Assembly: GCA_002702705.1 (NCBI GenBank)
Contig: PABH01000008.1
Location: 1-64,000 of the forward strand
Direction: 5' to 3'
Source of the DNA: Anaerolineaceae bacterium
GTDB lineage: Bacteria > Chloroflexota > Anaerolineae > Anaerolineales > Anaerolineaceae
DNA length: 64,000 nucleotides
The notes beneath the pieces are model-generated. The model saw only the letters and a list, made by a program, of their open reading frames with translations, did not search any database and was not told the origin of the DNA. The translations under genes and the position numbers were made by a program. Shown one piece after another: positions 1-64,000 of this stretch; within the stretch, counting starts at the first letter, position 1, and each line of letters begins with the position of its first letter.

Positions 1-31
1 AAAAATGGTTCACTTTTAAAGTTTTGTTCAT

Positions 32-95
32 GTTAGGAAAACTTTGGAGTTCACTTTTCAAGTTTCGTTGAGTTCACTTTTAAAGTTTTCCTAAC
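32..95. repeat. 14-bp inverted repeat with repeated GTTCACTTTT blocks
   Basis: The arms GTTAGGAAAACTTT (32-45) and AAAGTTTTCCTAAC (82-95) are exact reverse complements around a 36-base loop. The block GTTCACTTTT also recurs as a direct repeat at about 8, 50 and 72. No gene is seen on it. It could be the end of a mobile or REP-like element extending out of the window, or a transcriptional hairpin. Confidence 0.6.
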
Positions 96-139
96 AGAGG
101 GAGTTTTTGGGCGATTACCCACAAATAATAATAGGGTAG

Positions 140-218
140 GGTGGGTTGGTTTGCGATAAAAGTTTTGAAATGAATTAAAAAATTAGTTTGGCTTTCATTA
201 AATTGCAAACAACCCACC
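140..218. repeat. 79-bp inverted-repeat element, copy 1
   Basis: It opens with GGTGGGTTGGTTTGC (140-154) and closes with the near-complement GCAAACAACCCACC (205-218). The interior is AT-rich and non-coding. A second element of the same length and ends lies at 330-408. Its size and terminal inverted repeats resemble a MITE or REP-type element. No transposase is nearby. Confidence 0.6.
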
Positions 219-329
219 ATAAAAAAGGTCAACAAACGAATTCGGAAGCAGGAAATTAGAAAAGACCTCTCAACGTCGATTTGTTTTTTGTAGGAAAAAT
301 CAGAGCAATACCCTAAGATACAACTATAG

Positions 330-408
330 GGTGGGTTGTTTGCGACATCCTTCAATTCAAGAATACTTTTCCATCATCAGGTTCCATTATTCCCCAAACC
401 AACCCACC
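330..408. repeat. 79-bp inverted-repeat element, copy 2
   Basis: It opens with GGTGGGTTGTTTGC (330-343) and closes with CAAACCAACCCACC (395-408). Length and ends match the element at 140-218, but the interior sequence differs. A similar one-sided block (CAAACCAACCTACCCTA) occurs near 35.25 kb, so the family appears dispersed in intergenic DNA. Confidence 0.6.
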
Positions 409-453
409 TTACTTGACTTTCAACACATGTCCAATCCTAATGTCCGGAAATAG

Positions 454-606
454 AAATCCGTAGGGGGTGTAGTTTTGGATGAGGGGAAATTTCCAGAGGC
501 TATCAATTTGGTATTGCATCTAATCGATAGCGCAGAAGCATCGGAGATCTTGATTATCGATATAGAAGATTTTAGGAATGCGATTTTGAATATCCTCTTT
601 TTGTAG
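454..606 (+). other. possible 3' coding remnant (50 codons)
   Basis: After a TAG at 451-453 this frame stays open for 50 codons to a TAG at 604-606. It reads as an amphipathic helical stretch containing EGKFPEAINLVL and SEILIIDIEDF. There is no ATG and no Shine-Dalgarno; only a TTG is available. The composition looks protein-like, so it may be the decayed end of a gene, but I recognise no family. Confidence 0.25.
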
Positions 607-623
607 AATAAAAAATTTAAAAC

Positions 624-1322
624 CTAATTATCTTCAAGAAATCCATTCCAAGTTGGTTCTTCCACCGCATCAAATTCATTAAACAACTCTTGCGTTAATA
701 AAATGATTGAATCAATACCCAAATCTTTAGCTACCTTTTCGTCATTCCTTTCCATTTTTTCACATAAATCAAGACCTAAAAAAGGAATATTGCTATCAGA
801 AGATTGAGCAACCATTCTCAAATCTCTCCATAAAAAATTGATGTAACACCCTTTTCCTTCCGGATTCAAGTTGTACCAAAGTAACGAATCCGGCTTACCA
901 AAAACCTCCACCATTTGACCAATTGTGGCTATTTCCATATTTCCTGGAACACTTATATATACATCTTCTATTACATTATTTTTAGATGATATTGAGCCAC
1001 GATAATTTTCATTCGAAAAATTAAAGTTAATACTTTCTTTCTCTTCATTGTTATAAACATAAGTTCTATTTTCTAATGAAGTTGGTTCAATTTCTTCTAT
1101 CTCTAAAAGGATATTATGCGCATCAAGATAAGAGGTTTTTCCGGGTTCAACACCAAACAAACATCCTCCCTCGCATTTAGAATCTTTTATCCAAGAAAGA
1201 CCGATACTTTCATACAAGGTAATATAAGATTTTTCATTTGGTTGATTAATTGAACAGTTACTTAAAAATAGTATTGTTAGTATTATTACTATGTGTAATT
1301 TCTGAATCAATTTTTGGACCAT
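624..1322 (-). CDS. lipoprotein with C-x3-C..GVEPGK motif (232 aa)
   Basis: A hydrophobic N-terminus (about residues 9-22) ends in a lipobox with Cys23, so this is an exported lipoprotein. Shortly after it comes a Cys-rich motif, CEGGCLFGVEPGKT, followed by a mixed alpha/beta domain of unknown function. A segment reading MVEVFGKPDSL resembles the PGxS...LG-P pattern of small SmpA/BamE-like folds. The same motif recurs in the lipoprotein at 27.35-28.32 kb (CDFPCWWGVEPGK), so the two are members of one family. No function is known to me. By context with the Rhs island a role as an exported immunity or binding protein is possible, but that is inference. It converges with a possible coding remnant that ends at 606. 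Confidence 0.75.
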   Translation of the reverse strand: MVQKLIQKLHIVIILTILFLSNCSINQPNEKSYITLYESIGLSWIKDSKCEGGCLFGVEPGKTSYLDAHNILLEIEEIEPTSLENRTYVYNNEEKESINFNFSNENYRGSISSKNNVIEDVYISVPGNMEIATIGQMVEVFGKPDSLLWYNLNPEGKGCYINFLWRDLRMVAQSSDSNIPFLGLDLCEKMERNDEKVAKDLGIDSIILLTQELFNEFDAVEEPTWNGFLEDN

Positions 1323-1510
1323 TTTTTATAAGCCCCTTCCCATCGTGCCCAGCTGCCAAATCCCATCTGTAACAAAACCGTTCACTTTGTTCTGGTTCTT
1401 CAATGATAGACCAAACAATGTAATCATCGGTTGAAATACCCTCCATCAATTTTAAAAATTATACCCAAACGATGAATTAATACAATCCGATTATCTTTTT
1501 TGTAATCTGC

Positions 1511-1533
1511 AACCTTTTTGAGTTCCTTCCGTA
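1511..1533 (+). promoter_or_regulatory. candidate ECF-sigma autoregulatory promoter
   Basis: AAC at 1511-1513 is followed after exactly 16 bases by CGTA at 1530-1533. This is the AAC-N16-CGTA architecture typical of SigW/SigX-type ECF promoters. The implied transcription start near 1540 lies just upstream of the sigma gene, whose Shine-Dalgarno is at 1558-1562. A housekeeping-like TATAAT (1534-1539) overlaps, so the assignment to ECF control is inferred. Confidence 0.45.
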
Positions 1534-1567
1534 TATAATCATGAAGCAACACAATACAGGAGTTTTT

Positions 1568-2164
1568 GTGAGTGATCTTGATCTTGAAATAATCATCCAG
1601 GCACAGCAAGGTGATGAATTTGCTTTCAACACCATTGTGGAAACCTTTCAAACACCGGTATATAATCTTTGTTACCGGATGTTAGGCAACCCACAAGAAG
1701 CGGAAGATGCAGCACAGGAATCATTTTGGCGGGCCTACCAGGCTATCGCGAAATATGATCCCAACCGCTCTTTTCCTACCTGGTTACTATCGATCACAGC
1801 CCACTACTGTATTGATCAACAACGCCGCCGTCGGTTACCAACCACCGAATTGGATGATATTCTCGCTGAAACAGCACCGGATGTGAATACACCGAACCCG
1901 GAAACTGTTTACAGCCAGGGAGAACATGAAGAAAACATTCAATCCCTTTTATTATCCTTACCGGAGTTGGATCGAGCTGCCATCGTTTTAAGATATTGGC
2001 ATGAAGCTTCTGAAGAAGAGATCAGCCAAACCTTAGGGATTACAGTCAGTGCGGTAAAAAGCCGTTTACATCGTTCAAGGCGTAAACTGGCAAAAGTCTG
2101 GGAAACCAAAAATTCTGTAAGTAACAGTGTAGAAAGGATGCGCAATGGATCACCAGCCTTTTGA
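1568..2164 (+). CDS. ECF-type RNA polymerase sigma factor
   Basis: An alternative sigma-70 factor that directs core RNA polymerase to a stress regulon. Region 2 is at about residues 8-85 (NLCYRMLGNPQEAEDAAQE, then FPTWLLSITAHYCID). Region 4 is at about 125-180, with the helix-turn-helix ISQTLGITVSAVKSRLHR. I place the start at GTG 1568 because AGGAG (1558-1562) lies 5 bases upstream. The in-frame ATG at 1541 has no ribosome site and coincides with the predicted transcription start. The product is 198 aa. It overlaps by 20 bases with the downstream anti-sigma gene, so the two are translationally coupled. The upstream AAC-N16-CGTA suggests autoregulation. Confidence 0.93.
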   Translation: MSDLDLEIIIQAQQGDEFAFNTIVETFQTPVYNLCYRMLGNPQEAEDAAQESFWRAYQAIAKYDPNRSFPTWLLSITAHYCIDQQRRRRLPTTELDDILAETAPDVNTPNPETVYSQGEHEENIQSLLLSLPELDRAAIVLRYWHEASEEEISQTLGITVSAVKSRLHRSRRKLAKVWETKNSVSNSVERMRNGSPAF

Positions 2165-2684
2165 ACAATGGATATTGGATCAAAAAACATTAACAAAACA
2201 ACAAGAAAACTTATTAAACGAACACTTGTCGGAGTGTGCAGATTGTGAGGTGTTAAATAATTCATGGAAAGCCGTTGAATTAACCCTGCAATCCAGGCCT
2301 ATCGTTACACCAAAACCGGGTTTTGTCTCGCGATGGCAAGTTACCCTGGCAAATAAAAAGGCCATGCAGCATCAAATGCAGGCCATTAAAACATTTATTG
2401 GTATTAGTTGTGCCATTTTAATTACGGTGGGTGCCTTATTCACCTGGCTATTATTAACCAACTCGATAAGTGATGTCATTGTCGGTGGAATTCACTTTTT
2501 CACCGGATTTTTGCAAACTTACTTTAACATCCGTGCTGTATTCGTACAATTCCTTCGGCAGGCTCCGCCATTTACCCCCTATCTGTTTTGGATCTTTGCT
2601 GCAGGTTGGGGAACAGTGGTCACCGCTCTTTGGGGATTTACAATATGGCGCATCTCACGACGAGGAACTGTGCAAAATGATTAA
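2145..2684 (+). CDS. membrane anti-sigma factor with zinc-finger motif
   Basis: This 179-aa protein has an N-terminal cytoplasmic H-x3-C-x2-C motif (HLSECADC, about residues 28-35), the hallmark of ZAS-type anti-sigma domains. Two hydrophobic segments follow at about 81-105 and 145-165, so it is membrane-bound. It overlaps the sigma gene upstream and the bactofilin-like gene downstream, placing it in a four-gene operon. By family knowledge it should sequester the sigma factor encoded immediately upstream and release it on envelope stress. The stimulus cannot be read from the sequence. Confidence 0.85.
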   Translation: MDHQPFEQWILDQKTLTKQQENLLNEHLSECADCEVLNNSWKAVELTLQSRPIVTPKPGFVSRWQVTLANKKAMQHQMQAIKTFIGISCAILITVGALFTWLLLTNSISDVIVGGIHFFTGFLQTYFNIRAVFVQFLRQAPPFTPYLFWIFAAGWGTVVTALWGFTIWRISRRGTVQND

Positions 2685-3834
2685 AACTCGAAACTTTTTA
2701 TTACCCATACTCTTATTCGTACTTTTTTTCGGATTAACTAGCCCTGTGTTAGCCCAAACCGATCCGCCCCCCACAATTCAGGGTGACAAAGTTGTGGTAG
2801 GCCAAACCTTCATCCTAAAAGAGGACCAAACCCTGAACGGCGATCTGGTAGTCATTGGAGGCACTGCAATTCTAAAAACCAATGCCAATGTCACTGGAGA
2901 TGTGGTGTTGATTGGCGGCGTGATGGATGTGTTTGGAAAGGTTAATGGGGATGTAACAGCCTTAGGTGGTTCATTAGATTTGATGGATACCGCCCTTATA
3001 TCCGGTTCCCTAATTAATTTTGGCAGCACCGTCTCCCAGCAAGAAGGCGCTACCATACAAGGTCAACAAATTGCAAACCTGCCCTTTTCTTTCAATTTTA
3101 ATGAAGCACCTTTGGTCGAACAAGTACCCGTTCCTAATGTAACCGTCCAAAAAGTGGGTGGATTTATCGGCACCCTATTATGGGCGATCGTTCAGGTGCT
3201 TGCTGTTGCCGCATTAGCCATTCTGGTATTGCTCTTGTTCCCCAAACCCACGGAACGGGTTAGCAGTGCACTTGCCAACCAACCGTTTGTAAATTGGGGC
3301 ATTGGATTATTAACCGCATTTGCCGCCCCAATCGCCTTTGTAGTCATGATCATTACCCTCATTCTGATTCCACTTGGTCTGATTGGCTTTTTAGTACTTG
3401 GATTTGCACTGCTGTATGGCTGGATTAGTCTGGGTTATGAAATTGGCAGGCGGTTATTAAAGGGCTCTACGACCGAGCTTTCTCCCGCATTGGTAGCAGG
3501 TCTGGGCACATTAATCCTAACTGCCATTGCCCGTTTAGCAGCTGTGATACCTTGTGTCGGTTGGACGGTTGGTGCGGTATTAGCCCTCTTTGGACTGGGT
3601 GCTGTCGTCTTAACCCGGGCTGGAACCAGGAACTATCCTCCTGTTGTGGAAGCCCTCTATCATCCAGCTCCCCCTCCTACTCAACCAACTCGTTCCCCAA
3701 TGGTAACGGAACCAAAGCTGGCAGATATTCTGGCAGATGAAGAAGATTTCGATCCGGAACTGGAGGACGAATTTGATAACGACGATCTGCCGTCCGAAAT
3801 CAATGAAAATAAAAACAAACCAAGTGAGGAGTAA
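2677..3834 (+). CDS. bactofilin-like polymer-forming membrane protein
   Basis: A signal peptide (residues 1-25, ending VLAQ) precedes a repeated short beta-strand region (about 35-130) with the DV/GDVVLIGG-type turns of the polymer-forming/bactofilin fold. Then come four hydrophobic segments (about 150-310), a Pro-rich linker and a very acidic C-terminal tail. The start is ATG 2677, which overlaps the anti-sigma stop by 8 bases; a longer upstream frame lacks a signal peptide at its own N-terminus. The product is 385 aa. Position in the sigma operon suggests an envelope scaffold or sensor made under sigma control. The polymer-forming assignment rests on the strand-turn pattern, not on a database match. 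Confidence 0.75.
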   Translation: MIKTRNFLLPILLFVLFFGLTSPVLAQTDPPPTIQGDKVVVGQTFILKEDQTLNGDLVVIGGTAILKTNANVTGDVVLIGGVMDVFGKVNGDVTALGGSLDLMDTALISGSLINFGSTVSQQEGATIQGQQIANLPFSFNFNEAPLVEQVPVPNVTVQKVGGFIGTLLWAIVQVLAVAALAILVLLLFPKPTERVSSALANQPFVNWGIGLLTAFAAPIAFVVMIITLILIPLGLIGFLVLGFALLYGWISLGYEIGRRLLKGSTTELSPALVAGLGTLILTAIARLAAVIPCVGWTVGAVLALFGLGAVVLTRAGTRNYPPVVEALYHPAPPPTQPTRSPMVTEPKLADILADEEDFDPELEDEFDNDDLPSEINENKNKPSEE

Positions 3835-3837
3835 ATT

Positions 3838-4686
3838 ATGAAAAAATCTCTGATTATTGCTACTACGGTCCTCATCATGGCGTCTCTAGCGTGTTCTTTG
3901 AATGTAAATGTTCCCCGCATTGATACCGGTGATACCGAAACACTACAAATTAATGAAAATTACCCCGATGGAAACGAACCCGGTGACATCACGATTGAAA
4001 TGGGTGGTGGGCAGTTATCTGTTCAGGGTGGTGCTGAAAATTGGCTCTCAGGGAATGTGTCCTACAATGTGCCCCTCTGGAATCCGGAAGTAATCCGCCG
4101 CAGCAATTCTATCAAGGTTACCCAGGAAACAAAAGACAAAATCGGTTTGCCGGATGACAAAATCATCAACAAATGGGATCTTTTCCTTGGAAACCACCCC
4201 ACCAATCTGCTGATTACAGCAGGTGCTTACCAGGGCAAATTGGATCTGACCGGTATTCCGCTCACCAATCTGGAAATCCGGGATGGTGCCAGCCAGGCTG
4301 ATATAGTATTCAATGATTACAATCCAGTTCAGATGAATGATCTGGTTTACAAAACCGGTGCATCGCAGATCAACCTGGAAGGGCTGGGATATGCAAATAT
4401 CGATGAATTGTCATTTGAAGGTGGGGCAGGTTCCTATACTCTGAATTTTGATGGTGCCTTACAACAAGAAACCCGAGCGTTTGTTAATTATGGTCTGGGT
4501 GATGTAAAAATTGAGATTCCACCCAATACCGCAGCCCGCATTGTCGTCGAAGGCGGATTAAACAATGTAGAACTTCAAGGTTCTTGGAACGTCAATGGAA
4601 ATGAATATACCAATAACGGTTCTGGCCCCCTGCTAGATATTACCGTAAAAATGGGTGTCGGCAATTTGCAGTTGATTAGTAAGTAA
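3838..4686 (+). CDS. toast-rack / LiaF-C-like lipoprotein
   Basis: A lipobox places the lipidated Cys at residue 19 (MASLAC). The mature part is a beta-rich domain with repeated Gly-Asn/Asp turns. The C-terminal third (FVNYGLGDVKIEIP, VKMGVGNLQLISK) matches the style of LiaF C-terminal and toast-rack domains, which occur in envelope-stress regulators. It starts 3 bases after the preceding gene and is the last gene of the sigma operon, ending in a strong terminator. It probably acts on the outer face of the membrane in the same stress response. The molecular role is unknown. Confidence 0.75.
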   Translation: MKKSLIIATTVLIMASLACSLNVNVPRIDTGDTETLQINENYPDGNEPGDITIEMGGGQLSVQGGAENWLSGNVSYNVPLWNPEVIRRSNSIKVTQETKDKIGLPDDKIINKWDLFLGNHPTNLLITAGAYQGKLDLTGIPLTNLEIRDGASQADIVFNDYNPVQMNDLVYKTGASQINLEGLGYANIDELSFEGGAGSYTLNFDGALQQETRAFVNYGLGDVKIEIPPNTAARIVVEGGLNNVELQGSWNVNGNEYTNNGSGPLLDITVKMGVGNLQLISK

Positions 4687-4697
4687 ACTGTACACAA

Positions 4698-4736
4698 ATA
4701 AAAGAGACAGCCACCCAATGTGGCTGTCTCTTTTAT
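4698..4736. terminator. bidirectional rho-independent terminator
   Basis: A 17-bp perfect stem (4698-4714 with 4720-4736) around a 5-base loop, with A-runs and T-runs on both sides. It can end both the sigma operon on plus and nadD on minus; the nadD stop codon lies inside its right arm. Confidence 0.9.
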
Positions 4737-5335
4737 TTTAAATAATACCCCTTCTCTTTAATACATTCATACACCGCGGGCAGCAGGTAATATCGGTACG
4801 GTCGACCTGCTGCAATTCTGGATCGTATCTCGTGAGAAGCAATCTCTAACAAAGGTGCATCTACAAAATTGATCTTTTGAATTACCCCCGGCAAAGCCAT
4901 TTCCAACCTTGATAAATCTATCTGATCCCCCGGACGGCGCATCACCCCCAACCCTGTTACTTCAGCCAATAATTGATTTGGTTTGTACCAGTTGGGAAAA
5001 TCATGTAAGGAGTCTCCGCCTATCAAATAAAATAATTCATCCATCGGGTTTTGCTGATGAATAATCTTTACCGTATCGAGCGTATAATGCGGACCATCAC
5101 GATCCAAATCAACCCGGTTTAATTCAAAGTTCGGATCATCTCTTAATGCAGCATGCACCAGTTCTAAGCGAATGTTTACTGGTGTCAGCTGTTGATTTCG
5201 TTTATGCGGCGGATCAGGTGTTAAAACCCATAACAGCCTGTCTAAGCCCAATTGTGCGGTTGCTTCCGCCGCCAGGATCAAATGACCTAGATGCGGCGGA
5301 TCAAATGTGCCGCCAAATATACCGATCCTGCCCAT
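4733..5335 (-). CDS. nadD: nicotinate-nucleotide adenylyltransferase
   Basis: NadD transfers AMP from ATP to nicotinate mononucleotide in NAD synthesis. The N-terminal nucleotidyltransferase motif GGTFDPPHLGH is intact. The C-terminal ISSTxIR-like motif is present as SHEIRSRI with the usual GRPYRYYLLP continuation. I start at ATG 5335, which overlaps the obgE stop as TAATG, giving 200 aa; a TTG 12 bases further upstream is also possible. The gene is co-transcribed with obgE, an arrangement common in bacteria. The partner often fused or adjacent (yqeK-type HD) is not here, but an HD domain of that look is fused to a HAD domain at 34-35 kb. Confidence 0.95.
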   Translation of the reverse strand: MGRIGIFGGTFDPPHLGHLILAAEATAQLGLDRLLWVLTPDPPHKRNQQLTPVNIRLELVHAALRDDPNFELNRVDLDRDGPHYTLDTVKIIHQQNPMDELFYLIGGDSLHDFPNWYKPNQLLAEVTGLGVMRRPGDQIDLSRLEMALPGVIQKINFVDAPLLEIASHEIRSRIAAGRPYRYYLLPAVYECIKEKGYYLK

Positions 5336-6594
5336 TAATCCTGCCAATCAAAGGCATAATCATCAATATAAACTGTGTCACCTTCGGTAATGCCTGCTTC
5401 ACGTAAAGCCTCTTCCACACCCAATGTCTCCATTAAACGTTGGAACCGGCGGACAGAACCCTCATGTTCCCAATAGGTCATCTTAGCCGCTCGTTCAATT
5501 GCCTTTCCTGTGACAACAAAACCATCTTCCACAGCTGTTATCACAAACTCATTCGGGTCTTCTTCTGGCCGATAGACCGGCACAGTTTCCAAGACTTGGG
5601 GCTCTGGTGCTGTTCTAACCAACTCTAATGCTTTCCACAAAACTGGTTTTACATCGGTCCGTGCTAAGGCTGAGATCGACATCGGATGATATCCCATTTT
5701 TTCTAGGGTTTGTTTCACATCCGGCCATTTTTCCTGGGCTTCAGGCATATCCATCTTATTAAAAACCACAATCTGTTCTTTTTGTTTAAGTTTTGGGTCA
5801 AACAAAGCCATTTCAGAATTAATCTGGGAAAAATCAGCAATCGGGTCTTGCGATAAACCATCCAGCATGTGAATTAATACTTTTGTACGCTGGATATGTC
5901 GCAAAAATGAATCTCCCAAACCTGCACCCATGTGGGCACCTTCGATTAATCCTGGAATATCTGCCAGGACCAGTGAATTTTCATAATCCAGTTCAACAAC
6001 TCCCAAGTTGGGCTCAAGCGTTGTAAAAGGGTAATCCGCGATTTTTGGATCTGCATTGGAAATGGCAGCCAAAAAACTCGATTTTCCTGCATTGGGAACC
6101 CCAACAATGCCAACATCAGCAATTAGTTTTAGCTCCAAACGCAAATTTCGTTCCGTTCCCGGTTCGCCTTTTTCACCGACACGCGGCACCTGATGGCGGG
6201 AACTGACAAAATGGACATTTCCCCGTCCACCGCGACCTCCCTTGTTGATCAATAATTCTTGATCTCGCTCGGTCAGGTCTCCTAACAGCTCGCCGGTATC
6301 TGCGTCGTAAACAATCGTACCCGGCGGCACCTTAATAATTAACGGATCAGCAGAACGTCCGGTCATGCGTTGTTTTGCCCCGTTTCGCCCATCATCAGCG
6401 ATAAATTTTTGATTATGCCGAAAATAGCTGAGTGTATTCAGGCGGTGTTCTACTTTTAAAATAATATCTCCACCGCGGCCACCATCTCCACCATCTGGAC
6501 CACCACGCGGCACATATTTTTCCCGGCGAAAATGGACAGCCCCATTTCCACCGCTTCCGGATCGAACGTAAATCTCTGCTTCATCTATAAACAT
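5335..6594 (-). CDS. obgE: Obg family GTPase
   Basis: This essential ribosome-associated GTPase links 50S assembly with the stringent response. The Gly-rich Obg fold occupies about residues 1-158 (GGPDGGDGGRGGD). The G domain follows with G1 GVPNAGKSS, the G3 motif DIPGLIEGA and NKMD. A C-terminal Obg-specific domain covers about 345-419. Length (419 aa) is usual for Gram-positive-type Obg. The gene begins 19 bases after a terminator that ends the upstream transcript, so it probably has its own promoter close to or within that terminator region. nadD follows with an overlap. Confidence 0.97.
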   Translation of the reverse strand: MFIDEAEIYVRSGSGGNGAVHFRREKYVPRGGPDGGDGGRGGDIILKVEHRLNTLSYFRHNQKFIADDGRNGAKQRMTGRSADPLIIKVPPGTIVYDADTGELLGDLTERDQELLINKGGRGGRGNVHFVSSRHQVPRVGEKGEPGTERNLRLELKLIADVGIVGVPNAGKSSFLAAISNADPKIADYPFTTLEPNLGVVELDYENSLVLADIPGLIEGAHMGAGLGDSFLRHIQRTKVLIHMLDGLSQDPIADFSQINSEMALFDPKLKQKEQIVVFNKMDMPEAQEKWPDVKQTLEKMGYHPMSISALARTDVKPVLWKALELVRTAPEPQVLETVPVYRPEEDPNEFVITAVEDGFVVTGKAIERAAKMTYWEHEGSVRRFQRLMETLGVEEALREAGITEGDTVYIDDYAFDWQD

Positions 6595-6612
6595 ACAACA
6601 TCCATTTAAAAA

Positions 6613-6637
6613 GGGATCGGGTGAAGTACCCGATCCC
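6613..6637 (-). terminator. rho-independent terminator
   Basis: GGGATCGGGT (6613-6622) and ACCCGATCCC (6628-6637) form a perfect 10-bp stem with a 5-base loop. Read on minus it is followed by TTTTT. It ends the transcript of the GTPase gene at 6654-7970 and separates it from obgE. Confidence 0.85.
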
Positions 6638-6653
6638 AGATAATTCTTAATTC

Positions 6654-7970
6654 TTATTTGCCAAATTTGGCTTTCAGAATTTCTTCCAGGGTCGGTTGGC
6701 CGATCTCCTGTAATTCATAACGTACGCGTTGTAATGGTTTGTTCACCTTAATCACGCGGGTTAAGTCAATTGGTGTACCGGAGAGTACCAAATCAACATC
6801 AGCATTGTTAATGGTTTCTTCCAGGTCTCTCATTTGATCTTCACCATATCCCATAGCCGGTAAAATAATGCCGGTATCCGGATATTTTTCATAGGTATCG
6901 ACAATAGTTCTGACAGCGAAGGGGCGGGGATCCACGATTTCGCCAGCGCCAAAACGTCGAGCTGCCACATAAGCGGCACCGTATTTCATACCACCATGGG
7001 TTAAGGTTGGGCCGTCTTCCACAACCAAAACACGTTTTCCACGAATGGCTTCGGGATCATCCACGAACAATGGTGAAGCACCTTCGATAACCTGGGCGTC
7101 CGGATTCAGAGCATGAATTGCATCGCGCACCTGAATAACAAAGTCTGGGTTGGCTGTGTCTACTTTATTGATCACAAACACATCAGCATGAAGGGTGTTG
7201 GTCTCACCAGGGTAATAAGTTGTCTCATGGCCTGGGCGATGGGGATCAACCACAACGATGGCTAAGTCTTCTTTGTAGAAGGAGAAGTCATTATTTCCAC
7301 CATCCCAAAGGATGATATCAACTTCCTGTTCAGCCTGGCGTAAAATAGCTTCATAGTCCACACCAGCGTAAACGATGACACCATTATCAAGATGGGGTTC
7401 GTACTCTTCCCGTTCTTCAATGGTACATTCATGTTTGTCAAGATCACTGTAATCCGCGAAACGCTGTACCCGTTGTTTGGCTAAATCTCCATAGGGCATT
7501 GGATGGCGGATGGCGGCAACGGTGTAGCCCATTTCCCGCAGGATCAATGAAACGCGGCGGGTTGTCTGGCTTTTACCACAACCAGTGCGGACTGCCGTAA
7601 CAGAAACGACAGGTTTGGTGGATTCAATTTGGGTGTTTTTTAAACCCATCAGGCGGAAATCCGCCCCGGCCTCATTTACCAAAGCTGCTTTGTGCATCAC
7701 ATATTCGTGGGGCACATCACTATAAGCAAACAAAACCTGATCCACCTCAAACTTTTGAATCAGTTCTTTTAATTCACTCTCAGGATAAATCGGAATTCCT
7801 TCCGGATAGAGAGACCCGGCTAATTCAGCCGGATAGCGGCGACCTTCAATATTGGGAATCTGTGTTGCGGTAAATGCAACTACCTGATAATCAGGATTGT
7901 CCCGGTAAAAAACATTGAAGTTATGGAAGTCGCGCCCAGCAGCGCCCATGATAAGGGTTCGAATGGTCAT
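6654..7970 (-). CDS. cyclic 2,3-diphosphoglycerate synthetase-like GTPase
   Basis: The 438-aa protein starts with a Rossmann-like segment (RTLIMGAAGRDFHNFN, residues 4-19). A P-loop follows at 129-135 (TGCGKSQ), then DGGNNDFSFY and the NKVD guanine-type motif. This is the layout of COG2403, the family of archaeal cyclic 2,3-diphosphoglycerate synthetase, which cyclises 2,3-DPG using ATP. Relatives are widespread in bacteria where the product has not been shown, so the substrate is uncertain. The gene stands alone between argS and a terminator. The pgk and gap genes about 5 kb away make a link with phosphoglycerate metabolism attractive but unproven. Confidence 0.8.
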   Translation of the reverse strand: MTIRTLIMGAAGRDFHNFNVFYRDNPDYQVVAFTATQIPNIEGRRYPAELAGSLYPEGIPIYPESELKELIQKFEVDQVLFAYSDVPHEYVMHKAALVNEAGADFRLMGLKNTQIESTKPVVSVTAVRTGCGKSQTTRRVSLILREMGYTVAAIRHPMPYGDLAKQRVQRFADYSDLDKHECTIEEREEYEPHLDNGVIVYAGVDYEAILRQAEQEVDIILWDGGNNDFSFYKEDLAIVVVDPHRPGHETTYYPGETNTLHADVFVINKVDTANPDFVIQVRDAIHALNPDAQVIEGASPLFVDDPEAIRGKRVLVVEDGPTLTHGGMKYGAAYVAARRFGAGEIVDPRPFAVRTIVDTYEKYPDTGIILPAMGYGEDQMRDLEETINNADVDLVLSGTPIDLTRVIKVNKPLQRVRYELQEIGQPTLEEILKAKFGK

Positions 7971-8009
7971 TAGTTATAGCTCCTTTTGAATAATAGTTTA
8001 ACCATCACT

Positions 8010-9776
8010 TCACATCGCTTCTGGGGCTGTGATGCCCAGCAAAGCCAAACTGTTTTTAACAGCCTGACGAGTTGCAAATACAAGGCGCAAACGCGCACTA
8101 CGCACCGGTTCTTCGACCTTTAAGACCGGGCACTGGTTATAAAACTCATTAAATCGTTTTGCTAATTCATAAGCATAGGTCGTAATCTGGATTGTGCGCA
8201 TTTCATTTGCTGCACGCTCCACTTCTTGCGGAAATCGAGAAATCATATCAATCAGTTCAACTTCAATTGGTGCCATATCATAAACCGGGATGTCCCAGTC
8301 CATTTTTTCCACACCGGCTTTGCGGAGAATGCTGCCCGCCCGCACGTAAGCATATTGAATATATGGGGCAGCCTGTCCATTAAAGTCCAAAGCGCTTTCC
8401 CAATCAAAGGTGACAATTTTCGCATTTTCACGCGCTTGCATCGGGTACTTGATGGCACCAATACCGATAGCACGTGCAATTTCACGATTCTTTTCTTCAC
8501 TCAGATCAGGGTTTTTCTGTTTTACGACTTCATAAGCACGGTTTGTGGCTTCACTAATCAGGTCTTCTAATAATACCACTGTCCCTTCCCGAGAAGCCAT
8601 CACCACATTTCCTGGCAAACTCACCAATTCATAAGGGATATGTTCACATTTTTTTGCCCAGTCATAACCCAAGATTTCCATCGTTTTAAATATCTGTTGG
8701 AAATGCAGCGATTGGCGCACATCCACTACGTAATAGGACTTGCTGAGGTCTGGATAATCTTCAAACTTTTGTTTACTGAGTGCAAGATCTTCTGTGGCAT
8801 ATAAAGCGGTACCATCAGACCTTAAAACCACCAATACCCTGTATTTATCTTTGTTTAACCCCAGAACTTCATCGATTTTCACGATGACAGCCCCATCCGG
8901 ACGTTCATCTTGGGCGATGCCTTTATCAATCAAGGTTTGCACAATGGCTTTACCCGGTTTTTCCATCTGGCTGTTAAAATAATAACGGTCAAAATGAATA
9001 TTTAGGGTCTCGTACATCTCATAAAAGCCGTTTAACGACCACTGCCGGGTTTCTTGCCACAAGTTAACAATTTCAGGGTCGCCTTGATCCCATAGGGTAT
9101 ACAGCTCACGAATTTCTGCTTCCAATTCCGGGTTTTCTTCCAGACGTTTGGATGCTTCTGCATAAATGCTACCCATCCAGCGGGTGATATCTTCTTCCGG
9201 TTTTTCTCCGGCATGGAAGTTTTTATAACACCACAACCATTTAATCACATGTAATCCCATGTCACCCGGATAATTGGCTCGGACCACATCATATCCGCCA
9301 AATTCCAAAATCCTGCTAAGGGTATCGCCTAAAATAGCACTGCGTAAATGGCCAACATGAAAAGCTTTATGCGTATTCGGTTGCGAAAATTCAACCATCA
9401 CCTGCTGGTTATAAGGTTGGTGGCGTCCAAAATTTTCTTTTTCGGTAAATACGGCTTCCAATACCCGCCGTGTATATTCGTTTTGAGAAAAATAAAGATT
9501 TACATAACCCTTTACTGCTTCAACCTTTTCAAATCCTTGCGGGATCCCTAAAAAGTCTACCAATTTCTCGGCCAATTCGGCTGCCCGCTGTGGAACATTT
9601 ATTTTGATCTGCTTTTGGCGTACTTCGGCTGCAGCTAAAGCAAATAAAGAAGTCGAAATTCCCCAATGCCCACTGAAAGGAATCGAATTCCAGGCCACTT
9701 GAATTTCGGGTAAATCTTCCTGATGACAAAATACAATAATGTTTTCTTCAACTTTTTGTCGTTCTAATTCAAACAT
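8010..9776 (-). CDS. argS: arginyl-tRNA synthetase
   Basis: This class I synthetase charges tRNA-Arg. The HIGH motif is HVGH (in HKAFHVGHLRSA) and the KMSKS loop has the degenerate form MASREG, as is usual for ArgS. The N-terminal Add1 domain (about 1-105) and C-terminal DALR anticodon domain (about 460-588, ending in the conserved ITAPEAM-like tail) are complete. Length is 588 aa. It is followed at 40 bases by the GTPase gene and has no obvious terminator of its own, so the two may share a transcript. Confidence 0.97.
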   Translation of the reverse strand: MFELERQKVEENIIVFCHQEDLPEIQVAWNSIPFSGHWGISTSLFALAAAEVRQKQIKINVPQRAAELAEKLVDFLGIPQGFEKVEAVKGYVNLYFSQNEYTRRVLEAVFTEKENFGRHQPYNQQVMVEFSQPNTHKAFHVGHLRSAILGDTLSRILEFGGYDVVRANYPGDMGLHVIKWLWCYKNFHAGEKPEEDITRWMGSIYAEASKRLEENPELEAEIRELYTLWDQGDPEIVNLWQETRQWSLNGFYEMYETLNIHFDRYYFNSQMEKPGKAIVQTLIDKGIAQDERPDGAVIVKIDEVLGLNKDKYRVLVVLRSDGTALYATEDLALSKQKFEDYPDLSKSYYVVDVRQSLHFQQIFKTMEILGYDWAKKCEHIPYELVSLPGNVVMASREGTVVLLEDLISEATNRAYEVVKQKNPDLSEEKNREIARAIGIGAIKYPMQARENAKIVTFDWESALDFNGQAAPYIQYAYVRAGSILRKAGVEKMDWDIPVYDMAPIEVELIDMISRFPQEVERAANEMRTIQITTYAYELAKRFNEFYNQCPVLKVEEPVRSARLRLVFATRQAVKNSLALLGITAPEAM

Positions 9777-9943
9777 ACAATCACCTAAGGTTTAATTGCG
9801 GGTTCTTTCACCCGATAGGATTATAACATTAAGGGGATAAAGAATTGCAAAAAAGCAGGTTAAGCTACAAACCAGATTTTTTCAATAAAACCAAAATTCC
9901 TTGTGTTTCTTCGTTTTCCTTATTGTTTTGAATTTAACCCAAA

Positions 9944-9967
9944 AGCGAGAGAATATTCTCTCTCGCT
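9944..9967 (-). terminator. terminator of rpsT
   Basis: AGCGAGAGA and TCTCTCGCT pair over 9 bp around a 6-base loop. On minus the stem is followed by TTTT. It sits about 30 bases beyond the rpsT stop codon. Confidence 0.75.
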
Positions 9968-9997
9968 CGCGGTTTTTGTTTTGGTAGAATAAAAAGC

Positions 9998-10273
9998 TTA
10001 TTCGCTTGCGGCTTGCATGGCTGCAAACTGTTTCATCAAGCGGCTTTTACGTCGGGCGGCATTGTTTTTATGGATGATCTTTTTTTCCGCGGCTTTATCC
10101 AAAGCTTTGACAGCTACTTTTACATATTCAGCAGCTTTTTCTTTATCACCCGATTCAATTGCCACACGTGCCTTATTTACAAAGGTACGGGCACTCCCGC
10201 GGAATACACGATTGTGTAATCGGCGCTTTTCATTCTGTTTGTTACGTTTTATTGCAGATTTAATATTAGCCAA
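9998..10273 (-). CDS. rpsT: 30S ribosomal protein S20
   Basis: The small primary 16S-binding protein S20 is a basic three-helix bundle. The sequence has the canonical start ANIKSAIKR, then RRLHNR and the C-terminal KNNAARRKSRL. I place the start at TTG 10273, giving 91 aa. That yields the standard N-terminus, and GGAGG lies 5 bases upstream. The upstream in-frame TTG (10285) overlaps that ribosome site and would add four non-family residues. A non-ATG start is a common device in rpsT, where it limits translation. The gene is monocistronic, with a hairpin downstream. Confidence 0.97.
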   Translation of the reverse strand: MANIKSAIKRNKQNEKRRLHNRVFRGSARTFVNKARVAIESGDKEKAAEYVKVAVKALDKAAEKKIIHKNNAARRKSRLMKQFAAMQAASE

Positions 10274-10474
10274 AATTTCCTCCAATTCACCTATACAGAA
10301 AAATATTTAATTCTGAGAAAGGGAACTGTGTCCAAAAAATTACTTACGAAGGGCAGCGGGCCAATTATACCAGATTCATCAAAAATGTGAAGAGATTTTG
10401 TGAATAGATTGATCTTTCAATCAGAACCGCCAAAAAATCCAGTTTACTTATCGCTACGCCATACTTCCCGGACT

Positions 10475-10705
10475 TTAATCCCCCACCACTGCTGCTTCTT
10501 TTTTTAATTGTGCTTTTTTATCTGAGAATTTCATGCGAATTGTATTTAATATAATGATCACAACCAAAAGAACAATCCGATAAATCGGTTTAACCGGTAA
10601 AAACAGGCCGACAGAAAGGATGATTAATCCAACAACAGTATGAGCCAACAAATTTTTCCAGTCTTTTAAATAAGTCCAAATAAAAGCCAATGTTTTCTTA
10701 ATCAT
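10475..10705 (-). CDS. small two-helix membrane protein
   Basis: A 76-aa protein with two hydrophobic segments (about residues 18-36 and 40-58), a short loop with KPIYR between them and a charged lysine-rich tail. I recognise no family. It lies 48 bases downstream of the PadR regulator on the same strand and is probably in its operon. PadR repressors usually control a neighbouring membrane or transport gene, so this protein is a likely target. Confidence 0.6.
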   Translation of the reverse strand: MIKKTLAFIWTYLKDWKNLLAHTVVGLIILSVGLFLPVKPIYRIVLLVVIIILNTIRMKFSDKKAQLKKEAAVVGD

Positions 10706-10753
10706 TAATGATGGTCTCCTTGTTTGTTCGTTATGTTATTTGCTTTCGAGTGT

Positions 10754-11272
10754 TTAATTATTTGAACCGTTTAAATTTAATCGGTTAATAATGTCATCAA
10801 TCCATACCCGTTCTGTTTCTAGATGTCGAAATTGATGGTCAAACATCATCTGAAAGTCCGTTTGATGTTTTTTGCTTTCCTTCAGTTTCTCTTCTTGCTG
10901 CAGAACCAATTTTCTCCGTTTTGATAATAATTCTTTTAATTCTTCTTGAGGTAATGTCTCTAAAAAGGCAAAACTTACCAAACCAGATTTCTGTTCAGGG
11001 TGATACTCTGACAAACTCATTCGAAGAATTTTTTGAAAATAAAGTTCCCCTTGGGTCGTTATGGTAAACATTTTTCTTGGAGGATGGTTACCGGAATATT
11101 CTTCCCGAAAAACAATATATCCCTCATCCGCCATTTTGCTTAACAAACGGTAAGCAGTTGCTCTGGTTATATTCACAACCACATTAAAATGTGAATCGAT
11201 CAATTCATTGATCTGGTATCCATATAATTCTGAATTTCGAATTAAACCCAACAGAAATAACTCTTTTTCCAA
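10754..11272 (-). CDS. PadR family transcriptional regulator
   Basis: The N-terminal winged helix (about 1-80) has the family pattern ELFLLGLIRNSELYGYQI with recognition helix TRATAYRLLSKM and wing EEYSGNHPPRKMFTIT. The C-terminal half is a predicted coiled-coil dimer domain (about 105-165). It starts at TTG 11272 with GGAG 8 bases upstream; the first LeuGly motif fits the family only from this start. PadR proteins repress their own operon and respond to small hydrophobic ligands. The ligand here is unknown. Confidence 0.88.
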   Translation of the reverse strand: MEKELFLLGLIRNSELYGYQINELIDSHFNVVVNITRATAYRLLSKMADEGYIVFREEYSGNHPPRKMFTITTQGELYFQKILRMSLSEYHPEQKSGLVSFAFLETLPQEELKELLSKRRKLVLQQEEKLKESKKHQTDFQMMFDHQFRHLETERVWIDDIINRLNLNGSNN

Positions 11273-11366
11273 AACTCTATCTCCATAGTTACAAACTGAC
11301 TATTCTTATATTAGACTAGAAAATTATACAAAGCTATATTAAAAATTGTCAAGCCAAATGATAAAT

Positions 11367-12623
11367 TTAGGGAATTTTATCTGACAAATTACAATACCAA
11401 ATAAACCAGGATAAATAAAAGGTTCCGGTTAACATCGTTAAAACAGTAATCACAAATCCTGCTTTTGTGTATTCCCAGAAACTGATCGTTATCCGCCATC
11501 TGGATGCGATTTCAGCAACAATCAAGTTAGCTACTGATCCAAGCAATGTTAAATTTCCGGCAAATGTAGCGGCCATTGCTAAGGTTATCCAGCCCGCATG
11601 TGGGTTAGACAACAATGCAATCACCGGCCTAAATAACAACACGGCTGGCACATTGGATACCAAATTACTTAATATAAGCGTAGATAGTGATAGTGGCCAA
11701 ACCCCCATATTTGAATTTATTTTTAGGAAATCAAAAATCAACATCGTAACCCCATTTGTTTCCAAAACACCACTTAAGATAAATAATCCGGAAAAAAACA
11801 CCAAAAGTCCCCAATCAAATTCAGCAAAAACTAGGTGCGGTTGTGTTCTTCTGGTAAGTAGAAGGACACAAGCTGCCAAAAATGAAGCCAAAGCAATGGG
11901 GACTCCCGCCATAAAAGCAATTAATAATCCGGTTACAACAACCAGGGTTTTTGTTAACATCCATTGGTTAACCGGTTGATTTTTTTCTTCAACAGGAAAA
12001 AATTTTTCTGCTTGAAACTCAACCTTATAAAAGCGAGTGATCACAAACCAAATAATTACCATTCCGATTATGGCGATAGGCAAAAGCGTAATTGCAAAAT
12101 CAAGATAAGAAATTCCTGATGATATACCAATGATCATATTTTGAGGATTTCCGGTTAAAGTAAATACCGACCCTACATTAACGGCAGTGGCTAGGGCAAT
12201 TAGATAAGGTAATGGGTTTCTGCGTAAAGCTAGTGTGGTTTCAATAATTAATGGTGTAAATACCAAACAAATTGTATCGTTTAAAAACAAAGCACTTAAT
12301 ATCCCGCCAATTAAGATTTCTAGTGCTAAAAATAAGCGGGGCGTTCGAGCCGTCTTTAATAAAAACTTGCTGGCTAAATCAAAAAAGCCTGCAAATTTTA
12401 GATTTGCATTAATAATCATCATACTAAAGAGTAAGATAAGGGTATCAAAATCAAGATAATCCGGAAGTTTTTGAAATTCAAGTTGGTTAAAAACCAATAA
12501 CGCACCGACACCAACCAAAGCAACCGTTGCTCGATTTGATTTAAGGAACGGCCAACGGCCAATAGCAATGCCAGTATATGTAATTCCAACAATAATAAGT
12601 GTAACCCAAGGGTTCAGATTCAT
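11367..12623 (-). CDS. SLC13/ArsB-superfamily ion transporter
   Basis: The 418-aa protein has about 10-11 hydrophobic helices arranged as two inverted halves. The signature loops are FLNDTICLVFTP with GNPQNMIIG in the first half and NLVSNVPAVLL with GSVANLIV in the second. These are characteristic of the ArsB/NhaD/SLC13 ion-transporter superfamily, whose members carry anions such as arsenite, phosphate, sulfate or dicarboxylates, or exchange Na+ and H+. The substrate cannot be assigned from motif alone. No arsenic-resistance gene is nearby, so ArsB is not favoured. The gene lies between pgk and padR, with a terminator after pgk. Confidence 0.8.
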   Translation of the reverse strand: MNLNPWVTLIIVGITYTGIAIGRWPFLKSNRATVALVGVGALLVFNQLEFQKLPDYLDFDTLILLFSMMIINANLKFAGFFDLASKFLLKTARTPRLFLALEILIGGILSALFLNDTICLVFTPLIIETTLALRRNPLPYLIALATAVNVGSVFTLTGNPQNMIIGISSGISYLDFAITLLPIAIIGMVIIWFVITRFYKVEFQAEKFFPVEEKNQPVNQWMLTKTLVVVTGLLIAFMAGVPIALASFLAACVLLLTRRTQPHLVFAEFDWGLLVFFSGLFILSGVLETNGVTMLIFDFLKINSNMGVWPLSLSTLILSNLVSNVPAVLLFRPVIALLSNPHAGWITLAMAATFAGNLTLLGSVANLIVAEIASRWRITISFWEYTKAGFVITVLTMLTGTFYLSWFIWYCNLSDKIP

Positions 12624-12651
12624 TCGTTTGTTCGCGTTCTCCTAAAAAAAT

Positions 12652-12680
12652 TACAGCAGCCAATTAAATTGACTGCTGTA
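12652..12680 (-). terminator. terminator of pgk
   Basis: TACAGCAG (12652-12659) and CTGCTGTA (12673-12680) pair and extend inward through AATT with one G-U. On minus a run of seven T follows. It separates pgk from the transporter gene. Confidence 0.85.
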
Positions 12681-12706
12681 GTAAATATACGGAGATAAAA
12701 TTGTTG

Positions 12707-13882
12707 TTATTTGTCTTGTAATGCTGCCAAACCGGGTAATTCTTTGCCTTCTAACATTTCCAAAGAAGCACCACCACCGGTAGAAATATGATCCACCTGA
12801 TCTGCTAAACCGGATTGATTAATGGCCGCAACAGAATCACCGCCGCCAATAATTGATACAGCATCAGAAGCGGCAACTGCTTTTGCAATGCCGAATGTAC
12901 CTTTTGCAAAGTTTGGCATTTCAAATACACCCATGGGGCCATTCCACACCACAGTTCCAGCCTTACTGATCACCTTTCCGTAATTCTCCACGGTTTCCGG
13001 ACCAATATCTAAAATGCGCCATCCTTCCGGGATCGGGCCAACCCCCATCACCTTCACATTGGCTTCATTATCAAAGGCATCCGCGATAACAACATCCACT
13101 GGTAAACGGAGTTTATCACCAGCTTTATCCAATAAGGTGCGGGCTGTATCTAATGCTTCTTCTTCAACCAAAGAATCCGCAACCGGATAACCCTGGGCTT
13201 TAAAGAAAGTATTAGCCATTCCCCCGCCAATTAATACGGCGTCTGCTTTAACCAATAAGTTATCAATCACACCGATCTTATCACTAATTTTTGCACCACC
13301 CATGATCGCAACAAAGGGTCGTGTTGGTTCGGCAACGGCTGCACCTAAATATTTAATTTCTTTTTCCAACAAAAATCCAGCTGCCGCGGGCAAATAGTGC
13401 GTCACACCTTCGGTGGAAGCATGGGCACGGTGGGCACTGCCAAATGCATCATTGACATACAAATCCGCCAAAGAAGCCATTTGTTTTGCAAATTCCGGAT
13501 CATTTTTCTTTTCTTCTTTGTGGAAGCGAGTATTTTCCAATACCAGAATTTGACCGGGTTTTAACGCGTTGGCGGCGGCTTCTGCTTTTGGTCCAACACA
13601 ATCTTCCGCAAAGGAAACCGGTGCGTCGACCAAACCTGATAAATAATCAGCCACGGGGCGTAAAGAAAATTGAATGTCTTCAGCTGTTTTTGGTCGTCCT
13701 AAATGCGAACACAAAATAACTGCGGCATGATGTTCTAATAGATAATTAATGGTCGGTAACGCAGCCTGTATACGGGTATCATCGCCAACTTTGCCTTCTT
13801 TAATCGGCACATTAAAATCAACCCGAACCAGAACCCGTTTCCCATCGACATCAAAATCGGTAACGACTTTTTTATTAAACAT
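12707..13882 (-). CDS. pgk: phosphoglycerate kinase
   Basis: Pgk interconverts 1,3-bisphosphoglycerate plus ADP and 3-phosphoglycerate plus ATP in the cytoplasm. The N-terminal substrate site RVDFNVP, the HLGRPK segment, [23 protein letters not shown] and the C-terminal nucleotide site GGGDS with [11 protein letters not shown] are all present. Length (391 aa) is normal. It lies downstream of gap on the same strand, with an inverted repeat in the 95-base gap, so the two can be expressed together or apart. Confidence 0.97.
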
Positions 13883-13908
13883 AGTTTACTCCATCATCGA
13901 GATAAAAA

Positions 13909-13950
13909 TAATGCGTAACGAGCAGGAGTAATCCAACCAGTTACGCATTA
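13909..13950 (-). terminator. inverted repeat / terminator after gap
   Basis: TAATGCGTAAC (13909-13919) and GTTACGCATTA (13940-13950) are perfect complements around a 20-base loop. On minus the stem is followed by TTTTTATC. It may attenuate read-through from gap into pgk. The long loop makes it weaker than the others here. Confidence 0.6.
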
Positions 13951-13977
13951 CAAACAATCTAACCTCTGTTCTTCAAC

Positions 13978-15084
<1,107 letters not shown>

Positions 15085-15096
15085 TCACAATCTGGC

Positions 15097-16431
15097 CTAC
15101 TTGTCTAGAGAAATGATAGGCCCTGTGCGCTCATAGAACAAATCCATAATCGTATCGGCTAACTTATTGGAATCGTGCCGCCATGGTGCTTCTTCATCCA
15201 CCAGATTCGCCTGATAAACCGGATGTGTTTCTTTTAATTCATCTTCAACGCACACATAATTAATCGCTTCCGGTAACTCAGTGTAACAATTATCATTACA
15301 AACCACAAAGTCAAATATATTGTTGCCAGTATATTTTTCCACTTCACGAACATGATCTCCGCATGTATACCCATCGGTTTCACCAGGCTGCGTAGCCACA
15401 TTACTGACAAAAAACTTCAAACCCCGGCTGGCCCGTAAAGCTTCACCGATATCCGGCACCAATAAATTTGGTAATAAGCTGGTATATAAACTTCCAGGAC
15501 CCACGATAACCAAATCCGCATTTAACAAGGCTTGAATCGTGGGCGGATAAGCCAGCGGATTATTGGGTTCCAGCCAGACTCGCTTCACTTCTCCAGCTGC
15601 TTTAGGAATTTCGCTCTCCCCTTTAATCCGAACTAGTTTATTTTCTTCCCTTAAAAATACTTCTGCCACAAGGCGAACATCATGCAGCGTAGAGGGTAAA
15701 ACTTTTCCTTGAACAGCCAAAACCCGTCCCGATTCCGCTACCGCTTCTTCAAAGCTGCCGGTGATATCTGTCAGGGCAGTGATTAATAAGTTTCCTAAGG
15801 AATGTCCATTTAACCCGGCTCCCTCGCCAAAGCGATATTGAAAAACCTGGGTCATCAACTCTTCATCCCGCGACAATGCTGTCAAACAGTTACGAATATC
15901 TCCGGGAGGTAAAACACCCATTTTACGCCGCAACTCACCAGAGGAGCCCCCATCATCGGCCACGGTCACAATAGCAGTAATATTGGAAGAATGTTTTCGT
16001 AATCCTCGTAGGAGAGCCGATAATCCGGTACCGCCGCCAATCACAACAATCTTAGCCCCTTTTTCCAATCGTTGAAAACTACTGATGGTATCAAAAAGAT
16101 GTTTTCCAGGCCGCATATAGGGGCGCAGCAAAACCCGGTTGATTCCCCACACCCCTACGATAACCAAAAGAATACCACCCAATGCAAACACAACCGCTCG
16201 AATAGGTCTCGCTAAAAATCGCAGTGAGAGAGCGGAAACCAAAGGTAAGTACCAGGTATCGGGTGAAGAACGGTAGACTTCAATTAATACAACCGCAAAA
16301 GCCAGACCCAATAAAGTAGTGCCTAATATAATGATCAATCCCCAACGTTTAAACCCCAAACCTGGAGCAAACCAGCGTAAGGCAGATTTAATCCATGCAT
16401 ATATTCTCTTAAAAACAGATTTTGACTGCAT
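15097..16431 (-). CDS. yvcK: YvcK/CofD-like gluconeogenesis factor, membrane-anchored
   Basis: The C-terminal about 320 residues are the CofD-like fold of YvcK, with GGGTGLSALLRGL, TVADDGGSSGELR and GDIRNCL motifs. By family knowledge YvcK binds UDP-sugars and is needed for growth on gluconeogenic carbon and for wall homeostasis. About 110 residues are added at the N-terminus, with two hydrophobic segments (about 28-55 and 75-100), which tie the protein to the membrane. This extension is common in Chloroflexota and Actinobacteria-type homologues but absent from Bacillus YvcK. I chose ATG 16431 (444 aa); a TTG 33 bases upstream is possible, and neither has a clear ribosome site. Confidence 0.9.
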   Translation of the reverse strand: MQSKSVFKRIYAWIKSALRWFAPGLGFKRWGLIIILGTTLLGLAFAVVLIEVYRSSPDTWYLPLVSALSLRFLARPIRAVVFALGGILLVIVGVWGINRVLLRPYMRPGKHLFDTISSFQRLEKGAKIVVIGGGTGLSALLRGLRKHSSNITAIVTVADDGGSSGELRRKMGVLPPGDIRNCLTALSRDEELMTQVFQYRFGEGAGLNGHSLGNLLITALTDITGSFEEAVAESGRVLAVQGKVLPSTLHDVRLVAEVFLREENKLVRIKGESEIPKAAGEVKRVWLEPNNPLAYPPTIQALLNADLVIVGPGSLYTSLLPNLLVPDIGEALRASRGLKFFVSNVATQPGETDGYTCGDHVREVEKYTGNNIFDFVVCNDNCYTELPEAINYVCVEDELKETHPVYQANLVDEEAPWRHDSNKLADTIMDLFYERTGPIISLDK

Positions 16432-16624
16432 TGTGATTGAATCATAATTCGCTTTAAGACACAAGTCAACCAGGTCATTTTAAGAATTGATATCCAAACA
16501 AGGGCATTTTGTACGATCGATTTCAGGTCATACAAAACCCTTTATCTAAAAAACTAATTTGTTACAATGATAGATAAAGCAACGATATATATTACAAAAT
16601 AATATAAAAAACAGGAAGGGAATA

Positions 16625-17113
16625 ATGTACGAAAAAAGTATTGAATTGTTGAATCAAACCATTGGAGATGAGCTGACCGCGGTTCATCAATATATGTATT
16701 TTCATTTTCACTGCGAAGATCAAGGATATGAACTCCTATCCAGCCTATTTAAACGAATAGCACTGGTGGAAATGCAGCATGTAGAACGCTGCGCTGAACG
16801 AATTTTATTCCTGAAGGGTGATGTGGAAATGGCACTTTCCCGTCCAGTGAAAAAAATTCATGATGTGAAAGAAATGCTGGAAGAATCACGAAAAATTGAA
16901 CAAGACAGCATCATAAAATACAATAAATTTGCAAACGAATGTTCGGCTCACACTGATTCCGGATCAAAAAATGTATTTGAGAGCTTGGTCAGTGAAGAAG
17001 AACTGCATTACGATGATTACGATTTAGAAATGGATAAGATCAATAAGTTTGGAGAACACTACCTGGCATTACAATCCATCGAAAGTAGTAAGGGCGAACC
17101 AGTACAAGCATAA
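16625..17113 (+). CDS. bfr: bacterioferritin
   Basis: A 24-mer iron-storage ferritin of the heme-binding class. The ferroxidase ligands are all found with the E. coli spacing: Glu16, Glu49, His52, Glu92, Glu125 and His128. The heme ligand Met50 is also present (VEMQH). Length is 162 aa, and AGGAAGGG precedes the ATG. It is divergent from yvcK across about 190 bases that hold no other gene. No bacterioferritin-associated ferredoxin is next to it. Downstream lies a block of structured repeats. Confidence 0.95.
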   Translation: MYEKSIELLNQTIGDELTAVHQYMYFHFHCEDQGYELLSSLFKRIALVEMQHVERCAERILFLKGDVEMALSRPVKKIHDVKEMLEESRKIEQDSIIKYNKFANECSAHTDSGSKNVFESLVSEEELHYDDYDLEMDKINKFGEHYLALQSIESSKGEPVQA

Positions 17114-17143
17114 ATTTACCGGTCTTAAGATTTATACGAACTC

Positions 17144-17199
17144 AAAATCCAGGTTTTGGGTGAAGAGATTTTCTTTGTCCAAAATCGGTTTTTGGTCTT
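17144..17199 (+). repeat. short degenerate copy of the CCGAGAT repeat
   Basis: It begins AAAATCCAGGTTTTGGGTGAA, cut here to the family start, and ends AAAATCGGTTTTTGGTCTT. These match the two ends of the 134-bp repeats that follow, but the middle is missing. Confidence 0.45.
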
Positions 17200-17215
17200 A
17201 AATTTTTAAGCAGAG

Positions 17216-17349
17216 CTCGAGAGCGAGACGGTACCAAAACCGAGATTTTGGGTGAAACGACACGAGTTAATCGAATACTGCTTGATCTTATGATTGCTGC
17301 TTAAGCAAAGTATCATCTCGGTTTTTGCTCTTTTTCCAAAAAACAGATC
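17216..17349 (+). repeat. 134-bp structured repeat, copy 1
   Basis: It starts CTCGAGAGCGAGACGG and contains the arms AAAACCGAGAT (17236-17246) and ATCTCGGTTTT (17315-17325). An inner imperfect hairpin pairs AATACTGCTT with AAGCAAAGTAT. After the outer stem comes TTGCTCTTTTT, so a transcript would fold into a long hairpin ending in a U-rich tail. There is no ORF. An almost equal copy follows at 17425, and the outer ends recur at 35343. It could be a structured RNA, a terminator element or a MITE. Confidence 0.7.
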
Positions 17350-17424
17350 TCGAGATGATACTGCTCAAGAATCTTAAAAGTTCACCAGCCTATCATACAA
17401 ATAATGCTCGCTTTTCCCCAGAAT

Positions 17425-17558
17425 CTCGAGAGCGAGACGGTACCAAAACCGAGATTATGAGTGAAACGACACGAGTTAAACAAATACTGCTTGATCTTAT
17501 ACCCGCTAATTAAGCAAAGTATCATCTCGATTTTTGCTCTTTTTCCAAAAAAAAGATC
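17425..17558 (+). repeat. 134-bp structured repeat, copy 2
   Basis: Same length and order as copy 1, differing at roughly a dozen positions. The outer right arm carries one change (ATCTCGATTTT), which breaks one pair. The inner block AAACGACACGAGTTAA and the TACTGCTTGATCTTAT loop are conserved, so both copies preserve more than the stem. It ends 73 bases before the glucokinase start. Confidence 0.7.
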
Positions 17559-17614
17559 ACGAGACTAAGGGGTTATCTATAACCCAAATTTATGACAAAA
17601 TAAACCCCTCTGTA

Positions 17615-17623
17615 TGCTATAAT
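17615..17623 (+). promoter_or_regulatory. extended -10 promoter of the glucokinase gene
   Basis: TGCTATAAT is a perfect extended -10. Transcription would start at about 17630, within a base or two of the ATG at 17632, and no Shine-Dalgarno lies between. The mRNA is therefore likely leaderless or nearly so. Confidence 0.55.
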
Positions 17624-17631
17624 TTGGATTA

Positions 17632-18591
17632 ATGGAAATCTATATTGTCTCGGATATCGGCGGCACGCAAATGCGGGTAGCTGCACACAATACAGAAGAT
17701 TTAAGCCGGGTGAATGTAAAAAAAATTCCCACCTTGGGAGAGGGGCAAACACCCACGGAAAGGTTGATCCAATTAATCCGTGAAGTAAGCGGAGAAAACA
17801 GGATTCGTGCCATCGCCGTAGCTGCACCTGGTTATCTTGACCCTGAAAAAGGGATTGTTTATCTTGCTCCAAACATTCCTGGTTGGAGAAATTTAAATCT
17901 ACGCCAGCACTTATACGATGTCTTCCGTGTGCCAGTATACCTCGGTAATGACGCCAACATGGCCGCCTTGGGGGAATGGAAATTTGGAGCAGGCATCCAT
18001 CACCGTAATTTGCTTTATTTAACAATCAGCACCGGTATTGGCAGCGGGGTAGTCTTGGATAACCGCCTGTTATTGGGAGAAAATGGACTGGCAGCCGAAT
18101 TCGGACACGTCACTATTGACCCAGAAGGTCCCTTATGCGGATGCGGACATCGCGGCCACCTGGAAGCGTATGCCTCTGGTACCGGGATCACTAACTTTGT
18201 CCGCCAACAATTATCCGCTGGTGTTCGTTCCAGCCTAAGTTTGGACAACAACCTAAGTTCCAAAGAAATTAATCAAGCAGCACAATTGGGAGATTCTCTT
18301 GCCATACAGGCTTTTACCCGAGCAGGAAAATACCTTGGGATTGCCATTGCCAACTTTTTACATATGTTGAATCCTTCGATTGTCATTTTGGGTGGGGGGG
18401 TAACCCAAGCGGGAGATCTTTTGTTCACACCCATGCATCAAGCATTACAAGAATCGATTATTTCCCCCCAATACCTTAAAAACCTCAAAATTACAACCGC
18501 GGTTCTGGGTGATGATGTGGGATTAAAAGGGGCATTGGCACTTTTAATTACTGAATTCTGCCAACCCATTCAAAATTCATCCGGATCATAA
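17632..18591 (+). CDS. ROK family glucokinase
   Basis: A cytoplasmic sugar kinase that phosphorylates glucose with ATP. It has the N-terminal phosphate loop DIGGTQMRVA, the sugar-site motif GNDANMAALGEW, and GTGIGSGVV. The ROK zinc site reads CGCGHRGHLEAYASG, where the third Cys of the usual CxCGxxGC is His, so the metal site would be Cys2His2-like. No DNA-binding domain is present, so it is an enzyme rather than a ROK repressor. Length 319 aa. The gene follows the structured repeats and is likely translated from a very short leader. Confidence 0.88.
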   Translation: MEIYIVSDIGGTQMRVAAHNTEDLSRVNVKKIPTLGEGQTPTERLIQLIREVSGENRIRAIAVAAPGYLDPEKGIVYLAPNIPGWRNLNLRQHLYDVFRVPVYLGNDANMAALGEWKFGAGIHHRNLLYLTISTGIGSGVVLDNRLLLGENGLAAEFGHVTIDPEGPLCGCGHRGHLEAYASGTGITNFVRQQLSAGVRSSLSLDNNLSSKEINQAAQLGDSLAIQAFTRAGKYLGIAIANFLHMLNPSIVILGGGVTQAGDLLFTPMHQALQESIISPQYLKNLKITTAVLGDDVGLKGALALLITEFCQPIQNSSGS

Positions 18592-18693
18592 TTACAATCC
18601 ACAATTAATCTTTGTCTTTATATCACACAATATTCTATTGTCGTGTGATTTTTCTAATCGGTTAATTTAATTTATTTTTTAGGAGGAACACGA

Positions 18694-20010
18694 ATGAAAG
18701 TCCTTAATCTTCCGGGACCAAAGGCTGAAGCTTTAATTAAGCGTGATAAGGCTGTTATTTCACCATCTTACCCCAGAGCATATCCTTTTGTAATGGATCA
18801 TGGCAAGGGCTCCGAAGTTTGGGATGTGGACGGTAATCGTTTTTTGGATTTTGCTGCCGGTATTGCGGTTGCATCAACTGGGCACAGCCACCCGGCTGTC
18901 GTAAAAGCCATTCAGGAACAGGCCGAAAAATTCCTGCACATCTCTTCCGATTTTTATCATGAAGTCTGGATCAATTTGGCTGAAAAATTAGCATCGATCG
19001 CCCCATTTAAAGAAGAAGCGGTGTGTTTTATGACCAATTCCGGCACAGAAAGTGTCGAAGGGGCCATAAAATTAGCCCGATACCACACCCGCCGAAACAA
19101 CTTTATAGGCTTTTTGGGTGGGTTCCATGGCCGCACCATGGGTGCTGTCACCTTCACAGCCAGCAAATATCATTACCACCAGGGTTTCGGTCCTTTAATG
19201 AACGGCGTCACCCACGCACCCTTCCCGGATCCTTACCGCCCAATTTTACAATCCAATCCTGGCGAAGATTATGGCGAAACCGTTGTCCGATATATCGAAG
19301 AACAAATTTTAGATAAAATATATTCACCTGATAGTGTGGCAGGCATTCTGGTTGAACCGATCCAGGGTGAAGGTGGTTATATTGTTCCTCCGCCAGGATT
19401 TTTCCCTGCGCTCAGAAAATTATGTGATAAACACGGTATCTTGTTAATCGTGGATGAAGTGCAAGCAGGCATGGGCCGCACTGGTAAATGGTGGTCGATT
19501 GAGAACTTTGGTGTTGAGCCGGATATCGTCACTTCAGCCAAGGGCATTGCTTCCGGCATTCCCTTCGGTGCTGTCATCGCCAGAAAATCCGTCATGAGTT
19601 GGCCGAAAGGTTCACATGGCAATACCTACGGTGGCAACCCCATTTCGTGCGTAGCAGCATCCGCTACGATTGAGCAGATTGAAAAACATTATCTCAAAAA
19701 CACCAACGAAACCGGTCCTTACACCATCCAAAAATTAAAAGAAATCCAAAGCCGCCACCCATCCATTGGGGATGTTCGGGGGATCGGTTTTATGATCGGT
19801 GTGGATTTTGTAGAAGACCCCATCAGCAAAAAACCAGCCGCCGAATTAAGAAATCGGGTAGAACGATTGGCATTTGAGCGTGGTTTGTTATTACTCGGCT
19901 GCGGAAAAAGCGTCATTCGTATTTCTCCACCCTTATGCACCACAAAAGAACAAATCGATGAAGGCTTAAACATTTTCGAAGAAGCTGTAAGTTTGGCCGA
20001 AAAAGAGTAA
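18694..20010 (+). CDS. class-III PLP aminotransferase (GabT/acetylornithine type)
   Basis: A fold-type I transaminase with the PLP lysine at residue 283 (TSAKGIASG). Cofactor motifs NSGTESVEGAIKLAR (about 115-129), GGFHGRT and the Asp of VDEVQAGMGRTG are present. The 438-aa length and the GNPISCVAA segment fit the 4-aminobutyrate / acetylornithine aminotransferase group. No arg or gab genes are adjacent, so the amino donor is not assigned. AGGAGG precedes the ATG. It is followed 9 bases later by the histidine kinase gene. Confidence 0.9.
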   Translation: MKVLNLPGPKAEALIKRDKAVISPSYPRAYPFVMDHGKGSEVWDVDGNRFLDFAAGIAVASTGHSHPAVVKAIQEQAEKFLHISSDFYHEVWINLAEKLASIAPFKEEAVCFMTNSGTESVEGAIKLARYHTRRNNFIGFLGGFHGRTMGAVTFTASKYHYHQGFGPLMNGVTHAPFPDPYRPILQSNPGEDYGETVVRYIEEQILDKIYSPDSVAGILVEPIQGEGGYIVPPPGFFPALRKLCDKHGILLIVDEVQAGMGRTGKWWSIENFGVEPDIVTSAKGIASGIPFGAVIARKSVMSWPKGSHGNTYGGNPISCVAASATIEQIEKHYLKNTNETGPYTIQKLKEIQSRHPSIGDVRGIGFMIGVDFVEDPISKKPAAELRNRVERLAFERGLLLLGCGKSVIRISPPLCTTKEQIDEGLNIFEEAVSLAEKE

Positions 20011-20019
20011 AATAAAGCC

Positions 20020-21609
20020 ATGTTACCCGATTTCCGAGTCCGGCAGAGAGATTACTTATTAGAAATTGCCCGTGCTTTGGCCGAGGAATTAGACCTCGAC
20101 AAGCTATTGGAGCGAATTTTAAATGTCTCGATTGAGATGCTGGCCGGACAAGCCGGGTTTATTGCTTTAAGAACAGAATCACGGGGTTGGCATGTCCGCG
20201 TTTGGTCCGGCCTGCCCCGTGCGTTGGTTCAATATTTAGAACCATACCTAAAACAAATTCCGGAGGATGAACAAAACCCGGGACAAGTGGAGTTAGCTCA
20301 TATCACTCAACTGATCCGGGAGTTGACCCGCTCAGGCAGTTTTGGCATGTTAAATGGGGTGGGGTTACCTCTGGTTGCTCGCAGTACAGTGATTGGTATT
20401 ATTTATATCTTTCGCAGTTATGCCGGTAATTTTTCAAACAACGATCGTGCTGTCCTAAGCAGCTTTGCCAATCAAGCCGCAGTAGCCGTCCAAAACGCTC
20501 AGCTCTATAACCAGGTCAATCAGGAAAAACAACGGCTGTTTGCTCTCCTGGATTCTGCCGCTGATGGCATGATCATCCTTTCGCCTAACCTAAAAATTGA
20601 ACGAATTAACCCGGCCTTAAGACGGATGATCAAACAAAACAAAACAGAAGTATTGGGTTTGGAACATAACAAAGTTATTAAATGGGCCAACCCACCCTCT
20701 GGTTTAACCTTGGAAGATGCCGTTGCTGGTGGATGGCCATTAACCGCCCATGCTAATTTATATGTTGAAGGTGACCTCTTTATCCAAAAAGATCACCCGA
20801 ACCTGCCGGTCGGTATTACCTACGCGCCACTTATTTCGCAAGATGGTATTTTACTCAATGTCATCGCCACCATTCGAGACATTACTCGCTTTCGGCAGGC
20901 CGAGGAACTCAAAAGTACCTTTATTTCTATTATCAGCCACGAGTTAAAAACACCAGTGGCCCTGATCAAAGGATATGTCAGTACCCTGCGTAGAGAAGAT
21001 GCACGTTGGGATCGTTCCATCGTGGATGAAGCCCTGGCCGTGATTGAAGATGAATCGGACCGCCTCAGCTTGTTAATTGAAAACCTTTTGGATGCCTCGA
21101 GGCTTCAAGCAGGTGGGATGGCTCTGAAACGTTCCGATGTCTTGATCTCGGAGTTAGCCAAACGCCTTGCTGAACGCTTCAGCACCCAAACCCAAAAACA
21201 TACCATCCACACCAATTTTCCCCTCGATTTTCCGGTGGTACTGGCAGATGAAAACCGTATTCAGCAAGTGTTGAATAATTTATTATCGAATGCGATTAAA
21301 TATTCACCAGAAGGCGAAATCACCATTTCAGGCCAAATCCGTCCGGAAATTGTCATCATCTGCGTCAGTGATCAGGGGCCTGGTATCGCACATGATGATA
21401 TTCCGCATGTGTTTGACCGCTTTTACCGTGCACCGGATATGGCCAAAAACACCCAGGGTGCTGGTTTGGGGCTTTATCTGACCCGTTCTATCATCGAAGC
21501 CCACGGCGGCCATATCTGGGTGAATCCGGAGTCGGACCAGGGAGCAAGAATTTGTTTTTCCATTCCACGTAGTACAGAATTCGAAAACGACAAATTGACA
21601 ATGGTATAA
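20020..21609 (+). CDS. soluble GAF-PAS sensor histidine kinase
   Basis: The 529-aa protein has an N-terminal GAF domain (about 10-165) and a PAS domain (about 170-290). A HisKA helix carries the phospho-acceptor His307 (SIISHELKTP). The C-terminal HATPase has NLLSNAIKY, DQGPGIA and GAGLGLYL boxes. No membrane segment is visible, so it senses a cytoplasmic signal or acts via a partner. It starts almost directly after the aminotransferase, so they probably share a transcript. No response regulator gene adjoins it, which makes it an orphan kinase within this window. Confidence 0.92.
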   Translation: MLPDFRVRQRDYLLEIARALAEELDLDKLLERILNVSIEMLAGQAGFIALRTESRGWHVRVWSGLPRALVQYLEPYLKQIPEDEQNPGQVELAHITQLIRELTRSGSFGMLNGVGLPLVARSTVIGIIYIFRSYAGNFSNNDRAVLSSFANQAAVAVQNAQLYNQVNQEKQRLFALLDSAADGMIILSPNLKIERINPALRRMIKQNKTEVLGLEHNKVIKWANPPSGLTLEDAVAGGWPLTAHANLYVEGDLFIQKDHPNLPVGITYAPLISQDGILLNVIATIRDITRFRQAEELKSTFISIISHELKTPVALIKGYVSTLRREDARWDRSIVDEALAVIEDESDRLSLLIENLLDASRLQAGGMALKRSDVLISELAKRLAERFSTQTQKHTIHTNFPLDFPVVLADENRIQQVLNNLLSNAIKYSPEGEITISGQIRPEIVIICVSDQGPGIAHDDIPHVFDRFYRAPDMAKNTQGAGLGLYLTRSIIEAHGGHIWVNPESDQGARICFSIPRSTEFENDKLTMV

Positions 21610-21640
21610 TCATCACAATCCTAATAAAGGGAGGCTTTGC

Positions 21641-22996
21641 ATGCCAACAACCCAAGTAAGTTGTCCCCGCTGTCGCCAACCAATGACAGCAGACATACAG
21701 CAATTATTTGACTTAAATACTGATCCACAAGCGAAACAAAAATTATTAAGCGGTGCCGCTAACATGATCCAATGTCCGGCCTGTGGTTACCAGGGAATGT
21801 ACCCGACCCCCATCGTTTATCATGATCCCGAAAAAGAATTATTATTAACCTATTTCCCTGCTGAATTAGCCTTACCGGTTAATGAACAGGAACGAATGGT
21901 TGGGCCATTGATCAACAAAGTGGTGGATAATTTGCAGCCTGAAAAACGAAAATCCTATCTTTTCCAGGCTAGAAATATGCTCACTTTCCAAACCATGATG
22001 GAAACCATTTTGGAAGCGGACGGTGTGACCAAAGAAATGCTGGACGCTCAACAGAAAAAACTGCAGTTGATCCAGCGTTTATTATCCACCCCCACCAAAG
22101 AATCCCGGCTGGAAATTTACAAACAAGAAGAAGCCTTAATTGATGAAGCTTTCTTCTCCTTATTCAGTCGTTTGATGGAAGCTACCATGCAGCAGGGTGA
22201 CCAGGAATCTGCCCAACAGTTAGCCGGTTTCCAACAGGAATTACTCGAAGAAACCAGTATGGGGCAGGTCATTCAGCAGCAAATGGCTGAATCACAAAAA
22301 GCGATGGACGATCTGCAAAATGCAGCCAAACAAGGTCTCGACCGCCCCAAATTATTAGACCTTTTCCTGAATGCCCCCAGCGAAATTTATATTTCCACTT
22401 TAATTGGTATGGTTCGCAGCGGGTTAGATTATGAATTTTTCCAACTGATGAATGAACGGATCGAAGCCGCGGAAGACCAGGATGAAAAGGAAAAAATCGA
22501 AGGCCTACGCGATTCCCTATTGGAAGCCACCAAAAAGATCGACGAACAAATGCAGTTGGAACTGAAAGCAGCCCAAGAAGTGCTCGAAAAAATATTAAGC
22601 GAACCCACCGTGGAAGCTGGCTTACAAAAATATGGCAATCAGATCAACGAATTGTTTGTTGAAGCGGTACACTTGGCACTGGAAGAAGCGCGTAAGGTGG
22701 GTAACCTTGACCGCAGTGCAAAACTGGGCCAAATCAACGCCATGATCGAAGAAGCCAACAAACCACCAGCTGAAATCCAATTCATCGAAAGTTTATTAAA
22801 AGCGGATAATGATGAAAATCTGGTGAAGATGATGCAAGACAACCTTGATAAACTGGATGACCAGTTTATGCAAACCATGATGGGCATCATCCAGCAGTAC
22901 GAACAGCAAGGCCAACAACCCGAACTCGTCAAACGCCTGAAATTGATCTACAACCATGCCATGAAAATGGTGATGAAAAAAAATCTCCAAGCATAA
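21641..22996 (+). CDS. CpXC zinc-ribbon protein with long coiled coil
   Basis: The N-terminal about 70 residues form a CpXC domain: two knuckles, CPRC (8-11) and CPAC (about 45-48), bracket a short helical insert and are followed by a beta segment. The remaining 380 residues are highly charged and helical, rich in Glu/Gln/Lys. Internal duplications around LIDEAFFSLFSRLME and NELFVEAVHLALEEA suggest repeated helical units. CpXC proteins have no defined function. AGGGAGG precedes the ATG, 31 bases after the kinase, so it may be the last gene of that operon. A strong terminator follows. Confidence 0.8.
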   Translation: MPTTQVSCPRCRQPMTADIQQLFDLNTDPQAKQKLLSGAANMIQCPACGYQGMYPTPIVYHDPEKELLLTYFPAELALPVNEQERMVGPLINKVVDNLQPEKRKSYLFQARNMLTFQTMMETILEADGVTKEMLDAQQKKLQLIQRLLSTPTKESRLEIYKQEEALIDEAFFSLFSRLMEATMQQGDQESAQQLAGFQQELLEETSMGQVIQQQMAESQKAMDDLQNAAKQGLDRPKLLDLFLNAPSEIYISTLIGMVRSGLDYEFFQLMNERIEAAEDQDEKEKIEGLRDSLLEATKKIDEQMQLELKAAQEVLEKILSEPTVEAGLQKYGNQINELFVEAVHLALEEARKVGNLDRSAKLGQINAMIEEANKPPAEIQFIESLLKADNDENLVKMMQDNLDKLDDQFMQTMMGIIQQYEQQGQQPELVKRLKLIYNHAMKMVMKKNLQA

Positions 22997-23003
22997 ACTT
23001 CAT

Positions 23004-23027
23004 AAAGGGCTGAAAAATCAGCCCTTT
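23004..23027 (+). terminator. terminator of the aminotransferase-kinase-CpXC genes
   Basis: AAAGGGCTGA and TCAGCCCTTT form a 10-bp stem with a four-A loop, followed by a long T-run. Confidence 0.92.
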
Positions 23028-23130
23028 TTTTATTTTTTGTTTTGAAAAATTTACTTTTATTTCAACTCAGTTTTTCGGCTTTTGTTTCCAATTGTTAATA
23101 AAATTATTTACAATAAGAAATAGAATGTAC

Positions 23131-23313
23131 ATTTGTAGCGCATCTGCCCGTAGACTGTCCGTAGAATGGGGATACACGTCTTATTCGTGTGAGAAGTACC
23201 GCTGGTGAACAGTACCTCGCCAAACGGGAAGTACCGCGTCTCGGCGACATTGTTTTCGCTGGCATCCACCATCAATAAACAAGACACCCGCTTAGGAAAA
23301 TTTCTTACAAGAA
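23131..23313 (-). pseudogene. Rhs core remnant R0 (3' decayed)
   Basis: In one frame it reads VSCLLMVDASENNVAETRY then FPFGEVLFTSGTS, the Rhs/YD-repeat core signature (V-D-A-S-G-N..VAE.R.FPFGE....SGT). It then loses the GQRxExGLxDYNAR motif and fades out. It directly follows the stop codon of the lipoprotein at 23314-23709. No start codon or ribosome site supports independent expression. It is a near copy of the start of remnant R1 at 26338-26810. Confidence 0.8.
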
Positions 23314-23709
23314 TTAATAATCAAGCATGCCTACATCCACTAAACGATCTTCACTATCAAAGAGAAACCCCCACTGACGTAATGCTATATTGGTATTTTC
23401 TTCAGTAAATTGAATTTGTTCACGCCAAAGTTTTATGCCATCAGAATCCAAACGATACTCATCCGGCGAATCTAATAAAAAGATTTCATACTCTCCAATT
23501 TCTTCTAATAAAAGATGTACTTCATCTCTCGACATACCAGGCTTTAAAGAAGTAAATAAATATTCTCGAACCGCCGCCCAAGTTGGATCTACATTAATCC
23601 GCTGCGAAATTTCTTTTGCAACTTCTGGATCTGTTTTTTTTTCACAGCCAGAAATTAGCAGTAAACCTGCGAAAAATATGATCGTTAATTTGATTATATT
23701 AGTCCTCAT
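23314..23709 (-). CDS. small lipoprotein C1, SmpA/BamE-like fold, duplicated
   Basis: A signal sequence with lipobox Cys22 (LLISGC) leads to a 109-aa mature domain. Its central SLKPGMSRDEVHLLLEE resembles the conserved turn of SmpA/BamE-type domains. It is one of a pair with the gene at 26811-27206: 113 of 131 residues are identical by my count, and many changes are conservative, which suggests selection on the protein. Both copies are followed immediately by an Rhs-core remnant. I infer an exported immunity-like protein of an Rhs cassette. A direct outer-membrane assembly role is less likely in this lineage. Confidence 0.75.
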   Translation of the reverse strand: MRTNIIKLTIIFFAGLLLISGCEKKTDPEVAKEISQRINVDPTWAAVREYLFTSLKPGMSRDEVHLLLEEIGEYEIFLLDSPDEYRLDSDGIKLWREQIQFTEENTNIALRQWGFLFDSEDRLVDVGMLDY

Positions 23710-23731
23710 TGGTTATGTCCTTTTTGTTGAT

Positions 23732-24319
23732 TTATTCATCACAGATTGCCTGATAAGCCTCACTCTTCCGATAATCTCCGCTTTTCCATACCGTTAAAGA
23801 GTCCGGATCGAGGTAAAACAAAGTACTGTTATTCAGGCCATCGTGAAGGACAAGGGACCAAACCGGTTTTTTGCAATCGGGTTTTATATACTCATATTTC
23901 AGTTGATAAGGGGATTTTTGTCTTAACTGTTTTTGCACTGTTTCATCATCATAAAATTTTTTTACCGCATCCGATGAATCAATTTTAAGAAATTCGGTTA
24001 TGGGAACTGTCGAAAAATTATCTGGTTCAATTCGAAATGGTTTTGAACTTACAGTTCCATCATCATTTATGGCTAACATAAGCACACCGTAAGGTAAATT
24101 ATACGAGCGAAAAAACAAGAAATCCATTGAATGATTCTCCTCAAAACCAATACTACAACTCACTAAATATGCTACACTCGACCAACCATTAATTTCCGGT
24201 TCAAACTCGATTAGCAAGGATTCAATCGAATTTACTTTTGGTGGTTCTTTTTTGGGGGGAACACAACCTGAAATAACAAGAACCAAAAGACAAAATAATA
24301 TTTGAATAGTTTTTTTCAT
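23732..24319 (-). CDS. lipoprotein B, paralogue of lipoprotein A
   Basis: Lipobox Cys19 (VISGC) is followed by a 176-aa mature protein of unknown fold. Shared blocks with the gene at 25236-25838 are PPK..S...L..EF.PE...WS..AYL, FYD.E.VQK.LR...PY.L..EY and a C-terminal FYL.P....V...D...S..Y..IC. I start at ATG 24319; AGGAGG is 11 bases upstream and a GTG four codons earlier overlaps it. A 51-codon ORF ends within the start region, so translation is probably coupled. The family is unknown to me. Context suggests an immunity-like lipoprotein. Confidence 0.72.
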   Translation of the reverse strand: MKKTIQILFCLLVLVISGCVPPKKEPPKVNSIESLLIEFEPEINGWSSVAYLVSCSIGFEENHSMDFLFFRSYNLPYGVLMLAINDDGTVSSKPFRIEPDNFSTVPITEFLKIDSSDAVKKFYDDETVQKQLRQKSPYQLKYEYIKPDCKKPVWSLVLHDGLNNSTLFYLDPDSLTVWKSGDYRKSEAYQAICDE

Positions 24320-24323
24320 TTTA

Positions 24324-24479
24324 TTATTCACCTCCTAATGAAGATAAAAGATCTAACCAGGTTAGTAGTTTTTTATTATCGTCAAGCATATCGATGTCCA
24401 AATCCTCATCACTTAGATCAATCATACGAATTTTATAGAGTTCTTTAGCCTTCTCTAATTGAAAACGGTATTCTTGCAT
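24324..24479 (-). CDS. 51-aa ORF coupled to lipoprotein B
   Basis: Reads from ATG 24479 to a stop at 24324-24326, overlapping the ribosome site of lipoprotein B. It is helical and acidic, with KAKELYKIRMIDLSDED and ending LLTWLDLLSSLGGE. A matching but frameshifted sequence precedes lipoprotein A. It may be a small real gene, or the surviving 3' end of a larger one whose earlier part (see 24492-24596) is broken. Confidence 0.45.
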   Translation of the reverse strand: MQEYRFQLEKAKELYKIRMIDLSDEDLDIDMLDDNKKLLTWLDLLSSLGGE

Positions 24480-24491
24480 TTTTTCTGCCAA

Positions 24492-24596
24492 TTAATGAGG
24501 TTCATAAACGATCATCCAGGAACGATTTCTTATAGAACCAATGGAAGCTATATCAGCAATTTGGTTATAAAATTCGACAAATGACCAATATTTAGC
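24492..24596 (-). pseudogene. broken coding fragment upstream of lipoprotein B
   Basis: After an in-frame TGA this stretch reads AKYWSFVEFYNQIADIASIG and ends SWMIVYEPH before a stop. It is protein-like but has no start and is interrupted. It is possibly the remains of a toxin tip or an earlier immunity gene. I recognise no family. Confidence 0.35.
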
Positions 24597-24678
24597 TCAT
24601 TTCATAGATTTATTTTGTAATAAAGTACTTCCCCACCATCATCTTCCGCAGTTATTATTTAATAATATCTTAAGGCAT

Positions 24679-24867
24679 TTATTCTATCGTCACTTTAAAT
24701 CTGAACTTACCCAGCGAAGGTGAATAATCCCCAAGGGATGCTGCGCGGAACCGTGCATTGTAATCCTTTAAGCCAAAGTCTTCGCATCGTTGACCCAGCC
24801 TGTCCTTGGAACGGGGATTTAGGTTTTGTCCGTGAGAGAAGTACCAAAGTATAATACTTCTCCCCAA
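24679..24867 (-). pseudogene. Rhs core remnant R2
   Basis: Contains RLGQRCEDFGLKDYNARF then DYSPSLGKF, matching the Rhs core GQRxExxGLxDYNARFYSPxLGRF. The conserved FY is replaced by an insertion of about six residues (RAASLG) that is also present in R1. It lacks the upstream FPFGE motif and the downstream SADTIVP..NRY..NNP segment. It lies between the candidate immunity gene at 24946-25167 and the broken fragment upstream of lipoprotein B. Confidence 0.75.
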
Positions 24868-24945
24868 ATGTAAGAAAAATTAACCGATTTTGATTCTATT
24901 AGAAATAATTTATTATCAATTATCTAATATTTACGATCCAGAAAC

Positions 24946-25167
24946 TCATCTTTTTATTATAGTAAATTCACTTACATTACTTACCTCTTCATATATTTCA
25001 TCGCGGAAATGAAAATGAGAATATGGAGTTTTTCTTTCTAATAATCCTTGAATCTGGTCGAGTAGACTTTCTAGAGCCGAATCATTTGCGATAATAATGA
25101 CATCTTTAGTTTCGAAATTATAATTTATTTCAAAATCAAAAACTGGTAAATTTGAATTTTCACTCAT
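24946..25167 (-). CDS. 73-aa candidate immunity protein (Imm32-like)
   Basis: Small, acidic and without a signal peptide. ATG 25167 with AAAGGA upstream is preferred over a TTG 24 codons earlier that overlaps lipoprotein A. The sequence runs from beta strands (DFEINYNFETKDVIIIAN) to an amphipathic helix (ALESLLDQIQGLLERK) and a His-rich strand (SHFHF). This order resembles short immunity proteins of the Imm32 type. It follows lipoprotein A by 68 bases and precedes Rhs remnant R2. The family assignment is a recollection of pattern and should be taken as tentative. Confidence 0.5.
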   Translation of the reverse strand: MSENSNLPVFDFEINYNFETKDVIIIANDSALESLLDQIQGLLERKTPYSHFHFRDEIYEEVSNVSEFTIIKR

Positions 25168-25235
25168 ACAAAATTTCCTTTCATTGAGTATAACTAAAAA
25201 GAATATGTTTAATAAAAAAACATCATTTACAATTG

Positions 25236-25838
25236 TCAATTTTCACATATCAAAGTGTAATCGCTAGATTCATAAAAATCTTGGTTTTCCATTACTTCCA
25301 TTGTTATCGGATTAAGATAAAAATGTAACGATCCAGGGATGCCCGGAAAGTACAATGACAATCCCCAAATAGGCAAAGTGCAACTTGAACTTAAAAATTC
25401 AAAATTCAAGCTGTAGGGAGGGTATTTCCTTAATCCTTTCTGAACAAGCTCATTGTCGTAAAATATTTTGAGTGCTTCATTTGAGTCAATTTCTATAAAA
25501 TTTATCAATGGTGGCGTGGGAGAAAAAGATTTTTCTACACCCATGGGAGTTGCTTCAAATGAGCCATCATCATTAATTTTCAGTAATAAATTACCATTGG
25601 GTAGGGTTGGAGTAAGAAAACTCATATACGAGTTAGTAGTTGAATCTACATTTAAAATATAACTTACACTTTCCAAGTAAGCTTGCTCAGACCAATCTTG
25701 TGCTTCCGGATAAAATTCCATCATAAGTGTATTTACGGAATATATTTTGGGTGGTATTTCTTTTTTAGTGGTTCCAGAACATCCAATTAACAAGACAAAT
25801 GGAATTATTACTAAATGTTTTAGGCTAGTAAGTTTCAT
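25236..25838 (-). CDS. lipoprotein A, paralogue of lipoprotein B
   Basis: Lipobox Cys20 (LLIGC) and a 180-aa mature domain sharing three blocks with lipoprotein B. The two have diverged well beyond the C1/C2 pair, which points to an older duplication. ATG 25838 overlaps the stop of a short upstream frame (ATGA), and GGGGGTTGG just upstream may serve as ribosome site. An ATG four codons earlier is possible. Function unknown; the setting is the same as that of B. Confidence 0.7.
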   Translation of the reverse strand: MKLTSLKHLVIIPFVLLIGCSGTTKKEIPPKIYSVNTLMMEFYPEAQDWSEQAYLESVSYILNVDSTTNSYMSFLTPTLPNGNLLLKINDDGSFEATPMGVEKSFSPTPPLINFIEIDSNEALKIFYDNELVQKGLRKYPPYSLNFEFLSSSCTLPIWGLSLYFPGIPGSLHFYLNPITMEVMENQDFYESSDYTLICEN

Positions 25839-25945
25839 TCCAACCCCCATAACATATTAATCCATTCCTGTATTTCTAAAACTTCCTCAATCATATCATT
25901 TGTGCTCCATTGGGATCAAATTCAATCATTGCATTAATATGCTCA
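25835..25945 (-). pseudogene. frameshifted counterpart of the 51-aa ORF
   Basis: One frame reads TEHINAMIEFDPNGAQMI and stops. The next frame continues MIEEVLEIQEWINMLWGLE and ends at the ATG of lipoprotein A. Compared with IRMIDLSDED...LLTWLDLLSSLGGE before lipoprotein B, this looks like the same short element with a frameshift between its halves. Confidence 0.45.
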
Positions 25946-25947
25946 GT

Positions 25948-26217
25948 TTACACTTCTTTTAAAATTTTCGGATTTTCCATCATTAAAGCTTCCAAATAAT
26001 ACGGGTCAAAATTTGTCATAAAATTTTCAGCGTTTTTAGTTCCCATTGTCAATTTTCCCAATGCTTGTAAAAATCTAATGTATGGTGCATAGGTTGTTCT
26101 TTTTTCAAAATCATCCATAATAGGGAAAATAGCTAATGGATCTTCTTGTAAACTTTCAGAATCAATGGGCATTTGAATTGTCAGAATTTTATCTGCCTTA
26201 TCATTTTTAACTTGCAT
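25948..26217 (-). CDS. 89-aa ORF, probably 5'-truncated
   Basis: The frame is open upstream to about 26325, adding 36 residues such as KVKQEIFYLIERTYLENN without any start codon. The ATG used here is therefore only the first available. The sequence is mixed helix and strand, with no signal peptide and no recognised family. It lies just after the stop of Rhs remnant R1, where a toxin tip or cognate immunity gene is expected. It is probably a truncated gene. Confidence 0.4.
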   Translation of the reverse strand: MQVKNDKADKILTIQMPIDSESLQEDPLAIFPIMDDFEKRTTYAPYIRFLQALGKLTMGTKNAENFMTNFDPYYLEALMMENPKILKEV

Positions 26218-26337
26218 TTCAAGATTAATATTATTTTCTAAATAGGTCCTTTCTATTAGGTAAAATATTTCTTGTTTTACTTTATCTCTTGAGAAAATAA
26301 AGTCCCGTACACACCATACAATGGATCATATATCTTT

Positions 26338-26810
26338 TCATTTCCTAGGGACTTTTACATTTTCCAAATAAGACATTTCTTCTTCTTGTGTCTCAATGCA
26401 ATCTGCATCATAATAATCACCACAAGACCAATGCCCTGTGGGATAATTATAGCGGATCGCATTATTATAAGCATATCCATATCGATCCCAGGTGAGGACG
26501 GTACCCGGGTCGGGGATGATCGACGCTAAAGGCGTGCTTCGCGATCAGCGCTGATGAACTAGCCCAACAAAGGTGAGTAGTCCCCAAGGGAAAGCTACGC
26601 GGAACCCCGCATTGTAATCCATCAGACCAAAGTTTTCACTGCGTTGCCCAGCCTGTCCTCGGAACGGGATTGTACGTTTTGTCCTTGAGGGAAGTTCTGC
26701 TGGTATGGCGTTCCTCACCAAACATGAAGTGACGCGCCTCGGCAACTTTGTTGCCGCTGGCATCCACCACCAATAAACAAGACACCCGCTTAGGAAAATT
26801 TCTGACAAAA
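26338..26810 (-). pseudogene. Rhs core remnant R1 with short tip
   Basis: Joined across frameshifts it reads VVDASGNKVAEARHF, GEERHTSRTS, RTGWATQRSENFGLMDY, YSPLLG(stop)FISAD. It then continues SIIPDPGTVLTWDRYGYAY and NNAIRYNYPTGHW. These are consecutive Rhs-core motifs ending at the PTGHW boundary after which polymorphic toxin tips begin. The tip is only about 30 residues (SCGDYYDADCIETQEEE...) before a TGA at 26338. At least one frameshift and one in-frame stop show it is not functional. It follows the lipoprotein C2 stop directly. Confidence 0.85.
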
Positions 26811-27206
26811 TTAATAATCAAGCATGCCTCCTCTCACAAAACGATCATCATCATCAAAAAGAAATCCCCATTGACGTAATGCCATATTGGTATTCTCTTC
26901 AGTAAATTGAATTTGTTCACGCCAGAGTTTCTTACCATCAGAATCCAAACCATACTCATCCGGCGAATCTAATAAAAAGATTTCATACTCTCCAATTTGT
27001 TCCAATAATAAATGTACTTCATCTCTCGTAATTCCAGGCTTTAAAGAAGTAAATAAATATTCTCGAATGGCCGTCCAAGTAGGGTCTACATTAATTCGCT
27101 GCGAAATTTCTTTTGCAACCTCAGGATCTGGTTTTATTTCACAACCCGAAATTAATAGTAAACTTGCGAAAAATATGATCGTTAATTTCAGTATATTAGT
27201 TTGCAT
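26811..27206 (-). CDS. small lipoprotein C2, duplicate of C1
   Basis: 131 aa, lipobox Cys22, and the same central SLKPGITRDEVHLLL as C1. Eighteen substitutions separate the copies, with no indel. The nucleotide similarity continues through the stop codon into the Rhs remnant (AAGACACCCGCTTAGG on plus in both). The duplicated unit is therefore lipoprotein plus Rhs start, about 0.55 kb. Predicted function as for C1. Confidence 0.75.
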   Translation of the reverse strand: MQTNILKLTIIFFASLLLISGCEIKPDPEVAKEISQRINVDPTWTAIREYLFTSLKPGITRDEVHLLLEQIGEYEIFLLDSPDEYGLDSDGKKLWREQIQFTEENTNMALRQWGFLFDDDDRFVRGGMLDY

Positions 27207-27232
27207 TAATTTTGCCCTATTGATTATTTAAC

Positions 27233-27345
27233 CTAGAAGTACCGTGTATAATATTTCATCAAGCCAAAGTCATTGCTTCGTTGACCTGGCCGCGAAAGGG
27301 ATCAAGATTTTTGGTGGGTGAAGTTGTTTCTCGGCTATGGTCTGA
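27233..27345 (-). pseudogene. Rhs core remnant R3
   Basis: Very short: one frame gives PFRGQVNEA and a shifted frame gives NDFGLMKYYTRYF before TAG at 27233-27235, recognisable as GQRxEDFGLxDYNARYF. It lies between the lipoproteins at 27350-28324 and C2. It is the most decayed of the four Rhs pieces. Confidence 0.55.
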
Positions 27346-27349
27346 TTAA

Positions 27350-28324
27350 TCAAGGAAATAAACTCCCTTTAATTTCAATACATTTTTCATTTAGGAAGGA
27401 ATCACTTACTCCTTCTATTGTTAAATTTATTTCTTCAACCGTTTTTAAAAATGGTTTTTGAATTTCGATTTGTAAAATATTCTCTTCCATTAAATAAGTA
27501 AAATCGTTAAATGTAAAAATATTTAACCTGTCAACTTGATAACCATCAGGAATAAATGGGCATATTTGATATATATCTTGCTTTATGATAACCCCTTGAT
27601 AATCAACTATAAATTGTTGTTGATTATAAAATAGGTATATCTCATAGCCTTTATAATTTGGGTGGCCGTAATTATATTGAGAAGCAATCCAAATATCTGT
27701 TGGGTAGCCATAATTATCAACCAAGTTCTCCGGTGAATATTCATCCAACCCTATTAGTTTCTCTCCAATGGTTAATGGTGAAAAACTAATTACACTATAT
27801 TCAAAGTTATTATTTATTAAAAAGAATTCAATATTATTTTGAAAACCTAATTTATTATCAAATTCATCTAATGAAACGGTCACAAAAGCATCTCCTGGTA
27901 CATTATAATGAAATGTCGTTTTATATCCTTGTTTCCCAAAACTATTCATTAATTGATATCGATCCATTTTCCCTGGTTCAACACCCCACCAACAAGGGAA
28001 ATCGCAGTTATCCATGTCGGTAATAACATTTTTATAGGCTTTAAATTTTGTGTTTGTGTCTACCTCTTGAACCTGTATGGTCGGAGTTGAAGTCGGAGTC
28101 AAGGTTAAGGTTCTCGTAGGAAGTCTGGTATAAATCACTGTGGGTCTTTTTGTTGTTATAACAGTTGTTTTTTTGTGAGTAGGGGAAATCGAAGTTTCTA
28201 GAACTATTGGATTTATTTTTTGAACAGTCTCCAAAGATGTAGTTTGGTTTTCGATAGATTTACATGCACTTAGTACATATATACTCATTATTATGATAAT
28301 AAAAAATATTTTCTTATTTTTCAT
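27350..28324 (-). CDS. lipoprotein with PCWWGVEPGK motif and Thr/Pro linker
   Basis: 324 aa. The lipobox has Cys21 (VLSAC). A Thr/Pro-rich spacer (about 45-85, with TPTSTPT) is typical of surface-exposed Anaerolineae proteins. The folded domain starts with CDFPCWWGVEPGK and continues with beta-rich sequence to the C-terminus. The same motif occurs in the lipoprotein at 624-1322, where the linker is missing. A 46-codon ORF ends 12 bases upstream. The family is unknown to me. It is embedded among Rhs remnants, so an immunity-like or surface-binding role is a fair guess. Confidence 0.72.
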   Translation of the reverse strand: MKNKKIFFIIIIMSIYVLSACKSIENQTTSLETVQKINPIVLETSISPTHKKTTVITTKRPTVIYTRLPTRTLTLTPTSTPTIQVQEVDTNTKFKAYKNVITDMDNCDFPCWWGVEPGKMDRYQLMNSFGKQGYKTTFHYNVPGDAFVTVSLDEFDNKLGFQNNIEFFLINNNFEYSVISFSPLTIGEKLIGLDEYSPENLVDNYGYPTDIWIASQYNYGHPNYKGYEIYLFYNQQQFIVDYQGVIIKQDIYQICPFIPDGYQVDRLNIFTFNDFTYLMEENILQIEIQKPFLKTVEEINLTIEGVSDSFLNEKCIEIKGSLFP

Positions 28325-28335
28325 GCGAATATTTC

Positions 28336-28476
28336 CTATTCAATCATTTTGTAAAAATAATTATCGAATGTAAATAATTTTTCTGCATATGTAACAAATG
28401 AAAGAAGATTTATCTCCGGAAGGCTTAACGCTCTATAAGTAATACCAACAGTTAATACACCAAAATCCCGTATCAT
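28336..28476 (-). CDS. 46-aa ORF just upstream of the PCWWGVEPGK lipoprotein
   Basis: ATG 28476 to TAG 28336-28338. It reads MIRDFGVLTVGITYRALSLP and ends TFDNYFYKMIE. There is no clear ribosome site and the upstream frame is closed after three codons. It parallels the short ORFs before lipoproteins A and B and is more likely the tail of a lost gene than an independent gene. The remaining 130 bases to the next gene show nothing. Confidence 0.3.
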   Translation of the reverse strand: MIRDFGVLTVGITYRALSLPEINLLSFVTYAEKLFTFDNYFYKMIE

Positions 28477-28603
28477 TAACCCAATTCATTTTCAAAGATT
28501 GGACTGACATAAAGTATGGTACAAAAATTTGGGTAACCTAACAATTTTCTTAAAAATAAAATCGCGATATATCATGATTTATCCCAAATATTTGACTGAT
28601 TCT

Positions 28604-30073
28604 TTATTTCTTGTTATCTTCCAAAATCCAAACATACTCGATCACATTATAAAAATCGTGAGGACTAACGAAAATTTCTGGAGCTAATTCTTTTGACACA
28701 TCAGGCAAATTAAACTGATCAATAATCTTAAAAAAATCTCCTGTTTTATTTTCTGGATCAGTAATCCACAAACCTCCTTCATTACCTACAACCCAAAAAC
28801 TTAGCCAACTTGTATCTTGGTTATCAATCACTATATCTAAAGTGGAACATTTTATGTCATTATCTCCAGGCAATCTTTTTTGAAAAATCTCTTCGTTATT
28901 AATGTCAAAAATCGAAACCTGATTATTTTCATCACAGCCTATTATCAAATCACCATATTTAATTGAATTATTAATTTTTTGATTGATTTCTTGAATTTTT
29001 ATCCAATTTTTGTTCTCTAAATCAAATTCAAAAAAAACTTCTGATAAATACTCTCTTTTGTTTTTTGTTTTCTCATAGATAGAAAAAGACCCAACAATAT
29101 TATTCGGAAATTTATTTTCAACTCGTAAACCATAATCTTCAACAAATTGAAAATAATAATTCTTGCCGTCCAAATATTCTGGCCAGGGGATTTCGTCAAT
29201 ACCAATAGTGCCTTCTGATGAAATCGAGATCAGTATTAATCCATCATTATTAAAATCAACAAGATCATAAGTATCATGATTTAACCAAATTGGTGTATCC
29301 CAATTATTTGTCTTATTTATTAAAAGTATAATTAAATCAGTTTCTATATCATACAAATATAATTGATGTTGAAATTCGTCGCCCATTTCAGTATATGAAA
29401 AAGTCAAGTATCTGCTGTTGGGGGACCAAACCGGTGGTGAACTTATGTAAGATTTCGCTTCACAATCATTTTGGATCGTATGGAAATCTTCCCTGTCTAA
29501 ACTTTGATTCGAAATTGATAAAGTATCCCAACCCAGATTTATTATTCTAATTTTGTCACTTCCGGGGTTGTTTTTTTGATTTGGATCAAACAGATATAAA
29601 GATTCTGGTTTTGAATCAACATAGGCGATACTATTTCCGTCTGGAGAAATACGGGGAAGAAGCTGGTCTGTATCTTTCTCATTTGGAAGAAAAACAAATT
29701 CGGTGTAGGGAGCTTCGGAAAACAGAAGATACATTTGGGGTGTATTTTTACATAAATATATGCCACTCAATGAATCACGGATATCAGGTCCGTAATTTAT
29801 TATTACATCAGGAAAATTATCTATACGGGGTTTAACTTCAACTTCTGCGGTGGGTTGCTTTGTAGGCTGTATCGGGGTGGAGACAATAACATCTCCAGTT
29901 AGTGGTTTAGAAGTCTTATGCTCCTCGCTATAAAATAACACATTCGATTCTTGTGTTAGAGAATTATTGTTCTGTTTTTCTTGGTGATCCACTAAAGTAG
30001 AATAGTTTTCTGAACACCCAGATAAAAATACTCCAAAAATTAAAATCATTAGCGAAATTTTATCTTTTATCAA
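28604..30073 (-). CDS. lipoprotein with TolB/PD40-like beta-propeller
   Basis: 489 aa with lipobox Cys20 (FLSGC), a Ser/Thr/Pro-rich spacer to about residue 85, then a propeller-like repeat domain. Blades are recognisable by ISPDGNSIAYVDS, WSPNSRYLTFSYTE and LYLYDIETDLI, the PD40 pattern of TolB and related sensors. Such domains bind ligands or partner proteins outside the membrane. Codon use is AT-rich, like the rest of the island. It is the first gene of the island on this strand, divergent from the gene at 30202. Confidence 0.75.
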   Translation of the reverse strand: MIKDKISLMILIFGVFLSGCSENYSTLVDHQEKQNNNSLTQESNVLFYSEEHKTSKPLTGDVIVSTPIQPTKQPTAEVEVKPRIDNFPDVIINYGPDIRDSLSGIYLCKNTPQMYLLFSEAPYTEFVFLPNEKDTDQLLPRISPDGNSIAYVDSKPESLYLFDPNQKNNPGSDKIRIINLGWDTLSISNQSLDREDFHTIQNDCEAKSYISSPPVWSPNSRYLTFSYTEMGDEFQHQLYLYDIETDLIILLINKTNNWDTPIWLNHDTYDLVDFNNDGLILISISSEGTIGIDEIPWPEYLDGKNYYFQFVEDYGLRVENKFPNNIVGSFSIYEKTKNKREYLSEVFFEFDLENKNWIKIQEINQKINNSIKYGDLIIGCDENNQVSIFDINNEEIFQKRLPGDNDIKCSTLDIVIDNQDTSWLSFWVVGNEGGLWITDPENKTGDFFKIIDQFNLPDVSKELAPEIFVSPHDFYNVIEYVWILEDNKK

Positions 30074-30201
30074 TTTTAACCCTTTAAAAACAATTGTCTG
30101 CCAAGCTTTTCTTGCTTAGGGTTATTATCCCCCTTTAATTCCCAGCTTGTATTTTGTAAACTATACTATAGTATATCTTTTTTAAGAATGGAATCATTAA
30201 C

Positions 30202-30840
30202 ATGGACCAAATGTTTTTTGAAATAATAGGCTATATTGCTTCCGCTTTAATTGCTATCTCCTTGATGATGAGTTCGATTGTGCGCTTACGGATCATCAAC
30301 TTAATTGGGGCCATCTTTTTTACGGCGTACGGTCTCTTGATTCAGGCTTATCCCGTTGCTGCCGTCAATTTTATTATCATCCTGATTGATGTTTATTTTT
30401 TATACGAACTCACCAATACCACAGAGTATTTTAAATTTTTAAAAATGCGCCCGGAAGCCAGTTATTTGCAGTATTTCTTAGATTTTCATCATAAAGAAAT
30501 CAAAAAATACCTGCCGGATTACCGCTTTGAGCCACAGGAAGACCAGATCATCTTTTTTGTGTTACGCAATTTGGTGCCAGCCGGTTTATTCATCGGGAGA
30601 ATCGACCCGGAAGGTACATTAAATGTTTATTTGGATTTTGTCATCCCTGGTTATCGTGACTTAAAAGTGGGGCGTTATCTTTACCAGCAAAAAGAATTTT
30701 TCCAAACCCTGGGTGTAAAACGAATCGTCAGCACAGCCGGCAGCCACAAACATGAACGTTATCTGAAACGGATGGGGTTCAGCCTCTGTCATTCGGATCG
30801 TTCGGAAACATCCAATCCCAAATACGAATTGGTGTTGTAG
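30202..30840 (+). CDS. YgjV-like membrane domain fused to GNAT-like domain
   Basis: 212 aa. Residues 1-75 contain three hydrophobic helices, starting IIGYIASALIAISLMMSS, in the style of YgjV-type small membrane proteins. Residues 100-212 look like an N-acetyltransferase fold: FFVLRNLVPAGLFIGRI, FVIPGYRDLKVGRYLYQ and HERYLKRMGF. The second of these aligns with the acetyl-CoA loop region of GNATs. The enzyme part would face the cytoplasm. The substrate is unknown. A 12-bp palindrome ATACTATAGTAT precedes it near the promoter region. Confidence 0.6.
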   Translation: MDQMFFEIIGYIASALIAISLMMSSIVRLRIINLIGAIFFTAYGLLIQAYPVAAVNFIIILIDVYFLYELTNTTEYFKFLKMRPEASYLQYFLDFHHKEIKKYLPDYRFEPQEDQIIFFVLRNLVPAGLFIGRIDPEGTLNVYLDFVIPGYRDLKVGRYLYQQKEFFQTLGVKRIVSTAGSHKHERYLKRMGFSLCHSDRSETSNPKYELVL

Positions 30841-31028
30841 AAAAACCGTCTATAAATTCATTTGCTTAATAGTTTGGCAAAGGGATATCATTTTGCCGAA
30901 AAATTGTATCTCACCTCGCAAAATCTGTCCCAATACATCGCTTATCCAAACAATATTTTCTTAGTGTGCCCTATGCCCCGAAGGGGTATGGATTTCTTCG
31001 TGGTTAATTTTTCGTTTTTCACTGCTTT

Positions 31029-31110
31029 GTTGGGCACGAAGCCATCATGTCTCAATCAATCCACATCTCACCCCGCAAACAATCTACACCCTATTCAATC
31101 CTTGCCCAAC
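31029..31110. repeat. 82-bp inverted-repeat element, copy 3
   Basis: Ends are GTTGGGCA (31029-31036) and TGCCCAAC (31103-31110), with non-coding sequence between. The element at 40552-40633 has the same length and ends, and both are followed by a TTCACTxTTCGTT-like stretch. Size and ends are close to the 79-bp elements at the start of the window. The rest of the 326-base gap 30841-31166 shows no gene. Confidence 0.55.
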
Positions 31111-31166
31111 CTACTGCTCGCACCCCAAAATGTTTTTCACTTTTCGTTATTAATTTTTCACTTGCT

Positions 31167-33968
31167 TTATAGGTTCAACCACCGGGCTGTCTTTTTTGCC
31201 ACCTCATTAATTGTCCCAACCTGCAAATGACATTTCGGCAGGGACTCAATGAACAACTTCCCATACCGTTTGGTCGTCAAACGCCGGTCCAAGACCACCA
31301 CCACCCCTTGATCGTATTGGGTACGGATCAAACGGCCAAATCCCTGGCGAAAGGTTAATATCGCCTCGGGGATCGAGTATTCGCTGAATGGATCTTCAAA
31401 TGTTTCCGACCGGGCTGCTACAATCGGGTCGGACGGCACCGCAAAGGGTAATTTCACAATCACCAGCACGGATAAAGCCGTTCCCGGAATATCAACCCCT
31501 TCCCAAAAGGCACGTGTCCCTAGCAGCACCGCCTTGTCCGTTTCCCGGAAATTTTCCAGCAAGACGTTTGCCGAAGCACCTTCCCCTTGTTCATAAACCT
31601 GAATATCGTGTTCCGCCAAATGGGGGGCAATAGCCTGCGAGGTTTTTCTCAGCTGTGCATAGGATGTAAATAAAACCAACATGCGCCCGCCTGTTTCACG
31701 GCTGATGCGTACCAGGGTCGTTTCGATCATCCTTTGGTATGCCGCACCATGAGTCGGTTCCGGAATATCATTCGGCAGGTATAACAAAGTGGATGTTTCA
31801 TAATCAAACGGTGAACCAACGATCAATTCATCCGCTTCATCCGCGTTTAAGCGCCCGCGCAGATAATCAAACTCACCGTGGGTGGTTAAAGTCGCTGAGG
31901 TTAACACCACCGAAGTTTTTTCATGCCACAAATGCTGTTCCATCATGCTGCCGATATGCAGCGGTGCAATTTGTAAGGTCAGTTTATTGGAATCAGCGCG
32001 CTGTTCAACCCAATAAATAAAATTAGGATCAGGGTCAAGGATCATACCGTTTAAATAGGCAGCTGCTTCAGAAAAACGTTGGTAATTCGTACCCAGGCTG
32101 CCCACTGCCTCTTCCAAATCTTCCTGTCCGCTTTCCTGATAATCACCCAAATCCTGAAAATATTGTTTGACAAGATTTAACAACAAATACATCGTTTCCT
32201 GGGTGGTATCGTATTGAATCTCTACCGTAGACCAGGCGGGAATGGTACGTGTACCGGGTAAAATGCGAACTTGTTGGGCATACGGGCCAATCGGCTTAAA
32301 ATCCCTGGCGTGTTCCAGAAATTCTTCCAGGGTGAAAAAGAAATTCTTAAAATCATGTTCAAGACGAAATGCGAGATCCGTAAGCCTGTGTGTGACCTGA
32401 TTTGCAGCAGCAAACTCGGATGGTTTTACTGAATTTTTTAATGCCGTCAGCAGCCGTCCCAAAATACCACTCGACACACCGCCCAATTCCCTAAGAAAAC
32501 GCAAAATATCATTTTGGGTAATCCGGTAACTTAAAGCACTGGTGCTGGCCGGTTCCAAATGGTGTCCTTCATCAATGATCAAATATTTATACTGCGGCAG
32601 AACCCGATTGCCCGTCACCACATCTGATAATAATAAGGCATGGTTGACCACTACCAGATGTGCGCTTTGAGCTGCCTGTCGGGCTTGATAAAATGGACAA
32701 ATTCCATCCATCCGAGATGTGCAGGTTTCCGCCCTGCAGTTTTCATCTTCTGCAGAAATTTTAATCCAGGTATCACGTTCCATAGGATTGTTGATATTAA
32801 GCTCAGCACGATCCCCATTCCCACCTTCTGCCAACCATACCAGCACCTTACCTAATACGCGCATTTCTTCTACTGTCTCAGGTCCACGATATCTTAAAGC
32901 TTCAAAACGGCGTGGACACAGGTAATTTGATCGCCCTTTTAACACGACGGCATTCAAATCCAAATCTAACGCTTTGTTTAGATCGGGGATATCCTTTTTC
33001 ATCAACTGTTCTTGCAGTGCGATAGTATTGGTGGAAATGACAACCCGTTCATTATTTTGATAAGACCACAACGCACTTGGAATTAAATATGCAAAGGACT
33101 TTCCTGTACCGGTTCCGGCTTCAACCATTAAGTGGTAACCGTCTGAAAAAGCCATGGTAACGTTGCGGAGCATCTCTACTTGTTGGGAACGGTATTCATA
33201 ATTTTCAAAATAACGGGAGAAAGCCCCACCCGGCTCCAAAATAGAGCTAACATCATCCTCGTTTAGAGGAAGAATATCCGCGTTTGGTTTAAGATCGTGT
33301 CCAGTGAAATCATCTTTTTGATATAAACCACGATAAAACTGGTTGGTTTTTACATGTTTGGGCTGAATGGTTTGTTTTCTGGCTTTCGCCCGTAATACCT
33401 GCTGGAATAACCAATATCCATCCCATTCTAGGGGTTCACTCAAACGAACCAGTTCTGCTAATAATTCAATTGGTAGTTCCAACGCCATTTCATACAAGCG
33501 TAAAAACAGCCGTTGGGTAAGCATGGCATCATCCAGGGCCCGATGTGCATTAAATACCGGCACACCCAATTGTTGGCATAAAGCCCCAAGGTTATAACGC
33601 GAAGCACGTGGCATTAAAACGGATGCCAGTTCATATGTATCAATCGATTCAACATGGTGTAAAACACCAGCCTGTTGGATAAACCCCAAATCAAATTGCA
33701 CATTATGACCAATGACAGGACAATCCCCCACAAAATCTACCAGGTTTTGCAATACTGCCGAGATTGGCGGTGCATTCCGCACCATTTCGTTGTTAATTCC
33801 GGTAAGTTGTGTAATTTCCTGCGGAATGTTTCGGTTGGGGTTGATCAACGTTTGAAATTCTGCTTCCACTCGATTCCCATTAAACCGAACAGCGCCGATT
33901 TCAATGATTGCATCTTTCCGGGGGTCTAAACCGGTTGTTTCAAGATCAAAGGTAACGAGTAAGGGCAT
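31167..33968 (-). CDS. dinG: DnaQ-type exonuclease fused to DinG-type helicase
   Basis: 933 aa. Residues 1-165 form a DEDDh 3'-5' exonuclease (FDLETTGL, GHNVQFD, HRALDDA). The rest is an XPD/DinG superfamily 2 helicase: Walker A EAGTGTGKS, Walker B DEGHH, and a four-Cys iron-sulfur site spanning NYLCP to GICPFYQ. C-terminal motifs LGTRAFWEGVDIPG and FRQGFGRLIR are also present. This fusion is standard in Firmicutes and Chloroflexota and acts in repair of structured DNA or R-loops. The ATG overlaps nothing upstream. The gene is convergent with the YgjV-like gene. Confidence 0.95.
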   Translation of the reverse strand: MPLLVTFDLETTGLDPRKDAIIEIGAVRFNGNRVEAEFQTLINPNRNIPQEITQLTGINNEMVRNAPPISAVLQNLVDFVGDCPVIGHNVQFDLGFIQQAGVLHHVESIDTYELASVLMPRASRYNLGALCQQLGVPVFNAHRALDDAMLTQRLFLRLYEMALELPIELLAELVRLSEPLEWDGYWLFQQVLRAKARKQTIQPKHVKTNQFYRGLYQKDDFTGHDLKPNADILPLNEDDVSSILEPGGAFSRYFENYEYRSQQVEMLRNVTMAFSDGYHLMVEAGTGTGKSFAYLIPSALWSYQNNERVVISTNTIALQEQLMKKDIPDLNKALDLDLNAVVLKGRSNYLCPRRFEALRYRGPETVEEMRVLGKVLVWLAEGGNGDRAELNINNPMERDTWIKISAEDENCRAETCTSRMDGICPFYQARQAAQSAHLVVVNHALLLSDVVTGNRVLPQYKYLIIDEGHHLEPASTSALSYRITQNDILRFLRELGGVSSGILGRLLTALKNSVKPSEFAAANQVTHRLTDLAFRLEHDFKNFFFTLEEFLEHARDFKPIGPYAQQVRILPGTRTIPAWSTVEIQYDTTQETMYLLLNLVKQYFQDLGDYQESGQEDLEEAVGSLGTNYQRFSEAAAYLNGMILDPDPNFIYWVEQRADSNKLTLQIAPLHIGSMMEQHLWHEKTSVVLTSATLTTHGEFDYLRGRLNADEADELIVGSPFDYETSTLLYLPNDIPEPTHGAAYQRMIETTLVRISRETGGRMLVLFTSYAQLRKTSQAIAPHLAEHDIQVYEQGEGASANVLLENFRETDKAVLLGTRAFWEGVDIPGTALSVLVIVKLPFAVPSDPIVAARSETFEDPFSEYSIPEAILTFRQGFGRLIRTQYDQGVVVVLDRRLTTKRYGKLFIESLPKCHLQVGTINEVAKKTARWLNL

Positions 33969-34078
33969 TCAGGGATTATACCATTGATCGGTTAAAACCC
34001 TAAGGAAATAAAATTTTTGTTCTATTATATTCTGGTAAAATAATGACTATTCATTCATCATGGTTAAGGAACACAAAT

Positions 34079-35140
34079 ATGAACCCAGATTCTATCCAGA
34101 CGATTGTTTTTGATTGGGGCGATACACTGATGCGGGTATTTCCCGAGTCACAAGGGCCAATGGCCTTATGGACAAAGGTTGAAGCGATGCCAAACGCCCT
34201 TGAGATGCTTTCCACTTTAAACAGCCAATTCAAATTGGTGTTAGCTTCTAACGCACAGGAATCCTCCGCAGAAGATATCCGTACTGCATTAAACCGCGTA
34301 AACCTGGGTCAATTTATCAGTGAAATTTACACGTACCATGAGTTAGGAGCCAGAAAACCAGAACAAGCTTTTTTCCGCGTTTTAGAACAAAAACTAAACA
34401 CTCCGGCTCACCAGTTAATTATGATTGGTGATGATTACCGAAAAGATATTTTGCCCGCCTGGAACGCAGGTTGGTTAACAATGTGGTATAACCCGTTAAA
34501 TCAACTGGCAGAAGCCCATCTTCCCGTTCAGCATTATGAATGTGCAGATCTCGGCGAAATCCCAAATTTACTACAAAACCAACCCCTTCCCAGCCTGCAA
34601 ACCTGTCTGGCGTGGTATATGCAAGAACGCGTAACCCATACCCTGCTAGCGCATGTACAAACCGTTTCCGCAGCCGCCTATCAGATGGCTGTCTGGTTAA
34701 AAGAATACGAACCAAATGTTTCCCCTCTATTGGCGCATCGAGGTGGTTATTTACATGACCTCGCCAAACTAATTGAGACCAAAGAAACCAATCACGCCAA
34801 ATTGGCAGAAAATTTGTTAATGGAATACCGGCAGCCAATCCTGGCCAAAATCGCCGGGCGGCATTTGATGGGTGATCTCAAATCAAGTGATAACCGCCCT
34901 ACTACCTGGGAAGAAAAAATTGTCCACTACGCCGACAAACTCGCCGAAGGCAGTGAACTAGTTTCATTAAGTGAACGGTTAACTGCATTAAAAGGTCGTT
35001 ACCCACAATTTCTGGACATAATTGACGGAAACCGGCGTTTAATCGAAGCCTTGGAAATCGAAATCGCCACTGCGCTTCACCACAGCCCGCAAGAATTACT
35101 GGCAGACTTAAAAACAGCACTTTATAACGGCAATTCGTGA
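34079..35140 (+). CDS. HAD-like domain fused to YqeK-like HD domain
   Basis: I start at ATG 34079 with AAGGA 8 bases upstream, giving 353 aa. The ATG at 34043 lies directly behind a likely -10 (TAAAAT) and has no ribosome site. Residues 1-155 are a HAD phosphatase fold with motif I FDWGDTL, ASNAQES and GDDYRKDI. In motif I the second Asp of DxD is Gly, which removes the usual acid/base residue. Residues 185-353 form an HD domain (HVQTVS, then GGYLHDLAK and NHAKLAENLL) in the style of YqeK, an Ap4A hydrolase. Catalysis by the HAD half is doubtful. The pairing suggests nucleotide or dinucleotide turnover. Confidence 0.75.
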   Translation: MNPDSIQTIVFDWGDTLMRVFPESQGPMALWTKVEAMPNALEMLSTLNSQFKLVLASNAQESSAEDIRTALNRVNLGQFISEIYTYHELGARKPEQAFFRVLEQKLNTPAHQLIMIGDDYRKDILPAWNAGWLTMWYNPLNQLAEAHLPVQHYECADLGEIPNLLQNQPLPSLQTCLAWYMQERVTHTLLAHVQTVSAAAYQMAVWLKEYEPNVSPLLAHRGGYLHDLAKLIETKETNHAKLAENLLMEYRQPILAKIAGRHLMGDLKSSDNRPTTWEEKIVHYADKLAEGSELVSLSERLTALKGRYPQFLDIIDGNRRLIEALEIEIATALHHSPQELLADLKTALYNGNS

Positions 35141-35342
35141 TTCCACGGAAAAACCGTTGTTCAAAAAATGATAACCAATCATCTGGTGGATGTTTGCACG
35201 GTTTTCCGAACCGTGTTAATTTTTATTTCTACGGGTCTTGTCCTCCACAAACCAACCTACCCTACAACTAGCAAATAGTTTGTCAATAATTATAAACGTG
35301 CCCAACCTTTACTACTTTACTTGAGCTCACAATACATCAATC

Positions 35343-35440
35343 AAAACCGAGATTTTTGGGTATAAGAGTGTATGATTGACAAATTTAGGATGAAATTTAC
35401 AAGATGTGTTTGTAAATGTTCATCTCGGTTTTTGCTCTTC
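35343..35440 (+). repeat. dispersed copy of the CCGAGAT structured repeat
   Basis: Arms AAAACCGAGAT (35343-35353) and ATCTCGGTTTT (35422-35432) match those of the 17.2-kb repeats exactly, as do the flanks TTTTTGGGT and TTGCTCTT. The interior is unrelated and forms its own hairpin, ATTTACAA with TTGTAAAT. Conserved ends with a replaceable middle point to a mobile or structured element. The rest of 35141-35492 contains no gene. Confidence 0.65.
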
Positions 35441-35492
35441 ACAATGACCGAAAAGAATAGAACTCACGGTCGAGTGATTAATCATATATGTT

Positions 35493-36974
35493 TTAATTAA
35501 TCGTCAAATTATAAAAGTTGTAAACCGCAGAGGATAACTGAGCGGTTAAAAGATTAGCCGTATCAAACACCAACTGAACCGGGTGATAAAGAAAAACCAC
35601 CAAAACATAGTTTCCACCTGGGGAGTAAACAATACCCGCATCACTGATGGTGTGAATCACGCCATCCACCTCAGTGATCCAACCATGTTTATGGGCAATT
35701 TGAGTACCTTCTGGTAAACCAGCCTGAATTAACACGCCGATCCGGTTCTTAGCCAAATAATCCAACATGGTTTGGCATTCCGTTTGTGTGACTTCATCAG
35801 GATAAATCGCACGTAATGTGCCTCCATCTTTGGAAGCACATTGGTAAATATCATCCAACAAAATACCCATATCAACAGCCGTTGTTTGATTATAAAAATC
35901 AGGATCTGTGGAAACATCGGTACGTAAATTTGCAGGTGTTTCAAATCGCCGTAATAAAGGCGCTCCCGGATAAAAATAACCAGCTAAAAATGTATTTTCC
36001 AAACCCATTTCTTTTAAATCATCCGTCACTGTTAATGGGCCTAAATTTCCTTCTAAAACATTCTCCATCAAACGGTCCGCCGGGTCATTTTCGGATCGTT
36101 CAATCATTAAGGAAATTTGATTACTTACCTCAACCGGAGCAGGTTCATCAGTACGTTTAAAAACTGACACCATGATCGGGATTTTCATTGTACTGGCAGC
36201 AGTAAAAGCAATACCGGGCTGAACGGTTTGTCCGTTTTGGTAAGCAAAACTTACTTCCTGCCTGTTTTGCAAGTCTAGTAAATAAATCTCTGTCAAGCCA
36301 TCAAATCCCGAAACATCAATTACTTGCTGTAATAAAATCTGCAAATTCTGCATGGAGGGGCGAATTGGATCAACATTTTCAAAGGTTAAATTAACAAACC
36401 GGTCTGTAGGACTTTGTAAGGCATCTTTGATTAAGATAACAGCTCGGTCAATATCCAATTTGGTTCCGCTTTCTCCGGCGGCAAAACTGGTTGAACCCGG
36501 AACGGGAATTGCCGCTGTTGAAGGCCGGTCATACCGAACCGCAATTTCTTGCTCTAAAAAGAGCCGCAAGCGCTCCTCAGAAATTTCTGCTCTTAACGGC
36601 ACTTCATCCGGCTGCGGAATGCGGTTCCATAAAAATTCCCAAAAACCCACCCAAAACGACTGGTTAATTCGCTGCTGGTCGGCGGCCGTTAACATGGTTT
36701 GTAAATCCAATTCAAATCCAATCACAGATGGTTTAATCTGGATGACTGCATCGCCATAATGAATCTCAACCGGAATACTGTAAGCTTTTACCAATCGATC
36801 GGCTGCTTCCTGACGATCCAGGTTTCCTACCGGTACACCGGCAATTCTAGAGCCGGGTGGTAAGCTGGCACGAATCCTGCTGTATGTTACGAGTTGAATA
36901 AAAAATAAAACAACGGTAACAATGATAAAAAAAATCGAAATAATTCGAATAATTGTTAATCCACGGTTTTGCAC
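35493..36974 (-). CDS. membrane-anchored wall protein: PG-binding_4 plus class-A beta-lactamase fold
   Basis: I start at GTG 36974 with AGGAGT 6 bases upstream (493 aa); an ATG 60 bases earlier would crowd the divergent gene. One membrane helix (about 7-30) is followed by a domain of about 150 residues resembling PG-binding_4/YoaR (VPVGNLDRQEAADRL). A serine-hydrolase domain then has S261-T-M-K264 and S294-E-N296, and KHG in place of KTG. No ExxLN omega-loop glutamate is visible, so hydrolysis of beta-lactams is unlikely. A wall-binding or D,D-peptidase-like role is more plausible. Confidence 0.8.
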   Translation of the reverse strand: MQNRGLTIIRIISIFFIIVTVVLFFIQLVTYSRIRASLPPGSRIAGVPVGNLDRQEAADRLVKAYSIPVEIHYGDAVIQIKPSVIGFELDLQTMLTAADQQRINQSFWVGFWEFLWNRIPQPDEVPLRAEISEERLRLFLEQEIAVRYDRPSTAAIPVPGSTSFAAGESGTKLDIDRAVILIKDALQSPTDRFVNLTFENVDPIRPSMQNLQILLQQVIDVSGFDGLTEIYLLDLQNRQEVSFAYQNGQTVQPGIAFTAASTMKIPIMVSVFKRTDEPAPVEVSNQISLMIERSENDPADRLMENVLEGNLGPLTVTDDLKEMGLENTFLAGYFYPGAPLLRRFETPANLRTDVSTDPDFYNQTTAVDMGILLDDIYQCASKDGGTLRAIYPDEVTQTECQTMLDYLAKNRIGVLIQAGLPEGTQIAHKHGWITEVDGVIHTISDAGIVYSPGGNYVLVVFLYHPVQLVFDTANLLTAQLSSAVYNFYNLTIN

Positions 36975-37053
36975 AGTTAAACTCCTATCAAAAAATTTTA
37001 CCAGATTCTGTGCAAAAAAATTATTTTTAATCATTCTATGAGATATACTTAAG

Positions 37054-38763
37054 ATGATGGAAGATCGTAATCAACAAATTATTGACCTTTTGGGTCATTT
37101 ACATTTCTTCGACTCCCTCAAAGAAGAGCAGTTGCAGTATATTGCTGACAACCTGGATACCCACATGTTTTCTGAAGGAGAGATCATTTTTGAAGAAGGT
37201 AATGATGCCGATGGGTTTTATATTATCTTCAGCGGCCGGGTGAAAATTACCCACGGATTGGGGGAAGAGGAAGAAGAACTGTCAATTTTCCAACGTGGGG
37301 ATTATTTTGGAGAAGAAGGATTATTAACGGGACAAACTCGCCTAGTGAACGCCATTGCGTTTAGCAATGTGATCGCATTACATTTGGACAGCGAACGGGT
37401 TGAAGACCTGGCAGATCATTTCCCCATGATCATTCCCCCTATTCGATTAACCATTGATAGTTACAATTTGTTTTTAAGGCATAACCTACAGTGGCGTGCG
37501 CCCAGAGAGGCGGTCCAATTTATCTCCCGCAAACACCGCGTCTTTTTATGGCTGCGGCTGATCATTCCATTCATTACTTCACTCGTAACACTAATTCCCC
37601 TAACCATTTATTTTGTTACTGCCCCAGTAAAACCTGTTTTTGTTCCATATCTTATGGGTATCGTAGGGGTCGGTGTTTTGGTTTGGGCACTTTGGAACTA
37701 TATTGATTGGGCAAACGATTATTCCATTATTACAAACCGCAGGGTTGTTTCTCTTGAAAAAGTGATCTTTATTTACGAATCAAGACAAGAAGCCCCAATG
37801 GATGCTGTTTTGTCCGTAGCAACCAATTCTTCTCAAATTGGAAGAATTATTGGTTATGGGAATGTTGTAATGCGTACCTATACCGGAGTAATTACCTTTC
37901 AACGTTTAGCTCACCATGAGTTGGTTGCCCGATTAATTAATGAAGAACGCCAAAGAGCAAAAATGCGCTCGGAACGCGCGCAAAAATTTGAAAAAGAAGA
38001 TCTGATACGTGACCGGCTTGGTTTTGAAGAACGGGAGGTTGATCCCTTTGAAGAGGTAAAACCAAAAAAGAAAGCAGCTGACGCCCCAAGAGATCTAAAA
38101 TCAGGAAAGATTGCCGAATTTTTAGCTTCATTTTTCCATCTGCGTGATGAAGAAAACGGAGTTATTACCTACCGCACCCACTGGTTTATCTTATTAAAAC
38201 GTGTCTGGACACCTACCTTTATTTTTCTTACATTGTTTTTAGTGCAAATTCTGGCGTGGGCTCAGGTTTTTACCTTATTTCCTGCAAGTGCTCTGGGTAA
38301 ATTCTTTATGCTCACCAATTTTGTTTTGGCAATCTGGTGGATCTATCAATATTGGGATTGGCGCAATGACCGTTATATTGTGGGACAGGATCAGTTAATT
38401 GATGTTTACAAAAGGCCGCTGGGGCAGGAACAAAAAAGGGCTGCTCCTGTAAAAAACATCCAAACGGTTGAATTTGAGCGGCTTGGTTTGATTAGTTTGA
38501 TCTTAAACTACGGGACCGTTTTTATTCGGGTCGGTGATACTACCTTTACTTTTGACTATGTCTACAATCCTTCCGAAGTTCAACGGGAAATTTTTGAACG
38601 GTACCAAGAATATAATAAAAAACAAAAAGACAAAGAACAAGAAAATCTTCGAAATGAAATGGCAGAATGGATTCAAATTTATCACCAGGTTGTACAAAAT
38701 GGAGGCACACCCCCACCTGCGCCTTCCGATAAGCCAATTTCCGGGTACAATATAGGGGAATAA
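37054..38763 (+). CDS. cyclic-nucleotide-binding / bacterial PH membrane protein
   Basis: 569 aa. Residues 1-140 are a CAP-like cNMP-binding domain (FFDSLKEEQLQYIAD, FYIIFSGRVKI, GDYFGEEGLL). Two copies of a unit follow, each a pair of membrane helices (about 165-215 and 385-430) plus a bacterial PH-like domain (YSIITNRRVVSLEKV and RYIVGQDQLIDVYKRP). There is no catalytic or HTH domain. A -10-like TATACT (37044-37049) sits so close that the second Met (37057) may be a leaderless start. Probably a membrane sensor or scaffold controlled by a nucleotide. Confidence 0.82.
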   Translation: MMEDRNQQIIDLLGHLHFFDSLKEEQLQYIADNLDTHMFSEGEIIFEEGNDADGFYIIFSGRVKITHGLGEEEEELSIFQRGDYFGEEGLLTGQTRLVNAIAFSNVIALHLDSERVEDLADHFPMIIPPIRLTIDSYNLFLRHNLQWRAPREAVQFISRKHRVFLWLRLIIPFITSLVTLIPLTIYFVTAPVKPVFVPYLMGIVGVGVLVWALWNYIDWANDYSIITNRRVVSLEKVIFIYESRQEAPMDAVLSVATNSSQIGRIIGYGNVVMRTYTGVITFQRLAHHELVARLINEERQRAKMRSERAQKFEKEDLIRDRLGFEEREVDPFEEVKPKKKAADAPRDLKSGKIAEFLASFFHLRDEENGVITYRTHWFILLKRVWTPTFIFLTLFLVQILAWAQVFTLFPASALGKFFMLTNFVLAIWWIYQYWDWRNDRYIVGQDQLIDVYKRPLGQEQKRAAPVKNIQTVEFERLGLISLILNYGTVFIRVGDTTFTFDYVYNPSEVQREIFERYQEYNKKQKDKEQENLRNEMAEWIQIYHQVVQNGGTPPPAPSDKPISGYNIGE

Positions 38764-38815
38764 TTAATATTAACCTTCGTCTGATAAAATCGGACTTATG
38801 ATCTGGTGGTGAAAA

Positions 38816-39319
38816 ATGACAATTCGAAAAATAGTAACAAATCCAAATCCTGTTTTACGCAAAAAAGCGATGAAAGTATCTAACTTTGATCAGGATTTAT
38901 TAACCTTAATTGACGATATGGTAGAAACCATGCGAGATGCACCCGGAGTGGGCTTGGCTGCCCCTCAAATTGGTGTATCACAACGCGTTATCGTAATTGA
39001 ATACGCGGAAGATGAAAATAAACGACCAAAACTTTATGCCGTCATTAACCCGGAAATTGTTAAACCTTCCCAAGAAAAAGAATTTGGGATTGAAGGTTGT
39101 CTCTCGTTCCCTGGTTTGGTTGGCGAAGTGGAACGTCATCTCAGTGTTACCGTAAAAGGCCAGAATCGGTTTGGCAAACCAATCAAAATGAAAACTTCAG
39201 GGTGGTTGGCTCGTATCTTTCAACATGAAATTGACCATCTGGATGGGATCTTGTATCCCGATCTGGCAACCCGTGTATGGCAGCCTACAGAGGAGGAATT
39301 GGCGGAGATTGTTGATTAA
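38816..39319 (+). CDS. def: peptide deformylase
   Basis: This metalloenzyme removes N-formyl from nascent proteins. All three motifs are intact: GVGLAAPQIG, EGCLSFP and HEIDHLDG, supplying the Cys and two His metal ligands and the catalytic Glu. 167 aa is a usual length. GGTGG lies upstream of the ATG. It is followed 24 bases later by recF. Confidence 0.97.
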   Translation: MTIRKIVTNPNPVLRKKAMKVSNFDQDLLTLIDDMVETMRDAPGVGLAAPQIGVSQRVIVIEYAEDENKRPKLYAVINPEIVKPSQEKEFGIEGCLSFPGLVGEVERHLSVTVKGQNRFGKPIKMKTSGWLARIFQHEIDHLDGILYPDLATRVWQPTEEELAEIVD

Positions 39320-39343
39320 CCTCCCCTCTTAAATTGTTGGAGC

Positions 39344-40540
39344 ATGCGTTTAAATCACCTGACCCTGACGAATTATCGTGCATTTAGCCGCCTGGACATG
39401 GATTTGCCCCGGCGGATTCTTTTGTTGGTGGGTGCAAATGCGCAAGGCAAAACAAGTCTTTTAGAAGCAATTTATTTCTTCTCAACGTTTACTTCGATTC
39501 AGGCTTCCAACGATCGTCAATTAATTAATTTTTTGGCATTGAATGAACCTTTGGCTGTCACCCGTTTACTGGCTGAAATTGAAAAAAAAGAAAAAAAACA
39601 TCAAATTGAAATTCGCCTGATCCTAGACCAGTCGAACAACAATGGAAATGCCCGCTTAAGAAAAGAAATATTAATTGATGGTGTTAAACGCAGTGCTCAC
39701 CAGGCGGTTGGTCTGTTTAATGCTGTCATTTTTTTGCCAAATATGACACGCATTATCGAAGGAGGACCGGATGAACGGCGCCGCTATCTTAATCTGGCAC
39801 TCGCCCAAACTGTCCCCGGATATGCACAGGCACTTAGCGATTACGCCCAAGCCATCAGCCAACGAAACGCCCTCTTGAAACAGTTAGCGGAGCGTAGCAG
39901 TGATCCCGCTCAACTGGATTATTGGGATGAATTAACCGCCGACCGGGGTGCTTTTATTTTATTCCAGCGTATTCAAGCCCTTGAAGAAATGCAAAGTATT
40001 CTTACACAAACCCACCGACATTTAACCCGAGATAAAGAAATCCTTCACTTTAATTTTCAATCCTCACTTGAAATTACCCCTACTTTTTTTGGATCACCTG
40101 ATCAAAACCAGAATCACCTCAATGTCGAGAAAATCAAATCCAATTTTTTGGAAGAACTAAAATTAAAACGACGAGAGGAAATCGCCCGGGGCGTAACCAC
40201 AATTGGGCCTCATCGTGATGAGTTGCGTTTCTTATCCAACCAGATTGACTTGGGGATCTACGGTTCACGCGGTCAAATCCGGACAGCTTTATTATCATTG
40301 AAGTTAGCCGAGGTGGAATGGATGTTTCAAAAAACAGGCGAATACCCCGTTTTATTGTTAGACGAAACCCTGGCTGAATTGGATGTTGAACGCAGGGCCG
40401 ATTTATTATCCTACTTAAACAATGGAAAACAAGCCATCTTAACCACCACCGATTTGGATCTATTTGAACCTGATTTTGTGCAAACTGCGGATATCTGGCA
40501 AATACACGGGGGCTTGGTGAAACCGGAAAAACAGGGCTAA
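39344..40540 (+). CDS. recF: DNA replication and repair protein RecF
   Basis: This SMC-like ATPase loads RecA at gaps. Residues 1-45 carry the RecF N-terminus (LTLTNYRAFSRLD) and Walker A GANAQGKTS. The middle has RRRYLNLAL and GPHRDEL. The C-terminus has the signature SRGQIRTALLSLKLAE and Walker B LLLDETLAELD. Length 398 aa. It sits next to def rather than with dnaN/gyrB, although gyrB is 14 kb away on the same strand, so the classic origin cluster appears dispersed here. Confidence 0.95.
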   Translation: MRLNHLTLTNYRAFSRLDMDLPRRILLLVGANAQGKTSLLEAIYFFSTFTSIQASNDRQLINFLALNEPLAVTRLLAEIEKKEKKHQIEIRLILDQSNNNGNARLRKEILIDGVKRSAHQAVGLFNAVIFLPNMTRIIEGGPDERRRYLNLALAQTVPGYAQALSDYAQAISQRNALLKQLAERSSDPAQLDYWDELTADRGAFILFQRIQALEEMQSILTQTHRHLTRDKEILHFNFQSSLEITPTFFGSPDQNQNHLNVEKIKSNFLEELKLKRREEIARGVTTIGPHRDELRFLSNQIDLGIYGSRGQIRTALLSLKLAEVEWMFQKTGEYPVLLLDETLAELDVERRADLLSYLNNGKQAILTTTDLDLFEPDFVQTADIWQIHGGLVKPEKQG

Positions 40541-40551
40541 TTCACCGAATT

Positions 40552-40633
40552 GTTGGGCATTTGGCTTTCATTTCGCCATGAAAAACTACCCCATTTCGGT
40601 AACAGCATACAGCCAGCATTAACCTTGCTCAAC
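40552..40633. repeat. 82-bp inverted-repeat element, copy 4
   Basis: Ends GTTGGGCA (40552-40559) and TGCTCAAC (40626-40633), one mismatch from perfect. Same length as the element at 31029-31110, and followed by the same style of TTCACT-CTTCACTTTT sequence. It lies between convergent recF and rsmG. Confidence 0.5.
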
Positions 40634-40703
40634 CTAATTTCTGTGCCCCGCACGGTTATTCACTGTTCGTTTTTCACTCTTCACTTTTAACTTTTCCTTT
40701 CCT

Positions 40704-41417
40704 TCACGCCAATGGCGATTTTGAAGGAATGCCAACCCGGCGTGGAAAATCAGGTGGAGTTGCAGAAATCTTATCAACCACCACCAAATAACGCTCTTCA
40801 ACTACCCCGGGCAAACAGATCGTATGCAGTTGACGGATATGACCACCCAGCAGCTTGATCGCTCTTTCAGCTTTATGTGCTTCGGCTGGTCCGGTTTCAC
40901 CTTTTTGAGCTAACATATGCCCCCCTAATTTCACCAAAGGCAGTAGGTACTCTGCCAAAATCGGAAGTTGTGCCACAGCGCGCGCAACAGCCCAATCATA
41001 TTTTTCTCTATGGTCTTTGTCCTGTCCCAACACTTCGGCCCGTTCTTTAATCACCTGGACATTTTCCAGTTTTAATTCCTGCACTACATGTTCACAAAAG
41101 TTGGCTTTTTTACCCACCGATTCAACCAGGGTTAACTTCATTTTGGGCAGCATAATCTTTAAAACAATTCCCGGAAAACCAGCACCGGTTCCAATATCGA
41201 TCAGACTGGTTGGTTTATGGTCACCAAAAGCCAAAAAACAGGTTAATGAATCCAAAAAATGTTTGCTGCGAATTTGTTCCACTTCCCGGATGGCTGTTAG
41301 GTTAAATTTTTCATTCCATTCAAGTAATAACTGCTCATACAATTTAAACGCCTTAACCTGCGGTTCCGATACCCGAATTCCGACCACCTGTTCAATGTCA
41401 GTTACCAATTTTTGCAT
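40704..41417 (-). CDS. rsmG: 16S rRNA (guanine-N7) methyltransferase
   Basis: RsmG/GidB methylates a guanine in the 16S 530 loop. The SAM motif IDIGTGAGFPG is intact, followed by ESVGKKANF and AVARAVAQLPILAEY. The start is ATG 41417 with GGGAG upstream (237 aa); a 30-residue upstream extension is Cys-rich and not family-like. It lies 11 bases after the PHP gene and is last in a three-gene operon. Confidence 0.95.
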   Translation of the reverse strand: MQKLVTDIEQVVGIRVSEPQVKAFKLYEQLLLEWNEKFNLTAIREVEQIRSKHFLDSLTCFLAFGDHKPTSLIDIGTGAGFPGIVLKIMLPKMKLTLVESVGKKANFCEHVVQELKLENVQVIKERAEVLGQDKDHREKYDWAVARAVAQLPILAEYLLPLVKLGGHMLAQKGETGPAEAHKAERAIKLLGGHIRQLHTICLPGVVEERYLVVVDKISATPPDFPRRVGIPSKSPLA

Positions 41418-41428
41418 ATCTCTCCCAA

Positions 41429-42088
41429 TTATATTTTTTTGCGAATTTGTTTTACAAAACGGGCATAAGAAGACCCAAGCCGCACAAATGGAGTGGAATA
41501 TACACATATTTTTTGTGCCTGAGCAATCACCTTGCGTAAACTTTCAGCATCTTCAAATGGTGGAAGTTCCAAATAAGAACGTCCTACTTCAGGTAATGTA
41601 TGGGCATCCGATCCCACCGTACCCGCCAATTGATATTTTTCTGCGTAGGCTAAAGCCTCATCATTCAGATGAGCAGTAAGACTACGCGAATTAAATACCT
41701 CAATCGCATCTACAAACGGCCGAATCTGATCTAAGGCCTCTAATGGCCACCCATGCCTCATCTGATCAAATGGATGAGAGACGCTGATGAAGGCGTCTTG
41801 TGCTTTTAAACGCTGTAAAGCCTCTTGGGGCGATAAACCTTTTGGAATTTCTTCTTTTACAAAAAAGGCTAAAAACTCCCCGATTGTGGTTTTAATCTCT
41901 TCTCCCACAATAATTAATTCCGGTGCCATTTCTTGTGCTCGTACAGCACCTTGAATGGTATTATGGTCGGTCAGAATTAATTTATCCAACCCACGTTTTT
42001 TAGCTGTTTGAATTAAATCTTCCAACCCCGAAAGACTGTCTTTGGAATAATCACTATGACAATGACATTCAACTTTCCAGTTTTTCAT
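41429..42088 (-). CDS. PHP-domain metal-dependent phosphoesterase
   Basis: 219 aa. The metal-binding motifs of the PHP family are in order: CHCHSDYSKDS (residues 8-18), LTDHN, EEIKTT, VSHPF and GSDAHT. Stand-alone PHP proteins of this size hydrolyse nucleotide or histidinol-type phosphates. The exact substrate is not assigned. It overlaps the flippase-like gene by 20 bases and precedes rsmG. Confidence 0.88.
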   Translation of the reverse strand: MKNWKVECHCHSDYSKDSLSGLEDLIQTAKKRGLDKLILTDHNTIQGAVRAQEMAPELIIVGEEIKTTIGEFLAFFVKEEIPKGLSPQEALQRLKAQDAFISVSHPFDQMRHGWPLEALDQIRPFVDAIEVFNSRSLTAHLNDEALAYAEKYQLAGTVGSDAHTLPEVGRSYLELPPFEDAESLRKVIAQAQKICVYSTPFVRLGSSYARFVKQIRKKI

Positions 42089-43076
42089 CTTTATTCTTTC
42101 CTATAAATGCAATCAGATCCCAGGAAAATAACCAGGTGATAACACCTAAACTAACCCCGAACCACAAAGTTGCCAGTCGAATCAACAGCGTTGCCACGGA
42201 AGCCGTTGTTGAATCCACACCCACCAACAAAGTTAACATTCCTGCAATGGAGGCTTCACTGGCACCCAAACCACCTGGCAAAGCAGAAACAGCGCCGACC
42301 ACGGTTGAAAAAGCCAAAATGAATACCGCATTCCCAAATGTTTCTTTTCCGGCAGGCAAACCCAATGCTGTTAACAGATAATAAAAACCAACCCCTTCTC
42401 CAATCCAAGAAACCATACCCATTGCAACCCCCAATAAGGTCGGGCCAGGACGAAATACGGCGAAACTGCCTTCATAAAATTCCCGCAGCATAATACTAAA
42501 CCGTTTGATGAATGGAATTTTTTCTGAAAGATCCAAAAACCAATAGGCAGCTGGTCTAATTTGGGAAATAATAATGACCGCCACCAATATAACCAGGATA
42601 ATAACAAAAGCAGGCCAATATTGTGGATAAGCAATTACACCCAGGGTGGATAGCAGCAAAACCGCCAGACCATCGGTAATCCGTTCCGCCACAATCACCG
42701 AAACCGCCCTTGCCGTGGCTACCCCTGTTTTTTGATTCACCCATACTCCCTTTAAAACTTCACCCACCTTGCCGGGAGTCATCGCCAAGGGAAAACCAGC
42801 TACAAATAAACGCGCACTTTCCAACAAAGGAAAGTTTTTCACACCAATTTGTCCCAGGTAATAATGCCATTTAAAAAACCGGATGGTGTAATTAAACAAG
42901 GTAAATAATAATACCAATGGAAAGATTCCCCAGCGGAAATGTTTGATTGTATCCAACATTTCCCGCACATCCCCCACCAGTCCAAAGATCAACAATACCG
43001 CAAAAGCCAGGACCAATCCTGGAATAAATTTTTTAACCAATCCTGCGAGAGGATTTTGCTGAGAGTTTGTTTGCAT
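42069..43076 (-). CDS. LPG-synthase-type flippase family membrane protein (UPF0104)
   Basis: 335 aa with about 8 hydrophobic helices. Signatures include PGKVGEVLKGVW, a long amphipathic middle loop, and STVVGAVSALPGGLGASEASI, typical of the lysylphosphatidylglycerol synthetase N-terminal/YbhN family. Stand-alone members move or modify lipids and no catalytic domain is attached. It is first in an operon with the PHP gene and rsmG. Confidence 0.87.
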   Translation of the reverse strand: MQTNSQQNPLAGLVKKFIPGLVLAFAVLLIFGLVGDVREMLDTIKHFRWGIFPLVLLFTLFNYTIRFFKWHYYLGQIGVKNFPLLESARLFVAGFPLAMTPGKVGEVLKGVWVNQKTGVATARAVSVIVAERITDGLAVLLLSTLGVIAYPQYWPAFVIILVILVAVIIISQIRPAAYWFLDLSEKIPFIKRFSIMLREFYEGSFAVFRPGPTLLGVAMGMVSWIGEGVGFYYLLTALGLPAGKETFGNAVFILAFSTVVGAVSALPGGLGASEASIAGMLTLLVGVDSTTASVATLLIRLATLWFGVSLGVITWLFSWDLIAFIGKNKDEKLES

Positions 43077-43132
43077 CTACCAAATTATACAGCAGGCTAA
43101 CAACTTCCTGCAAAAGTTGGTAAACAAAAAAA

Positions 43133-43157
43133 CACAGGGCATTGTGAGTGCCCTGTG
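43133..43157 (-). terminator. terminator of deoB
   Basis: CACAGGGCA and TGCCCTGTG pair over 9 bp; on minus the stem is followed by a run of seven T. It begins 7 bases after the deoB stop codon. Confidence 0.88.
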
Positions 43158-43163
43158 ACAAAA

Positions 43164-44348
43164 CTATCTTTGAATCTCAGCCAAAAAACTTTGTCCGATT
43201 TCCGGCTTGGGTAAATTAAAAATATCTGCAATGGTTGCGCCAACATCTGCAAAGGTTTCTCGTATGCCTAAATCAATACCTTCTTTAACGGGTTTACCAA
43301 ATACCAACAAAGGAATATATTCTCGGGAATGATCGGTGCTGGCTGTTGTTGGGTCAACCCCATGATCTGCTACCACCATTGCTATATCTGTATCTTTCAT
43401 TGCCTCAACAATATTGACAATCTCCGCATCAAAATTTTCCAACGCAGTGGCGTAACCTTTCGGGTCATTACGGTGTCCGAAAATTTGGTCAAACTCAATC
43501 AAGTTGGCGAATAACAATCCATCAAAATCTTGTTTTAAGAACTCGATCGCCGCTACCATACTATGTACATTATTGGTGGTGTGGTTGCTAACAGAAATAC
43601 CACGATTACCAAACAAATCGTCAATTTTTCCGGTTGCGTAGACCTTTAACCCATGCGAAATGAGTTTGTCCATGATGTTATCTGATTCCGCATATCTTGG
43701 GTAATCGTGGCGGCGGCTGGTACGTTGAAAATCACCGCGTCCCGAACCAATGAATGGTCGGGCAATCACTCGGCCTACCCCATGTTTACCAACCAGCATT
43801 CGACGGGAAATCTGACATAATTCATATAACTTCTCAATCGGGATCACATCTTCATGGGCCGCAATCTGAAAAACACTGTCTGCAGATGTGTACACAATCG
43901 GTTTTCCGGTGCGCATATGTTCTTCACCCAACTCTTCGATGATTTCCGTACCTGAAGCAGCTTTATTTCCTAACACTTCCAATCCGGTTAATCGGGTAAA
44001 TTCACTGATTACTTCGGGAGGAAACCCATTTGGATATGTGGGAAAAGGCTCTTCCAGATAAATCCCCATTAATTCCCAATGGCCAGTGACAGAATCTTTA
44101 CCTGCGGATTTGGGCGTCATTTTGCCATAAGCCCCTTTGGGATCTGTAACCGCTGAAACCCCTTCCATTGGGGTAATATAACCAAAACCGAATTTTTCCA
44201 TATTTGGCAGGTTTAATCCACCAACAGCCCGAGCTGTATTGGATAATGAATTACTACCAACATCCCCATAATCCGCGGCATCCGGTGCCTCGCCAGCCCC
44301 AACACCATCCAAAACAAAGATGGCAACACGTTTAATTTCACTCATCAA
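43164..44348 (-). CDS. deoB: phosphopentomutase
   Basis: DeoB interconverts ribose-1-phosphate and ribose-5-phosphate in nucleoside salvage. This alkaline-phosphatase-superfamily enzyme has the N-terminal metal Asp (FVLDGVGAGEAPDA), the DSVTGHWELMG segment, and the C-terminal VVADHGVDPTT and STDHSREYIP. 394 aa is normal. Either of two adjacent Met codons may start it. It is monocistronic with its own terminator and divergent from the ABC importer operon. Confidence 0.96.
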   Translation of the reverse strand: MMSEIKRVAIFVLDGVGAGEAPDAADYGDVGSNSLSNTARAVGGLNLPNMEKFGFGYITPMEGVSAVTDPKGAYGKMTPKSAGKDSVTGHWELMGIYLEEPFPTYPNGFPPEVISEFTRLTGLEVLGNKAASGTEIIEELGEEHMRTGKPIVYTSADSVFQIAAHEDVIPIEKLYELCQISRRMLVGKHGVGRVIARPFIGSGRGDFQRTSRRHDYPRYAESDNIMDKLISHGLKVYATGKIDDLFGNRGISVSNHTTNNVHSMVAAIEFLKQDFDGLLFANLIEFDQIFGHRNDPKGYATALENFDAEIVNIVEAMKDTDIAMVVADHGVDPTTASTDHSREYIPLLVFGKPVKEGIDLGIRETFADVGATIADIFNLPKPEIGQSFLAEIQR

Positions 44349-44448
44349 AAATACCCCTTTCGTATTTTTATTCGATTTATTTCCAGTTGATTCGATTTTA
44401 CCACCCCTTCCTATGGAAACCTTTTATCCGTAAATACTTAAAAATTTA

Positions 44449-44479
44449 TTGATCCATTTTTTATCACACATGCTATAAT
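44449..44479 (+). promoter_or_regulatory. promoter of the amino-acid importer
   Basis: An extended -10, TGCTATAAT, ends at 44479. A -35-like TTGATC (44449-44454) lies 19 bases further up. Transcription would begin near 44486, giving a leader of about 67 bases before the lipoprotein ATG at 44553. Confidence 0.55.
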
Positions 44480-44552
44480 CGATTTATTGGTACCCTACCA
44501 AACAAAGACCCCAAAGGAAAATTTTTCAAATAGCTTAAAACAGGAGGAGTTA

Positions 44553-45407
44553 ATGAAAAAGAATCTTTTTATCGCGATTATTATGATGATGGTAGTAAGT
44601 ATGCTCTTTGCTGCTTGCGCACCCAAGAATGAAGTTGTGGACGAAGCCGTTCAGGAACCCGGTGTGGTTGGTGATGAATACCCCGCTCCAGGTGGTGAAC
44701 CAGAAGTCGCACAACCAGATGCTTACCCCGCACCCGGCGGTGTGATCACGATTGCGACGGATGCAACCTTCCCTCCCTTCGAAATGGTTGATGAAAACAC
44801 CAAGGAGTTAATTGGCTTCGACATCGAGTTAATGAAAGCTATTGCGGCAGAGGCTGGTTTGGAATATGAATTTGTCAATTTACCATTCGACCCGATGTTA
44901 GCAGGCCTTTCGGAATGCCAATATGATATGGCCATCGCCGCCATCACAATTACCGAAGACCGCCAAAAGGAATTTTTCTTCAGTGATCCCTATATTGATG
45001 CCGGTCAAATTATCGTTGTTAAAGCAGGGAAAGAAGGCATTAATAGTAAGGATGATCTGAGTGGAATGATTGTTGGTGCACAGTTAGGCACCACCGGCGA
45101 AATCGAGGCACAAAGTATTGATAACGTCACATATAAACCATACGATACCTATGATTTAGCCTTCCTCGACCTGGCAAATGACCAAATTGACGCTGTTATC
45201 GCCGATTACCCAACAGCGCTTGGTTTTATTGCTAAAAACCCAGATCGCCTGCAAACCGTGGGTGAAAAATTCACAGATGAATCCTACGGGATTGCTTTTT
45301 GTAAAAATCGAGCTGACCTGGTTGACCTGATCAACCCAGCCCTGCAAAAAGTTAAAGAACAAGGTGTTATCACCGATCTGGCTGGAAAATATTTAGCCGG
45401 AGAATAA
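44553..45407 (+). CDS. polar amino-acid ABC transporter, substrate-binding lipoprotein
   Basis: ATG 44553 with AGGAGG upstream gives 284 aa. Lipobox Cys22 (LFAAC) anchors the protein. A spacer with two YPAPGG repeats (EYPAPGG and AYPAPGG) precedes the SBP_bac_3 fold: ATDATFPPFEMVDE, GFDIELMKAIA and QYDMAIAAITIT. The family binds glutamine, arginine or related amino acids. The ligand is not fixed by these motifs. First gene of a three-gene importer operon. Confidence 0.93.
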   Translation: MKKNLFIAIIMMMVVSMLFAACAPKNEVVDEAVQEPGVVGDEYPAPGGEPEVAQPDAYPAPGGVITIATDATFPPFEMVDENTKELIGFDIELMKAIAAEAGLEYEFVNLPFDPMLAGLSECQYDMAIAAITITEDRQKEFFFSDPYIDAGQIIVVKAGKEGINSKDDLSGMIVGAQLGTTGEIEAQSIDNVTYKPYDTYDLAFLDLANDQIDAVIADYPTALGFIAKNPDRLQTVGEKFTDESYGIAFCKNRADLVDLINPALQKVKEQGVITDLAGKYLAGE

Positions 45408-45419
45408 AAATACAAGTAA

Positions 45420-45447
45420 ATGCCTGGGTATCATTATGCCCAGGCAT
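45420..45447 (+). terminator. intra-operon terminator after the binding protein
   Basis: ATGCCTGGG and CCCAGGCAT pair over 9 bp, then TTTTTTA. Lying between the binding-protein and permease genes, it should let only part of transcription through and keep the binding protein in excess. Confidence 0.85.
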
Positions 45448-45512
45448 TTTTTATCCCTTTAACCTTTCCAACTTCAATTACTCAACTTAATTTATTCAGC
45501 AGGAGCATCCTG

Positions 45513-46331
45513 ATGGAACATTTGCAAACAAGCCCCACTTTAAAACCAGGGGAGACTTTTGAGCAGCAAAAAAAGAAATTTGACCGATGGTGGTTTTTAG
45601 TTTTTGGTGTCATTTTGCTTATCATTATTTTAGTATTTTTAGAACCCGATCCTTACCAACGCATCGTATTATTTGTTTCAGATGGAATTGGAGTCACGGT
45701 TTATACCACCCTGGTCTCTTTTGTGCTGGTTTTAATTTTTGGCCTGATCGGCGGTTTGGGGCGATTATCAAAAAACCGCATTATTAACGGCCTAGCTACG
45801 GTTTATGTTGAAGTAGTACGTGGAATTCCCCTTTTGGTTCAGCTTTTATTCTGGTACTTTGCTTTCCCTTCTGTAATCAAAAATTTTGGTTCAACACTAG
45901 GCATTGAATCGTTAGCGAATTATCGCGCTGATCCTTTATTAATGGCAATTTTAGGCCTCACTTTTTGTTATTCTGCATATATGAGTGAAGTCTATCGGGC
46001 AGGTATCCAAAGTATTTCCCGTGGTCAAATGGAAGCCGCTCGCAGTTTGGGTATGAGTTATGTCCAGGCAATGCGTTTTGTTATCCTGCCGCAGGCCTTA
46101 CGGGTAATCTTGCCGCCAGTGGGAAATGAATTTATTACCTTATTAAAGGATTCATCTCTTGTAAGTGTGGTTGCCGTGGCGGATATGACTCGACGAGGAC
46201 GTGAATTTATGGCTGCCAATTTTATCCCCGTGCAAACCTGGTTAATGATCGCTTTGTTATATCTGGTATTAACCCTGGTCTCAGCCCGAATTGTCAACTG
46301 GATTGAAAAGAAGACACGATTGGAGCGTTAA
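45513..46331 (+). CDS. polar amino-acid ABC transporter permease
   Basis: ATG 45513 with CAGGAG upstream gives 272 aa; upstream in-frame residues come from the terminator and are not family-like. It has about five to six membrane helices and the His/Glu/Arg-type permease loop [40 protein letters not shown], the conserved entry of the HisM/GlnP family, is also present. Its product pairs with the ATPase that begins 3 bases later. Confidence 0.94.
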
Positions 46332-46333
46332 TT

Positions 46334-47065
46334 ATGGAACCCATTATTCACATCAAAGATGTTCATAAGTATTTTGGAAGAGTACAAGCGCTGCGTGGGG
46401 TAAGTTTGGATATAAATAAAGGCGAAGTAGTGGTCATCATTGGGCCTTCGGGTTCTGGAAAATCAACCCTCTTACGCTGCATTAACCGATTGGAAGAATT
46501 TGACCACGGACAAATCATTGTCGATAATATTCCTCTCGATAGCGCCGAAAATATTAATCTGGTACGTACCGAGGTCGGTATGGTATTTCAGCAATTTAAT
46601 CTTTTCCCGCACTTAAGTGTTTTGGATAATCTTACGCTAGCTCAAAAAGCGGTTCGCAAACGAAGCAAAAAAGAAGCAGAAGAAATTGCTTTTCAGCTGT
46701 TGAAAAAAGTCGGTATTCCCGAAAAAGCCAATGTTTTTCCGCTCCAACTTTCCGGCGGCCAACAGCAGCGTGTCGCCATTGCCAGAGCATTGGCAATGAA
46801 TCCCAAAATCATGTTGTTTGACGAACCAACCAGTGCCCTTGACCCGGAAATGATTCAAGAGGTTTTGGATGTTATGCTTGATCTGGCAAAAGAAGGTATG
46901 ACAATGGTGGTTGTTTCTCATGAAATGGGTTTTGCAAGAGCCGCTGCCAACCGCGCCATTCTTATGGATGAAGGGCTGATCGTGGAAGAAGCGACACCCG
47001 ATATCCTATTTACCAACCCCACTCAAGAACGTACAAAATTGTTCCTCAGCAAAATTTTAGACTAA
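46334..47065 (+). CDS. polar amino-acid ABC transporter ATPase (GlnQ type)
   Basis: 243 aa with Walker [11 protein letters not shown]-loop [12 protein letters not shown], signature LSGGQQQR, Walker [13 protein letters not shown] and the switch His in VVSHEMGF. All catalytic positions are intact. The protein energises import by the preceding permease. Last gene of the operon. Confidence 0.96.
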
Positions 47066-47274
47066 TTTTTAAGATCATCTTTCATAGACTTGGTATTTAA
47101 AAACCGGATGTTGATGAGAAAACAATCGGTAAGTATTTTAATATACTTGATTAACCTTCTTTACCTTTCTTTTGATATACAACGCATCTGGTATTTTTAA
47201 TTAACAGAAGGTACACTGCAAACTAACCCAAATATTAGCAAAGCAGAAAAATCAAAGATAGTGAAAAATCCGCT

Positions 47275-47304
47275 TTTAGTTTATTGTGATGGTTCAGGTA
47301 TAAT
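47275..47304 (+). promoter_or_regulatory. promoter of the large surface protein gene
   Basis: TATAAT at 47299-47304 with a weak -35 (TTTAGT, 18-base spacing). The leader to ATG 47350 carries TAGGAG. The rest of the 284-base gap shows no other feature. Confidence 0.4.
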
Positions 47305-47349
47305 CGTAATAGTAAAAATTTTTCACCCAAATTTTAGGAGCGCTGGGTC

Positions 47350-50124
47350 ATGCGATTGATCATGTTACGTTCAATCCTCTGGGTAATCACATTATCAACA
47401 TTGGTCTTTCCATTTCAACCGATTCGAGTTGAAAAAAGCCCGGATCTTTACGCGTCTACCGTCACATTGGAAGGCCCGGATGATTGTCCATCCAGCGGAT
47501 GTGCAGCAGGACAAACCTTAAATCTCAGTAGTTCCTTTGACTTCACTATCTACCAGGCCGGAAACGATCCCAACGTACAATTTTGTGTTTATACCCCCAC
47601 CAATTGGGCTGGAGAAAATTTAACTTTTAGCAGTATGGGGTTATTAAGTAACCAGGTTTATACAAACGGAACCAGCCAATGTGGAATAGCTCCTTCTGGT
47701 TACCAAACGCTCGGAGGAGTGACGGCATCACTTCAAGACGTCTATTTTGGGGATGCCCTCGAGTTTTCGTTAAGGGTAGGAAAAACCGCCACAGACGATG
47801 GGTCGGTTTTGGTGCGCCTTTTTGAACAGAATGGCAGCAGTTGGGTACAAACCCAACAATCTTTTATCTTAATTTCTATTGAACCCGTCTCAACCCTGGT
47901 TTTTGTTGCCAATCAAGCAGTTGACTGTGCTGGTTTTACACCTTGTTATTTAAATAGTAAAGCGGATCTATCGAACGGATTAGGTACTGGTTTAAAAGAT
48001 GCAGTTGATGCGGTAAACACAGGGTCGGTGATCCAGGTTCTCGGAAACTACCTCATCAAAAGTAATACGGTCCAAATTAATAAAAACATTACATTACAAG
48101 GTAGTGCACAAGCCAGTTTAAGTTACAGCGGTAGTATCTGCACCCAACCCATGATAAGAATGCAAACTGGAGGTATGATCCGAAACTTAAGCATTCATGA
48201 TGGGTCCTGTTTATCACCTTCCAACCGCGACTTACTTTTCATTGAGAGTTCACAAAATATCACCCTGGAACAAAATCGGTTTACAAACGGAAAAAACGGT
48301 GTGGTAATTAGCAACAGCACCGGTAATTTATTGGCACGTTTTAACCACTTTGAGGGGAACAGCGAATTGGCAATAAAAAATCAAAACCTACCAAATACAG
48401 GTCAAATCACAGCCATTGCTAATAATTTTATTAATCCGAATGCAACCCTTCAAGTACAATGCGCCAATAATGGAACAGTAAATAATAATTTTTGGGGTAC
48501 AGACCAAACGCCTGCCACTGCTTCGACTGGATGTACTTTTACAGCAGGTCGCCAGCTTGGCAGTCCTATCAATCAATCTACCAATGGCGGCTTAGAGGCT
48601 GCTGAAATAACCGTTCTTGCTACTAGAACATCCTACTTTAACCAAAAGATCTCTTTACAACACCCAACCGGACAACCGGATTTTAATTTATATATAGTGA
48701 ATCACGGCAGCCAAACGACCAGTGCCCCTTTCCAAAGTGCGAGAACCATCTCAAATCTTGTTCCTTGTAACGATTATTTTGACCTTTTCTTATCCGGAAA
48801 TACGGCTCCTACAGGTTCACTTTTGGCATCATTCAAATACGATGCCAATCCAGCCTGCGTTGCGGTCGTTGAATCGACTGAATACTGCGGACAAAGTAAT
48901 ATGGCTCTCTATCCGCTGTGGTGGTATGACCCCTTACAAAATATAACCCAAGGATGGGATACAACCGGTCAATCTCCGGCTGGTACTGGCGCAAATGGAG
49001 CTTCGGGACAGACCACAACTTGCCAAATGGATCAAAATGAAATGACGGTCGAAATTGATACCAGTGGTCGCCCTGGTATTAATAATGACTTATTTAACCT
49101 CCCCATTGTGGCTGGGGTTATTGGGCAATCAGCGGCTGTGGTTTTAAGTGATTTTTCAGCTTTAGGTCAGGATATGAGTGTTAAACTGACCTGGCAAACC
49201 AGCAGTGAATTAAACACAAGCGGTTTTTACGTCCAGCGCAGCCCGCACGGTACTTCTAATTTTTCTCGAATCAGTCCGTTTTTACCCCGCCAGGGAAATG
49301 ATACCAGCGGCGCAAATTATGAATTTTTAGATACAAATGTTTTTAATCAAACGACCTACGATTACCGCCTTGAAATTGTCGGTACCGATGTTTTCTCAGT
49401 ATATTCTGCCGTTCGCAGCGCAACACCAGCACCACCAACACCTACGCCAACAATTACACCCACTCCAACGATTACGTTAACTTTTACCCCTACTATCACA
49501 CCAACCTTCACCATTACCCCCACGGGTTCGATTACTCCAACCGGATCAATCACCCCAACTGGGTCTATTACACCTACCCGAACCATCACACCAACTCGGA
49601 CGATCACCCCTACTCCCACCAGGACCCGTTATCGCACCCCAACCAGAACCCGCACACCATATTGGACACCATACCGCACGCGAACCAGTACCAGGACCCC
49701 ATTTATCACACGAACACCAGCTACAACCATTACACCTACCCCTACCAGAACCAGCACTGCTGCAGGCTCCGGTTCTGGTGTGAATACAACCAGAACCGCC
49801 ACATTATCTTCCAACAATGGTTACCCTGTTCCTGGCGGCAGTTCAACCGCAAATCCAACGATAACAGATAGCCAAACCCCGGATTCAGGCTACCCCGCCC
49901 CGCAAGGCACCCCTTCACCCAATACGACTTCTTCTGTAATTTCAACATCACAGACAACGCCAACCAAACAGAGTCCTTTCACACCCACCCCGGAGGACAA
50001 ACCGGAAACAGCTAAAAACAAAACGGTTGGGTTTATTATTTTAGGCGGTATGAGTTTGATTTCGATTACATTAATTGTTGCCTTTATTTTATGGAAAAGA
50101 GGAATCCTTAAACTGCCATTTTGA
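47350..50124 (+). CDS. large surface protein: beta-helix, Thr/Pro/Arg linker, C-terminal anchor
   Basis: 924 aa. A signal peptide (1-22) is followed by a beta domain with a Cys-rich start (DDCPSSGC). A right-handed beta-helix region (about 215-375) has NITLEQNRFTNG and GNLLARFNHFEG rungs. A beta-sandwich (about 600-690, VKLTWQTSSELNTSGFYVQR) comes next. Residues about 695-800 are a low-complexity linker built from ITPTPT, ITPTGS and TRTPT units. A second spacer carries GYPVPGG and GYPAPQG. One membrane helix (about 892-914) and a basic tail end the protein. Such proteins are exposed on the cell surface; the ligand may be a polysaccharide, but that is a guess. Confidence 0.85.
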   Translation: MRLIMLRSILWVITLSTLVFPFQPIRVEKSPDLYASTVTLEGPDDCPSSGCAAGQTLNLSSSFDFTIYQAGNDPNVQFCVYTPTNWAGENLTFSSMGLLSNQVYTNGTSQCGIAPSGYQTLGGVTASLQDVYFGDALEFSLRVGKTATDDGSVLVRLFEQNGSSWVQTQQSFILISIEPVSTLVFVANQAVDCAGFTPCYLNSKADLSNGLGTGLKDAVDAVNTGSVIQVLGNYLIKSNTVQINKNITLQGSAQASLSYSGSICTQPMIRMQTGGMIRNLSIHDGSCLSPSNRDLLFIESSQNITLEQNRFTNGKNGVVISNSTGNLLARFNHFEGNSELAIKNQNLPNTGQITAIANNFINPNATLQVQCANNGTVNNNFWGTDQTPATASTGCTFTAGRQLGSPINQSTNGGLEAAEITVLATRTSYFNQKISLQHPTGQPDFNLYIVNHGSQTTSAPFQSARTISNLVPCNDYFDLFLSGNTAPTGSLLASFKYDANPACVAVVESTEYCGQSNMALYPLWWYDPLQNITQGWDTTGQSPAGTGANGASGQTTTCQMDQNEMTVEIDTSGRPGINNDLFNLPIVAGVIGQSAAVVLSDFSALGQDMSVKLTWQTSSELNTSGFYVQRSPHGTSNFSRISPFLPRQGNDTSGANYEFLDTNVFNQTTYDYRLEIVGTDVFSVYSAVRSATPAPPTPTPTITPTPTITLTFTPTITPTFTITPTGSITPTGSITPTGSITPTRTITPTRTITPTPTRTRYRTPTRTRTPYWTPYRTRTSTRTPFITRTPATTITPTPTRTSTAAGSGSGVNTTRTATLSSNNGYPVPGGSSTANPTITDSQTPDSGYPAPQGTPSPNTTSSVISTSQTTPTKQSPFTPTPEDKPETAKNKTVGFIILGGMSLISITLIVAFILWKRGILKLPF

Positions 50125-50336
50125 TTGTTTATGAGCACCCTTTTTTCAATTTCCTAAAAAAGAATTCCTTCCCTTTTTTTGTTTTTAGAAAACAAATTCC
50201 TGTCCCCCATTTTATATACAACCCGATTAATTAATGACGTTATTATAGGCCTTTTAAGATGTCATTTTTTTGACTTTTCATATCGTTTGTGCTATTCTTC
50301 TTAATTGCTATAATTTTATTTTTCCGGAGTTAAAAC

Positions 50337-51227
50337 ATGCAACGCGAACGCGTTTCTGATGGTGTATATTGGTTTCAAAGTGATGTTTATGCGCAAGTAA
50401 CCGCTGGCGTAATTGCCGGGCCGCAATGGGCGGTTGTCATTGATACATTGCCCGTTCCCGAAGAGACATTAAAAATGCGGGCTTTTATTGAAGAACAGTT
50501 AAAAGTGCCCGTTCAATATGTTATTAACACCCATTATCATGCCGATCATGCGTGGGGCAACTGCTTTTTCCCTGGTGCCACCATTATCAGCCACCAAATC
50601 TGCCGTGATTTGCAGATCCAATTGGGACCTTCATCTTTAGATTCTGCCCAAAAACAAGACCCGCTCTTCCGGCAAATCAAATTGGTTTACCCCCACATGA
50701 CCTTTAATTCGGGCAATATGTCCTTGAAAGTTGGCAAAAAAAATCTGGTTCTTTTCTCCACACCAGGCCACAGCCAAGATGGAATTTCGATCCTTATTGA
50801 AGAAGACCGAGTTTTATTTGCTGCCGATGCTTTTCTACCGGTTCCCTATTTCGTAAATGGTGATATTGATCAATTAATCCAAACCTTGAAATCTTTTAAT
50901 GATTTAGGATTAGAAAATATTGTTCAGGGACATGGAGATATTGTTTTACGGGGTGAAATTGAAAACATGATCCAGGAAAACGTGGATTATTTGGAATGTG
51001 TAAAAAAGAAAGTACGCGCTGCATTAAAAGAAAATTACCCTAAATACGCTATACAAAATATCACCATTGAATCATGTGGAAAAGAACGGGTCACCTTGGG
51101 TGGGTTAGGAAATACACTTCACACCAATAATGTTTCCTGGCTCTTAAATAAATATGCTGAAGATGAGGGAATTGAGTTATTGGATATCCCGCTTGAATAT
51201 ATGGATGACGAAATTGTTGATGTCTAA
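50337..51227 (+). CDS. metallo-beta-lactamase-fold hydrolase
   Basis: 296 aa with the MBL metal motif H66-x-H68-x-D70-H71 (HYHADH), then the third-His motif TPGHSQDGIS, the bridging Asp in LFAADAFLP and the final His in VQGHGD. The set is complete, so it should bind two metals. The family includes thiolesterases and lactonases as well as beta-lactamases. Substrate unassigned. The C-terminal about 80 residues are an extra helical extension. It converges with plsY across a shared terminator. Confidence 0.87.
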   Translation: MQRERVSDGVYWFQSDVYAQVTAGVIAGPQWAVVIDTLPVPEETLKMRAFIEEQLKVPVQYVINTHYHADHAWGNCFFPGATIISHQICRDLQIQLGPSSLDSAQKQDPLFRQIKLVYPHMTFNSGNMSLKVGKKNLVLFSTPGHSQDGISILIEEDRVLFAADAFLPVPYFVNGDIDQLIQTLKSFNDLGLENIVQGHGDIVLRGEIENMIQENVDYLECVKKKVRAALKENYPKYAIQNITIESCGKERVTLGGLGNTLHTNNVSWLLNKYAEDEGIELLDIPLEYMDDEIVDV

Positions 51228-51245
51228 TTAACTTTAAAAATAAAA

Positions 51246-51270
51246 ATGCTGGCGGGTACTCCGCCAGCAT
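51246..51270. terminator. bidirectional terminator
   Basis: ATGCTGGCGG and CCGCCAGCAT pair over 10 bp around GTACT, with A-runs before and T-runs after. It serves the MBL gene on plus and plsY on minus. Confidence 0.92.
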
Positions 51271-51295
51271 TTTTTTGTTAATATAAGTAGATCAA

Positions 51296-51967
51296 TCAAT
51301 CAATCACTACTTTTTTCTTCAACCATTTTGCACGTAAACCCACTACGCGTTCCGTACCTTCTTTTAGTCGTTTCAAATTAGGCCGCAAAGCCCATACCAA
51401 AGCCGCCAATGCAAGTGCCCCATACATTACATATGCCCATGGGGATAAACCCAAAGCCGCTCGGATAATAAAAACGATCATTGCAATCAATGCGACACTC
51501 ATCGTGGTCACGGATGCATATCCGATAAACAAATAAATTAGTACCGCTACAGGTAAAATAATTAACCAGATCGGGCTCCATAAGGCAATTGCCCCACCCA
51601 GACAGGTTGCCCCCCCGGCTCCGCCTCGCATTTGTAATTTTCCATTTTTGCGGTGAACCAAAAAAATGGGATAATTATGTCCAATCACGGCTAAGAAAGC
51701 AGCAAAAACCTGTACCCAAATTTGTCCGGGCACCAGCCAATTCACAACCCAAGCTGTGGCAATCCCTTTAACAACATCTAATGTAGCCGTTAAAGCTCCA
51801 GCGCCTAATCCGGCAGCCCGCATGGCATTCGTACCACCTGTCCTGCCTGATTCAATTTCACGCACATCCCTTCCGTTAAAAATCTTTACAATTAAAAACC
51901 CAAAAGGGATCGAACCTAATAAATAAGCAAGCAACAAGGCCAAAAATTTTAAGCCAATCGTGTCCAT
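51296..51967 (-). CDS. plsY: acyl-phosphate:glycerol-3-phosphate acyltransferase
   Basis: PlsY makes lysophosphatidic acid from acyl-phosphate in the membrane, the first step of phospholipid synthesis. The three motifs are present: LLGSIPFGFL, SGRTGGTNAMRAAG and GHNYPIFLVHRKNG with GGAGGATCLGG. About five helices; 223 aa is normal. It is last in a minus-strand operon after the JAMM peptidase. Confidence 0.95.
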   Translation of the reverse strand: MDTIGLKFLALLLAYLLGSIPFGFLIVKIFNGRDVREIESGRTGGTNAMRAAGLGAGALTATLDVVKGIATAWVVNWLVPGQIWVQVFAAFLAVIGHNYPIFLVHRKNGKLQMRGGAGGATCLGGAIALWSPIWLIILPVAVLIYLFIGYASVTTMSVALIAMIVFIIRAALGLSPWAYVMYGALALAALVWALRPNLKRLKEGTERVVGLRAKWLKKKVVID

Positions 51968-52019
51968 TTTTCTAATCCATTCCTTTAATTCTTTTTAGCA
52001 GCTTAATTAACCCGAATCA

Positions 52020-52433
52020 TTAATCATCGTTACGATTAATTATTAATTGAATTTTTTCATAACTTTCAGATTGTAAATCAAAAGCGTTTACAGCCCAATC
52101 TGAATGAGAAGGCGATAGTATAACCGTTACCGTGCCAGGGTACAAGAATTCTTTGATATCGGTTTCCGAAGGTGCCGCCGGACCATTCGGATGAGAATGA
52201 AAAATTCCGATCAAATCCCAAACAGAGTCGTCAATCCACGTCAGAGCATGTAATAATTCAACCGGGTCCATATAAAAACGAGTCGGAGAATGAGCAGCAT
52301 TGGTTACTGGAATTACTTTTTGTACCACACCATCCTTACCGGCCAACAATCCACAAGCTTCTTCCGGTAAATGTTGTTGGACATGCTGGATCATCTCTTG
52401 GCAAAGTTTTGATGGAATATGAAAAGTATCCAT
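52020..52433 (-). CDS. M67/JAMM metallopeptidase
   Basis: 137 aa. The MPN+ motif is complete: Glu25 in LPEEACGLL, then H79-S-H81-P, Ser89 and Asp92 in HSHPNGPAAPSETD. Bacterial stand-alone JAMM proteins remove C-terminal extensions from sulfur-carrier or ubiquitin-like proteins, for example during cysteine or cofactor synthesis. No ThiS/MoaD-like carrier is adjacent, so the partner is unknown. It begins 2 bases after the membrane protein gene, so co-translation is likely. Confidence 0.92.
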   Translation of the reverse strand: MDTFHIPSKLCQEMIQHVQQHLPEEACGLLAGKDGVVQKVIPVTNAAHSPTRFYMDPVELLHALTWIDDSVWDLIGIFHSHPNGPAAPSETDIKEFLYPGTVTVILSPSHSDWAVNAFDLQSESYEKIQLIINRNDD

Positions 52434-52435
52434 GT

Positions 52436-53251
52436 TTATCCCCTAATCATCCAAGCTAACAGCCAAATCATAGACAACATAAAAATAGGTTCAAACCAAA
52501 GTGAGCCTGCTTCACGGCCCTCTTCCAGCCCGCTCGCAAATGTAGTTAATCCATACGCCGTACCGACTAACAAAAGACCAAAAGTTAACGGTTGAATTGG
52601 CAAGTAGTGAAAACCAACAGCCAACTGCCCCACAACCAGGGCAATACCCAAAGCCCAAACCCAATTCCATCGCCCACCTGATCGAAGATATAACGTACGC
52701 AAGACCAACAAAAATAATGCTGGTACAAGGGCCGGCAATAACAAAAATAAACGCACATTAGCCGCTTTTAGAGCAATCGCCAGAACCAGGTATAAGGCAA
52801 AGGATACAGCAGTTAAACCCAAACTTGCGGGAAGATAAGCGACCCCACTTAAATCAATAACGATATACTCTGCCACCAAAACCAACACTAACAACACACC
52901 ACCCAATGCTAAAACCACCCACCATGCTGGTTGAACTTCAAGCGTATTTAACGGTACACCAATCACCCAGGCTGTTAAGGCAGGAACAAAACCATGCCGT
53001 AGGAGAGAATTTTTATCATGATCCGGATGACCTTGCAAAAGCCAATCAGCCCCCAAACCAGCTAAAATAGCAGCCAGTAAAGATATCAAAGTACCGTAAT
53101 TTAAATTGAAATCAAACTGCACCCAAATTAGCGACAAACGAATTGGCTGGGCAGGTACTTTAACAAAAGGAATTAAGGCATATGCCAATAAAATAACAGC
53201 TGAAATGACACTTAATCGATTGGCATCCGGTAAATGTTGACGATCTTCCAT
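52436..53251 (-). CDS. polytopic membrane protein, unknown family
   Basis: 271 aa from ATG 53251, with about 8-9 hydrophobic helices. The first loop contains VPAQPIRLSLIWVQF and ADWLLQGHPDH. Upstream in-frame sequence is rich in Lys and Phe with no signal and is not used. I recognise no family. It is first in an operon with the JAMM peptidase and plsY, which hints at an envelope role. It is divergent from the membrane protein at 53444. Confidence 0.7.
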   Translation of the reverse strand: MEDRQHLPDANRLSVISAVILLAYALIPFVKVPAQPIRLSLIWVQFDFNLNYGTLISLLAAILAGLGADWLLQGHPDHDKNSLLRHGFVPALTAWVIGVPLNTLEVQPAWWVVLALGGVLLVLVLVAEYIVIDLSGVAYLPASLGLTAVSFALYLVLAIALKAANVRLFLLLPALVPALFLLVLRTLYLRSGGRWNWVWALGIALVVGQLAVGFHYLPIQPLTFGLLLVGTAYGLTTFASGLEEGREAGSLWFEPIFMLSMIWLLAWMIRG

Positions 53252-53443
53252 ATCTCCATTGTAACGAACCTTATCCAATCCTACCAGAAAAAATATCATT
53301 TTTTTAAATCCACACAAGGTTTTTAGCGTTTTTAAAAACTTTCTGCGGGGATTTTTATTCGTTTTCCAGTGATTCAATTTAAAGCAGGTAAAGACAAGGA
53401 AAAACGCCTTTAAACCGCTAAATGTGGTAAAATTAAGCCCTGT

Positions 53444-54439
53444 ATGGAAACACAAGAAACTACATTGGAAGTCTCCCCTCCACGCCTGATTCAGGCTTTA
53501 AAAGAAGGGTTTAATACCGTTGCCAATCATATTGGGTTAATTATATTACCAGTTGTACTGGATATTTTTATTTGGCTTGGGCCAAGACTACGACTGGAAA
53601 ATTTGTTAACGCCGATTGTGGAACAAATGACAAAAACCTTATCCACTGTAAACACAGCGGATATGCAAGCGATGATAACATCCGCAACGGAAGCCTGGAA
53701 TATACTTTTAGAACAATTAAATTTAACCAGCAGTTTATCCACATTCCCAATTGGCTTACCCAGCCTGATGAAAGGGATCGCTACCAATCAATCTCCGTTA
53801 GGTTCACCTACTATGATTGAAATGCCCTCCTTCGCCAGCACTGTTTTAACATTTTTGGGATTTGTGATTTTAGGAATTATTTTAGGTGGCATTTACTTAA
53901 GTGCGATTTCTCGCCGAACAGCCCCTGAACCGGCAGCATTGGATATTTCCAAAACAGCGATCCAGGTAATTAATGGATTTGTTTTAACGATCATTTTAAT
54001 CATTATCTTATTTGTTCTATCAATACCAATATTTTTTATGGTTTCAATTGTTGCACTTTTCAGCCCAGCATTAAGCCAAATCGCGCTCTTGGGTGTTTCA
54101 TTTGTGCTTTTGTGGTTATTGGTACCCCTTCTATTTTCGCCCCATGGAATCTTTGCCTACCAATTAAGTGCACCGCGGGCCATACTTACCTCAATTCGTC
54201 TCGTGCGTGCTTTTTTACCTGGTGTAGGTATGTTTTTGCTGACAGTCATTTTGTTGGCACAAGGATTGGATATTTTATGGCAGGCTGCACCGGGAACATC
54301 ATGGTTAACCTTAGTAGGTATTACCGGACACGCATTTATTTATACAGCCATCCTGGCAGCGAGTTTTATCTATTATCGTCAAGGATTGGCCTGGATACAG
54401 AACAATATCAGTCAATATAAAAAATCAATTAACATTTAA
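53444..54439 (+). CDS. polytopic membrane protein, unknown function
   Basis: 331 aa. A hydrophobic segment near residues 25-45 and a soluble loop (about 50-125) are followed by about five helices to residue 315. It opens METQETTLEVSPPRLIQALKE and ends QYKKSINI. A -10-like TAAAAT lies about 10 bases before the ATG with no ribosome site, so the message may be leaderless. It lies 57 bases upstream of gyrB on the same strand. Family unknown to me. Confidence 0.72.
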   Translation: METQETTLEVSPPRLIQALKEGFNTVANHIGLIILPVVLDIFIWLGPRLRLENLLTPIVEQMTKTLSTVNTADMQAMITSATEAWNILLEQLNLTSSLSTFPIGLPSLMKGIATNQSPLGSPTMIEMPSFASTVLTFLGFVILGIILGGIYLSAISRRTAPEPAALDISKTAIQVINGFVLTIILIIILFVLSIPIFFMVSIVALFSPALSQIALLGVSFVLLWLLVPLLFSPHGIFAYQLSAPRAILTSIRLVRAFLPGVGMFLLTVILLAQGLDILWQAAPGTSWLTLVGITGHAFIYTAILAASFIYYRQGLAWIQNNISQYKKSINI

Positions 54440-56425
<1,986 letters not shown>

Positions 56426-56430
56426 TATAT

Positions 56431-56452
56431 AAAGGAGCCGCGAGGCTCCTTT
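56431..56452. terminator. terminator of gyrB
   Basis: AAAGGAGCC and GGCTCCTTT pair over 9 bp around GCGA, followed by a T-run. It lies 4 bases before the stop codon of the convergent gene and may serve both. Confidence 0.9.
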
Positions 56453-56456
56453 TTTT

Positions 56457-56987
56457 CTACATCTCTTCGCGGAAAATCAGACCATACTTCTTACGTGCTG
56501 CAAGCCATGTCTTCCGAAGCAGTTCATAAACATCATGCGGTTGGTGAACATTGCGTAAAATAATGGTTGGGTTGGACGTGTCTGCGCCTTTTATCGTGAT
56601 ATCCCCGATTCCTAACATGCGTTCGCTTAAACTCTGGCTAACATCAATGTCCTGAACGCGAATCATTTCAAAGTTCTCAATATCTTTTCCAAACAAACCT
56701 TTGACGATCTTAATTCGTTCGTTGGTAATCGTATAAAATTCGGTGATGGATAAAAATGGACGTCCTTCCCAAACAACTTGTTCTTCATCTTCCAAATCAG
56801 AATTTACTTTGGTGGGCTTTACGGATTCATCCAGGATTTCATTGACGGTGATCAAAAGGTTGTCGCTTAATAAATCAACAAACTTGTTTTGTTCTTCCAA
56901 TGGCACATCTTTCAGCACGGTACCGCTTTGAGCAATCGCTTTCCAAACACTGCTTTTAACTTGCGCTTGATATTTCTCGATGGACAT
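56457..56987 (-). CDS. bacterial PH-domain protein
   Basis: 176 aa, soluble. Residues 1-65 are a helical dimer-like region (FVDLLSDNLLITVNEIL). Residues 75-165 are a bacterial PH fold with EEQVVWEGRPFLSITEFYTI, ITNERIKIVKG and MLGIGDITIKGA. This is the same fold as the domain in the cNMP/PH membrane protein at 37-38.8 kb, here without membrane helices. Ligand unknown. Confidence 0.78.
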   Translation of the reverse strand: MSIEKYQAQVKSSVWKAIAQSGTVLKDVPLEEQNKFVDLLSDNLLITVNEILDESVKPTKVNSDLEDEEQVVWEGRPFLSITEFYTITNERIKIVKGLFGKDIENFEMIRVQDIDVSQSLSERMLGIGDITIKGADTSNPTIILRNVHQPHDVYELLRKTWLAARKKYGLIFREEM

Positions 56988-57069
56988 TTTTTATCTCCTT
57001 AAATAAATAGATGTGTACTCATTTTTTAAACCACAAAATTCAAGCTAAACTAATCATCCAGTATAACTT

Positions 57070-57498
57070 TTATCGCCATGCACCAAGAATCGCACCAAAA
57101 ATCACAAAATTGAGCAGATGATTGCCAATTTCAATTAACCAAACAGAGAAACCATGACCAGCAAACAATTTATTGACCAGATATGTCGGTGCTACGAATC
57201 CCAACCAGATCATAAAACCTGTTAGAATGCCTGTTGCCATATTAACCCCGCTGCTCATCAACCCTGCCACTGCGGGTACCATAAAAGCCATCGCCACAGC
57301 CTGAACAAAACTGGCTAAAACAGTCAAAATCCAGGTCATGGTCATGTTTTCTGTTCCTGGAACATCTCCCTCTTTTTTTCCAATCCCCTTCCACCAAATA
57401 TTAAAAAAAGTTTTTGGGTGATACCACACCGCACCTGTCGCCATACTGACGACAACACAAACCAGAACGGCAAACCAATTAATAACACTAAAATCCAT
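57070..57498 (-). CDS. DUF1761 family membrane protein
   Basis: ATG 57498 with AGGAG 7 bases upstream gives 142 aa with four hydrophobic helices. The pattern VVSMATGAVWYHPKTFFNIWW near the N-terminus, shortened here to its core GAVWYHP, and the C-terminal GNHLLNFVIFGAILGAWR are typical of DUF1761. Function is unknown in the family. It follows the bPH gene's start by about 80 bases and stands alone. Confidence 0.82.
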   Translation of the reverse strand: MDFSVINWFAVLVCVVVSMATGAVWYHPKTFFNIWWKGIGKKEGDVPGTENMTMTWILTVLASFVQAVAMAFMVPAVAGLMSSGVNMATGILTGFMIWLGFVAPTYLVNKLFAGHGFSVWLIEIGNHLLNFVIFGAILGAWR

Positions 57499-57788
57499 TG
57501 AAGACTCCTTTTTAAAAATTATTTTTGAAAGAACCCCAATACGAATTTTCGCAATACTTTTATATGGAAACACTATCAAACAGTTTCGTCATTTATAGCG
57601 TAGAGATTTTTTAGAACAGATGCCTTAATTATAGTCTATCTTGAAGATTGCAAATTAACACCAGTCCATAAATTTTGGGCAGGTCAGTTACTATAAATAT
57701 ATGATAATTTAAACTGGAAGGCAATCGATATTTGATTTTGGGGCAAAAAAATGAATTGTCCAGAAGTTTTTGGGAGTATTCAGGAATA

Positions 57789-57845
57789 AATGGTGAATGT
57801 AGAAAAATTCTCAAGCGACTTGAGAATTTTTCTACATTCACCATT
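57789..57845. repeat. 27-bp perfect hairpin with 3-base loop
   Basis: The left arm (57789-57815) and right arm (57819-57845) are perfect reverse complements around CGA. It lies 14 bases past the stop codon of the ABC permease on minus. Neither side has a strong T-run, so it is not an ordinary terminator. It could be a decay-blocking structure, a REP-type unit or a regulatory RNA. The rest of the gap 57499-57858 holds no gene. Confidence 0.85.
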
Positions 57846-57858
57846 GAAAGTTTAATTT

Positions 57859-58713
57859 TTATGCTCTTTTGGGGTTTATAGAAAACCTTAACTTCCAGCT
57901 GCCTTCACCACTCAACCGTATATCTCGCCTTAGAAAGCGTAACCATGCCAAAATAACCATCAGTATGCTAATTCCCAATAATGAGAACAACCAGGTAAGA
58001 TTCAGATCATTCACTTCCAATACGGTCTGAAAGTAATGATATGGCATGATTTTTGAAATCGTCATCAGAATATCATCCATGAATGCCAACGATGAAATCA
58101 TATAACTGCTGACGACAATGACGCCACCTACAACTGCTGCCAGCGTTCGAGACGGTAACAACACGCTTAATAATAAGGTAATCGCCACATAGAATAATAT
58201 TTGGACAAATAGCGAGATAAAAGGAACCAACATTTGCCCCACATTCACACCTAGACTGGATTTTCCTAATAACAAGCTGAAACCAATCCAGCCTATCAAA
58301 AGCATGGTTAGTATTGCTGCCACTACACCCAGGAAACGGCCAAAAAAGAAAGCTGACCTTCCAACGGGATGAGCAATGATCAGGTCCAATCGACCTCTCT
58401 CTTCATCACTGACAATCATTCCGCTGCCAACCAATATTGAAAATATACTGATGATGATTGGCAACATCGAAAAAGCATACATATGCAAATAACCAGATGG
58501 TGTCATGATGCTGTTGGCATCGCCTCCAAAGAATGCCAAAAATTCTTTTGGATAATTTGCAATCATTTTCTGAAGTTGCCCCTGTTGGGCAGCCATTGTT
58601 TCAAACATTTGAACAATCATGATCCCATACAATCCGACACCAAGTCCCCATCCCAATATTTGACCTCGTAAATTCATAAATGTATAACGCAAAGTAGTTA
58701 ATAAACCTTTCAT
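57859..58713 (-). CDS. ABC-2 type exporter permease
   Basis: 284 aa with six hydrophobic helices. A long extracellular loop after the first helix contains QLQKMIANYPKEFLAFFGG. The helix-2 region reads GSGMIVSDEERGRLDLIIAHPVGR, cut here to its core DEERGRLDLI, the conserved coupling-helix segment of this exporter family. It forms a transporter with the ATPase encoded 10 bases upstream. The substrate may be a drug, a peptide or a lipid. Confidence 0.9.
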   Translation of the reverse strand: MKGLLTTLRYTFMNLRGQILGWGLGVGLYGIMIVQMFETMAAQQGQLQKMIANYPKEFLAFFGGDANSIMTPSGYLHMYAFSMLPIIISIFSILVGSGMIVSDEERGRLDLIIAHPVGRSAFFFGRFLGVVAAILTMLLIGWIGFSLLLGKSSLGVNVGQMLVPFISLFVQILFYVAITLLLSVLLPSRTLAAVVGGVIVVSSYMISSLAFMDDILMTISKIMPYHYFQTVLEVNDLNLTWLFSLLGISILMVILAWLRFLRRDIRLSGEGSWKLRFSINPKRA

Positions 58714-58723
58714 TTTCTACCTC

Positions 58724-59641
58724 CTATTGATAGTAAGTAAGGAAAATTTCTTCCAGGCTGGGATGCTCTGTTTCCAAATCCTGGACAGGTAATGTGCCAA
58801 GGGTTTGAATTACTTTTTGAATATCTCCAGTTGTTTGAAATTTAATTTGATCAGATCCATTTTGAGAAAGAATGGAAACCCCCTCTAAACGGCTGATTTG
58901 GGAAATATCAATTTTCTGCTTAAAACGAACAATAAACCGATTGAGGGTACGATGCGTAAGGCTTTCTGTTTCGGCAATTTCAATAATCTTCCCTGCCCGA
59001 ATAATCGCAACTCTCTGAGCTACATTTTCGACCTCGCTCATGACATGAGAGCTGAAAAAGATCGTTGTGCCTTGTCGATTGAATTCACGTAGTAATACCA
59101 GAACTTTTTGCTGCATGAGCGGGTCGAGCCCACTGGTTGGTTCATCCAGAAGTAATAAATCTGGTTTATGCATCAACGCTTGAATCACACCGATCTTCTG
59201 TTTATTTCCTTTCGAAAGATTCTTAATGGGTTGCTTTAAATCCAGATCGAGCTGGTCAGCTAAATTGCATACATATGACCAATCGGAACGACCATTGCGC
59301 ATATCACTGAAAAAGCGTAATTGTCCTTCTGCGGTCAGGTTGTCATAAAATTGCATTTCTCCTGGCAGGTATCCAGTCATCGTTTGGACTTTGACGGGAT
59401 TCTCTTGTGGATTGATACCCAGTAAATAGGCAATACCGCCATCAGGTCTGATCATGTCTAACAAACAACGAATGGTGGTGGTTTTACCGGCACCATTGGG
59501 CCCTAAAAATCCGAAAATCTCGCCGTATTTCACCTCCAGGTCAATTCCTTCTAATGCCTGGATCTTTCCATAAGATTTGGTGAGACCCTGTGCCTGGATT
59601 GCCAAATCAGGATTGGGTTTTGTCATTTTATTTGTTTTCAT
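58724..59641 (-). CDS. ABC exporter ATPase
   Basis: 305 aa with Walker A GPNGAGKTTT, signature LSKGNKQKIG, Walker B LLLDEPTSGLDP and the switch His in SSHVMSE. The C-terminal about 85 residues are the extra beta domain of the drug/antibiotic-exporter class. It lies between the 82-aa gene and the permease gene in a tight operon. Confidence 0.95.
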   Translation of the reverse strand: MKTNKMTKPNPDLAIQAQGLTKSYGKIQALEGIDLEVKYGEIFGFLGPNGAGKTTTIRCLLDMIRPDGGIAYLLGINPQENPVKVQTMTGYLPGEMQFYDNLTAEGQLRFFSDMRNGRSDWSYVCNLADQLDLDLKQPIKNLSKGNKQKIGVIQALMHKPDLLLLDEPTSGLDPLMQQKVLVLLREFNRQGTTIFFSSHVMSEVENVAQRVAIIRAGKIIEIAETESLTHRTLNRFIVRFKQKIDISQISRLEGVSILSQNGSDQIKFQTTGDIQKVIQTLGTLPVQDLETEHPSLEEIFLTYYQ

Positions 59642-59663
59642 ATTTTTCTCCTTTTTAAATTAT

Positions 59664-59912
59664 TCAATTGGTATCTATCTGTTGAAATAAAATGATTACC
59701 AGATTCAAATCCCAAAGTTGATTCATCAATCCGCGCAGCGCAGCCTGATCGCTTACATTTCCAGTGAAAATGGTTATTTGTTCTGAGTGATCATCGAATT
59801 TTGGATCAATGGAAATATTACCCAACCATTTCGACCAGCTATCATTGACCCATCCTTTGACGGTGATTTGAAAATGGATATCATCTTGTTTTTGATTTGC
59901 GATATCAGTCAT
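59664..59912 (-). CDS. 82-aa MalT-regulator partner protein
   Basis: A small soluble protein with the pattern SWSKWLGNISI ... VSDQAALRGLMNQLWDLNL. From memory, small proteins with a W..WF..L.I...G....L.G.V.DQAALHGLL..IRDLGLPL pattern are often encoded beside exporters or regulators in Chloroflexota and Actinobacteria; their function is unknown. It starts 88 bases after the regulator stop and ends 22 bases before the ATPase. It may modulate the regulator or bind the signal. Confidence 0.7.
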   Translation of the reverse strand: MTDIANQKQDDIHFQITVKGWVNDSWSKWLGNISIDPKFDDHSEQITIFTGNVSDQAALRGLMNQLWDLNLVIILFQQIDTN

Positions 59913-60000
59913 ATAAAAACTCCAGTAATTTCTTCCAATATACTGGAGTTCAGGTATGGTTGTGACCCTACGAAAGTACTGTTAGAGTATTGTTAAAAAT

Positions 60001-62715
60001 CTATGATTGTTGATCGGAAATAATTCCAATACTTCTCCCAAACGATACTGCCTGAGTTCTATTTTTTACCCCTAATTTTCCAAATATGTTCGTTGTGTGA
60101 CCTTTAACAGTACTTAAAGAGATAAATAATTTTTTGGCGATTTCAGTGTTTGAAAAACCTTGTGCAATCAAACCAAGAACTTCAACTTCTCTATCACTAA
60201 GTGGTTCTATCACATTCCCTGATGTGGTTTGTGGTATTGAGTTGTTGGATGATTGTTCGATTAAGATGATTCTTAGTAGTTTTCCAGCGAAATCAGGGCA
60301 AACATGATGGCTAATTGCCAAATTTAATAATGCGATGATTCGTTTTCCCTCATCCAAAAAGACCCTTTGAAAACCTTCAGGTTCTGCTAAAGAAAAGGCA
60401 GTTTGCAAAGATTCCAGGGCGGGATTGAGTTTGTTTTGTTGACTCAAAGCAATTGCTTTGAGTAGCAGTAGTTCAATCAGCCTGCGTTTATTTCCCTTTT
60501 TCTCGGAGTATTCCAATATGGGGGAAATCATCTCAATTGCGTTTTCTGGATTATTTTGAGCTATTGTGTATCGAATCAGGATTTGATTTTCCGTGATGAA
60601 AAATTCATTTATTCCACCATATTTTTCAATTTCTCTCATTCGTTCAGTTATTGATTTTTCTAGTAAACTACGCATCTGAAGCCATTGAAAAACTTGTGGG
60701 AAATTTCCTCTTTCCAACAAGAATCGGGCTTGCATTACATCAACAATTCGCTCGGTAATTTGCGGAGAAGGACCCGTCTGAGCATGTGTTCGTGCACGGT
60801 CTATATAATGCTGGGCAAGATCCCATTCCTTCAGGTTAATTTTTAGCCTGGCAATTGTCAGGTAAGCCAAGGGTAGACCAAATTCGGAATAGGTCTCCAT
60901 CAATTCAGCTGCTTTTTCCAAATAATGGATTGCTTGTTTGAGATCGCCTTGTTCCCGTAACATTTCACCAAGATTGAAGAAGGTTTTTCCCAGCAATGGA
61001 TTATTGATTCCGATTGTGCCTTTTGCTAATTCCAAAACTTGATAACACATCGCGATTGCTTTTCGTAATTCTCCCTGCATATAATGAAGACCGGCAAGAT
61101 TTGTCATCACCAACAAAGTCATCATTGTGTTTTCTGTTCTTTTTGAAATTACGACACACTCTTCAAAGGCTAGAATAGCAGCAGGTATATCCCCCATGAG
61201 GGTATAACCCATGCCTGAAGCGTCAGCAACCAAACATCGATAAAATGAATGGCGAGGATGAATTTGTACCAGTGCTTCTTTTGAATATCTTATGGCTTTC
61301 ATGGCATCGTTCATAAGAATTGCAAGTAACCCCTGAAGTAATGATAACTCACCCTGAATTTGATTCGTATCGACATTTGTTTTTATCTCTTCAATCAACG
61401 AATATATAGAGTCGGTCAATCGTCCATTCAAGAATAGTGAAATTCCAAGCAGAATGCTTGCATCCGGATGGGCAAAGAGAATATTCTTTGGGATCGATTC
61501 CAACCATTGAAGTAGATTTACCGAATCTCCTTTCATTAACCGCTTTTCCGCAATATCAAGAATTTTATGGATGGCCGATTCATAATCTCGACAGGATAAG
61601 GCGTGTATTATCGCTTCATTGATAAAATGATTTTTCTCAAACCAATGCGATGCTTTTGCGTGTAATTGCGGGATGAGGTCAGCCTGTTGGGTAAATAATT
61701 GTTTCTTCAAAATCTCTGAAAATAATGCATGGTAGCGAAACCAGGTGTTCTGGTTGTCCAATGCGACAATGAAAAGATTATTTTCAATCAATCCCTCAAG
61801 AATGTCTTTTGATGCGGGTTCCTGGGTTACAAATTCGCATAATGATAAAGTAAAGCGATCTAAAACCGAGGTCCTTAATAAAAAATTCTTTACAGAATCA
61901 TCCAATTTATTAAAAACTTCATCCATCAGGAATGTCGCAATAAATTCATGTTCTCCAGAAAGATTTTTGAAATAAGTTGAGCGATCCTGAATATCACGCA
62001 TGGAAATAGCTGCCAGATGTAAACCTGAAACCCAGCCCTCGGTGAATTGCGTTAACTTTTCAATTTCTTCTTGTTGAAAAGTGGGATATAGGTTCCGGCT
62101 AAAAAGTTCTTTCGCTTCATCGATGTTGAAAGATAGAGCGTTTTGCCTGATTTCGATCAATTGACCATATGTTCTTAAGCGAGCTAAAGAAAAATGTGGA
62201 TCGGATCTGGATATGATGATCAGGCATAGTTGTGGTGGTAAATGATCGATTAAAAACGACATGAAAAGATGAATGGGTGAAGCAGAAATTAGATGGTAAT
62301 CATCCAAAACTAGATAAATTTTTTGTGGTGAGACATTAATCTGATTGATCAATAGAGTTGCAAGAATTTCTGGAGATTGAGATTTGTGAGTTTGAATCGC
62401 GTTCAGAATTTCAATCCCAAATTTTGGCACAACCTGTTGAATGGCTGAAATGAAATAGGTTAAAAATCCGACTAAATAATTATCGCTTTTTTCAAGGGTT
62501 AACCAGGCAACGGAATTCCTGTCAATTACTGAGGAACGGTTAATCCAATCACTGATCACCATCGTCTTCCCATAACCTGCAGGCGCTGAGACTAAAATGA
62601 TTGGGATTGATTGCATGATCCCATCATCTAACAATTGCATCAATCGCTGGCGATGCACCAGTGACCTGCCTGAAGATGGGATATTAAATTTTGTCGTTAA
62701 CAGTGGGATGGTCAA
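60001..62715 (-). CDS. MalT-like STAND NTPase / LuxR-type regulator
   Basis: 904 aa. The N-terminal NTPase has P-loop APAGYGKT (44-51) and Walker B YLVLDDYHLI, then winged-helix and superhelical TPR-like repeats (about 400-800). Examples are CVVISKRTENTMMTLLVMTN and GDLKQAIHYLEKAAELME. The C-terminal HTH (about 838-900) reads LSDREVEVLGLIAQG and STVKGHTTNIFGKL. The start is TTG 62715 with GAGGT 5 bases upstream. By family knowledge it is an activator that binds an inducer and ATP. Gene order suggests it drives the 82-aa/ABC exporter genes downstream. Confidence 0.93.
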   Translation of the reverse strand: MTIPLLTTKFNIPSSGRSLVHRQRLMQLLDDGIMQSIPIILVSAPAGYGKTMVISDWINRSSVIDRNSVAWLTLEKSDNYLVGFLTYFISAIQQVVPKFGIEILNAIQTHKSQSPEILATLLINQINVSPQKIYLVLDDYHLISASPIHLFMSFLIDHLPPQLCLIIISRSDPHFSLARLRTYGQLIEIRQNALSFNIDEAKELFSRNLYPTFQQEEIEKLTQFTEGWVSGLHLAAISMRDIQDRSTYFKNLSGEHEFIATFLMDEVFNKLDDSVKNFLLRTSVLDRFTLSLCEFVTQEPASKDILEGLIENNLFIVALDNQNTWFRYHALFSEILKKQLFTQQADLIPQLHAKASHWFEKNHFINEAIIHALSCRDYESAIHKILDIAEKRLMKGDSVNLLQWLESIPKNILFAHPDASILLGISLFLNGRLTDSIYSLIEEIKTNVDTNQIQGELSLLQGLLAILMNDAMKAIRYSKEALVQIHPRHSFYRCLVADASGMGYTLMGDIPAAILAFEECVVISKRTENTMMTLLVMTNLAGLHYMQGELRKAIAMCYQVLELAKGTIGINNPLLGKTFFNLGEMLREQGDLKQAIHYLEKAAELMETYSEFGLPLAYLTIARLKINLKEWDLAQHYIDRARTHAQTGPSPQITERIVDVMQARFLLERGNFPQVFQWLQMRSLLEKSITERMREIEKYGGINEFFITENQILIRYTIAQNNPENAIEMISPILEYSEKKGNKRRLIELLLLKAIALSQQNKLNPALESLQTAFSLAEPEGFQRVFLDEGKRIIALLNLAISHHVCPDFAGKLLRIILIEQSSNNSIPQTTSGNVIEPLSDREVEVLGLIAQGFSNTEIAKKLFISLSTVKGHTTNIFGKLGVKNRTQAVSFGRSIGIISDQQS

Positions 62716-63048
62716 TAGAGACCTCGGTAAATAGAAGGAAAATTCGTCAATCTATAATGATTATAGCAGAATGAATTTAGGTGTTGTTCATAATTACTTA
62801 ACCTGACATCAAGATAAAATTTTTGAAAGGTATAGAAAAATAATTTCCCATATAATAAATTTATCCGCTTTTCATGCACGAATCACTTGGTCTGCTTAGA
62901 AATCAAATTCTAGTTTTCTCATTCCAGCCAACATTGAAGGTAACCAAGAAATCGGATCTAAAAGAAAAACTAAATACCACATATCCCCAAACCGCGAACC
63001 AATTGATCCCATTTATATCCATTATGCACCTCAGTTTTTTATTGTTCC
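62716..63048. other. intergenic region without a supported gene
   Basis: AT-rich. A TATAAT-like box occurs near 62853-62860 on plus, but the reading frame behind it has no ribosome site and runs antisense into the DUF1801 gene. I see no structured RNA or repeat. It probably holds the upstream region of the MalT-like gene on minus. Confidence 0.5.
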
Positions 63049-63468
63049 TTATGCCGCATTACTTTCTTGCATATGTTTTACCGACAATATCACCAATTCT
63101 TTCAAAACATCCAGATTTACATCCTCTAGTTTTTTAATATATAAACATGCCTTTCCGGTTTTATACTTCCCCAATTGTTTCATTAAATTTTCATACCGCT
63201 CGAATCCTGGCATAATATACAGTGTAAGATTTTGTTTGCGCGGAGAAAATGCAGTCAACATCCAATCCCCTTCTTGTCCACTGGCATACTTATAATGATA
63301 AGAACCAAAACCAACAATGCTGTCACCCCACATTTTCGCTGGTTCACCCGTGATCTCTTCCATTATTTTTTTTATCTGAAAACTATCTTGTCGTTTTTTC
63401 TCATCAGGCACACCATTTAAAAATTTTTCAACCGATTGATCATTGATTTTTGTTTTTAACTCAGCCAT
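63049..63468 (-). CDS. DUF1801 / YdhG-like protein
   Basis: ATG 63468 with GGAGG 5 bases upstream gives 139 aa. It has the family pattern SVEKFLNGVPDEKKRQD, MWGDSIVGFGSYHYKY, FSPRKQNLTLYIMPGF and the C-terminal LGKYKTGKACLYIKKLEDV. DUF1801 proteins are small soluble proteins related to YdhG. Their role is not established. Stands alone. Confidence 0.9.
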   Translation of the reverse strand: MAELKTKINDQSVEKFLNGVPDEKKRQDSFQIKKIMEEITGEPAKMWGDSIVGFGSYHYKYASGQEGDWMLTAFSPRKQNLTLYIMPGFERYENLMKQLGKYKTGKACLYIKKLEDVNLDVLKELVILSVKHMQESNAA

Positions 63469-63756
63469 ATCCACCTCCAAGTGAATTTCAGATTTGTTCA
63501 AATGGTACTTTGCATCAATTCTTTCCTATTTTTTGAACGTATGTTCAGTATACAAAGTTGTGGATTATAATTTAATTAATTGTTCATACTTCTTTAAGTA
63601 TAAAATTTGATTTTTAAAATTAACGGATTGTAAAATTAGATTAACAGATTGTTAAATCACCTTTATCATATTTACTTAATTTTTTAATTAGTGTAAAATA
63701 TAGTTGTCATTATGTAGTTTATATCTTGCTTAATGGCTTTGTAGAAAGGACAATAA

Positions 63757-64000
63757 ATGAACAATTTAACTTCCGTTGAAACCTTTTATGCCTTCAGTGC
63801 CATCATTGGAGGAGTGCTTTTTTTGATCCGTACCATTCTCTCATTGGTCGGTGCAGATGCAGATGCCGATTTTGATATGAGTGGCGCAGATATCGGTCAT
63901 GATCTACAAGGCCATCTTGGTGATCACAGCGGTATAGACAGCCATGGTGCATCATTTAATTTGTTTTCCATGCACAGCATCACAGGTTTCTTCTTAATGT
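63757..64000 (+). CDS. NfeD/OB-fold-type membrane protein (5' part, cut by window)
   Basis: The frame opens with ATG 63757 and AAAGGA upstream, and runs past the window end. It has a first membrane helix (about residues 11-30, with FYAFSAIIGGVLFLI), then an acidic His/Asp-rich loop (GADADADFDMSG, GHDLQGHLGDH), then LFSMHSITGFFLM at the start of a second helix. This layout matches NfeD-like proteins that partner with flotillins. Only about 81 residues are visible. Confidence 0.7.
   Translation, partial: MNNLTSVETFYAFSAIIGGVLFLIRTILSLVGADADADFDMSGADIGHDLQGHLGDHSGIDSHGASFNLFSMHSITGFFLM

Follow-up and report, generated by a model that had tools for sequence, protein, structure and literature searches.

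REPINs, doublets of REP sequences that form hairpins, have been described in P. fluorescens SBW25, where they are clustered beside RAYT genes (PMC3116915). The hosts of GTAG repeats include Chloroflexi, and the same 2013 survey noted, in the passages cited here, a preference for heterodimers without an obvious explanation (PMC3733652). For subclass 2.1 of the tyrosine transposases (TnpA_Y1), no REPs were found in the corresponding passages of the 2018 survey, automatic and manual searches having given no REP-like partner DNA, and a link between the TIRYT proteins and this subclass was drawn (PMC6006769). The general kind of element reported below is known; its long heterotypic form, which lacks the GTAG foot, and the type of transposase that goes with it are poorly described. 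In the literature covered, which took in little of the subscription literature, we found no published description of these units or of the cyanobacterial doublets that are compared with them.

The DNA analysed (the window) comprises bases 1-64000 of contig C10, in a genome of 5,885,093 bases and 74 contigs. A sequence-only reading had proposed two tandem 134-bp copies of a repeat between bfr and the glucokinase gene, with a degenerate third copy and a dispersed fourth. The two long direct copies are real (17216-17355 and 17425-17564; 140 nt, 91% identity, spacing 209), but the core unit, AAAACCGAGATTTTTG ... ATCTCGGTTTTTGCTCTT, measures about 97 nt rather than 134 (17236-17332 and 17445-17541), and the copies are not simply tandem, being separated by an inverted unit of a second type, C, that the earlier reading had overlooked. 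The first B-type unit (17236-17332, plus strand; 81.2 bits, E 1.6e-13) has the arms AAAACCGAGAT / ATCTCGGTTTT and the tail TTGCTCTT; the C-type unit (17339-17433, minus strand; E 1.8e-7), whose own, different arms are GACCTCGAGAT-like, lies tail-to-tail with it and head-to-head with the second B-type unit (17445-17541, plus strand; E 6.4e-11), which is a local duplicate of the first with a middle 85% identical. The degenerate copy also exists, as a shorter stretch from 17143 that contains a B-type unit of 56 nt with an internal deletion (17144-17199, plus strand; a weak covariance model match, E 0.27). The dispersed copy is an isolated B-type unit flanked by convergent genes (35343-35439, plus strand; E 1.4e-12) and has nothing but its ends in common with the other copies, at 95% identity over 20 nt and 93% over 27 nt. 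Complementary arms are present as proposed, but the inner hairpin is not shared, the middle differing between copies. The copy at 17445 has one mismatch in the arms and a minimum-energy single-strand fold that differs from the arm hairpin, and the fold predicted for the copy at 35343 does not use the arms in full. In the genome as a whole, the 3' end (up to three mismatches) occurs at 38 sites against 9 for a reversed control and the 5' end at 32 against 1, counts so far above the control that the repeats are not due to chance.

The bacterioferritin-like gene (16625-17113 of the window), which is the sole match of its kind in this genome at E<=1e-3, lies between a CofD-like gene and the ROK kinase gene. 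In all seven congeners the CofD-like gene and the kinase adjoin and bfr was not found in the approximately 3.9 kb examined around the kinase gene, so that insertion of the repeats by themselves cannot be separated out at the bfr-glk site; the kinase beside the repeats is, moreover, only 60-68% identical in the seven congeners, which leaves no empty-site comparison. The bacterioferritin-like gene may have arrived together with the repeat-rich stretch.

The repeats of the window are a few among about ninety copies, across the genome, of a hairpin element of about 97 bases. The further copies on which the sequence-only reading had staked its proposal were recovered by a genome-wide covariance model search, which gave 95 rows at E<=1, two of them the same unit on opposite strands, and 85 at E<=1e-3. 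The model was built on 41 units (23 B and 18 C) that are themselves counted within the 85, and the copy count is a lower bound, since scoring covered only 150 of the 5008 candidates from the first look. Left out of the 41-unit alignment were three B readings of the other type or the wrong strand (C16:135025, C26:78440 and C25:28875), the longer version of C26:78433, a 116-nt unit at C50:6096, an 83-nt unit at C16:87662, the opposite-strand readings C51:250757 and C58:25709, and C matches that overlapped a B unit or exceeded 110 nt. In 46 fetched stretches (274,634 bases) 91 units were found at E<=1e-3, with overlaps of at most 20 nt between them; their length is centred on 97 nt, with 85 of the 91 at 93-101 nt, and all but four could be typed by their arms as B (AAAACCGAGAT) or C (GACCTCGAGAT). 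When the model was run on 61 genomes under tighter filtering, at the cost of weak matches, the seven congeners gave no match at E<=0.01, and beyond the genome itself weak matches appeared in G041, G043 and G011 alone (best 1e-3). The exact pattern of the B and C units gave no match in a wider collection of genome contigs, from which this genome is possibly absent.

The arms of the units covary, as the sequence-only reading had expected. In the 41-unit set 97.3% of the arm cells are paired against 83.0% after shuffling, and in the 91 units 93.6% against 78.2%, with 192 double changes against 77.7 in the shuffled sets; choosing the 41 units by arm patterns and fitting the 91-unit alignment to the arm structure biases both sets towards pairing, and slid and shuffled alignments served as controls. 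At the arm pair 8-149, 59 of the 91 units have A-U and the other 32 have G-C, without a break; the pair 10-147 is broken in 35 of the 91. Mean pairwise identity is 0.72 in the arms and 0.36 in the middle (0.27 in the shuffled middle). Similar middles were found in 28 pairs of units, of which 25 lie inside one fetched stretch, two involve the contig-end units of C53 and C35, and one joins units 16 kb apart on C26; as the middles of dispersed copies are almost unrelated, recent jumps are hardly visible. Units or unit ends also lie within the first approximately 400 bases of contigs C35, C53, C63, C30 and C37, and the C35 and C53 end units agree in their middles at 93-100% identity; the assembly was therefore probably interrupted at these places by the repeats.

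Neighbouring units follow a strict order. Among 34 pairs of close neighbours (<60 nt), 33 are inverted (19 tail-to-tail and 14 head-to-head) and one is tandem, and in all 30 neighbour pairs with both types known a B unit stands with a C unit. The head-to-head gap is 11-13 nt in 10 of the 14 cases. A head-to-head partner arm occurs within 80 nt upstream of 43 of the 91 units (shuffled rate 4%), 28 of them at 13-15 nt, and a tail partner arm downstream of 35 (shuffled 0.3%); CCC precedes 37 of the 91. The 26 isolated units comprise 18 C, 7 B and one untyped unit, some of which retain remnants of a partner in their flanks. Judged by eye only, the single arms are imperfect palindromes. In the 12 nt that precede the 5' arm, a GT[AG]G foot was found in 6 of the 91 units, and its complement after the tail in 3, and the motif GGGGWSAS in 2 of the 91 when the 80-nt flanks, but not the unit interiors, were scanned.

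The genome holds six Y1_Tnp matches. One of them, on the minus strand at C37:52480-53004, is an intact 175-aa frame for an HUH/tyrosine transposase of the REP-associated (RAYT/TnpA_REP) type, and it lies between arrays of units: six (51841-52448) on one side at a distance of 28 bp, the stop codon being counted as gene, and three (53053-53357) on the other at 48 bp. By a rough calculation that assumes about 5300 gaps and 52 clusters, flanking on both sides would arise by chance at 1e-4 per gene, or 6e-4 for six genes. The protein scores 31.3 bits against PF01797 (cut-off 23) and 76.2 bits (E 2.2e-21) against NF047646, the REP-associated tyrosine transposase family, which is just below the curated cut-off of 80. 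It keeps its HUH and tyrosine motifs, and the motifs NHYH, FQ, YIHLNP and SS are present; no C-terminal HTH extension is seen (a Pfam scan at E<=1e-3 gives PF01797 alone), and a sequence search of the PDB with it returned no match. In its place the fold of a congener protein 42% identical to it (L209) was predicted (pLDDT 96.8), and the best PDB match of this model is 4ER8 (E 6.1e-10, TM 0.74), a REP-associated tyrosine transposase on a REP hairpin, with the IS200/IS608 enzymes behind. A second homologue in the genome, C40:35543-36058, is 51% identical to the C37 transposase; upstream of it lie two inverted pairs, each of 91-93 nt, one of which is a weak covariance model match (96 nt, E 0.058). 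A third, the frame C37:25384-25941 (in L140), is a canonical, full-scoring RAYT (NF047646, 174.8 bits), and no B or C units were found near it. Within this genome the association of units and transposase consists of one full locus and one weak locus.

Homologues of the C37 transposase were found at E<=1e-3 in 29 of the 61 genomes, its own included. At the best 80 of at least 569 named relative loci, the sequence up to 800 bp from the homologue (122.9 kb in all) contains 81 inverted pairs of 60-135 nt, and that at 1.9-2.7 kb (110.9 kb) contains 10. These counts include local duplicates, so the comparison by locus is safer: at least one inverted pair is present at 32 of the 80 loci near the homologue and at 9 of the 80 farther off (Fisher p 5e-5), which leaves 48 of the 80 without a pair nearby. 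In a separate look at 15 homologue loci, made without a control, clear pairs were seen at L141, L153, L155, L156, L158, L160, L162 and L166, while L157, L159 and L163 were ambiguous and L154, L161, L164 and L165 had none that was convincing. The L166 locus, in G019, has five similar 127-nt hairpin doublets with CCTCCCTCCGGGATGG arms around a distant homologue.

The cyanobacterial homologues, 42-48% identical to the C37 transposase among the matches listed, sit among AGAAACCGGGTTTCT doublets of about 65 nt with a variable middle and arms that are near-perfect palindromes. Six cyanobacterial genomes with a homologue contain 151, 7, 0, 158, 145 and 79 such doublets, with none for the reversed control, and the 151 belong to Dulcicalothrix desertica PCC 7102, a culturable host; the pattern is self-complementary, so that both strands report the same sites. 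Beyond these six, G041 has three, and this genome and G001 have none. The genomes of L194, L196, L182 and L240 hold 79-158 AAACCSGGTTT doublets with a transposase of 42-47% similarity amid them. Microcystis NIES-4325 has a homologue and nearby pairs, yet no exact-pattern doublets, and Goleter has 7. The literature found on the core letters AAACCSGGTTT concerns GalR of E. coli. Among the congeners, doublets of the form GTGCATTGCAC...GTGCATTGCAC (about 80 nt, variable middle) make up a separate hairpin family, with 29 rows in G001, 18 in G006, 6 in G007 and 3 in G004, none for the control, and none in G002, G003, G005 or this genome; some of these rows overlap one another or report a single site from both strands. 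In G001 and G007 the doublets lie beside the genome's own transposase homologue (L209 and L262-L267 are among the loci of G001, G006, G007 and G004); in G006, despite its 18 rows, no homologue was found. Enzyme and repeat types thus seem to change together between genomes. In the tree the C37 transposase falls outside a supported clade (98/95) that holds the congener proteins of G001, G005 and G007, and its placement among the proteins of G041, G045 and the cyanobacteria lacks resolution; the system may have entered this genome from outside the genus.

As far as the cited passages describe the known systems, the units share with REPINs the inverted conserved ends, the spacer of constant length and variable sequence, the whole-unit hairpin, the compensatory changes, the extragenic location and the clusters adjoining a RAYT gene (PMC3116915). 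They differ in their length of about 97 nt, their two alternating end types, the missing GT[AG]G foot and their arms, each imperfectly palindromic by eye; because the foot is missing, we class them as a variant and not as canonical REPs. The E. coli BIMEs, with their Y and Z REPs, and the REPtrons likewise show two related subfamilies in inverted alternation and a flanked transposase gene, but each alternating unit here is a doublet-like hairpin of about 97 nt, whereas a BIME REP has 20-40 nt (PMC6006769). With the TIRYTs and TIRtrons the units have in common a Y1 gene between inverted repeats of a kind that is also dispersed as a family, with dimers and clusters (PMC3733652). The C37 motifs match the row of subclass 2.1 (NH[YF]H, FQ, Y[IV]HLNP, SS) in the table of the 2018 survey (PMC6006769), and on motifs alone the enzyme would fit this subclass. 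Against both groups stands the rarity of GGGGWSAS in the flanks scanned; the protein is also shorter, at 175 aa against a median of 238, with no HTH family found in it, and the approximately 90 units contrast with the moderately abundant families of the 2013 paper (PMC3733652). In the cyanobacterial doublets, AAACCGGGTTT resembles by eye the arms AAAACCGAGAT / GAAGCCGGGAT, which are imperfect palindromes by the same judgement, unlike the near-perfect ones there.

In all likelihood the units are REPIN/BIME-type non-autonomous mobile elements, in a variant form, moved by a RAYT, and the small transposase whose gene lies between copies very probably spread them; the like arrangement in relatives and the predicted fold of the congener protein lend this further support. 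We infer that the C37 enzyme acts on the B and C units and that they move by a single-strand route. A unit would consist of complementary ends and a drifting spacer of maintained length, with B and C ends alternating in inverted order; the RAYT/TnpA_REP would most likely recognise the folded ends in single-stranded DNA, cut and re-join them and so scatter units into intergenic DNA, where local tandem duplication would afterwards multiply neighbouring units. An integron attC site was also considered and set aside, given the alternating orientation and ends that do not seem to fit the attC core motifs.

The sequence-only reading had left two alternatives, a MITE-like element or a family of structured RNAs ending in an intrinsic terminator. 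The former was right in kind, the units being dispersed, multi-copy, non-coding and linked to a transposase; the latter, in which the units would be kept for transcript structure, has little in its favour and is very improbable. A crude ORF finder called both neighbours for 45 of the 52 clusters (the other 7, at edges, are omitted). Of these 45, 41 lie outside ORF calls and 4 inside, and the flanking genes are co-directional at 20, convergent at 15 and divergent at 10. The 15 convergent sites would suit terminators, as would the T-rich tail after the 3' arm, but single units flanked by co-directional genes favour neither strand (8 with the gene direction, 7 against), B and C units have opposite orientations, the middle is variable, and Rfam gave no match in the window at gathering scores. 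Arm covariation agrees with a structured RNA, but selection on a DNA hairpin accounts for it equally well. A terminator scan gave 2 terminator-like hits against 1.4 expected, one in the degenerate copy and one inside the kinase gene, and is uninformative on long-loop hairpins, being confined to loops of 3-8 nt.

A classical MITE, whose terminal inverted repeats are acted on by a DDE transposase, would explain the size, the inverted ends and the intergenic dispersal, but the transposase among the units is a single-strand Y1/HUH enzyme (DDE families were not part of the genome-wide search), and we give this form of the MITE-like proposal hardly any credence. Target-site duplications, which had been suggested as a check, are not seen at a fixed place beside the 26 isolated units. 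The two flanks of a unit share longer words than permuted flanks do (mean of the longest 5.0 against 4.25 nt, reached in none of 500 permutations), which would suit a DDE element, but such words lie at scattered distances, off the unit borders (CACAAT beside 35343 is an example), and may stem from shared local composition or partner remnants. It is unlikely, if less remote, that the units are degenerate repeats now multiplied by host processes alone, such as template switching and tandem duplication, with the transposase a relic or domesticated. The concentration of similar middles within single fetched stretches is in its favour, and host-mediated local amplification has been suggested by the REPIN authors (PMC8049555, in the part cited); the intact transposase frame with its HUH and tyrosine motifs, and the arms of dispersed copies, which are still complementary, argue against it.

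Within the RAYT-moved reading, the mobile entity itself may possibly be larger, although we regard this as doubtful: a heterotypic pair B-> <-C of about 200 nt whose left and right ends, B and C, differ, served by a TnpA of the subclass 2.1 type that would recognise long hairpins without a GTAG guide, in a second, hitherto overlooked REPIN system common to Chloroflexota and Cyanobacteria. The strict B/C alternation suggests the pair as the entity; the 26 isolated units count against it, though some of them retain partner remnants. If the subclass 2.1 group proved to be tightly linked to the abundant hairpin families of Chloroflexota and Cyanobacteria, it would gain a substrate, and a system shared by the two phyla would, if true, correct the statement on this subclass, in the survey passages cited, that it has no REPs (PMC6006769). 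The way in which such enzymes choose their DNA could usefully be studied by contrast with a RAYT that needs no GTAG guide, and the strict alternation of B and C bears on the heterodimer preference that the cited part of the 2013 survey left unexplained (PMC3733652).
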